DNA from: Thermodesulfovibrio sp.
GTDB lineage: Bacteria; Nitrospirota; Thermodesulfovibrionia; Thermodesulfovibrionales; JdFR-85
Direction: 5' to 3'
NCBI GenBank assembly: GCA_027050975.1
Contig: JALUAR010000252.1
Coordinates: 1 to 32,942 of the forward strand
Length of the DNA: 32,942 nucleotides
This document shows positions 1-32,942 of the stretch, one piece after another; within the stretch, counting starts at the first letter, position 1, and each line of letters opens with the position of its first letter. The notes beneath the pieces are model-generated. The model had not been told where the DNA came from. It did not search any database and saw nothing but the letters and a program-made list of their open reading frames with translations. Position numbers and translations under genes: made by a program.

Positions 1-5
1 ATATT

Positions 6-428
6 ATGCGTATCAGTGAAAAAACAAATATTTCAGCACTGTTAAAAAAAGAGATAAAGGCATTAAAATTGCCTGTTGAGATAGTTTATCTTCACGGCTC
101 ATTTGCAAAAGGGAGGGAGAGCGCTGGCAGTGATATCGATCTGGCGGTGCTATTCAAAGAGGATGTATATTCAAAAAATCCATTAAAGTTTTTCATGGAA
201 ATTAATCAGATTTGTGGAAATCTTGAGAGGGAATTAAAGAGGGAGATAGATATCTCTGTACTGAACAGGGCCTCTCTCAGTTTTAGCTACAATGTCATAA
301 CAACAGGAGTTCCCATTTACATTTCTTCAAAGACAGCCCTATACAGATATCAGAACAAAATACTGGGAATGTTTTTTGATTTTAAACCTTTCCTTGAAAG
401 TTATCTGCCAGAGTATGCCAGGTTTTAA
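6..428 (+). CDS. MNT-type nucleotidyltransferase-domain antitoxin (MntA-like)
   Basis: Motif GSFAKGRESAGSDIDLAVLF matches the GSx10DxD minimal nucleotidyltransferase signature; overlaps a downstream HEPN gene. Confidence 0.85.
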   Translation: MRISEKTNISALLKKEIKALKLPVEIVYLHGSFAKGRESAGSDIDLAVLFKEDVYSKNPLKFFMEINQICGNLERELKREIDISVLNRASLSFSYNVITTGVPIYISSKTALYRYQNKILGMFFDFKPFLESYLPEYARF

Positions 429-861
429 AACGATAATAAAAAATCTTATTGCTACTGTTTATGAGAGAGTTCAGTATCTGAGAGAGATGTCAGAAGAATT
501 TCCCAGCTTTGCAACCTTCAGGAAGGCTGACCACAAAACAATGGCTGCAATTGAGCGCGATTTACAGGTGGCAATCGAGGCATGCATCGATATAGGGAAA
601 ATAATAATCTCTGAAAAGGGACTTAGGTCACCTGAAAGTATGCGGGATGTCTGTCTTGTGCTTTATGAAAACGGCTTTATAGATAGAAAGACGCTTCGTA
701 ACTTTGAAGGTATGGTGGGGATGAGAAATATACTTGTTCACTGCTATGAAAAGATCGATCCTGAAATTATCTATGGTATACTGAAAAGACATCTCAAGGA
801 TTTTCAGAGATTCATAAATCAGGTTGTGGAAAAGCTTGATAAAAATGACTGCTTTAAGTGA
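415..861 (+). CDS. HEPN-domain toxin (HepT-like / DUF86)
   Basis: Contains RNILVHCY (Rx4HxY motif of HepT). The ATG at 415 overlaps the end of the MNT gene and is a more likely start than 376. Confidence 0.85.
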   Translation: MPGFKTIIKNLIATVYERVQYLREMSEEFPSFATFRKADHKTMAAIERDLQVAIEACIDIGKIIISEKGLRSPESMRDVCLVLYENGFIDRKTLRNFEGMVGMRNILVHCYEKIDPEIIYGILKRHLKDFQRFINQVVEKLDKNDCFK

Positions 862-1273
862 TTCCAGCACCGATATGAGGGAAGAAATATTCAAAAAGAT
901 ATCCGAAACTGTTGCTGATTTTGGTGAGATTATACTCTGCTATGTATTTGGTTCTGTTGTTAAAGGAGAGGATTTTCGTGATGTGGATGTGGCTTTATTG
1001 CTGGAGAAGGACCTTTCCCCTCCTGAGGAGTTGCGTTTTGCCTTAAAGGTTGCACGGATTATTGAAAGAGCTATAACACCGCGCAGAGAGGTTGAAGTTG
1101 TTGTCCTGAACAAAAAGCCTGTGGAACTGCAGTATGAGGTGGTCAGAACGGGAGTTCCGGTGTTTGTAAGGGATGAAGTTAAGAGAGTCAACTACGAGGC
1201 TGACCTTGCATCTCTGTATCTGGACTTTAAATCCACTGTGGAGTGGTTTGACAGAGAGTTCCTTAAATGGTAG
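845..1273 (+). CDS. Second MNT-type nucleotidyltransferase antitoxin
   Basis: Motif FGSVVKGEDFRDVDVALLLE; overlaps the upstream HEPN stop. The ATG at 845 is preferred over 824. Confidence 0.8.
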   Translation: MTALSDSSTDMREEIFKKISETVADFGEIILCYVFGSVVKGEDFRDVDVALLLEKDLSPPEELRFALKVARIIERAITPRREVEVVVLNKKPVELQYEVVRTGVPVFVRDEVKRVNYEADLASLYLDFKSTVEWFDREFLKW

Positions 1274-1683
1274 ATAAGAAAGGAATACTTGATCATCTGA
1301 GAGAGCTTGATGAAGCCCTGAACGACTGGGGACGATATCAAAGGGATGTCTCTCTTGAAGATCTCAAACATAATAGAGACAAAAGGAACATGGTTTTGCA
1401 TGCAATGCTTATTTCCATTCAGTCTGCAATTGATATTGCTAATCATCTGATATCTGAACATCGGCTAAGAAGACCTGCCACTTATAGAGAAACCTTTGAA
1501 ATCCTGTCAGAAGCAGATGTGTTGAGTGAACAACTGGCCGAACAATTGTCTGATCTTGCGGGCTTCAGAAATGTACTTGTGCATATATACTGGAGGCTTA
1601 ACCTTGAGCAAATATATGATGTTTTAATAAAGGATAGAGATGTGCTGCTTGAGTTTATGAAGGTGGTAAAAAGTATGTTATAG
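1267..1683 (+). CDS. Second HEPN-domain toxin (HepT-like)
   Basis: Contains RNVLVHIY (Rx4HxY); start overlaps the upstream MNT stop. Confidence 0.82.
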   Translation: MVDKKGILDHLRELDEALNDWGRYQRDVSLEDLKHNRDKRNMVLHAMLISIQSAIDIANHLISEHRLRRPATYRETFEILSEADVLSEQLAEQLSDLAGFRNVLVHIYWRLNLEQIYDVLIKDRDVLLEFMKVVKSML

Positions 1684-1716
1684 TATTTTCAATTCACAAG
1701 AGGTAAAGGAGGTCTT

Positions 1717-2154
1717 ATGGCTGTAATTGCAAGATCTATTGAGATTAATGCCCCCCTTGAGAAGGTCTTTGATTTTGTCTCATCTCCAGATAACTGGACC
1801 CGCTATGTCACCAGCCTTATTGCAGTTGATAATGTGAGTGATATGCCAATCAGGCCAGGAACCACGTTTGACTGGACCTATCGAATGCTGGGAACTGATT
1901 TCAGGGGGCAGGGCAAGGTGCTGGAGTATGAAGAAAACAAAAAATTCACCATGCGTATGGAGGGTGCCTTTCCCATTACTGAAACCTATCTCTTTGATGG
2001 TGACCAGCAGAAGACAACACTTACGGTACAGATCGAGTATGAACTGCCTGGTAAACTCTTGGGTGTGCTGGCTGATAAGGTGGTTGTGGAGAAATTGAAT
2101 GTGAGAGAGGCTGACACTGTTCTTGACAAGGTCAAGACCCTTTGTGAGGGTTAA
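1717..2154 (+). CDS. SRPBCC/START-like (polyketide cyclase/dehydrase family) protein
   Basis: N-terminus MAVIARSIEINAPLEKVFDFVSSPDNWTRY is typical of SRPBCC proteins; SD-like AAGGAGG upstream. Confidence 0.75.
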   Translation: MAVIARSIEINAPLEKVFDFVSSPDNWTRYVTSLIAVDNVSDMPIRPGTTFDWTYRMLGTDFRGQGKVLEYEENKKFTMRMEGAFPITETYLFDGDQQKTTLTVQIEYELPGKLLGVLADKVVVEKLNVREADTVLDKVKTLCEG

Positions 2155-2226
2155 GTTTTGAGTTTGGTTTTTTAGTTCTTAGTTTGATTTTATTGTTTTT
2201 AAAGAATGAAAGAAGGGGTGGGGATT

Positions 2227-4299
2227 TTAGAGCAGGGAGAGAGCCTTAATGATCCCAAGTGTCAGGAGGGTACCGTTAAGTCCTGAGAGGGGAAAGAGGA
2301 TTAATGTGGTCACAAAGGCTCCAAGAACTGCTCCCAGCAGGTCTGAGGCATAGAGCATTCCACCGGATAGGCTCTGTTTAGTCTTTGTGGTGAGTTGTCC
2401 GGCGAGTTTGAACTGTGCACCACCTACCATCCCGGCAATGCAACATAGGATATAGAAGGAGATCTCACGATCTATTAGAATGGGGGTGAGAAGAAGGAGA
2501 GTGACAAGCACAATATCTAATACCCTGATAAACAACTTAGTCTGTTTCTGCCTGAAGGGTATAAAGGCGCCAATCGCACCTCCTGCCATATAGGTTGCTG
2601 TCAGTAAGCCAATCATTTCGTATACATATCCAACCCCTGCCTGAAAGAGAAGTATCAAGATTGTCAGATAGGACATGGTAAAAAGACCGGTAGAGAAGAT
2701 GGTGTAATGGATATCCCACTTTTTTAGTTTTAGAAAAGCCTTTATCCCTATAATCGGAAATATAAAAAGTATTACCACCGTACTGACCTTTGCTCCCAAA
2801 ATGGATCGAAGCCATCTGCCTCCGTGAGCCTCGGACCAGAGGGTGAGACTATAAAGGTAAGCCACAGGCCTTCTGTCAAGGTTGACTCCGCCAAAGGTGG
2901 AGAGTCTCTGTCTGAGGAGTTCAACTTTAAAGGGAGAGAAGGCATCCTCAAGTATTGATTCATTAAAGTATTTAGTAGTGAGGCCGGAGTGTTTAAAATT
3001 CTCTTTAAGCATTTGGACAGAGCTGTTCAAAGGAGTATCAGATGCAATAAAGATACTATACTCCGATGAAGAGTTTTCAACATACCTGAATATGGCCTTC
3101 ATGGAATTGTATATGGCGCCATATGCCCTTTTCATACCATCGCTTATGTATCCGGAACTCCCGGGGAGTTTCATAACAATGGCGCCATCAGATGAGAGCA
3201 CCTTCCTGGTCTGCCAGAAAAATTCCATTGTATAAAAACGGTTGAGATTTGCAGTTGTCGGTTCAGGGAGGTTCAGTACAATCAGGTCATATTCATTCTC
3301 TTGTTGGGATTTGATAAAATGCCTGGCATCTGCTGAGATTATACTCACCCTATCATCATCAAGCATGGCACGGTCATGCCTGTCCAGTATGTTGAAGAAG
3401 ACATCAATTAGTTGGGGGTCTATCTCTATGTAGGTTATGTTTTTGATTGGATATCGAAGGAACTCCCTGACTGCTGCCATTGAGCCACCTATAAGAAGAA
3501 TTTTCTCAGCCTCCGGTCTTATGCTCATTGTAAGATGAGGAAGGAGTTCTTCTGTAACAGGGTCGGGATAGGATGAAAGAAACTTACCAGAATGGTATAT
3601 GTTAATCTGTTTTTTATACTTTACAGCCTCTATCTCGCCATATCTGGATTCTACCCTCCTGATAATCTGCATCCCCTCTGGATATGTATCAGTGATGTAT
3701 GGCATCAAAACAGTGTGAAATACTAACGGTAGAATTAGTACAGGTAACAGAATCCTAAGCCTCAGGACAAAGAGGGCAGCAAAAATATTCAGTACACTCA
3801 TCATCGCGACAGTCGTTCCTGTAGGAATCCTTTCAGACAGAACAAAGGTGAAGAGGCATCCTCCAAGGAACGCTCCGGCAGATTCAAGCCCATAGACACG
3901 ACCTGAATGCGCTTCTATATAATCTATGGCAAGGGGAAACTGGGCACCAATGATTGTAGAGATGGGAAAGATACTGATAAAAGACCAGATCAGGGTCTCC
4001 TTTAGTGGAATCACCTCTCCCGGAGCAAAGGATAGAAAGTTCCTCAGGCCATGAAGGAGTCCGAATGTTGGCTCTGCCAGGACTCCCACCAAAAGAAAGG
4101 TGAGACCAAAGGCACTTTTGATAGATATCCGTCTTCCTATCATACTGCCAAGGGCCACCCCGATAAGCCACACAGAGAGAACAATCCCTATGACCAGCTC
4201 ATTTCCTGAGAAGGTTCTGAGGGCAGCCCTTATGAGGGCTATCTGGAGAATAAGGGATGAAAAGCCTATTACCAGGGGATATATATATTTGGTTTTCAT
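2227..4299 (-). CDS. Multi-TM protein with internal spermidine synthase-like (SAM-dependent) domain
   Basis: Many hydrophobic segments at both ends; central EKILLIGGSMAAVREFL...ITYIEIDPQLIDVF...YDLIVLNLPEP resembles the SpeE fold. Confidence 0.8.
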   Translation of the reverse strand: MKTKYIYPLVIGFSSLILQIALIRAALRTFSGNELVIGIVLSVWLIGVALGSMIGRRISIKSAFGLTFLLVGVLAEPTFGLLHGLRNFLSFAPGEVIPLKETLIWSFISIFPISTIIGAQFPLAIDYIEAHSGRVYGLESAGAFLGGCLFTFVLSERIPTGTTVAMMSVLNIFAALFVLRLRILLPVLILPLVFHTVLMPYITDTYPEGMQIIRRVESRYGEIEAVKYKKQINIYHSGKFLSSYPDPVTEELLPHLTMSIRPEAEKILLIGGSMAAVREFLRYPIKNITYIEIDPQLIDVFFNILDRHDRAMLDDDRVSIISADARHFIKSQQENEYDLIVLNLPEPTTANLNRFYTMEFFWQTRKVLSSDGAIVMKLPGSSGYISDGMKRAYGAIYNSMKAIFRYVENSSSEYSIFIASDTPLNSSVQMLKENFKHSGLTTKYFNESILEDAFSPFKVELLRQRLSTFGGVNLDRRPVAYLYSLTLWSEAHGGRWLRSILGAKVSTVVILFIFPIIGIKAFLKLKKWDIHYTIFSTGLFTMSYLTILILLFQAGVGYVYEMIGLLTATYMAGGAIGAFIPFRQKQTKLFIRVLDIVLVTLLLLTPILIDREISFYILCCIAGMVGGAQFKLAGQLTTKTKQSLSGGMLYASDLLGAVLGAFVTTLILFPLSGLNGTLLTLGIIKALSLL

Positions 4300-4394
4300 G
4301 AAAATAGATTATCAGAAAAGGTGAGCAGTGGTAAATTGTCGGTTCAGGAGTTGAAGTTTTTATCTGATCTGGGCGATTCTAACAAATACAGAGG

Positions 4395-4542
4395 CAGGCT
4401 GAGGTGGGTCAGAACTCCATTAATGCGATAGGATTTAATTAATACAGTTCGTTACCTTAATTAATCTAAATAAGGTAAGGACTAAGGTCATTGTAACTTA
4501 CTGTCGGTATCGCCAAGTGTAGTTCTTCACCACCTCAGCCTG
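4395..4542. repeat. Large imperfect inverted repeat (148 bp span)
   Basis: CAGGCTGAGGTGGgtcAGAACT (4395-4416) versus AGTTCTtcaCCACCTCAGCCTG (4521-4542); inner GCGATA/TATCGC and TTACCTTA/TAAGGTAA pairings. Confidence 0.75.
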
Positions 4543-4588
4543 ATAAACTCAGATCACTACTGTCCAATAAACAGAGTAAGTCATAAGT

Positions 4589-4723
4589 AGGGTAGGGGGT
4601 ATTAATTTTTCGTCTCATTCTCGGCAGACATCCCTGTCTGCCTCCGAGGTAATTTTGCGATTTGCCCTCCATGGCAAATCTTTTGCAAAATTAAATCCGC
4701 TCAAAATTAATACCCCCTACCCT
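4589..4723. repeat. 135-bp palindromic element with 21-bp perfect terminal inverted repeats and two internal hairpins (MITE-like or structured element)
   Basis: AGGGTAGGGGGTATTAATTTT (4589-4609) is the exact reverse complement of AAAATTAATACCCCCTACCCT (4703-4723). Internal GGCAGAC-ATCCCT-GTCTGCC and TAATTTTGC-GATTTGCC-CTCCAT-GGCAAATC-TTTT-GCAAAATTA hairpins. Confidence 0.9.
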
Positions 4724-4848
4724 CTATAGGGATTTATTAAATTTTGACCGCACACTGATGCACTCAGTTAAAAAATCGCTCAATTCAGATTTAACTTTCA
4801 ATCTGCACTTAGGGTAAAATAGAAGAGTACCGGCTTGGAAAAGGATTA

Positions 4849-6072
4849 ATGCTGTTTAATATAATAAAAAGATCATTTATCAATCAAAAGAAGGCAATGG
4901 CGGTTATGGTCATTGCAGTGGCTGTAGGTACTGCCATTGCTGCATCTCTGCTTTCCCTCTCCATGGATATCTCCTCCAAGATCGCAAAGGAGCTCCGCTC
5001 TTTTGGCGCAAACATACTCGTACAGCCAAAGGTGACTGCTCTGGCAGGCATTGCTGGACAGAAGCGGTATCTTGACGAAAAGGACCTTGTAAAGGTTAAG
5101 ACTATTTTCTGGCGTCACAACATACTGGGACTGGTTCCTTTTCTTTATGTGGAGGATGAAGTCCAGGGAGTAAAGGTTGTGGGGACATGGTATAAGCAGC
5201 CTCTGAAGGTTCCCGGTGAAAAGAAGCCCTTTGAGACAGGTATTTCAAATGTAATGCCCTGGTGGCAGATACAGGGGAGGTGGCCTGAGAAGAACAACGA
5301 GATACTGGTTGGAGCAGATCTGGCTGACCGAAAAGGACTAAGACTGAACGATACGGTTCAGCTTCTTGGGAAGGAGTTTGTTGTTACCGGTATAGTTAGG
5401 ACAGGAGGAAAGGAAGACAATATGTTTGTAGGTGAACTATCTACTATACAGAAACTCTCCGGCCTCACGGGCAAAGTCTCCAGAGTCTATATAAGCGCCC
5501 TTACAACACCAATGGATGATTTTGCATATAAGGACCCTGAGAAGATGACCAGGAAGGAGTATGAGAAGTGGTACTGTACCGGCTATGTCACATCCATTGC
5601 AAAGCAGGTGGAAGAGGTTATTGCAGGCTCAGTGGCAAGGCCCATCTGGCCGGTGGCCCAGACAGAAGGAAAGGTTCTTAACAGGCTGAAGCTGCTAATA
5701 TACTTGCTTACTGCTGTATCACTCCTGTCTGCTGCCCTTGGTGTATCTACCACAATGATAATGAGTCTTCTAAGGAGAACCCATGAGGTGGCGCTTATGA
5801 AGGCAATTGGTGCCGACAGGATAAAGACAATAATTATTTTCCTCACTGAGGCATTGATTATAGGGCTTGCAGGAGGAATAATCGGTTATATACTCTCCTT
5901 CGGTATCTCTCAATACATAGGATACCAGGTCTTTGGTACGGCACTTAAACAGAGGTTCGTGCTTCTGCCTCTTAGTATCGGGGCTTCAGTTGTGATAGCA
6001 GTGCTCGGAGCCTATCTGCCAATCAGACGTGCCCTTGGCATAAAGCCTGCTGTAGTGCTGAAGGGAGAATGA
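4849..6072 (+). CDS. ABC transporter permease, FtsX/MacB type
   Basis: N-terminal TM followed by a long periplasmic domain and three C-terminal TMs; EVALMKAIGADRIKTIIIFLTEALIIGLAGGIIGY motif. Confidence 0.9.
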   Translation: MLFNIIKRSFINQKKAMAVMVIAVAVGTAIAASLLSLSMDISSKIAKELRSFGANILVQPKVTALAGIAGQKRYLDEKDLVKVKTIFWRHNILGLVPFLYVEDEVQGVKVVGTWYKQPLKVPGEKKPFETGISNVMPWWQIQGRWPEKNNEILVGADLADRKGLRLNDTVQLLGKEFVVTGIVRTGGKEDNMFVGELSTIQKLSGLTGKVSRVYISALTTPMDDFAYKDPEKMTRKEYEKWYCTGYVTSIAKQVEEVIAGSVARPIWPVAQTEGKVLNRLKLLIYLLTAVSLLSAALGVSTTMIMSLLRRTHEVALMKAIGADRIKTIIIFLTEALIIGLAGGIIGYILSFGISQYIGYQVFGTALKQRFVLLPLSIGASVVIAVLGAYLPIRRALGIKPAVVLKGE

Positions 6073-6073
6073 G

Positions 6074-7150
6074 ATGAACTGGTTCTTTTACTTTCTGAAA
6101 AGATCTATATCCCAGAGGAAGAGCAGATTTGTCATTGCCTCCTCAGCGGTGATGCTTACTGTCTCTGTGCTTACTGCCCTTGTAACAGTCTCTATAGGGA
6201 TGAGGGAAAAGATTGGTGCCGAGTTAAGGCAGTACGGAGCAAACATGATCGTTACGGATTCAAGGGGTGGATACCTGAGTGAAAAAATCGTTAAGGAGAT
6301 TTCGGGAATCTCAAAACATATAAAAGATACTACAGCCCATATCTATGCAATGGCAGATATAGATGGCAAGAGATACGAGATAATAGGACTTGACCCGTCA
6401 AAATTCAGAGGAGCAAGAGTTGATGGCAGGCTGCCTGAAGGGACTCGTGAGGTTATGGTAGGCGTTAATATTAAGGGCCTTCTGAACATAAAGATAGGTG
6501 ATAAACTCCATTTTGACAATGCCGAACAGGAATACACCGTTACCGCCTTTTTTGAAAAGGGCTCTGATGAGGATTCGGCAATTGTGATGCCCCTGGATGC
6601 TGCAAGGCAGCTATTCGGTCTTAAAGGTGTGAGTGCTCTGCTTTTGAATGTTGATACGAGATATATTGAAGAGGTTCGTAAGGAGATCAAAAAACAATAT
6701 CCGTCCGTATCTGTTAAAACCGTCAGGCAGGTTGCAGTGGCTGAGGAGCAGTTGCTCAAAAAGGTGGAACTCTTGATGATACTCGTTACCCTTGTGGTGC
6801 TTTTTTCCTCGGTTATTACACTTGGAAGTACAATGGGAGCAAATGTTATTGAAAGGATGGAGGAGATCGGCCTTATGAAGGCACTGGGCGCGACAAGGGC
6901 TAAGGTGAGAGACTTCTTTCTCTACGAATCTGTAATGGCGGGGCTTGTTGGCGGAGCAGTAGGCATAATTGCGGGAGTGGTTGTGGCAGAAGGAGTGTCA
7001 CGTTCGGCCTTTGGCTCCTTTGTTCCCGTTACCGTTGCTATCTTTCCGCTACTCATTCTGACAGGGGTTTTCATTGCAGTTGCTGCCACATATTTCCCTG
7101 TAAGGGATGCGATGAGGGCTGTTCCTTCACAGATACTAAGAGGTGAATGA
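6074..7150 (+). CDS. ABC transporter permease, FtsX/MacB type (second)
   Basis: EIGLMKALGATRAKVRDFFLYESVMAGLVGGAVGI motif; tightly linked to the preceding gene. Confidence 0.9.
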   Translation: MNWFFYFLKRSISQRKSRFVIASSAVMLTVSVLTALVTVSIGMREKIGAELRQYGANMIVTDSRGGYLSEKIVKEISGISKHIKDTTAHIYAMADIDGKRYEIIGLDPSKFRGARVDGRLPEGTREVMVGVNIKGLLNIKIGDKLHFDNAEQEYTVTAFFEKGSDEDSAIVMPLDAARQLFGLKGVSALLLNVDTRYIEEVRKEIKKQYPSVSVKTVRQVAVAEEQLLKKVELLMILVTLVVLFSSVITLGSTMGANVIERMEEIGLMKALGATRAKVRDFFLYESVMAGLVGGAVGIIAGVVVAEGVSRSAFGSFVPVTVAIFPLLILTGVFIAVAATYFPVRDAMRAVPSQILRGE

Positions 7151-7818
7151 TGAAGATAATCAGGGTAGAAGGGCTTTCGAAGAATTATGGTACGACAACT
7201 GCCTTAAGAGGGGTTGATTTAGAGATTTCCGAGAGTGAGTGGGTCAGTATTGTTGGGCCTTCGGGATCTGGTAAAAGTACTCTTCTGAATATCCTTGGAG
7301 GGCTGGACTATCCGACAGAGGGAAAGGTTTTCATAAATGGTACAGATATAAATTCCCTTTCCGAGGATGAACTGGCTGTGTTTAGAAGGGAGACGATAGG
7401 TTTTGTGTTTCAGCAGTCCCATCTTATCCCGTATCTGGATGCTACGGAGAATGTAATGCTTGCCCAGTATTTCCACAGCATACCTGACAGAGAGGAGGCA
7501 GAAGAAGCCCTTAGAAGGGTTGGGCTTGGTCACAGACTGCATCACAGGCCCTCACAGCTCAGCGGTGGTGAGCAGCAGAGGGTATGCATTGCCAGGGCCC
7601 TGATAAATAACCCCTCCATATTGCTTGCTGATGAACCAACGGGAAATCTGGACAGAAAAAACACCAGGAATGTGCTGGAGTTGCTTAAAACCCTACACAC
7701 CCAGGAACATTTTACAGTTGTACTTGTTACCCATGATCCGTATGTGGCAGAGTGGGCGGACAGACTGGTGCATATGGAGGATGGAAAGGTCATAAGCGAT
7801 GAACCTGTTTCACGCTGA
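7147..7818 (+). CDS. ABC transporter ATP-binding protein (MacB/LolD-like)
   Basis: Walker A GPSGSGKST, LSGGEQQR signature, LLADEPTGNLD Walker B; overlaps the permease stop. Confidence 0.95.
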   Translation: MMKIIRVEGLSKNYGTTTALRGVDLEISESEWVSIVGPSGSGKSTLLNILGGLDYPTEGKVFINGTDINSLSEDELAVFRRETIGFVFQQSHLIPYLDATENVMLAQYFHSIPDREEAEEALRRVGLGHRLHHRPSQLSGGEQQRVCIARALINNPSILLADEPTGNLDRKNTRNVLELLKTLHTQEHFTVVLVTHDPYVAEWADRLVHMEDGKVISDEPVSR

Positions 7819-9190
7819 GGCATTCATTGTAGGGCTCAAAGAGGGGGCGAAATTATCTGCTGCTTATTTTCTTGTGTGGGCTTACCTGAAGGAACATGAC
7901 CTTAAGTTCCTTATAAAATTTCTTCCTGCTGTAATGGTATTTTCTCTTTTTGCTGCAGCAGGAACCTATTATTCTATCTCACCTACACCAGAGGCAAGTG
8001 AAACAGTGGTAAAGATGATAGGTTACTCCTTTGGTGTATATTATCTCCTTTCCCTTGCTGCTCTTTATCATACATCTGGTACGGAACTGCTCGGTCCGCT
8101 GAAGGGTTTGATAAAGACGAAACTGTTTTTGATTTTATCCGTTCTGCTGCTCGGTCTGTTCTTTATTGTGCCTGATATAGCAGGGTCAACATTGTATGTG
8201 AAGAATCTTTCCATTATATCAGAGGATGCCTCTCCCTTGGTCTCTTCAGTTTCAGGTTTTCTTCTTATACAGATGTTTTTATATCTTCTGTTCAGGAATC
8301 TCTTCAGCAGGCTGACCCGACTCTTTGATTTCCCGCAGCTACTCCTTGTACTTTCACTGCTGAAACTGACAGGTGGTGGAGTGAAGGGATTTGCTGAGTT
8401 GTCACTCATTCCCTCTGTGCAGAGGGGACTTATGAAGTTAATACATGATGTGGTTCATCAGACATTTGTAACGCTTCTTGTGCCTGATCATATGCTGCTT
8501 AAGGTTACAACATGGAATTTTATAGGTGTACTTTTCGGAGAAATGGTTGCCCTGTGGCTGTCCCTCGGAGTGCTGTTTGTGCCGCTGGTGATATTTCTTA
8601 AAAAGTATCTGACAGCACCTGTTGAGCCTCCAACGAAAATAGGTTCCGGAGCACAAAGGAGAAAATACATAAAGGGAATCAAGAACGAGAGACTTCTGAA
8701 AAGTATTCCGGTGGTGTTCTTTATGGTCTTTATACTTAGCACATGGTTTGTTCAGGGTAGTGAGAGCGTTTCGATATTATACAATCCCGAGCCTGTTCCC
8801 CTTGTAGCAGAGGGAGACAAGGTGATTATCCCGATAACCTCTCCCGGTACAGACCTCAGAGACGGGATGATTCATAAGTACTCCCTTGACCTCGATGGTG
8901 AAGAGGTGAGAATTATGATAATGAAGAAGGATGACGGAACCCTTGCAACATGCCTTGATGCCTGCGAGATCTGTCCACCTGACGGATATGCCCAGGGTGA
9001 AGATCATGTGGTATGTCTGTACTGCAGAACTCCCATACCTGTAAATACGCTTGGCAAACCCGGGGGATGCAATCCCATTCCTCTGAAAGCACTGGTTACT
9101 GACAGGGATGTGCAGATACAGCTTTCCGAGATAAGACAGAAGTGGACAATGGTAAAGACCGGAAAGACAAAAGAGGAATTAAGCAGGTGA
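7799..9190 (+). CDS. FTR1-like N-terminal membrane region fused to DUF2318 Fe-S-containing membrane protein (copy A)
   Basis: C-terminal LDACEICPPDGYAQGEDHVVCLYCRTPIPVNTLGKPGGCNPIPL matches the DUF2318 Cys pattern; N-terminal AFIVGLKEGAKLSAAYFLVWAYL resembles the FTR1 REGLE helix. Confidence 0.8.
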   Translation: MNLFHAEAFIVGLKEGAKLSAAYFLVWAYLKEHDLKFLIKFLPAVMVFSLFAAAGTYYSISPTPEASETVVKMIGYSFGVYYLLSLAALYHTSGTELLGPLKGLIKTKLFLILSVLLLGLFFIVPDIAGSTLYVKNLSIISEDASPLVSSVSGFLLIQMFLYLLFRNLFSRLTRLFDFPQLLLVLSLLKLTGGGVKGFAELSLIPSVQRGLMKLIHDVVHQTFVTLLVPDHMLLKVTTWNFIGVLFGEMVALWLSLGVLFVPLVIFLKKYLTAPVEPPTKIGSGAQRRKYIKGIKNERLLKSIPVVFFMVFILSTWFVQGSESVSILYNPEPVPLVAEGDKVIIPITSPGTDLRDGMIHKYSLDLDGEEVRIMIMKKDDGTLATCLDACEICPPDGYAQGEDHVVCLYCRTPIPVNTLGKPGGCNPIPLKALVTDRDVQIQLSEIRQKWTMVKTGKTKEELSR

Positions 9191-10191
9191 ACTTTTTTAA
9201 AAGAATTTTTGACTTGCTGGGGGCCAGGGCACTGACTGTATGGATAGTGGGAGGATTTATATTCTACTATCTTACCATGGCTGTCTGGTCAGAGGAGGCT
9301 TTTGCGAAATTTATTATTGCCATATCCTCAAACAACCTGGCAAGGGCAGTCTATTTGATATTCTTTGTAAACGTCACTATCAGGGTTATCAGGGCATGCT
9401 GGAGAGTTCGAAAGAGTTGGGTAAGGCTAATTCTCAGACTTCCCCTTTATGCAGGCATTCTGATCTTCCTTTTTGCCTCCTTTGGAAGTGTGAATTCAAG
9501 ACAATCAAAGTGGCTGCTTATTGGAGATGGAGATGTTATAAACCTTCCCTGGGAGAGCGGACCTCTCAGGGTGGTAAGAATTGATCCGGCGCTGAAGTCA
9601 GATCTTCTCAGGGTGGATGATTCTATAATTTTTGATTACGAACCCTTTGTTAATGTTGTTGATATGACAGGCAAGGTCTATAGAGTTGGGGCATTTCCCC
9701 CAAAACGTGTGAAATCCAGCTATATGCACATACTGAATTTCGGTATTGCTCCAGGTGTGGAGTTGTGGAAGGATGGCAGACTTCTGTCCAGGGGATATGT
9801 AGCTCTTCGCCTATTACCTTTTGGCAGGGTCGATTCTTTTGAACTCTCTGTACTCCCGTATTATAAATTTTATATTCATATACTGCCAAATAAGACCATA
9901 AAAAAGGGTAACGAGAGTGCTCGAAATTACAATATTGAAAAGCCCCTTTATCAGTTAGAGGTGGTCCGCGGGGATAGGACTGTCTTTACAGGAACCTCTT
10001 CGGATTCTCTTTCCTTCGAAAACATCACCATGAAGTTTTTTAAGCCCACTTTCTGGGTTCAGCTTGAGGTGGTTCGCGATCCCTTTTATTTGTGGTTTGT
10101 GACAGGAGTCATCTTATCTTTGGCAGGGATATTGCTATTACTTTTGGATTGGATTATTTGGGGCATTTTTAAGAGAACGGGAAGCAAGTAG
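9187..10191 (+). CDS. ResB-like membrane protein (copy A)
   Basis: N-terminal TMs, extracytoplasmic beta-rich region, then C-terminal FWVQLEVVRDPFYLWFVTGVILSLAGILLLLLDW resembling the ResB C-terminus. Proposed GTG start overlaps the upstream stop (GTGA), as in the paralogous copy at 17153; the listed ORF start is 9142. Confidence 0.6.
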   Translation: MNFFKRIFDLLGARALTVWIVGGFIFYYLTMAVWSEEAFAKFIIAISSNNLARAVYLIFFVNVTIRVIRACWRVRKSWVRLILRLPLYAGILIFLFASFGSVNSRQSKWLLIGDGDVINLPWESGPLRVVRIDPALKSDLLRVDDSIIFDYEPFVNVVDMTGKVYRVGAFPPKRVKSSYMHILNFGIAPGVELWKDGRLLSRGYVALRLLPFGRVDSFELSVLPYYKFYIHILPNKTIKKGNESARNYNIEKPLYQLEVVRGDRTVFTGTSSDSLSFENITMKFFKPTFWVQLEVVRDPFYLWFVTGVILSLAGILLLLLDWIIWGIFKRTGSK

Positions 10192-10230
10192 AACCTGATG
10201 CCTCAAGCCCGTTTGGTACACCCGAGTACC

Positions 10231-10381
10231 TTACCCGGATTTAAGACTCTAACAGCGTACCGCAGTGCCGATTTGTTATAATAGGTTTTGGGTCTTTAAA
10301 TAATCCTAAATCCAGCGATAAGATTCATAGCAGTGGTATGCTGGAAACTGTTGGTTTTTCGTTACCGCTGGATCCGGGTAA
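10231..10381 (+). other. Candidate structured leader/branched RNA element upstream of radical SAM gene
   Basis: Nested inverted repeats: TTACCCGGAT (10231-10240)/ATCCGGGTAA (10372-10381) perfect; ATCCAGCGATAA (10310-10321)/TTACCGCTGGAT (10362-10373) with one G-U; AAGACTC/GGGTCTT and TAACA/TGTTA in the 5' half. Confidence 0.5.
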
Positions 10382-10411
10382 TCTGGATAAAGTGCCCGTG
10401 GAGAACATGCT

Positions 10412-11785
10412 ATGAAACTCGTACTTATATCTCCTCCTTTCGGGAAAAAAGGCCAGATGTCAAAGGGGCTTCCCATTGCTCCTCCTGTTTTAGAGTATCT
10501 TGCAGGGCTTACTTATAAAGTACGACCGGATGTCGAAGTCCAGCTAATTGATGCCAATAAGGAGGTTTTCCGTCCCGAAGAGGTGGATGCGGATCTTGTA
10601 GGCTTTACAGTACTAACACCCCAGGCCCCATGGGCGTATAAAATGGCTGACAAACTGAGAGCCATGGGCAAAAAGGTTGTGCTTGGCGGAATCCATGTTA
10701 CAGCACTGCCAGATGAAGCAAAACCCCATGCAGATGCAATAGTGCTCGGTGAGGCTGAACTTATCTGGAAGGAACTTCTTGAGGATGCTGAGCATAACAG
10801 GCTTAAGCCTGTTTATAATGGCGGTTATCCCGAATTAAAAGACCTTCCTTTCCCTGTTACCAATCTATGGAATACACGATATGTTTACGGCTACTTTCAG
10901 ACCTCTCGAGGTTGTCCTCATAGATGCACCTTCTGTTCTGTCCATAAATTCTTCGGTGGCAGGGTAAGGATGAGACCGATAGATGAGGTTGTTAGAGAGG
11001 TTGCACAGAGTAAATGGCGGCTTTTCTGGGGAATAGACGACAATATATGGGGAGTAAATGTAAAGCGCTCCATAGAACTTTACAGGGAGATGTCTCTGAA
11101 TATAAAAGGCAAATGGTGGTTTGGCTCGGGCGATCTTGTTTCTGTACAACACCCACGCTCTGATGAACTCCTGAAGTATGCCCGTCGAGCAGGGCTTACT
11201 GCTGTGCTTGTTGGTTGGGAGTCGAATAACCTGCGAAGTCTTGAGGAATACAAGGCTGTTACAAAACAGGGAAGGCAGAGACGTGATGCCATTAAGAGGA
11301 TAAGGGATCATGGCATTGAGGTAATGCTATTTATAATGATAGGTGGCAGGCAGGACCTGCGTGAGGACTTTGAGGGAATAATGAAACTTTGTGACGAGCT
11401 GAAGGTATCCGCCCATCCTGTTATGACCACACCTTTCCCGGGTACAGAACTCTATGAGCAGTATAAAGAGTATCTCCTGCCAGGGCATGACTGGGACAGC
11501 TTTGACGGTAACACAGCCGTATTCGAGCACCCCACGATGAGCCCTGAGGAGCGGGAGGAGCTTCTTATTGATCTGAGGGCAAAGCTCTTTACCATTCCCA
11601 AGATACTTCAGAGAATGTTTCAGGTTTCCTGGAAGGGATTTCCCATGAGTCATATAACATCATGGATGATCCAGTATCCCCAGGGCAGAGCCTTCAAGGA
11701 GTATGCAAGGCAGAGAATGTCCATGTACTCAACAGGTCAGCTTAAGTATACAATCTCTGAAATTCATAGTGCAGGGAGGAGTTGA
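10412..11785 (+). CDS. B12-binding domain radical SAM protein (A)
   Basis: Cobalamin-binding-like N-terminus (LISPPFG...DLVGFTVLTPQAPWAYKMADKLRAMGKKVVLGGIHVTALPDEA) and CPHRCTFC radical SAM motif. Confidence 0.9.
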   Translation: MKLVLISPPFGKKGQMSKGLPIAPPVLEYLAGLTYKVRPDVEVQLIDANKEVFRPEEVDADLVGFTVLTPQAPWAYKMADKLRAMGKKVVLGGIHVTALPDEAKPHADAIVLGEAELIWKELLEDAEHNRLKPVYNGGYPELKDLPFPVTNLWNTRYVYGYFQTSRGCPHRCTFCSVHKFFGGRVRMRPIDEVVREVAQSKWRLFWGIDDNIWGVNVKRSIELYREMSLNIKGKWWFGSGDLVSVQHPRSDELLKYARRAGLTAVLVGWESNNLRSLEEYKAVTKQGRQRRDAIKRIRDHGIEVMLFIMIGGRQDLREDFEGIMKLCDELKVSAHPVMTTPFPGTELYEQYKEYLLPGHDWDSFDGNTAVFEHPTMSPEEREELLIDLRAKLFTIPKILQRMFQVSWKGFPMSHITSWMIQYPQGRAFKEYARQRMSMYSTGQLKYTISEIHSAGRS

Positions 11786-11787
11786 AG

Positions 11788-12174
11788 ATGAGTCCAGCTC
11801 TTGGAGTCGTCATCATGATGAACAACTACTTCCACGATGTGGCCACTGCGCTTCTTGCCGCCAGCGGAGTTACTATGTGGATAATTGTAAAAAGATACAA
11901 CGAAGTGCAGGACCCTACAGTTACAGACTATTTTCTGAAAGTATATGACAGTATGACCAGACTGGCAAGGTTTGCCCTTTTCTGGATACTGATAGGAGGC
12001 ATTCCCAGAACCATTGCGTACAAGGAGTTTGAGTGGGCAAATGCGGTTGGAAAGCACCAGGTTCCGGCCCTCATCGTCAAGCACATTCTTGCCTTTACCT
12101 TTGTCGGCACCGGTGCATATATGTGGATAAAACTTAGCAGAAGAATAAAGGAAATCAGGGCATCCAGGAAATGA
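11788..12174 (+). CDS. Small multi-TM membrane protein, function unknown
   Basis: Hydrophobic segments; GGAGG upstream of the ATG at 11788; ATGA overlap with the next gene. Confidence 0.7.
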   Translation: MSPALGVVIMMNNYFHDVATALLAASGVTMWIIVKRYNEVQDPTVTDYFLKVYDSMTRLARFALFWILIGGIPRTIAYKEFEWANAVGKHQVPALIVKHILAFTFVGTGAYMWIKLSRRIKEIRASRK

Positions 12175-12899
12175 GCCATCTCTTTGTCGTTCTATTCATC
12201 TCAACGCTTTATGCCCTTGGTATGCTCGGAGGAAGGCAGGGCTCTGCCTTCTTTGTTGCAGGTATGGTGGTCAATTTATCCTATTTGGTGCTCCGATGGG
12301 GCTTGCTAAATCGCCTGCCTGTTACGGATCGTTTTGATATCCTGCTGTTTATAGCTTTTGTTATCTCATTGAGCTATTTCTATCTCCATACTGCAAAAAG
12401 GATCGAAGGTGTAATGAATGTTTTGCCGCTATTTTCAGCCGGATTATCGCTTCTTGCTGTGTTCCAGGAAAGAATCGATACGATAAGTCCCAATATGAAT
12501 TCGCCGTGGTTCTATCTGTATATGATACTCTTCATAATAGGCTTTTCCTTGATGGGAATTGGTTCAGTGACGGGAATTCTGTATCTCCAGAAAGCGGTAC
12601 AGTCTCTGGAGATGCTTCAGCACCGCTTTATACTTGCAGGTTGGTTATTCTTCTCCTTTGCCCTCATAGCAGGAAGTGTCTGGTTCTTTCTTGCCTATGG
12701 CGTGTACTGGCTCTGGACGGCAAAGGAGCTATGGACTACGATTGCCTGGTTCTATTACAGTTTCTATCTCCATGCAAGACTTGTAAACTCAATGAAAGGA
12801 GCCATTGCTTCTGAAATCGGCTTGGCCGGGTTTGGAATCATGCTCTTTTCCTATCTGGGAGTGACACCAATTCTGGGAAGTCCCTGGACACAGTTCTAA
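12171..12899 (+). CDS. CcsA/ResC-like cytochrome c biogenesis membrane protein
   Basis: YGVYWLWTAKELWTTIAWFYYSFYLHARL resembles the CcsA/ResC tryptophan-rich WWD region; multi-TM. Confidence 0.7.
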   Translation: MSHLFVVLFISTLYALGMLGGRQGSAFFVAGMVVNLSYLVLRWGLLNRLPVTDRFDILLFIAFVISLSYFYLHTAKRIEGVMNVLPLFSAGLSLLAVFQERIDTISPNMNSPWFYLYMILFIIGFSLMGIGSVTGILYLQKAVQSLEMLQHRFILAGWLFFSFALIAGSVWFFLAYGVYWLWTAKELWTTIAWFYYSFYLHARLVNSMKGAIASEIGLAGFGIMLFSYLGVTPILGSPWTQF

Positions 12900-13609
12900 T
12901 GCTGGGAGTGCTAAAATCCATAAAGACTGCGCTATATTTGCTTGGCACAGGCATGGTAATATTCCTTGCCGGATCGGTCTATATTCCCAACAACCTTGAC
13001 ATCTTCTCCGAGATAAACGACTACCCCCTGTTTAAATGGCTCTTTGCTAATCTCGGATATATCGATAAAACATATTGGATATTTGCATCCATAGTTGTCA
13101 TGGCAGCACTGTCATTAAACATGGTAGTATGCACTGTTGATGCCATTGTCAATAAACTTTCACGAAAGGGAATCATACAGAAACTATCACCCCATATTGT
13201 TCATACTGGTGTTATGCTTGTTCTTTTTGGTCACCTTGTCAGTGGCGCTCTGGGGTTTAAAAAGGATATTCCTGCCAGGGTCGGCGATACAGTTACAGTG
13301 AATAATCTCGAAATTCAGATAAAGGATCTTAATTTTGTCACCCTCCGTGGCGAGGATCAGGAAAGGTGGAGGGTGAGCCTACTGGTAAGGAATAGAGAAG
13401 GAAGTGAACGGGTATCAGTGGCAGAGCCTGCCTCTCCGGTGTTTGAGAGCAGACTTGCCATTTATGCGAAGTCAGCGGAACACAATGGAAGGATTCTCCT
13501 TGGCGTTGTTTATGACCCCGGGGTAAGATGGGAGATAAGCGGTGCAGTAATATTTGTCCTGGGCTCAGCAGGTCTTTTCTGGAGTAGATATAATAGATTA
13601 TCGACATAG
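12899..13609 (+). CDS. ResB-like protein (copy B)
   Basis: TM layout with HIVHTGVMLVLFGHLVSGALGFKKDIPARVGDTVTVNNLEIQIKD and C-terminal VVYDPGVRWEISGAVIFVLGSAGLFW; directly follows the CcsA-like gene. Confidence 0.75.
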   Translation: MLGVLKSIKTALYLLGTGMVIFLAGSVYIPNNLDIFSEINDYPLFKWLFANLGYIDKTYWIFASIVVMAALSLNMVVCTVDAIVNKLSRKGIIQKLSPHIVHTGVMLVLFGHLVSGALGFKKDIPARVGDTVTVNNLEIQIKDLNFVTLRGEDQERWRVSLLVRNREGSERVSVAEPASPVFESRLAIYAKSAEHNGRILLGVVYDPGVRWEISGAVIFVLGSAGLFWSRYNRLST

Positions 13610-13649
13610 ATGTTATTTGGTATGATTTTTGCTAATAAAGGAGGATGTC

Positions 13650-13838
13650 ATGGCAAAGAGTATTATAATGGGAGTGGTTTTGGGGCTTGTGGGAGGAACG
13701 CTTTTTTCGATTCTCTACTTTGGTGAGATGCAGATAACAACTCCTATGGCCTATATCCATGAGGCCTCTGGTGCTCTTTTAGGGTTTTTGATAGGATGGA
13801 TTGTAGGTCTTCACAAAAAACAGAAGCAAAGAGGGTAG
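13650..13838 (+). CDS. Small two-TM membrane protein, unknown function
   Basis: ATG at 13650 preceded by AAAGGAGG; hydrophobic helices with glycine-rich segments. Confidence 0.65.
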   Translation: MAKSIIMGVVLGLVGGTLFSILYFGEMQITTPMAYIHEASGALLGFLIGWIVGLHKKQKQRG

Positions 13839-13841
13839 GGA

Positions 13842-14390
13842 ATGAGAAAGGGATATATTACAGGTGTGATTCTTCTGATATTCCTTGGACTTTTTATCTT
13901 TTCCTATTCAGGAGGGGGGCTGCCGGAGGAGTTTCCAGCACCTGATTTCAGTCTTCTGGATGTTTTTACAGGGAAGGAGATAAGGCTTTCCTCTTTCAAG
14001 GGAAAGCCGGTTGTTCTCTATTTTTTTGCCAGTTGGTGAAAGCGGTGTAACGAAGAGATTCCCCTCGTGAAAGGGCTGGAAGGACGTTATTCAGATAAGG
14101 GATTGAAGGTGATATGGATCGGTTTTCAGGATAGGAAGGACAAGATAATGGAGTTTATGAGAAAGCATAATATAAATGCTGGTGTTGTTTTCGATAAAGG
14201 GAACATAGTGGCCAGAAAGTATGGTATCAGATACGGTGCGGGCCTTGTTATGGTTGACGCTGAAGGAGTGGTCAAGGCAAGGGTACCAAAGGGGTTTTCA
14301 GAAAGACGGTTACTGGAAGCCATTAACAAGGTTTTTAAAAAGGACAAAGCTGAGAAGTTGGCGCATAATTCTATGACAAAGGAGTATTAA
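13842..14390 (+). CDS. TlpA-like thioredoxin-fold selenoprotein, Sec at TGA 14037-14039 (WUKRC)
   Basis: ORFs 13842-14039 and 14067-14390 are in the same frame. Readthrough gives FPAPDFSLLDVFTGKEIRLSSFKGKPVVLYFFASW-U-KRCNEEIPLVKGLEGRYSDKGLKVIWIGFQD, with the TGA exactly at the first Cys of the TlpA WCxxC motif. Confidence 0.85.
14059..14081 (+). promoter_or_regulatory. Candidate bacterial SECIS element
   Basis: TTCCCCTCGTGAAAGGGCTGGAA: CCCT/AGGG apical stem, loop CGTGAA with G at the second position, loop starting 27 nt after the TGA; TTC/GAA lower pairs with a bulge. Confidence 0.6.
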
Positions 14391-14394
14391 GAGA

Positions 14395-15861
14395 ATGAAG
14401 AGGGAGAAGATACTATTTATAACGCCACCATTTCATGCAGGGGTTGTGGAGGTGGCAGGAAGATGGGTGCCTCTTTACCATGTATATCTGGCAGGTGCAG
14501 CCAGGGCAGCTGGTTTTGAAGCAGAAATATACGATGCCATGACCAAGAAAGTGGGATATGAAGAGATCGGTAGAAAGATTGAGGAGTCTAAGCCTGATTA
14601 TGTAGCTGTCTCGGTAATAACCTGTACAGTGCCTGATGCCTTGAAGGTGGTGGAGCTTGCAAAGGAGATCAATCCCGGGATAAAGACGATTTTAGGCGGT
14701 GTTCATGCCAGTTTCATGTGCGAGGAGATGTTCTCCCTTAGTTCCGCAGTGGACTACATAATAAGGGGAGAGGGAGAGGTCACACTTGTGGAGCTGTTGA
14801 GGATGCTCTCCTCAAAGGGTTCTCCAAAGGATGTGAAGGGTATCGTTTACAGAGAGGGAGATGCCCTGGTACAGACCCCTTCCAGACCATTTCTTGAGAG
14901 TTTTGATGCCCTGCCAATGGCGTGGGATCTGCTGGACTGGAATGATTACACCTACTTTATCCTTCCGGGCTCAAGGCTTGGTGCGGTCTGTACCTCACGA
15001 GGCTGTGGACATGACTGTACCTTCTGCTCACAGCAGAAATTCTGGCATAAGAGTTGGCGCGGACGCTCACCTGAGGATCTTGTGAAAGAGATGAGACTGT
15101 TGCGGGAGGATTACTCTGTGGATGTGGTTCTTTTCACAGACGATTATCCTACCCCGGATAGGGTACGGTGGGAGCGATTCCTGGATATGCTGATAGAGCA
15201 GGATCTGGATATGAAGATACTTATGGAGACTCGGGCAGCTGACATAATTCGTGATAGAGACATACTGGACAAATACAAGAAGGCAGGGATAATCCATATT
15301 TATGTAGGCACAGAGGCAACCGAGCAGGAGAGCCTGGACTATATAAAGAAGGATCTCAGTATAGAGGAATCAAAGGAGGCATTGAGGCTCTTGAGGGATG
15401 TGGGAATAATAACGGAGACATCCATGATACTTGGATTTCCTGATGAGACGTGGGATAGCATAGAGAGGACGTTGAGGCTGGCGATTGATTATAACCCTGA
15501 TTTTGCACACTTCCTGGCGATAGCACCCTGGCCATATGCGGACATATATGAGGAGTTGAAAGATTACATAGAGGTGAAGGATTACAGAAAATACAACCTG
15601 ATAGATCCTGTAATAAAACCCAAGGAGATGACTCTTGAGGAGATGGATAGAGCTATTGTTGACTGTTACCGTGTATTTTACATGAATAAGTACGCTGAGA
15701 TATTGGATGAAAAGGATGAGTTCAAGAAGAACTACATGATAACCTCCATGAAACTAATGATGTCCAATTCCTTTATAAGAAAGAAGATTGGAGATCTTGG
15801 TGGTGCAATGCCTGAAGAGGTAAGGCAGATCATAGAGGGTGGTGCGTCAGTTCATAGATGA
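14395..15861 (+). CDS. B12-binding domain radical SAM protein (B)
   Basis: ILFITPPFHAGVVEVAGRWVPLYHVYLAGAARAAGFEAEIYDAM N-terminus; CTSRGCGHDCTFC radical SAM motif. Confidence 0.9.
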   Translation: MKREKILFITPPFHAGVVEVAGRWVPLYHVYLAGAARAAGFEAEIYDAMTKKVGYEEIGRKIEESKPDYVAVSVITCTVPDALKVVELAKEINPGIKTILGGVHASFMCEEMFSLSSAVDYIIRGEGEVTLVELLRMLSSKGSPKDVKGIVYREGDALVQTPSRPFLESFDALPMAWDLLDWNDYTYFILPGSRLGAVCTSRGCGHDCTFCSQQKFWHKSWRGRSPEDLVKEMRLLREDYSVDVVLFTDDYPTPDRVRWERFLDMLIEQDLDMKILMETRAADIIRDRDILDKYKKAGIIHIYVGTEATEQESLDYIKKDLSIEESKEALRLLRDVGIITETSMILGFPDETWDSIERTLRLAIDYNPDFAHFLAIAPWPYADIYEELKDYIEVKDYRKYNLIDPVIKPKEMTLEEMDRAIVDCYRVFYMNKYAEILDEKDEFKKNYMITSMKLMMSNSFIRKKIGDLGGAMPEEVRQIIEGGASVHR

Positions 15862-17156
15862 GCCTGCTGACTGTAACGTTACAGGAGTCTCTTGAGGTTG
15901 CCTTAGAGGTTTTTATCCTTGTAAATGTCCTTTCCAGCCAGAAGAGGGTTGTAACTACTGTATCGATTCTTTCCATTATCTCAGGAATCAGTATCGGAAT
16001 ACTCCTTTTCCCGCCTGAGGAGTTTTATCAAAAGATTATTACAAACTTCTCCTTCCTCTTTTTTATATCACTGCTGCTGGTGGCTCCATTCCGTCCCAAG
16101 GAGCTTATGGTGGCAATTCTTGTTCCGGTACTGCTTTTTCTCCCCCAGTCAGTGCAGACCACGGTGGTTCTGATGGATGAGATAAGGCTTGTTGGTACAA
16201 AGGCACTTTTTCAGTTGATTGCGGCTGTCCTTCTGGCAGGGGCTGCTCTTGCAGGAGCTAATATGTTCATCGGGAAAAGATTGAATCTGAGGAGATTCAT
16301 GAGTGTATCGGAGATGACCCTTTTCATTGCCACATTACACATTATCTATGGCGGAAGGAGTGAGTTTACAGAAAGTAGTATTGTGCCTACGCTGCAGAGA
16401 GGGCTAACAGGATTTCTGGCTGGCCTGGTTAGTCTCCTGAAGGATACACTCCTTATTCCAACCAACAGGAACCTTGATGTTCCTCCGGCATTGGTAATGG
16501 ACTTTTTTGCCTCACCGAGATTTTCCATGGCTCTGACAGCGCTCATCCTTCTTGTGCCACCTGTCTATTTATTTGTACAGATCCTCCTTTCACCCGAGCC
16601 TGAGACAACAGGCTACACCAGACGGGCAGAGATCAGAAAGAGGATTGCCCTTTACAGGGGAGAACTTCTTAGAAGGGGTACACCTGTTATGCTCTCCTTT
16701 CTGAGCCTCGTGGTGCTTGTACATGCTGCAAATCTCACCCTTAATCCCACTTATGAGCCTGAGGCTGTTTCCATTATTGCAAAAGAGGATACAGTCAGGA
16801 TTCCCTTAATTGATAACAGAGGGGATATATCGGACGGGATGTTGAGAAAATACAAAATAATCAGTGGTGAGTCCTACAGGATACTGCTGATGATGAGACC
16901 GGATGGCGAGGTGGTGGTGACTCTTGATGCCTGCGAGATCTGTCCTCCCAGGGGGTATGTGCAGAGGGGAAGGCATCTGATATGTAAGTACTGTAATACC
17001 CCTATACCTGTGGAGTCCCTTGGACAGCCTGGTGGATGTAATCCGATTCCTGTGGCATACAAGATTGAGGGAGATTATGTAATTCTCAATATTGATGACC
17101 TGAGGGCTACTTCAGAGAAGGCGGATAAGAAGTTCAAGGGGAGGCACTATAAGTGA
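15858..17156 (+). CDS. FTR1-like N-terminal membrane region fused to DUF2318 Fe-S membrane protein (copy B)
   Basis: LDACEICPPRGYVQRGRHLICKYCNTPIPVESLGQPGGCNPIPV C-terminus; N-terminal LQESLEVALEVFILVNVL resembles the FTR1 REGLE helix. Confidence 0.8.
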   Translation: MSLLTVTLQESLEVALEVFILVNVLSSQKRVVTTVSILSIISGISIGILLFPPEEFYQKIITNFSFLFFISLLLVAPFRPKELMVAILVPVLLFLPQSVQTTVVLMDEIRLVGTKALFQLIAAVLLAGAALAGANMFIGKRLNLRRFMSVSEMTLFIATLHIIYGGRSEFTESSIVPTLQRGLTGFLAGLVSLLKDTLLIPTNRNLDVPPALVMDFFASPRFSMALTALILLVPPVYLFVQILLSPEPETTGYTRRAEIRKRIALYRGELLRRGTPVMLSFLSLVVLVHAANLTLNPTYEPEAVSIIAKEDTVRIPLIDNRGDISDGMLRKYKIISGESYRILLMMRPDGEVVVTLDACEICPPRGYVQRGRHLICKYCNTPIPVESLGQPGGCNPIPVAYKIEGDYVILNIDDLRATSEKADKKFKGRHYK

Positions 17157-18100
17157 GATTGATTAAAAAGATTGGGGCAATAAGGAGTGTGGTGTTGGTT
17201 CTGTTGCTGCTTGCAGCTGTGTATATTTACGCTGCAGCCCTTCGGTACTCTCCTGAGGAGGCCATCAGAGGGCTCTTTAAGGAAAACATCATTTTCCAGT
17301 CTCTTTATCTGCTATTACTTTTTTCCCTTTTATCAAGAATGATTGTCTTGTTCAAGGGTGGTTTTCTCAAGAGATATGCATCCATACTTATGACAGGAGG
17401 TTTATTACTTCTCCTTTCAGGTCTGATCCTCTCTGTAACATTCAGAAAGGAGATTGCAATAGTGGGCTATGAAGGAGAGATGACAGAGATTGGAAAAATC
17501 AATTCCATAAAGACCGATCTGCCTGAAAAGATACTGATTATTGGTAAGGAAAAACCTCAGACAATAAGCACGGTGAAGGCCATGCTTATTCTTGATGACG
17601 GAAGAGAGGCTGTTATAAAGGCATTTCCCTTCAGATATCTCAAAGGAGGATTTGTTGTTATCTCAGAGGTAGGGCTTTCACCAGATTTGATGCTCTCAAT
17701 GGATGGCCTCAATATAAGGAGGAGGTACATGAGACTCCTTCCACCAGGAACCGAATACAACTGTAGGCTTTCTGATAGATATTCACTAACCGTTTCTCTT
17801 TCACCGGTGAAGACCTTTAGGAAAGGCAGACTTGCTGCTATGGAATACAGTCTCAAAGAGCCTCCTTTCAGGATTGTATTAAAGGAGAACAACAGAGGGG
17901 TTGTTTTTGATAAAGTTCTGAAGGGAGGAGATGCCATTAGAGAGAAGGGATTGAACATCAGGTTGAGTGAGGGTAGGTGGTGGGTAAAGCTCATAAGGAT
18001 AGGGGAACCTTTCTTTTTGCTGGTTTATATTGGAGGAGGGTTGGCAATCATAGGTGCTATTATTTATCCCTTCCAGTTGTTCCGTTTATTTAATGATTGA
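17153..18100 (+). CDS. ResB-like membrane protein (copy C)
   Basis: N-terminal TMs, soluble segment, C-terminal GRWWVKLIRIGEPFFLLVYIGGGLAIIGAIIYPFQLF; GTG start overlapping the upstream stop as in copy A. Confidence 0.6.
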   Translation: MRLIKKIGAIRSVVLVLLLLAAVYIYAAALRYSPEEAIRGLFKENIIFQSLYLLLLFSLLSRMIVLFKGGFLKRYASILMTGGLLLLLSGLILSVTFRKEIAIVGYEGEMTEIGKINSIKTDLPEKILIIGKEKPQTISTVKAMLILDDGREAVIKAFPFRYLKGGFVVISEVGLSPDLMLSMDGLNIRRRYMRLLPPGTEYNCRLSDRYSLTVSLSPVKTFRKGRLAAMEYSLKEPPFRIVLKENNRGVVFDKVLKGGDAIREKGLNIRLSEGRWWVKLIRIGEPFFLLVYIGGGLAIIGAIIYPFQLFRLFND

Positions 18101-18193
18101 TGCTTGTGACCGAGAGTTACGGTGCGTACCGATATGAAACGAAACAGATGGAAGGGCTGCCTTCTTTGTTGGCTGAGCTATTCAGGGATGCAC

Positions 18194-18328
18194 CTAATTG
18201 TTGCTTAACAGTTCCCCATCCATTATGTACCTGATGAGGACAGCTCTCTCCCTGAGTGGCATCTCAAAATAGAAGGTGCTCTCCATCAGAATTCCGATAA
18301 GCTCCTTTAATTTCCTTTTGTCCGTCAT
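18194..18328 (-). CDS. Unlisted 44-aa small ORF
   Basis: Reverse strand reads MTDKRKLKELIGILMESTFYFEMPLRERAVLIRYIMDGELLSNN*, with AGGAG upstream of its ATG (ctaaggagtgagcgccatg). Confidence 0.5.
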   Translation of the reverse strand: MTDKRKLKELIGILMESTFYFEMPLRERAVLIRYIMDGELLSNN

Positions 18329-18374
18329 GGCGCTCACTCCTTAGTGTTATTATCGGATATAGTGAGGAGGGACT

Positions 18375-19163
18375 TTAACGGCTGAATGTCCAATCCCTGG
18401 ATCGATACTTCTGCTCTATCAGCTTTTGTGCAAGTTCCATCTCCTGTGAGGTGGGATCTGACGGCAATAGCTTAACATTAAAGTATTTTTCAAAGGCAAG
18501 GATTATGGCCTTCTTGATCTGCTGTTCCGATGTCTCAGGTGAGTGGTGAAGTATGCCTGTCATGCTGGCTCTGACATTCTCCTCTTTGGCATCAGCAAAA
18601 ACCTGTATCATCTTCTCAGGCTTGAGATATAGCTGAATTGAGCCCTGCTGAAGAAATCCCTCCCGCCATCTTTTCTGAGCTGAACCTATCAACTTTTTAC
18701 CGTCAAGTGTTATTTCACCGTATGAGACTGATTGAAAGCAGAGGGGAGAACCTACAAGAACTCTTCCCTTCTCTTTCCTGCTTTTCATTTCAACCTTGAT
18801 CCCAAGGGATGTAAGGGCATTAAAAAAGGCCCTGCTCAGGTGTGAATAGGTCTGTAGTAGTCCCTCAGAGAAGAAGGGAGGTATGTTCTGAGAGGAGAAG
18901 CTGTAGGTAAGGTCGTATCCGTGAAGAATAGCTCTGCCGCCTGTTGGCCTTCTTACAATCGGGATATCTGCATTTTCGCAATACTCTATGTTTACCTCTT
19001 CTATGCTCTGAAAGCAGCCTATTGTTATCGAGGGCTTCTGCCATGTGTAGAACCTCAGTGTTGGTGCTGCAGAGCCCTCTCGGACACTAATGGCAATTGC
19101 CTCATCTAAGGCCATATTGAAAGCCGCCTCACAGGGACCGCTATCAATCAGTCTCCAGTGCAT
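18375..19163 (-). CDS. Lipoate-protein ligase A / octanoyltransferase family protein
   Basis: SGPCEAAFNMALDEAI...RRPTGGRAILHGYDLTYSFSS...LIGSAQKR motifs. Confidence 0.88.
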   Translation of the reverse strand: MHWRLIDSGPCEAAFNMALDEAIAISVREGSAAPTLRFYTWQKPSITIGCFQSIEEVNIEYCENADIPIVRRPTGGRAILHGYDLTYSFSSQNIPPFFSEGLLQTYSHLSRAFFNALTSLGIKVEMKSRKEKGRVLVGSPLCFQSVSYGEITLDGKKLIGSAQKRWREGFLQQGSIQLYLKPEKMIQVFADAKEENVRASMTGILHHSPETSEQQIKKAIILAFEKYFNVKLLPSDPTSQEMELAQKLIEQKYRSRDWTFSR

Positions 19164-21913
19164 AACTCAGCATCCTCTATCAGTTCCCTTTCAATGTATC
19201 TTCCAGTAAGGGATTCATTACAGTTTAGAATGCCATCTACAGGGCCTTCATAAACAATGGAACCACCTCGAGGGCCGCCCTCAGGACCAAGGTCAATAAT
19301 CCAGTCAGCCACTGAGATAAGATCGGGATTATGTTCTATGACTACCACTGTGTTCCCTTCTTGGACAAGTCTCCTGAGCACGGTAAGAAGGGAGAGAACA
19401 TCTCTGTAATGGAGTCCGACAGTTGGTTCGTCAAGTATATACAGTATCCCCTTTTTCTTGTTTGTAACAAGTTCCGAGCAGATCTTCAGTCTCTGTGCCT
19501 CTCCGCCTGAAAGGGTGGTTGCGGGCTGGCCCAGCTTAAGATACCCAATGCCTATATCAGCCATTATGGAAAGTCTGGAAACGATCTGCTCCTCCTCTGA
19601 GAAGTGTTCCATTGCCTCATCTACTGTCATCTCCAGAACGTCATGTATGTTCTTGTCTTTATAGGTAACCTTTAAAGCCTCCGGGCTGTAACGTCTGCCA
19701 TGGCACTGCTCGCATGTAACATACAGGTCCTCGAAGAAATACATCTCAAGTTTCTCAAATCCCTCACCCTTGCAATGCTCACAACGGCCTCCCGGAATGT
19801 TGAATGAAAAGAATCCCGGTGAGTAGCCATGGGCCTTTGCATAAGGCTGAGATGCATAGAGTTGCCTTATCAGGTCAAAGATCTTCAGATATGTTACAGG
19901 ATTTGACCTTGGTGTCTTACCAATGGGTGACTGGTCAATAAGCCTTACACCCTTAAGGTGCTCTGTGCCCGAAAGTTCATCAAAAGGAAGTGGCTGCTCA
20001 AAAGCGGTTTTGAATCTCCTTGCAAGAGCTCTGTAGAGTGTCTCTACAATCAGAGAGCTTTTGCCAGAGCCTGAAACACCTGTTATAACCGTCAAGGTCT
20101 TCAGAGGGATTTTTAGTGTTACATTTTTGAGGTTGTTTCCTCTGGCACCTTTCAGAAGGAGATAGTTTTTTTTGCGTGGTAGCGGTTTTCGTATAAACTT
20201 CCTCAGCATATCCTGGTCGAGGCCGTTTATATAGCGAGAGGTTAATGTATCAGCATGGAGAAACGCTTCCTTTGCTCCTTCAAATATAACCTCACCGCCT
20301 TTTTGCCCGCTGCCAGGACCCATCTCGACAATCCAGTCTGCAGACTCTATTACATGTCTGTCGTGTTCCACAACAATGAGGGTGTTACCATTTGAGACCA
20401 TCTCCTTGAGAATCTTTACAATGCGGTCTGTGTCACGTGGATGGAGCCCTACAGTGGGTTCGTCAAGTACGTATAAAGTACCTGTAAGACGTGAGGCAAT
20501 CTGGTTTGCAAGATTGATTCTCTGATATTCACCTCCTGAAAGTGTCTTGCCCAGCCGGTTTAAGGTAAGATAGTCAAGCCCAACCCTGTTTAGAAACTGC
20601 AATTTCATCTCTATCTGTTTCATTACTTCAGCGGCTACCGAACGTTCGTAATCGCTGAGGCTGAGGGAATTAATGATTTTTATAAGTCCTCCTATTGGAA
20701 TCTCGCAGAGTTCAGCTATATTGAATCCGTTGATTTTGTAAGAGAGCGCTTCCGGTCTCAGACGCTGTCCCTTACATGCAGGGCAGGGAACGGGCGATCG
20801 GTAGCGGCTTAAAAATACTCTGACATGCAGCTTATATCTCTTGTCTTCCAGTTCTTCAAAGAAGTCATCTATGCCATAAAAGTTTTTATCACCTTTAAAT
20901 ATCTTTTCCTTTTCCCCTGCCGACAGATCCCTATATGGCCTGTGTATATCTATTCCTGCCTTTTTGGCATGCCTTATCAGCTGTTCCTTCCACCAGCGTG
21001 CAGCAGGCTTTTCCCAGGGCTCAATTGCTCCTTCGGCTATACTCAGGGATGGGTCTGGAATTATTAGTGATTCGTCATATTTGAGTAGATTTCCAAATCC
21101 CTTGCATTCAGGGCACGCACCCACTGGATGATTGAAGGAAAATAGCAGTGGAGAGGGTTCGGGAAGTTCTATATTGCATCTGTCGCACCTGAGTTCTTTT
21201 GAAAATACAATAGGGGTTATTACAGTTTCAGAGCCTTCCCTTTTAAAGATATGGATATTAACCCTTCCTCTGCCTTCTCTGAATGCCAGTTCCACAGAGT
21301 CTGCGAAGCGGGGCTCGTTGCGGATGATAAGCCTGTCAACAACAACCTCCATTTCAACGGGCTCATCACTATCTGCAGGAATCTCCTTTATCTCGGAATC
21401 CTTCCAGTATCTGTAGAACCCTCTTAGCGTAAGGTTTTTCGGTGTCTCTTCTGCCCAGAAGGTGATCATTGCCCTTTCGCCATTGTAGCTTTCAAGTAGT
21501 TCTGAAACAATTGTATCTATACTCCATCGCTTTATCTCTGAACCGCACTCTGGACAGTAAGGTCTGGATACCTTGGCATAGAGTATTCTGAAAAGATCAT
21601 AGACCTCGGTAAGGGTGCCCACCGTGGAGCGAGAGCCTTTTACAGGGTTTTTCTGCTGTAGTGCTATAGCGGGTCTTATGTTTCTGATTGCATCCACATC
21701 TGGTCTGTCAAGCTTTTCCAGGAAGAGACGGGCATAGGTGGAGAGGGATTCTATGAACCTCCACTGTCCTTCAGCAAATATGGTGTCAAAGGCAAGAGAT
21801 GATTTGCCGGAGCCTGACAGTCCAGTTACAACAATAAAAGAGTTATGTGGGAGAGTAATGTTGATGTTTTTTAAGTTGTTCTGTCTTGCCCCTTCTATGA
21901 TTAAGTTACGCAT
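19148..21913 (-). CDS. uvrA: Excinuclease ABC subunit A
   Basis: GARQNNLKNINITLP, GLSGSGKSSLAFDTIFAEGQ, zinc-binding CPECGSEI and CEHCKGEG, TTLSGGEAQRLKI. Confidence 0.97.
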   Translation of the reverse strand: MRNLIIEGARQNNLKNINITLPHNSFIVVTGLSGSGKSSLAFDTIFAEGQWRFIESLSTYARLFLEKLDRPDVDAIRNIRPAIALQQKNPVKGSRSTVGTLTEVYDLFRILYAKVSRPYCPECGSEIKRWSIDTIVSELLESYNGERAMITFWAEETPKNLTLRGFYRYWKDSEIKEIPADSDEPVEMEVVVDRLIIRNEPRFADSVELAFREGRGRVNIHIFKREGSETVITPIVFSKELRCDRCNIELPEPSPLLFSFNHPVGACPECKGFGNLLKYDESLIIPDPSLSIAEGAIEPWEKPAARWWKEQLIRHAKKAGIDIHRPYRDLSAGEKEKIFKGDKNFYGIDDFFEELEDKRYKLHVRVFLSRYRSPVPCPACKGQRLRPEALSYKINGFNIAELCEIPIGGLIKIINSLSLSDYERSVAAEVMKQIEMKLQFLNRVGLDYLTLNRLGKTLSGGEYQRINLANQIASRLTGTLYVLDEPTVGLHPRDTDRIVKILKEMVSNGNTLIVVEHDRHVIESADWIVEMGPGSGQKGGEVIFEGAKEAFLHADTLTSRYINGLDQDMLRKFIRKPLPRKKNYLLLKGARGNNLKNVTLKIPLKTLTVITGVSGSGKSSLIVETLYRALARRFKTAFEQPLPFDELSGTEHLKGVRLIDQSPIGKTPRSNPVTYLKIFDLIRQLYASQPYAKAHGYSPGFFSFNIPGGRCEHCKGEGFEKLEMYFFEDLYVTCEQCHGRRYSPEALKVTYKDKNIHDVLEMTVDEAMEHFSEEEQIVSRLSIMADIGIGYLKLGQPATTLSGGEAQRLKICSELVTNKKKGILYILDEPTVGLHYRDVLSLLTVLRRLVQEGNTVVVIEHNPDLISVADWIIDLGPEGGPRGGSIVYEGPVDGILNCNESLTGRYIERELIEDAELCTGD

Positions 21914-21946
21914 CTGTATATATTTCCCTGGCTCTTTTCTGATACA

Positions 21947-22474
21947 ATGAAATGGCTAATCTATTATTTTAACAGAGTTGAGGTGGAAAAAGTGCAAAAG
22001 CAGGAACCCTTACGTAACAAGGTTATTGGGGTCGTAGGCGGGAGGGACGCAGGAGCGGATCTGTTACGCATCGCTACTGAGGTCGGAAGGGAAATTGCCC
22101 GGGCAGGTGCCATTCTAATCTGTGGTGGCCTGGGAGGAGTGATGGAGGCTGCCTCAAAGGGGGCTTATGAGGAGGGAGGAACGACTGTTGGGGTGCTCCC
22201 GACGGAGGAAAAGACTGCTGCAAATCCGTATATTAAGGTGCCAATAGCTACTGGACTGGGAATCGGTAGAAATGTTATCATATCACGCACTGCAGATGCC
22301 CTTGTTGCAGTCGGCGGTGGTTACGGAACTCTGTCGGAAATTGCCTTCGCCTTGCAGCTTGGTAAGCCGGTGGTGGGAATAAGGAGTTGGGATGTCGAAG
22401 GAATGCTTAAGGCAGGCAATGCCCGGGAGGCAGTTAAAAAGGTTCTCCAGTTACTAAGCATTCAGGACTTATAA
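21947..22474 (+). CDS. TIGR00725-like / LOG-family Rossmann protein
   Basis: IGVVGGRDAGADLLRIATEVGREIARAGAILICGGLGGVMEAASKGAYEEGGTTVGVLP and GGGYGTLSEIAFALQLGKPVVG. Confidence 0.8.
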   Translation: MKWLIYYFNRVEVEKVQKQEPLRNKVIGVVGGRDAGADLLRIATEVGREIARAGAILICGGLGGVMEAASKGAYEEGGTTVGVLPTEEKTAANPYIKVPIATGLGIGRNVIISRTADALVAVGGGYGTLSEIAFALQLGKPVVGIRSWDVEGMLKAGNAREAVKKVLQLLSIQDL

Positions 22475-22521
22475 CTCGTAACCCATAACTACGAACTACG
22501 AATTATAAACTGTTCACATCC

Positions 22522-22598
22522 GCCCCCTTAGCTCAGTAGGATAGAGCACAGGATTCCTAATCCTGGTGTCAGAGGTTCGAATCCTCTAGGGGGCACCA
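22522..22598 (+). tRNA. tRNA-Arg (anticodon CCU), CCA encoded
   Basis: GCCCCCT/AGGGGGC acceptor, CAGGA-TTCCTAA-TCCTG anticodon arm, AGAGG-TTCGAAT-CCTCT T-arm, ACCA end. Confidence 0.95.
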
Positions 22599-22839
22599 CA
22601 ATTTTTGTCATGAGTTCAGGGTTTTGAGTTCTAAGTTAATAGTTATGAAATCTAGTGATTCTTTGGTTTTAGTATTATCTAAAATTTTGTTTAGGTGATA
22701 AGGTAAAGTGATTGCCTGATAAATATTTTTAATTTGACCAAAGAGGCTGAAGTATATTAAGGTTTATTGGCTTTAGTTGGTGGAAGTATTTTTATGTGGA
22801 TATTTATAACTCAAAAATCTCAGAACTGAGGAGGAACTT

Positions 22840-24024
22840 ATGGCACAGAAACATCAAACACCCTTACTTGACGAACTCGAAAAGGGACCCTTTCCGAGTT
22901 TCGTTAAGGAGATGAAGAGGGCTGCAGAGCATAGTGAATATGCTCAGGACCTTCTTGGACAGTTAGAGCTCTCCTACAAGGAGAAGGTGACTCACTGGAA
23001 GCATGGTGGTATAGTTGGTGTTAGAGGTTACGGAGCCGGAGTTATCGGCAGGTACTCCGACGTACCTGATAAGTTTCCTGGTGTTGCCCACTTCCATACC
23101 GTCAGGGTTAACCAGCCAGCCGGTTTCTTCTACACCACTTCCGCACTGAGAGAGATATGTGATATCTGGGATAAATATGGTAGTGGACTTACTAACATGC
23201 ATGGTTCCACAGGTGATATTATCCTTCTTGGAACAAAGACAGACAACCTTGAGCCTATCTTTGCTGAGCTTTCCTCAAGGGGATGGGACCTCGGAGGTTC
23301 CGGCTCCGCAGTGAGGACCCCAAGCTGCTGTGTCGGACCGGGCAGATGTGAGTGGGCCTGCTATGACACACTTGAACTCACCTATCAGATAACCCAGAAG
23401 TATCAGGATGAGCTTCACAGACCAATGTTCCCATATAAGTTCAAATTCAAGATGGCAGGCTGTGCTGTTGACTGCATTGCAGCAATTGCCCGTGCAGATA
23501 TGTCCATCATTGGTACCTGGAAGGACAACATCCAGATAGATCAGGATGAGGTCCGCAACTATGCACAGAGCGGAATGGACATTCAGAAAGAGATTGTAGA
23601 TATGTGTCCAACTGGCTGCATGAGCTGGGATGGCAATGAGCTGAAGATTAACGATGAGGACTGTAACAGATGTATGCATTGTATCGCCAAGATGACAAAG
23701 GCTCTCAGACCCGGTAAGGAAAGGGGAGCAACCATACTTCTTGGTAGTAAGGCTCCGATCGTTACAGGTGCTCTCATGTCCTGGGTTATCGTGCCATTCA
23801 TGAAGATGGAGCCACCTTATGAGGAACTCTTTGATCTCGTTGACAGAATCTGGGAGTTCTGGGATGAGCACGGCAAGAACCGTGAGAGGATTGGTGAGCT
23901 GATTGAGAGGCTTGGCTTCCCAACATTCCTCAAAGAGGTTGGCCTTGATCCGCATCCGGCAATGGTTAAGGAGCCAAGGAGAGATCCATTCTTCTTCTGG
24001 TCTGAAGAGGATATCGAAAAGTAA
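22840..24024 (+). CDS. dsrA: Dissimilatory sulfite reductase alpha subunit
   Basis: Siroheme/Fe-S Cys motifs ([18 protein letters not shown]), ferredoxin-like [30 protein letters not shown]; strong SD. Confidence 0.97.
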
Positions 24025-24069
24025 TTACAGAAACAAGCAATATTTTAAAATAAGTAAGAGGAGGTTATT

Positions 24070-25143
24070 ATGTCAGAATTACCACAGAGACAGACAGATA
24101 TCGGACCACCGCATTTTAGCAAATTTTTACCACCAGTAATAAAGAATAACTATGGTCAGTGGAAGTATCATGAGATTAAGAGCCCAGGCGTAATGGTTCA
24201 TGTTGCTGAAAGTGGTGACAAGATCTGGACTGTTAGGGTCGCAAGCCCAAGGCTTCTTTCCACTGACACTATCAGGGATATTTGTGAGATTGCTGATAAA
24301 TATTGTGATGGTTATCTCAGGTTTACCACGAGGCATAATGTAGAGTTTCTCCTTTCAGACGAGAGCAAGGTTGATCCTCTCGTTAATGAACTGAAAGAGA
24401 AAGGCTACATGATAGGTGGTATCGGTGCAAGGATCAGTAACGTTGTTCACACTCAGGGTTGGGTACACTGCCACTCAGCTGCAACAGATGCCTCCGGTCT
24501 TGTCAAGGCAATGATGGACGAGCTCCATGAGTACTTCCACACAAAGGAGCTTCCTGCAAAGGTAAGACTTGCTGTTGCATGCTGTGTTAACATGTGTGGT
24601 GCAGTTCACTGCTCTGATATTGCCCTTGTTGGTGTGCACAAGACACCACCGAGAATCGAGCATGAGAAAGTAAAGAACCTCTGCGAGATTCCTTCAACAG
24701 TTGCCTCCTGTCCAACCAGCGCTATCAGTCCAGATCCAAAGAACAAGAGCGTGAAGATCAAGCTTGAGAAATGCATGTACTGTGGTAACTGCTACTCTGT
24801 CTGCCCGGCCATGCCAATTGCTGATCCGAAGAATGACGGTGTGGCAATCGTGGTTGGTGGTAAGGTTTCGAACCTGAGGTCCAATCCTATGTTCTCAAAG
24901 TTAGCTGTGCCGTGGCTTCCTAATAATCCACCAAGGTGGCCAGAGGTTACAGATGCAGTGAAGAAGATCCTTGATGCATACATAGACGGTGCAAAGAAGC
25001 ATGAAAGGCTTGGTGAGTGGATTGAAAGGATCGGCTGGGAAAAGTTCTTCAAGATCACCGGCCTCGAGTTCAGGCTCCAGCATATCGACGACTTTACCTT
25101 TGCACGTGAGACTTGGAGAATGGCTGCTACATTCAAATGGTAA
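24070..25143 (+). CDS. dsrB: Dissimilatory sulfite reductase beta subunit
   Basis: [60 protein letters not shown]. Confidence 0.97.
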
Positions 25144-25150
25144 TAAAAGG

Positions 25151-25173
25151 AGGGGGGATCTAATATCCCCCCT
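25151..25173 (+). terminator. Strong GC hairpin between dsrB and dsrD (attenuator or processing hairpin candidate)
   Basis: AGGGGGGAT-CTAAT-ATCCCCCCT, 9-bp stem and 5-nt loop; no long T-tract. Confidence 0.55.
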
Positions 25174-25197
25174 TAATCTTATGAAAGGGGTGCTTAT

Positions 25198-25416
25198 ATG
25201 GATAGGGAAGAACTGAAAAAGGTTATATATGAGTTAGTAGAAAAGTCAATGGGTAAGAAGAAACTGAAACAGAGTGACATTCTCAAAAAGGTCTCTGCTG
25301 ATCACGGCGTTGATAAATCAGAAGTGAAGGCTGCTCTCAGAGAGTTGCTTGATTCCGGTCAGTTGATATTTACCTATTTTGGCGGCAGCTACGTTGAAAT
25401 TCCGCCAAAGGAGTAA
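25198..25416 (+). CDS. dsrD: Dissimilatory sulfite reductase-associated protein DsrD
   Basis: 72-aa winged-helix-like protein directly after dsrB, MDREELKKVIYELVEKSMGKKKLKQSDILKKV...LIFTYFGGSYVEIP. Confidence 0.9.
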   Translation: MDREELKKVIYELVEKSMGKKKLKQSDILKKVSADHGVDKSEVKAALRELLDSGQLIFTYFGGSYVEIPPKE

Positions 25417-25429
25417 TAAAAGATAATAA

Positions 25430-26824
25430 GTGAACTTTTGCCTTCCAAGGGTGGTTATAGCAGGGCTTAGAGGGGGCTCTGGTAAAACCACCCTTTCTAT
25501 TGGTCTGACAAGGGCGCTTACCAGCCGTGGCCTGAAGGTTACTTCCTTCAAGAAAGGGCCGGACTATATTGACGCAGGCTGGCTCGCCAGGGCTTCCTAC
25601 AATCGCTGCTATAACCTTGATCCTTATCTTATTTCTCAGGAGAAACTTCTGCAGTCCTTTGTGTATCATTCAAAAGATTCGGATATCGCTCTGGTGGAAG
25701 GAAACCGGGGTATATTCGATGGTGTTGACATAGAGGGGGCTTATAGTACTGCGGAACTTGCCAAGCTGATAAAATCACCGGTTGTATTGGTTGTAGACTG
25801 CACAAAGGTTACCCGTACGTTGGCTCCCATGATAAATGGCATCGCCACCTTTGATCCTGATGTAAATCTCCAGGGTGTAATACTTAACAATATTGCTGGC
25901 TCCAGACATGAGACTGTCATCAGAGGAGCTATAGAAAGATACACGGATGTGAAGGTTATAGGAGGGTTTCGACGTCTTAAGTCGGAGATCATGCCCGAGA
26001 GACACCTCGGCCTTACTCCACAGGTAGAACATCCCCATGTTGAAGAGGCAATCCGGATGCTCTCCGATATTGTGAATAAAGAGATAGATGTGGAGACCTT
26101 TGCTGAGATTGCCAAAACAGCAGGACCATTGCAGGCTGACAATGACCTTTACCAGGGATATGCCAGATGCGAGAAAGAGCCGGTGGTCATAGGAATTATA
26201 AAGGATACGGCATTTCAGTTTTATTACCCTGAAAATATCGACTCTTTAGAGCACGGAGGCGTCAGAATTGTGGAGATTAATGCTATAGAAGAGAGGTGCC
26301 TGCCTGAGATCGATGCCTTGTATATCGGCGGAGGTTTTCCCGAAACAAATGCCATTGCGCTTTCGGATAACAGGAGTTTTATGGCCTCTTTAAAAGAGGC
26401 AGTTGAGGATGGATTGCCTGTATATGCCGAATGTGGAGGCCTGATGTATCTTGGCAGAGAGATTGAATACAATGGAAAGGCCTATCCCATGTCAGGAGTG
26501 TTGCCTATGGAGTTTAAGATGGAGCCTCGGCCTGCTGCGCATGGCTATACGGTGGTGGAGGTAGTAGAGGAGAATCCCTTCTATCAAAAAGGGACTTTGT
26601 TGAAAGGGCATGAGTTTCATTACTCGAGGGTAATAAAAGTAGGTGAAGACCTTAAAATGGCATTTCTGATGAAAAGAGGTAAGGGAATTGCAAACAGGAA
26701 AGATGGAATAGTGTATAAGAATGTCTTTGCCACATACACACATCTGCATGCCCTGGGTGCTCCTGAATGGACTGAGGCCATGATCCGTGCAGCAGAGAGA
26801 TACAGGGATCAAAAGAATGCCTGA
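25430..26824 (+). CDS. dsrN: Cobyrinate a,c-diamide synthase family, probable siroheme amidase DsrN
   Basis: GLRGGSGKTTLSIGLTRAL P-loop, GPDYIDAGW, GAT-type YAECGGLMYLG; linked to dsrABD. Confidence 0.85.
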   Translation: MNFCLPRVVIAGLRGGSGKTTLSIGLTRALTSRGLKVTSFKKGPDYIDAGWLARASYNRCYNLDPYLISQEKLLQSFVYHSKDSDIALVEGNRGIFDGVDIEGAYSTAELAKLIKSPVVLVVDCTKVTRTLAPMINGIATFDPDVNLQGVILNNIAGSRHETVIRGAIERYTDVKVIGGFRRLKSEIMPERHLGLTPQVEHPHVEEAIRMLSDIVNKEIDVETFAEIAKTAGPLQADNDLYQGYARCEKEPVVIGIIKDTAFQFYYPENIDSLEHGGVRIVEINAIEERCLPEIDALYIGGGFPETNAIALSDNRSFMASLKEAVEDGLPVYAECGGLMYLGREIEYNGKAYPMSGVLPMEFKMEPRPAAHGYTVVEVVEENPFYQKGTLLKGHEFHYSRVIKVGEDLKMAFLMKRGKGIANRKDGIVYKNVFATYTHLHALGAPEWTEAMIRAAERYRDQKNA

Positions 26825-27008
26825 TTTGAGGGCCTGCCTCCTTCTAATTCTCTATTAAATCTGCAATACTTCTGTGTTATAATTTAATATATTTTAAACT
26901 TGATAAATAATTTAAACAAATCAAGGCGGCAACTGATCCGTGATAAAAGATGCTTCTTTGTTTGTTGTGAACTCAGTTTGAAACAGAAATGAGACAGAGG
27001 AGCCGGTT

Positions 27009-27689
27009 ATGGACAGTCTCAGAAAGATTAAAAAAGAGGTGAGGTCTCTTATAGAGAAGGGAGATATAGAGACTCTTCGAAAAATGGCACCGGAGAATCC
27101 AAGGGTGGTGAGCGCAATAATTGCCCTGACCTATGATAAGGATTCACTTCTTACGTGGAAGGCCATAGAGGCAATGGGAGAGGTGGTAAAGGAGATAACC
27201 GAGAGGTCTGTTGAAGAGGGAGGAAATGTCATAAGGAGGCTTCTCTGGTCGATAACAGAGGAGTCCGGAGGAATAGGATGGTCTGCTCTGGAGATGCTGG
27301 CTGAAGTGATACGAAATGCTCCGGAGCAGTATGCCCAGATAGTGCCTCTTATTATAGAGTACTATGACGAGGCTATCTTCCGTCCCAGTGTGCTTTACGC
27401 ACTTTGTAGAATAGGCTCTGCTCACCCCGAGTTGATTTATGATCATGAAAAAGTAAAAGAGATTCTGACAGAGGCATTGTCCGATCCTGATCCAACAGTA
27501 AGAGGATATGCTCTGTTTGCATACAGGTGCCTAAAGGGGATAGTCGGACCAATAGAGGAAAGGCTGATTAGTGATCTCAGAGGGGATGAGTCAGAGTTTA
27601 CAATATACATTGATGGTCAGATACGCAGAATCAAAATAAAGGATATAGCTTTAGACACTCAGGACTCAAAAATAGAAACCAAGAACTAA
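27009..27689 (+). CDS. HEAT-repeat-like protein (DVR family-like)
   Basis: Repeated alpha-helical segments such as SLLTWKAIEAMGEVVKEI and DPTVRGYALFAYRCL. Confidence 0.6.
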   Translation: MDSLRKIKKEVRSLIEKGDIETLRKMAPENPRVVSAIIALTYDKDSLLTWKAIEAMGEVVKEITERSVEEGGNVIRRLLWSITEESGGIGWSALEMLAEVIRNAPEQYAQIVPLIIEYYDEAIFRPSVLYALCRIGSAHPELIYDHEKVKEILTEALSDPDPTVRGYALFAYRCLKGIVGPIEERLISDLRGDESEFTIYIDGQIRRIKIKDIALDTQDSKIETKN

Positions 27690-28900
27690 CTTTTCCACCC
27701 CTTCCTTGGAATTACCCTGATGCCTGACGGATCAATATGGAGACCGAATCTCTCGTCTTCCGAATCAAATCCAATCCTGGAACCCTCCTTTATTACATTC
27801 AGCTTGTCTACGATTACATTCCTGAGGTGGCAGCCTCTTTTCAGAACAGTGAAGTCCATAATTATTGAATCCTCCACTACTACATTATCCTCTATCACTA
27901 CACCGGTGCGTATCACGGAGTTCTTGATTGTGACATTTTTATGTATTGTCACACCTTCCGAGATCATGCTGTTTATAACTTCAGCCTTTAGTATCTTTGA
28001 GGCCGGTGCCTTCTGGCCGGAAGGGTAGATTGGCCAGAGAGGATTGCTTAATTCAAAACGGGGGTCCTCACCAAGCATATCCATATGGGCATCAAAGAAT
28101 GCCTTTATTGTTCCTACATCACGCCAGTAACCTTTTTCTTCGTATGGTTGTGTGCCCGGGATAATGTTAGTGGCAAAATCATAGGCAAAGAGTCTTCCTG
28201 AGCCTACAAGCTCCGGTAAAATGTGGGCCCCAAAATCATGATGCTTTTTGCTCTGTGCCTCAACAAGGGCATTAATTAATACGTCGGTATTAAAGATATA
28301 ATTGCCCATTGACACGTAAGCCCTTTTGGGATCCGAAGGCATGGGAGTGGGGGTTGTTGGTTTTTCCTGAAATCCAACTATACGGTGCTCACTATCGATC
28401 TGGATCACGCCAAAGGAGGATGCCTCTTCAAGCGGTACAGGCCTTGCAGCTATTGTGACATCGGCTCCCTTTAAAAGATGGAAATCTATCATCTGTCGTA
28501 TATCCATCCTGTAGATATGATCTGCACCAAAGACAACAACCAACCCGGGATTGTGATTTTTAATTAGATTAATGTTCTGGAAAACCGCATCTGCAGTGCC
28601 CTGGAACCACTCCGGTCCCATTCTCATCTGAGGAGGAACCACAGCAATAAAATGGTCTCTGATGATGGGTGACATAACCCATTGCTGCCTTATATGCTCT
28701 ATCAGTGATTGAGACTTGTACTGAACAAGCAGATAGATTGAAAAGATCTGGGAGTTCACTAGATTGCTTAATACAAAATCCACGATTCTGTAGCGTCCTC
28801 CGAAAGGTACCGCCGGTTTTGAGCGGAATGCGGTAAGGGGAAAAAGTCTCTCTCCCTTTCCTCCGGCAAGGACAAAGGCAAGTATCTTCGGATGTGGCAT
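27686..28900 (-). CDS. glgC: Glucose-1-phosphate adenylyltransferase
   Basis: AFVLAGGKGERLFPLTAFRSKPAVPFGGRYRIVDFVLSN and WFQGTADAVFQN. Confidence 0.95.
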   Translation of the reverse strand: MPHPKILAFVLAGGKGERLFPLTAFRSKPAVPFGGRYRIVDFVLSNLVNSQIFSIYLLVQYKSQSLIEHIRQQWVMSPIIRDHFIAVVPPQMRMGPEWFQGTADAVFQNINLIKNHNPGLVVVFGADHIYRMDIRQMIDFHLLKGADVTIAARPVPLEEASSFGVIQIDSEHRIVGFQEKPTTPTPMPSDPKRAYVSMGNYIFNTDVLINALVEAQSKKHHDFGAHILPELVGSGRLFAYDFATNIIPGTQPYEEKGYWRDVGTIKAFFDAHMDMLGEDPRFELSNPLWPIYPSGQKAPASKILKAEVINSMISEGVTIHKNVTIKNSVIRTGVVIEDNVVVEDSIIMDFTVLKRGCHLRNVIVDKLNVIKEGSRIGFDSEDERFGLHIDPSGIRVIPRKGWKS

Positions 28901-28966
28901 ATTACCTCCTCGGGATTATTTAGATGTTATAGATTATTTTACACTAACAAAATAAAATATGGGGCA

Positions 28967-30031
28967 TCAAAACAGGCTAAATTTAAAATACTTTTTCGGG
29001 TTCTCTCTGATGTCTTTAATCAATATGTTGAGCTCTTTCAAAGTGATTTTTAACTCCTCCATAACCTCTTTGTCTTTGATGAGGCTGCCAAGGAGTCCCT
29101 CTCCTTCATCAATTCTTTTAAGGAGACTGTTCAGCCTCTTCGATGTCTCAGCTAAGTTGTTATAAAGTTCGGGGTCCTCTATAAGCCTGTAAAGTGTTCC
29201 TTTAGAGGAGCGTATATGCTCTGTAAAAGAGCTAAGGTTATCGGTTGCCTTCATAAAGCGGTCATAAAGCTCCGGACTCACAATTAGCTTTTTTACCGTG
29301 CCCTCTGCCCTGTTTAAGGTCTCGGCAAAGAGGCGTATCTCTTTGACCGATTCCGAAAGGTCTTTGTATAACTTATCCTCTGTGATTAATCTGCCTGCCG
29401 TGCCACTGCCGCTTTTCAGTTTTTTGGTAATGGACGAAAGATCTTCCGTTGTCTTTTTAAGATTTTCATAAAGCGCAGGGTCCCTCAGAAGCATCGGAAC
29501 GGTGCCTTTGCCTTTTTCAAGATTTACAAGTATCTCCTCCAGTTTATGTATGAATTCAGTAAGGCGGGCCAGTGATGCCTGTGAGGTCTCGACAATGTCC
29601 TGGATTCCCGCAGGAGAGACTCCCTGTATAGTGTCTCCGGGACTCAGAGCAGGTGCTGTTTTTGAGCCAGGTATAATCTCTATATATTTATCGCCCAGCA
29701 GGCCAAGGGTTAGAATTGTGGCTTTTGAGTCTCTTTTCAGATACCTCAGGGACTCTCTTGATAGTGCCATTGTTACCTTTATTTTGCTTTCCATAACGAA
29801 ATCGAGCCCTTTTACAGATCCGATCTCAATACCCGAGAACCAGACTGGAGCGCCTTCCCTGAGCCCTTTTACATCATCAAAAACTGCATATACATTAGCC
29901 TTCGGTTTTAGAATCTCCTCGATGTTTCCAGCAAACATAACAGTGATAAAAACTATGGCAAGCGCAATGGTTACGGTAAGTCCCACCCTTAGTTGTGACA
30001 GCCTGACCTGCTTTTTCTGCTGGTACATCAC
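28967..30031 (-). CDS. mlaD: MlaD/MCE-domain lipid transport protein
   Basis: N-terminal TM then VYAVFDDVKGLREGAPVWFSGIEIGSVKGLDF; repeated GTL(Y/V)(R/K)LI helical segments. Confidence 0.9.
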   Translation of the reverse strand: MMYQQKKQVRLSQLRVGLTVTIALAIVFITVMFAGNIEEILKPKANVYAVFDDVKGLREGAPVWFSGIEIGSVKGLDFVMESKIKVTMALSRESLRYLKRDSKATILTLGLLGDKYIEIIPGSKTAPALSPGDTIQGVSPAGIQDIVETSQASLARLTEFIHKLEEILVNLEKGKGTVPMLLRDPALYENLKKTTEDLSSITKKLKSGSGTAGRLITEDKLYKDLSESVKEIRLFAETLNRAEGTVKKLIVSPELYDRFMKATDNLSSFTEHIRSSKGTLYRLIEDPELYNNLAETSKRLNSLLKRIDEGEGLLGSLIKDKEVMEELKITLKELNILIKDIRENPKKYFKFSLF

Positions 30032-30226
30032 GCCTCCTGTCCCAGACGGGAAGTTTTAACTCTCCATCCCTGTGGCTTGCCCCACAAATGGAGAGCTATT
30101 ACAAACAAAAACTTTCCTTTGTTTTCTTTAAGTAAATTAAGTTGCCCTGCGGCTTGCCACAGGATGATTCATAAATATTATACCACCTAACAGGCTGATC
30201 CAGGATTTTTGATACAACTGAGTCGG

Positions 30227-30976
30227 TTATGTACCAACCAGGAGAATCTCATTGATGAATCTCCTCAACTCTGCGTCATCAGTATTTTTCAACTCCTCTA
30301 TATTTCCGTCAAACGAAATTTTTCCAGACCTTAGATACATAAACCGTTCAGCCACTTTTACGGCATCGGTTATTTTGTGTGTTACCACTATAAGCCCTCT
30401 TCTGTTGGGAGGCTCTCCAGAGGATAGATCATTTATAAGACCGCAGATATTGTCTGCACTTATGGGATCAAGTCCGGTTGTTGGCTCGTCATATAGGATC
30501 ATTTTTGGTTCACATGCAGCAAGAGACCGGGCAATGGCAACACGTCTTTGCATGCCACCGCTGAGTTCCTCGGGCATCATGTCTATGGCATACTCCATTC
30601 CGACGCGTCTTAGTAGTTCCCTTACCCTCTGTTCTATCTCCTCCTCTCTAAGATCGTAATACTCCCTCAGACAGAAAGCCACATTCTCTCTTACGGTCAT
30701 GGAGTCAAAGAGTGCGCCTTCCTGAAAAACGATGCTGAAGTTCATCCGGGTCTCTCTCAGCTGTCTTTCTGAGAGTTTGGTTATATCCTTGCCATCTATG
30801 ATAATTCTTCCCGAGTCCGGCTGAAGCAGACCAAGGATTAATTTCAATATTGTTGTTTTGCCCTCTCCACTGCCGCCCAGGATAGCTATTTTCTCGTAAA
30901 ATCTGGCCTCGAAGGAGAGCCCGTCAAGTACCTGATGATTTCCAAAGGCAAGACTTACATTTTCAAAAACTATCAT
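30227..30976 (-). CDS. mlaF: MlaF-like ABC ATPase
   Basis: GGSGEGKTTILKLILGL, ELSGGMQRRVAIARSLA, LYDEPTTGLDPISA. Confidence 0.92.
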   Translation of the reverse strand: MIVFENVSLAFGNHQVLDGLSFEARFYEKIAILGGSGEGKTTILKLILGLLQPDSGRIIIDGKDITKLSERQLRETRMNFSIVFQEGALFDSMTVRENVAFCLREYYDLREEEIEQRVRELLRRVGMEYAIDMMPEELSGGMQRRVAIARSLAACEPKMILYDEPTTGLDPISADNICGLINDLSSGEPPNRRGLIVVTHKITDAVKVAERFMYLRSGKISFDGNIEELKNTDDAELRRFINEILLVGT

Positions 30977-31737
30977 ACTTTCATCCCCAATGCAAAGAAT
31001 AGAATCCTTGTCATTACAAAGTCGGTTACAATAATCATTATTGTTGACAGGACAACGGAGATTGTTGTTGCTTTTCTCAGGCCCCTGGAACCGCCGTGGG
31101 TGGAAAGCCCCATATAACAGCTGATACAGGCGATAATGTATCCGAAGATGAAAGGCTTTGCAATGCCGGAGAATATGTTTTTGAAGTCCATTATATCCTT
31201 AATCTGGCTCCAATAAAAGGAACCGCTTTGATGACTAACGAAGACAGATATGTAATATCCTCCGAAAAGTGATACAGCGTCACCAATGATTGTGAGCACA
31301 GGTAGCATAATGGTTGCACTGATTACGCGAGGGGTAACCAACTTCTTAATAGGATCAACACCGAAAACCCTGAGGATGTCAACCTGATGCCCCAATACCA
31401 TTGAGCCTAACTCAGAGGCCATACCGGAGCCAATCCTTCCGGCAAAACTCAGGGCAATTGCCACAGGACCTATTTCCCTGATGATGGCTACGCCGACTAT
31501 CTTGCCGGTATACATTTTTAGTCCCAAAGAGGAAAGCTCAGCAGAGATCTGAAGAGACAGGGCCATACCAATAAAAAGTGAGACAAGTACAACAATAAAC
31601 AGTGAGCCTACTCCGGCATAGTCCATCTGTTCCAGGATTTCTCTGAAGTAAAAGGGACGACGAAGGATTCCCATGGGAGCCCTGACAGACAGAAGATAAA
31701 AGTCCTGTAGTTGAGAGACGAGGTTTTTAAGATGCAT
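30973..31737 (-). CDS. mlaE: MlaE-like permease
   Basis: Multi-TM, IGPVAIALSFAGRIGSGMASELGSM, overlaps mlaF. Confidence 0.92.
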   Translation of the reverse strand: MHLKNLVSQLQDFYLLSVRAPMGILRRPFYFREILEQMDYAGVGSLFIVVLVSLFIGMALSLQISAELSSLGLKMYTGKIVGVAIIREIGPVAIALSFAGRIGSGMASELGSMVLGHQVDILRVFGVDPIKKLVTPRVISATIMLPVLTIIGDAVSLFGGYYISVFVSHQSGSFYWSQIKDIMDFKNIFSGIAKPFIFGYIIACISCYMGLSTHGGSRGLRKATTISVVLSTIMIIVTDFVMTRILFFALGMKV

Positions 31738-31959
31738 GATCTTTTATCTACCAAATCCGTTTTATATCCTTTATCAAAGGCAGAAGCCGAGTTACGATCT
31801 TGTGAAACTCTGTATCTGGAATCTGATCCCGAAAAAACGAGACATTTAGATTATATCACAAAATATACCCGAATCCAGCAGTAAACAAACGAAGGTTGTG
31901 GAGAGGAAAGATGCAATAGCTTTGATGGACAAACCGGGAGGTATCAGGAGGACAAAGGA

Positions 31960-32942
31960 CTATATGTCTGACTCGAGTATATTCTTAAGAATCTCTTCAT
32001 TCACTCCCGGGACTATCCTGACCTTGCCTATCTTTTCTGGAAGGATGAATCTGAGTGTACCGGATATGACCTTTTTGTCTATCCTCATTGCCTTGAGAAG
32101 ATCTGTTGAGTTCAACAATTCCTTAACCCGAACTGGTAGTTTGTACTCTTTCAGGAGAGTTTTTATCTCTGCAGTCTCGTCGTTACTTAGCATATTCATT
32201 TTTGCGGAAAGTGCTGCTTCATAGACCATTCCTATTGCCACGGCCTCTCCGTGGAGATACTCTCTGTAGTTTGTTACAGTTTCTACAGCGTGTCCAACGG
32301 TATGTCCGTAGTTGAGTATGGCTCTGAGGCCTGCCTCTCTCTCGTCTTTTGAGACTACCTCTGCCTTTATCTCGCAGGATCTTCTGATTATTTCAGTAAG
32401 AGGCTCTGGAGAGAGCTTTAATATTCCCTCTCTGTTGTCTTTGAGGTAATAAAAGAAGTCCCTGTCCCAGATAATACCGTATTTGATTACCTCAGCCATT
32501 CCCGCTAGGAACTCCCTCTCCGGCAGGGTTTCTAATGTTTGAACATCAATCCAGACAAGACGGGGTTGATAAAATGTGCCAATCATGTTTTTGCCCAATG
32601 GATGGTTTACTCCTGTTTTTCCGCCTACAGAGCTGTCAACCTGGGAAAGAAGCGTTGTGGGAATCTGAATGAAGGAGATTCCCCTCATATAAACAGATGC
32701 CACAAAGCCTGTTATATCACCTATAACACCACCGCCAAGGGCAAAAATTACAGAGTTCCTGTCAAGCCCTGCCTGCAGGAGTTTGCTGAGGATATGATAT
32801 ACCCAGAAGAGATCCTTGTACTCCTCACCGTCGGGAATAAGGACGGTACAGATATCAAAGCCTGCCTTTTCAATGGAGCCTGTGACCCTCTCTCCGTAAA
32901 GTTCAAAAACTGTTGGATTGCTTATGATGGCACACTTTGGTG
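31960..32942 (-). CDS. aroB: 3-dehydroquinate synthase, 5' end truncated by window
   Basis: GGGVIGDITGFVASVYMRGISFIQIPTTLLSQVDSSVGGKTGVNHPLGKNMIG. The frame stays open past the listed GTG (32703) to the window edge (PKCAIISNPTVFELYGERVTG...). Confidence 0.95.
   Translation of the reverse strand, partial: PKCAIISNPTVFELYGERVTGSIEKAGFDICTVLIPDGEEYKDLFWVYHILSKLLQAGLDRNSVIFALGGGVIGDITGFVASVYMRGISFIQIPTTLLSQVDSSVGGKTGVNHPLGKNMIGTFYQPRLVWIDVQTLETLPEREFLAGMAEVIKYGIIWDRDFFYYLKDNREGILKLSPEPLTEIIRRSCEIKAEVVSKDEREAGLRAILNYGHTVGHAVETVTNYREYLHGEAVAIGMVYEAALSAKMNMLSNDETAEIKTLLKEYKLPVRVKELLNSTDLLKAMRIDKKVISGTLRFILPEKIGKVRIVPGVNEEILKNILESDI

Follow-up and report, generated by a model that had tools for sequence, protein, structure and literature searches.

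MITEs are short, non-coding, multi-copy elements that lack a transposase gene and carry terminal inverted repeats (TIRs), are flanked by target duplications and occur alongside deletion derivatives. In the Bacillus cereus group, the bcr1-type repeats are mobile units of ~155 bp with a predicted conserved RNA structure. Dispersed intergenic palindromes of the REP type may also act as RNA (PMC3733652). For the RNA-binding regulator CsrA, the consensus obtained by SELEX is RUACARGGAUGU, presented in a hairpin loop, and the loops of CsrB read CAGGA(U/A/C)G (PMC7652899).

The element described here lies in a 32,942-nt stretch of a Thermodesulfovibrio sp. genome (contig JALUAR010000252.1, positions 1 to 32,942, assembly GCA_027050975.1), the whole of which we call the window. 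It shares with MITEs the features listed above, but its 135-bp inner module is common to two families that differ in their TIRs and in the length of their duplications, and is found in the wider phylum without recognisable MITE ends. Like REP/REPIN and ERIC-type repeats it is a dispersed intergenic palindrome; unlike them it is a three-way junction of 135 nt with conserved junction strands and no GTAG or CGTC tag, and it occurs in other phyla. The bcr1-type repeats, set beside the module by description alone, belong to another host group and are of another size. As in the sRNAs CsrB, CsrC, RsmY and RsmZ, GGA stands in apical loops, with the CAGGA(U/A/C)G / ACANGGANG consensus (PMC7652899), but the module is a closed three-way junction with two such apical sites, present in tens of dispersed copies, without a promoter of its own having been found and in hosts that are not limited to those with CsrA. 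Its hairpins are also long, whereas those selected by CsrA in SELEX are mostly short-stemmed.

Structure and copies of the element

The preliminary description had reported a non-coding palindrome with perfect 21-bp inverted termini and two inner hairpins, which could adopt a three-way junction shape, and each of these points was borne out. The termini (AGGGTAGGGGGTATTAATTTT, 4589-4609 and 4703-4723) are 100% complementary and close a junction with the hairpins P2 (4620-4648) and P3 (4650-4693, arms TAATTTTGC and GATTTGCC), and no ORF of at least 80 aa covers the palindrome. In the RNA orientation, which is that of the minus strand, 4703-4723 is the 5' arm and 4589-4609 the 3' arm of the junction-closing stem P1, and among the copies in this genome 18 of its 21 pairs show compensatory changes. 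P2, on the same strand, has a conserved CUC/GAG base, a constant GGA bulge (plus-strand TCC, 4643-4645), a variable 7-bp stem and an apical loop, ACAGGGATGT (4628-4637), that matches the CsrA SELEX core ACARGGAUGU. P3, also on the minus strand, consists of 9 bp, a 4-nt bulge (plus-strand TTTT, 4681-4684) and 8 bp, and its apical loop, CATGGAGG, contains GGA. The two junction strands read as RNA GAGCGGATT (4694-4702, minus strand) and AATGAGACGA (4610-4619, minus strand; consensus GAGAATGAGYGAA), and both are conserved across phyla. Folded as RNA, the plus strand reaches -66.0 kcal/mol (shuffles -27.5 +/- 3.1; z -12.3; 0/200) and the minus strand -69.2 (z -10.3); folded as DNA, the minus strand reaches -42.2 (z -11.0).

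Multiple copies and covariation, both of which had been proposed as checks, are found in the genome itself (281 contigs totalling 2.66 Mb; completeness 93.5%), and a single-copy sequence free of covariation is clearly not what it holds. BLAST places the element at 38 sites and a covariance model at 34. When the 19 intact copies were aligned on a structure with 21 bp in P1, 3+7 bp in P2 and 9+8 bp in P3 (alignment A1), 96.9% of the cells were paired and 35 of the 48 pairs were altered on both sides, a level attained by none of 500 shuffles; sliding the partners by one column lowered pairing to 41-46%. The unpaired junction strands are nearly invariant among these copies. Some copies in this genome have an extra hairpin or other inserts. 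In six of them (L004, L006, L015, L023, L030 and L021) the extra hairpin (CACCCC...GGGGACCCC) sits within the junction or, reversed, in P3, and it resembles a small mobile hairpin in its own right.

When the window was compared with the 4227 covariance models of Rfam 15, none overlapped the element, and a known Rfam family was rejected as its identity; the scan returned a tRNA and two sub-threshold chance matches away from the element. A hammerhead or other known ribozyme core was likewise rejected, as the junction strands differ in a by-eye comparison, and the element is undescribed in the open-licence literature that we searched. Elsewhere in the window, two tandem nucleotidyltransferase/HepT-like gene pairs in a toxin-antitoxin arrangement occupy 6-1683, and a tRNA gene (22522-22595) stands upstream of two adjoining sulphite/nitrite reductase-like subunits (22840-25143) consistent with dsrAB.

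Two MITE families carry the module

The 21-bp arms form a stem, P1, and do not delimit the mobile unit: P1 differs from copy to copy and the target duplications are found beyond it, for which reasons the arms were rejected as transposon ends. The unit that surrounds the window copy is a 206-bp MITE (class 1, 4555-4760) with degenerate TIRs (left, CACTACTGTCCAATAAA; right, in reverse complement, CATCAGTGTGCGGTCAAA), the ends of which are common to 13 elements of the genome; the terminal repeat CANTANTGTCCGRTAAA is found at both ends of this unit and of the 12 others. The entire unit aligns to another contig of the genome (C16:6188-6392) with 87% identity. It is flanked by 9-bp target-site duplications, AACTCAGAT on the left (4546-4554) and CACTCAGTT on the right (4761-4769), which match at 7 of 9 positions. 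In all 13 class-1 elements the 9-bp flanks agree at 6-9 positions (null mean 3.8), and the agreement is perfect in five of them (L003, L005, L015, L098 and L105). The class-1 MITE at L006 has landed in the paralogous counterpart of a repeat left intact at about 4394-4533 of the window, which provides a paralogous empty site. The intact repeat is a second imperfect palindrome, with the ends CAGGCTGAGGTGG and CCACCTCAGCCTG, and occupies 4394-4545, directly left of the MITE.

A second family of units (class 2) ends in CCCARATCCAGCGRTAA, a sequence with 64 matches in the genome against one for the reversed control, and has duplications of ~5 bp (e.g., TTTTA, TTGAA, TTAAC, TTATA, TAAAG and TTTAT). 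It carries the same module as class 1, in either orientation relative to the flanks. Since class-1 and class-2 units with different ends carry the same module, at least two unrelated MITE families of this genome have it as cargo. The preliminary suggestion of a MITE thus held for the many copies, the duplications and the empty site, but misplaced the ends, which lie outside the palindrome that it named. Three further copies (L008, L022 and L024) possibly belong to a third class of unit. Within the same class-2 flanks, L011 and L012 (contigs C268 and C121) hold the module opposite ways round, as if it could invert through its P1 arms. Among the class-1 MITEs, L099 (C226:6531-6639) has a different hairpin as cargo; in the window, a short class-2 MITE at 10305-10378 lacks the RNA module, and 31868-31884 is a lone class-2 terminal repeat. 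A search limited to the PF01609 transposase family found no member in the genome.

Both classes also include short units, 60-75 bp long, that lack the module; those of class 1 retain parts of P1, as would be expected of hairpin deletions. Such deletion derivatives, and the TIRs and target duplications of both classes, are what would also be seen in an ordinary MITE without RNA function, whose hairpins would be DNA structures and whose perfect stems would derive from recent copying or from template-switch repair of quasi-palindromes. We consider this unlikely in view of the wider family, described below.

Distribution across genomes and phyla

The family was found in 26 of 41 relatives with model R1 and the module in 56 of 296 sampled Nitrospirota genomes with model R2, a survey in which the copy numbers per genome are lower bounds (at least 11 at the top); the highest copy numbers are ~96 in G157 and 87 in G273. 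A pattern scan of GTDB contigs gave at least 117 stretches, which among the matches listed are mostly from Thermodesulfovibrionales and other Nitrospirota. The remainder of those listed come from Latescibacterota, Nitrospinota, Desulfarculaceae and Desulfobacteraceae (Desulfobacterota), Gemmatimonadetes (Gemmatimonadota), Handelsmanbacteria, Auribacterota and three CPR bins, matches for which MAG binning errors are possible in single contigs. Model R2 confirms these stretches, but as the scan pattern itself fixes ~22 bases, it is the pairing and not the match to R2 that lends independent support: over 96 copies of this set, 90.5% of the cells are paired and covariation is 0.68, compared with 0.15 after shuffling. 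Viral contigs gave no match to the module.

Three aspects of this wider family argue against an ordinary MITE. The junction strands are identical across phyla while the stems are wholly different; no target duplication above the level of shuffles is found at the P1 ends; and where genera share an insertion site the element is still there, its P1 changes compensated, although the flanks are only 73-92% identical. We considered that P1 might arise from inverted duplication of the target, as it seemed locus-unique in G072, and dropped the idea because L183 and L184 share a P1 with paired changes. At three pairs of orthologous sites (L285/L353, L324/L328 and L159/L169), the P2 or P3 hairpins are wholly different with flanks that are 76-92% identical, for which exchange of hairpins between copies and reinsertion at the same site are candidate explanations. 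The module appears to be a new structured-RNA repeat family that extends over several phyla, is absent from Rfam 15 and travels, in the genome studied here, in MITEs.

The folding strand

Among the P1 cells that are not Watson-Crick, 254 are G-U on the minus strand, against 68 that would form G-U pairs on the plus strand, and the excess is present in all four classes of gene orientation. After removal of within-genome repeats, 82 of the 94 informative genomes lean to the minus strand and 12 to the plus strand. In 153 of 177 copies the fold of the minus strand is also the more stable one. The asymmetry fails to reach significance in the family to which the window belongs (12:7) and is absent from its own genome (4:4), as would be expected of young, nearly perfect stems. 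Across the wider family the data point to the minus strand as the one that folds and, given the weak signal close to home, we infer the strand of the window copy from that family. The near absence of G-U pairs in the genome itself (4, against 4 A-C) had suggested that pairing is a property of DNA only, a view overturned by the wider sample; it agrees with an ordinary MITE, to which the asymmetry between G-U and A-C over the 94 informative genomes is contrary.

Where the element lies between co-directional genes, its RNA-like strand runs antisense to them in 76 cases and sense in 34; for tight gaps the figures are 44 and 9. Because of this bias few copies would be part of mRNAs, and a minus-strand RNA in antisense position would require its own transcription; no recognisable promoter-like site was found to feed the minus strand, in a group whose promoters are poorly modelled. 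The same figures can be turned round, as the mRNA contains the plus strand at 44 of the 53 close co-directional gene pairs, and the module could then be a plus-strand intercistronic element, such as a processing site, a stabiliser or an insulator in operons. We regard this as improbable: whatever the orientation class of the genes, it is the minus strand that tolerates G-U pairs, the same strand is usually the more stable, and the bias is equally explained by selection against the sense orientation, which is how we read it. The preliminary description had also raised a structured RNA upstream of the permease operon. Covariation, the strand asymmetry of the G-U pairs and conservation across phyla all favour a structured RNA, but with the minus strand as the RNA-like one, it is not the leader of the plus-strand permease operon.

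Strand asymmetry in a dispersed palindrome is also a property of the single-stranded DNA substrates of Y1/HUH transposases (RAYT- or TIRYT-like), as in REP and IS200/IS605, and tyrosine transposases with flanking long inverted repeats have been described (PMC3733652). We find such an origin very improbable, however, since the P1 ends have neither a GTAG nor a CGTC tag, the moving unit in this genome has target duplications typical of DDE enzymes, and the link to csrA described below would be left without explanation. The missing tag, together with a unit that is far larger, also tells against the REP-like reading entertained at the outset. Judged by flank composition, the outer ends of P1 have no conserved bases.

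Hairpin loops and CsrA

Taken from the minus strand, the loop sequence of the hairpins is ACANGGANG, that of a CsrA site. When csrA was searched in the carriers as PF02599, a GGANG apical loop was present in at least one arm in all 86 copies from the 25 csrA-positive Nitrospirota genomes, as against 6 of 85 copies and 1 of 23 genomes among those without csrA, five of the six copies being in G168. In carriers from other lineages, tested afterwards, the loop was found in 8 of 9 with csrA and in 4 of 18 without it (Fisher p = 0.003), several of the carriers without csrA being MAGs that may be incomplete. The p-values treat copies and genomes as independent, which they are not, and the contrasts within families are the stronger argument: in f8 (G023 with csrA, G035 without) and in f15 (G194 with, G247 without) the loops follow the gene. 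GC content does not account for the association, since genome GC overlaps fully between the two groups. The CsrA proteins of four carriers retain the RNA-contacting residues L4 and R44. One copy (L039, G015:C54) lies immediately upstream of a csrA gene.

That loop sequences track csrA is not what an ordinary MITE would lead one to expect. A rather unlikely alternative, in our judgement, is that the GGA loops reflect lineage and do not represent CsrA sites, with csrA loss and loop change sharing a phylogeny. Most of the sampled csrA-less genomes do fall in three families (f2, f10 and f13), and there are two exceptions to the rule, namely G168, with GGA loops and no csrA found in a genome that is 96% complete, and L294, where csrA is present and the loop missing. 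However, the contrasts inside f8 and f15, the agreement of Latescibacterota, Desulfobacterota, Gemmatimonadota and CPR bins with the rule, and a loop that fits the SELEX consensus in detail, beyond GGA, all speak for CsrA sites.

CsrA binding as the sole function was rejected, because genomes without csrA carry many copies (up to ~96), which makes it at most an added function. Since these genomes keep the core and conserve a P3 of another kind, the module has to serve a second role, one that does not depend on CsrA and is probably the older one. In csrA-less carriers (e.g., L199, L205 and L217), an internal loop of P3, GCCGAUAUUC ... AUAAAGAGGC, is conserved and could be the site at which a different partner binds.

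A proposed mobile RNA module and the Csr system

The explanation that we favour, and to which we would give about an even chance, is a mobile or dispersed structured-RNA module that displays paired predicted CsrA hairpins in hosts with CsrA. Its minus strand would form a three-way junction with a long P1, free in sequence as long as pairing is maintained, with P2 and P3 as its two arms and with conserved junction strands, and MITE families would spread it by means of transposases supplied in trans. In CsrA hosts the apical loops of both arms would be kept as CsrA-binding GGA hairpins, and because both arms keep them, a CsrA dimer would be expected to bind RNA transcribed from the module. Together, the many copies could titrate CsrA or, alternatively, put the RNAs that bear the module under CsrA control, and the core would also perform a function that does not need CsrA. 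Minus-strand transcription, CsrA binding, and titration or recruitment are steps that we infer from sequence. A bolder version, which we put forward tentatively and hold to be possible at best, is that of a self-spreading CsrA decoy: an ancient mobile RNA module, shared across phyla, with paired predicted CsrA hairpins in nearly every csrA-positive host sampled that are lost with csrA, so that transposition would add decoy copies.

Even without CsrA binding, a strongly covarying RNA family would be left to explain. Its hairpin loops vary with the presence of one regulator gene, csrA, in a module with tens of copies per genome, which raises the question of whether mobile elements can carry and amplify the binding sites of a global RNA-binding regulator. 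If true, the module would be a candidate RNA antagonist for Csr systems outside Proteobacteria.
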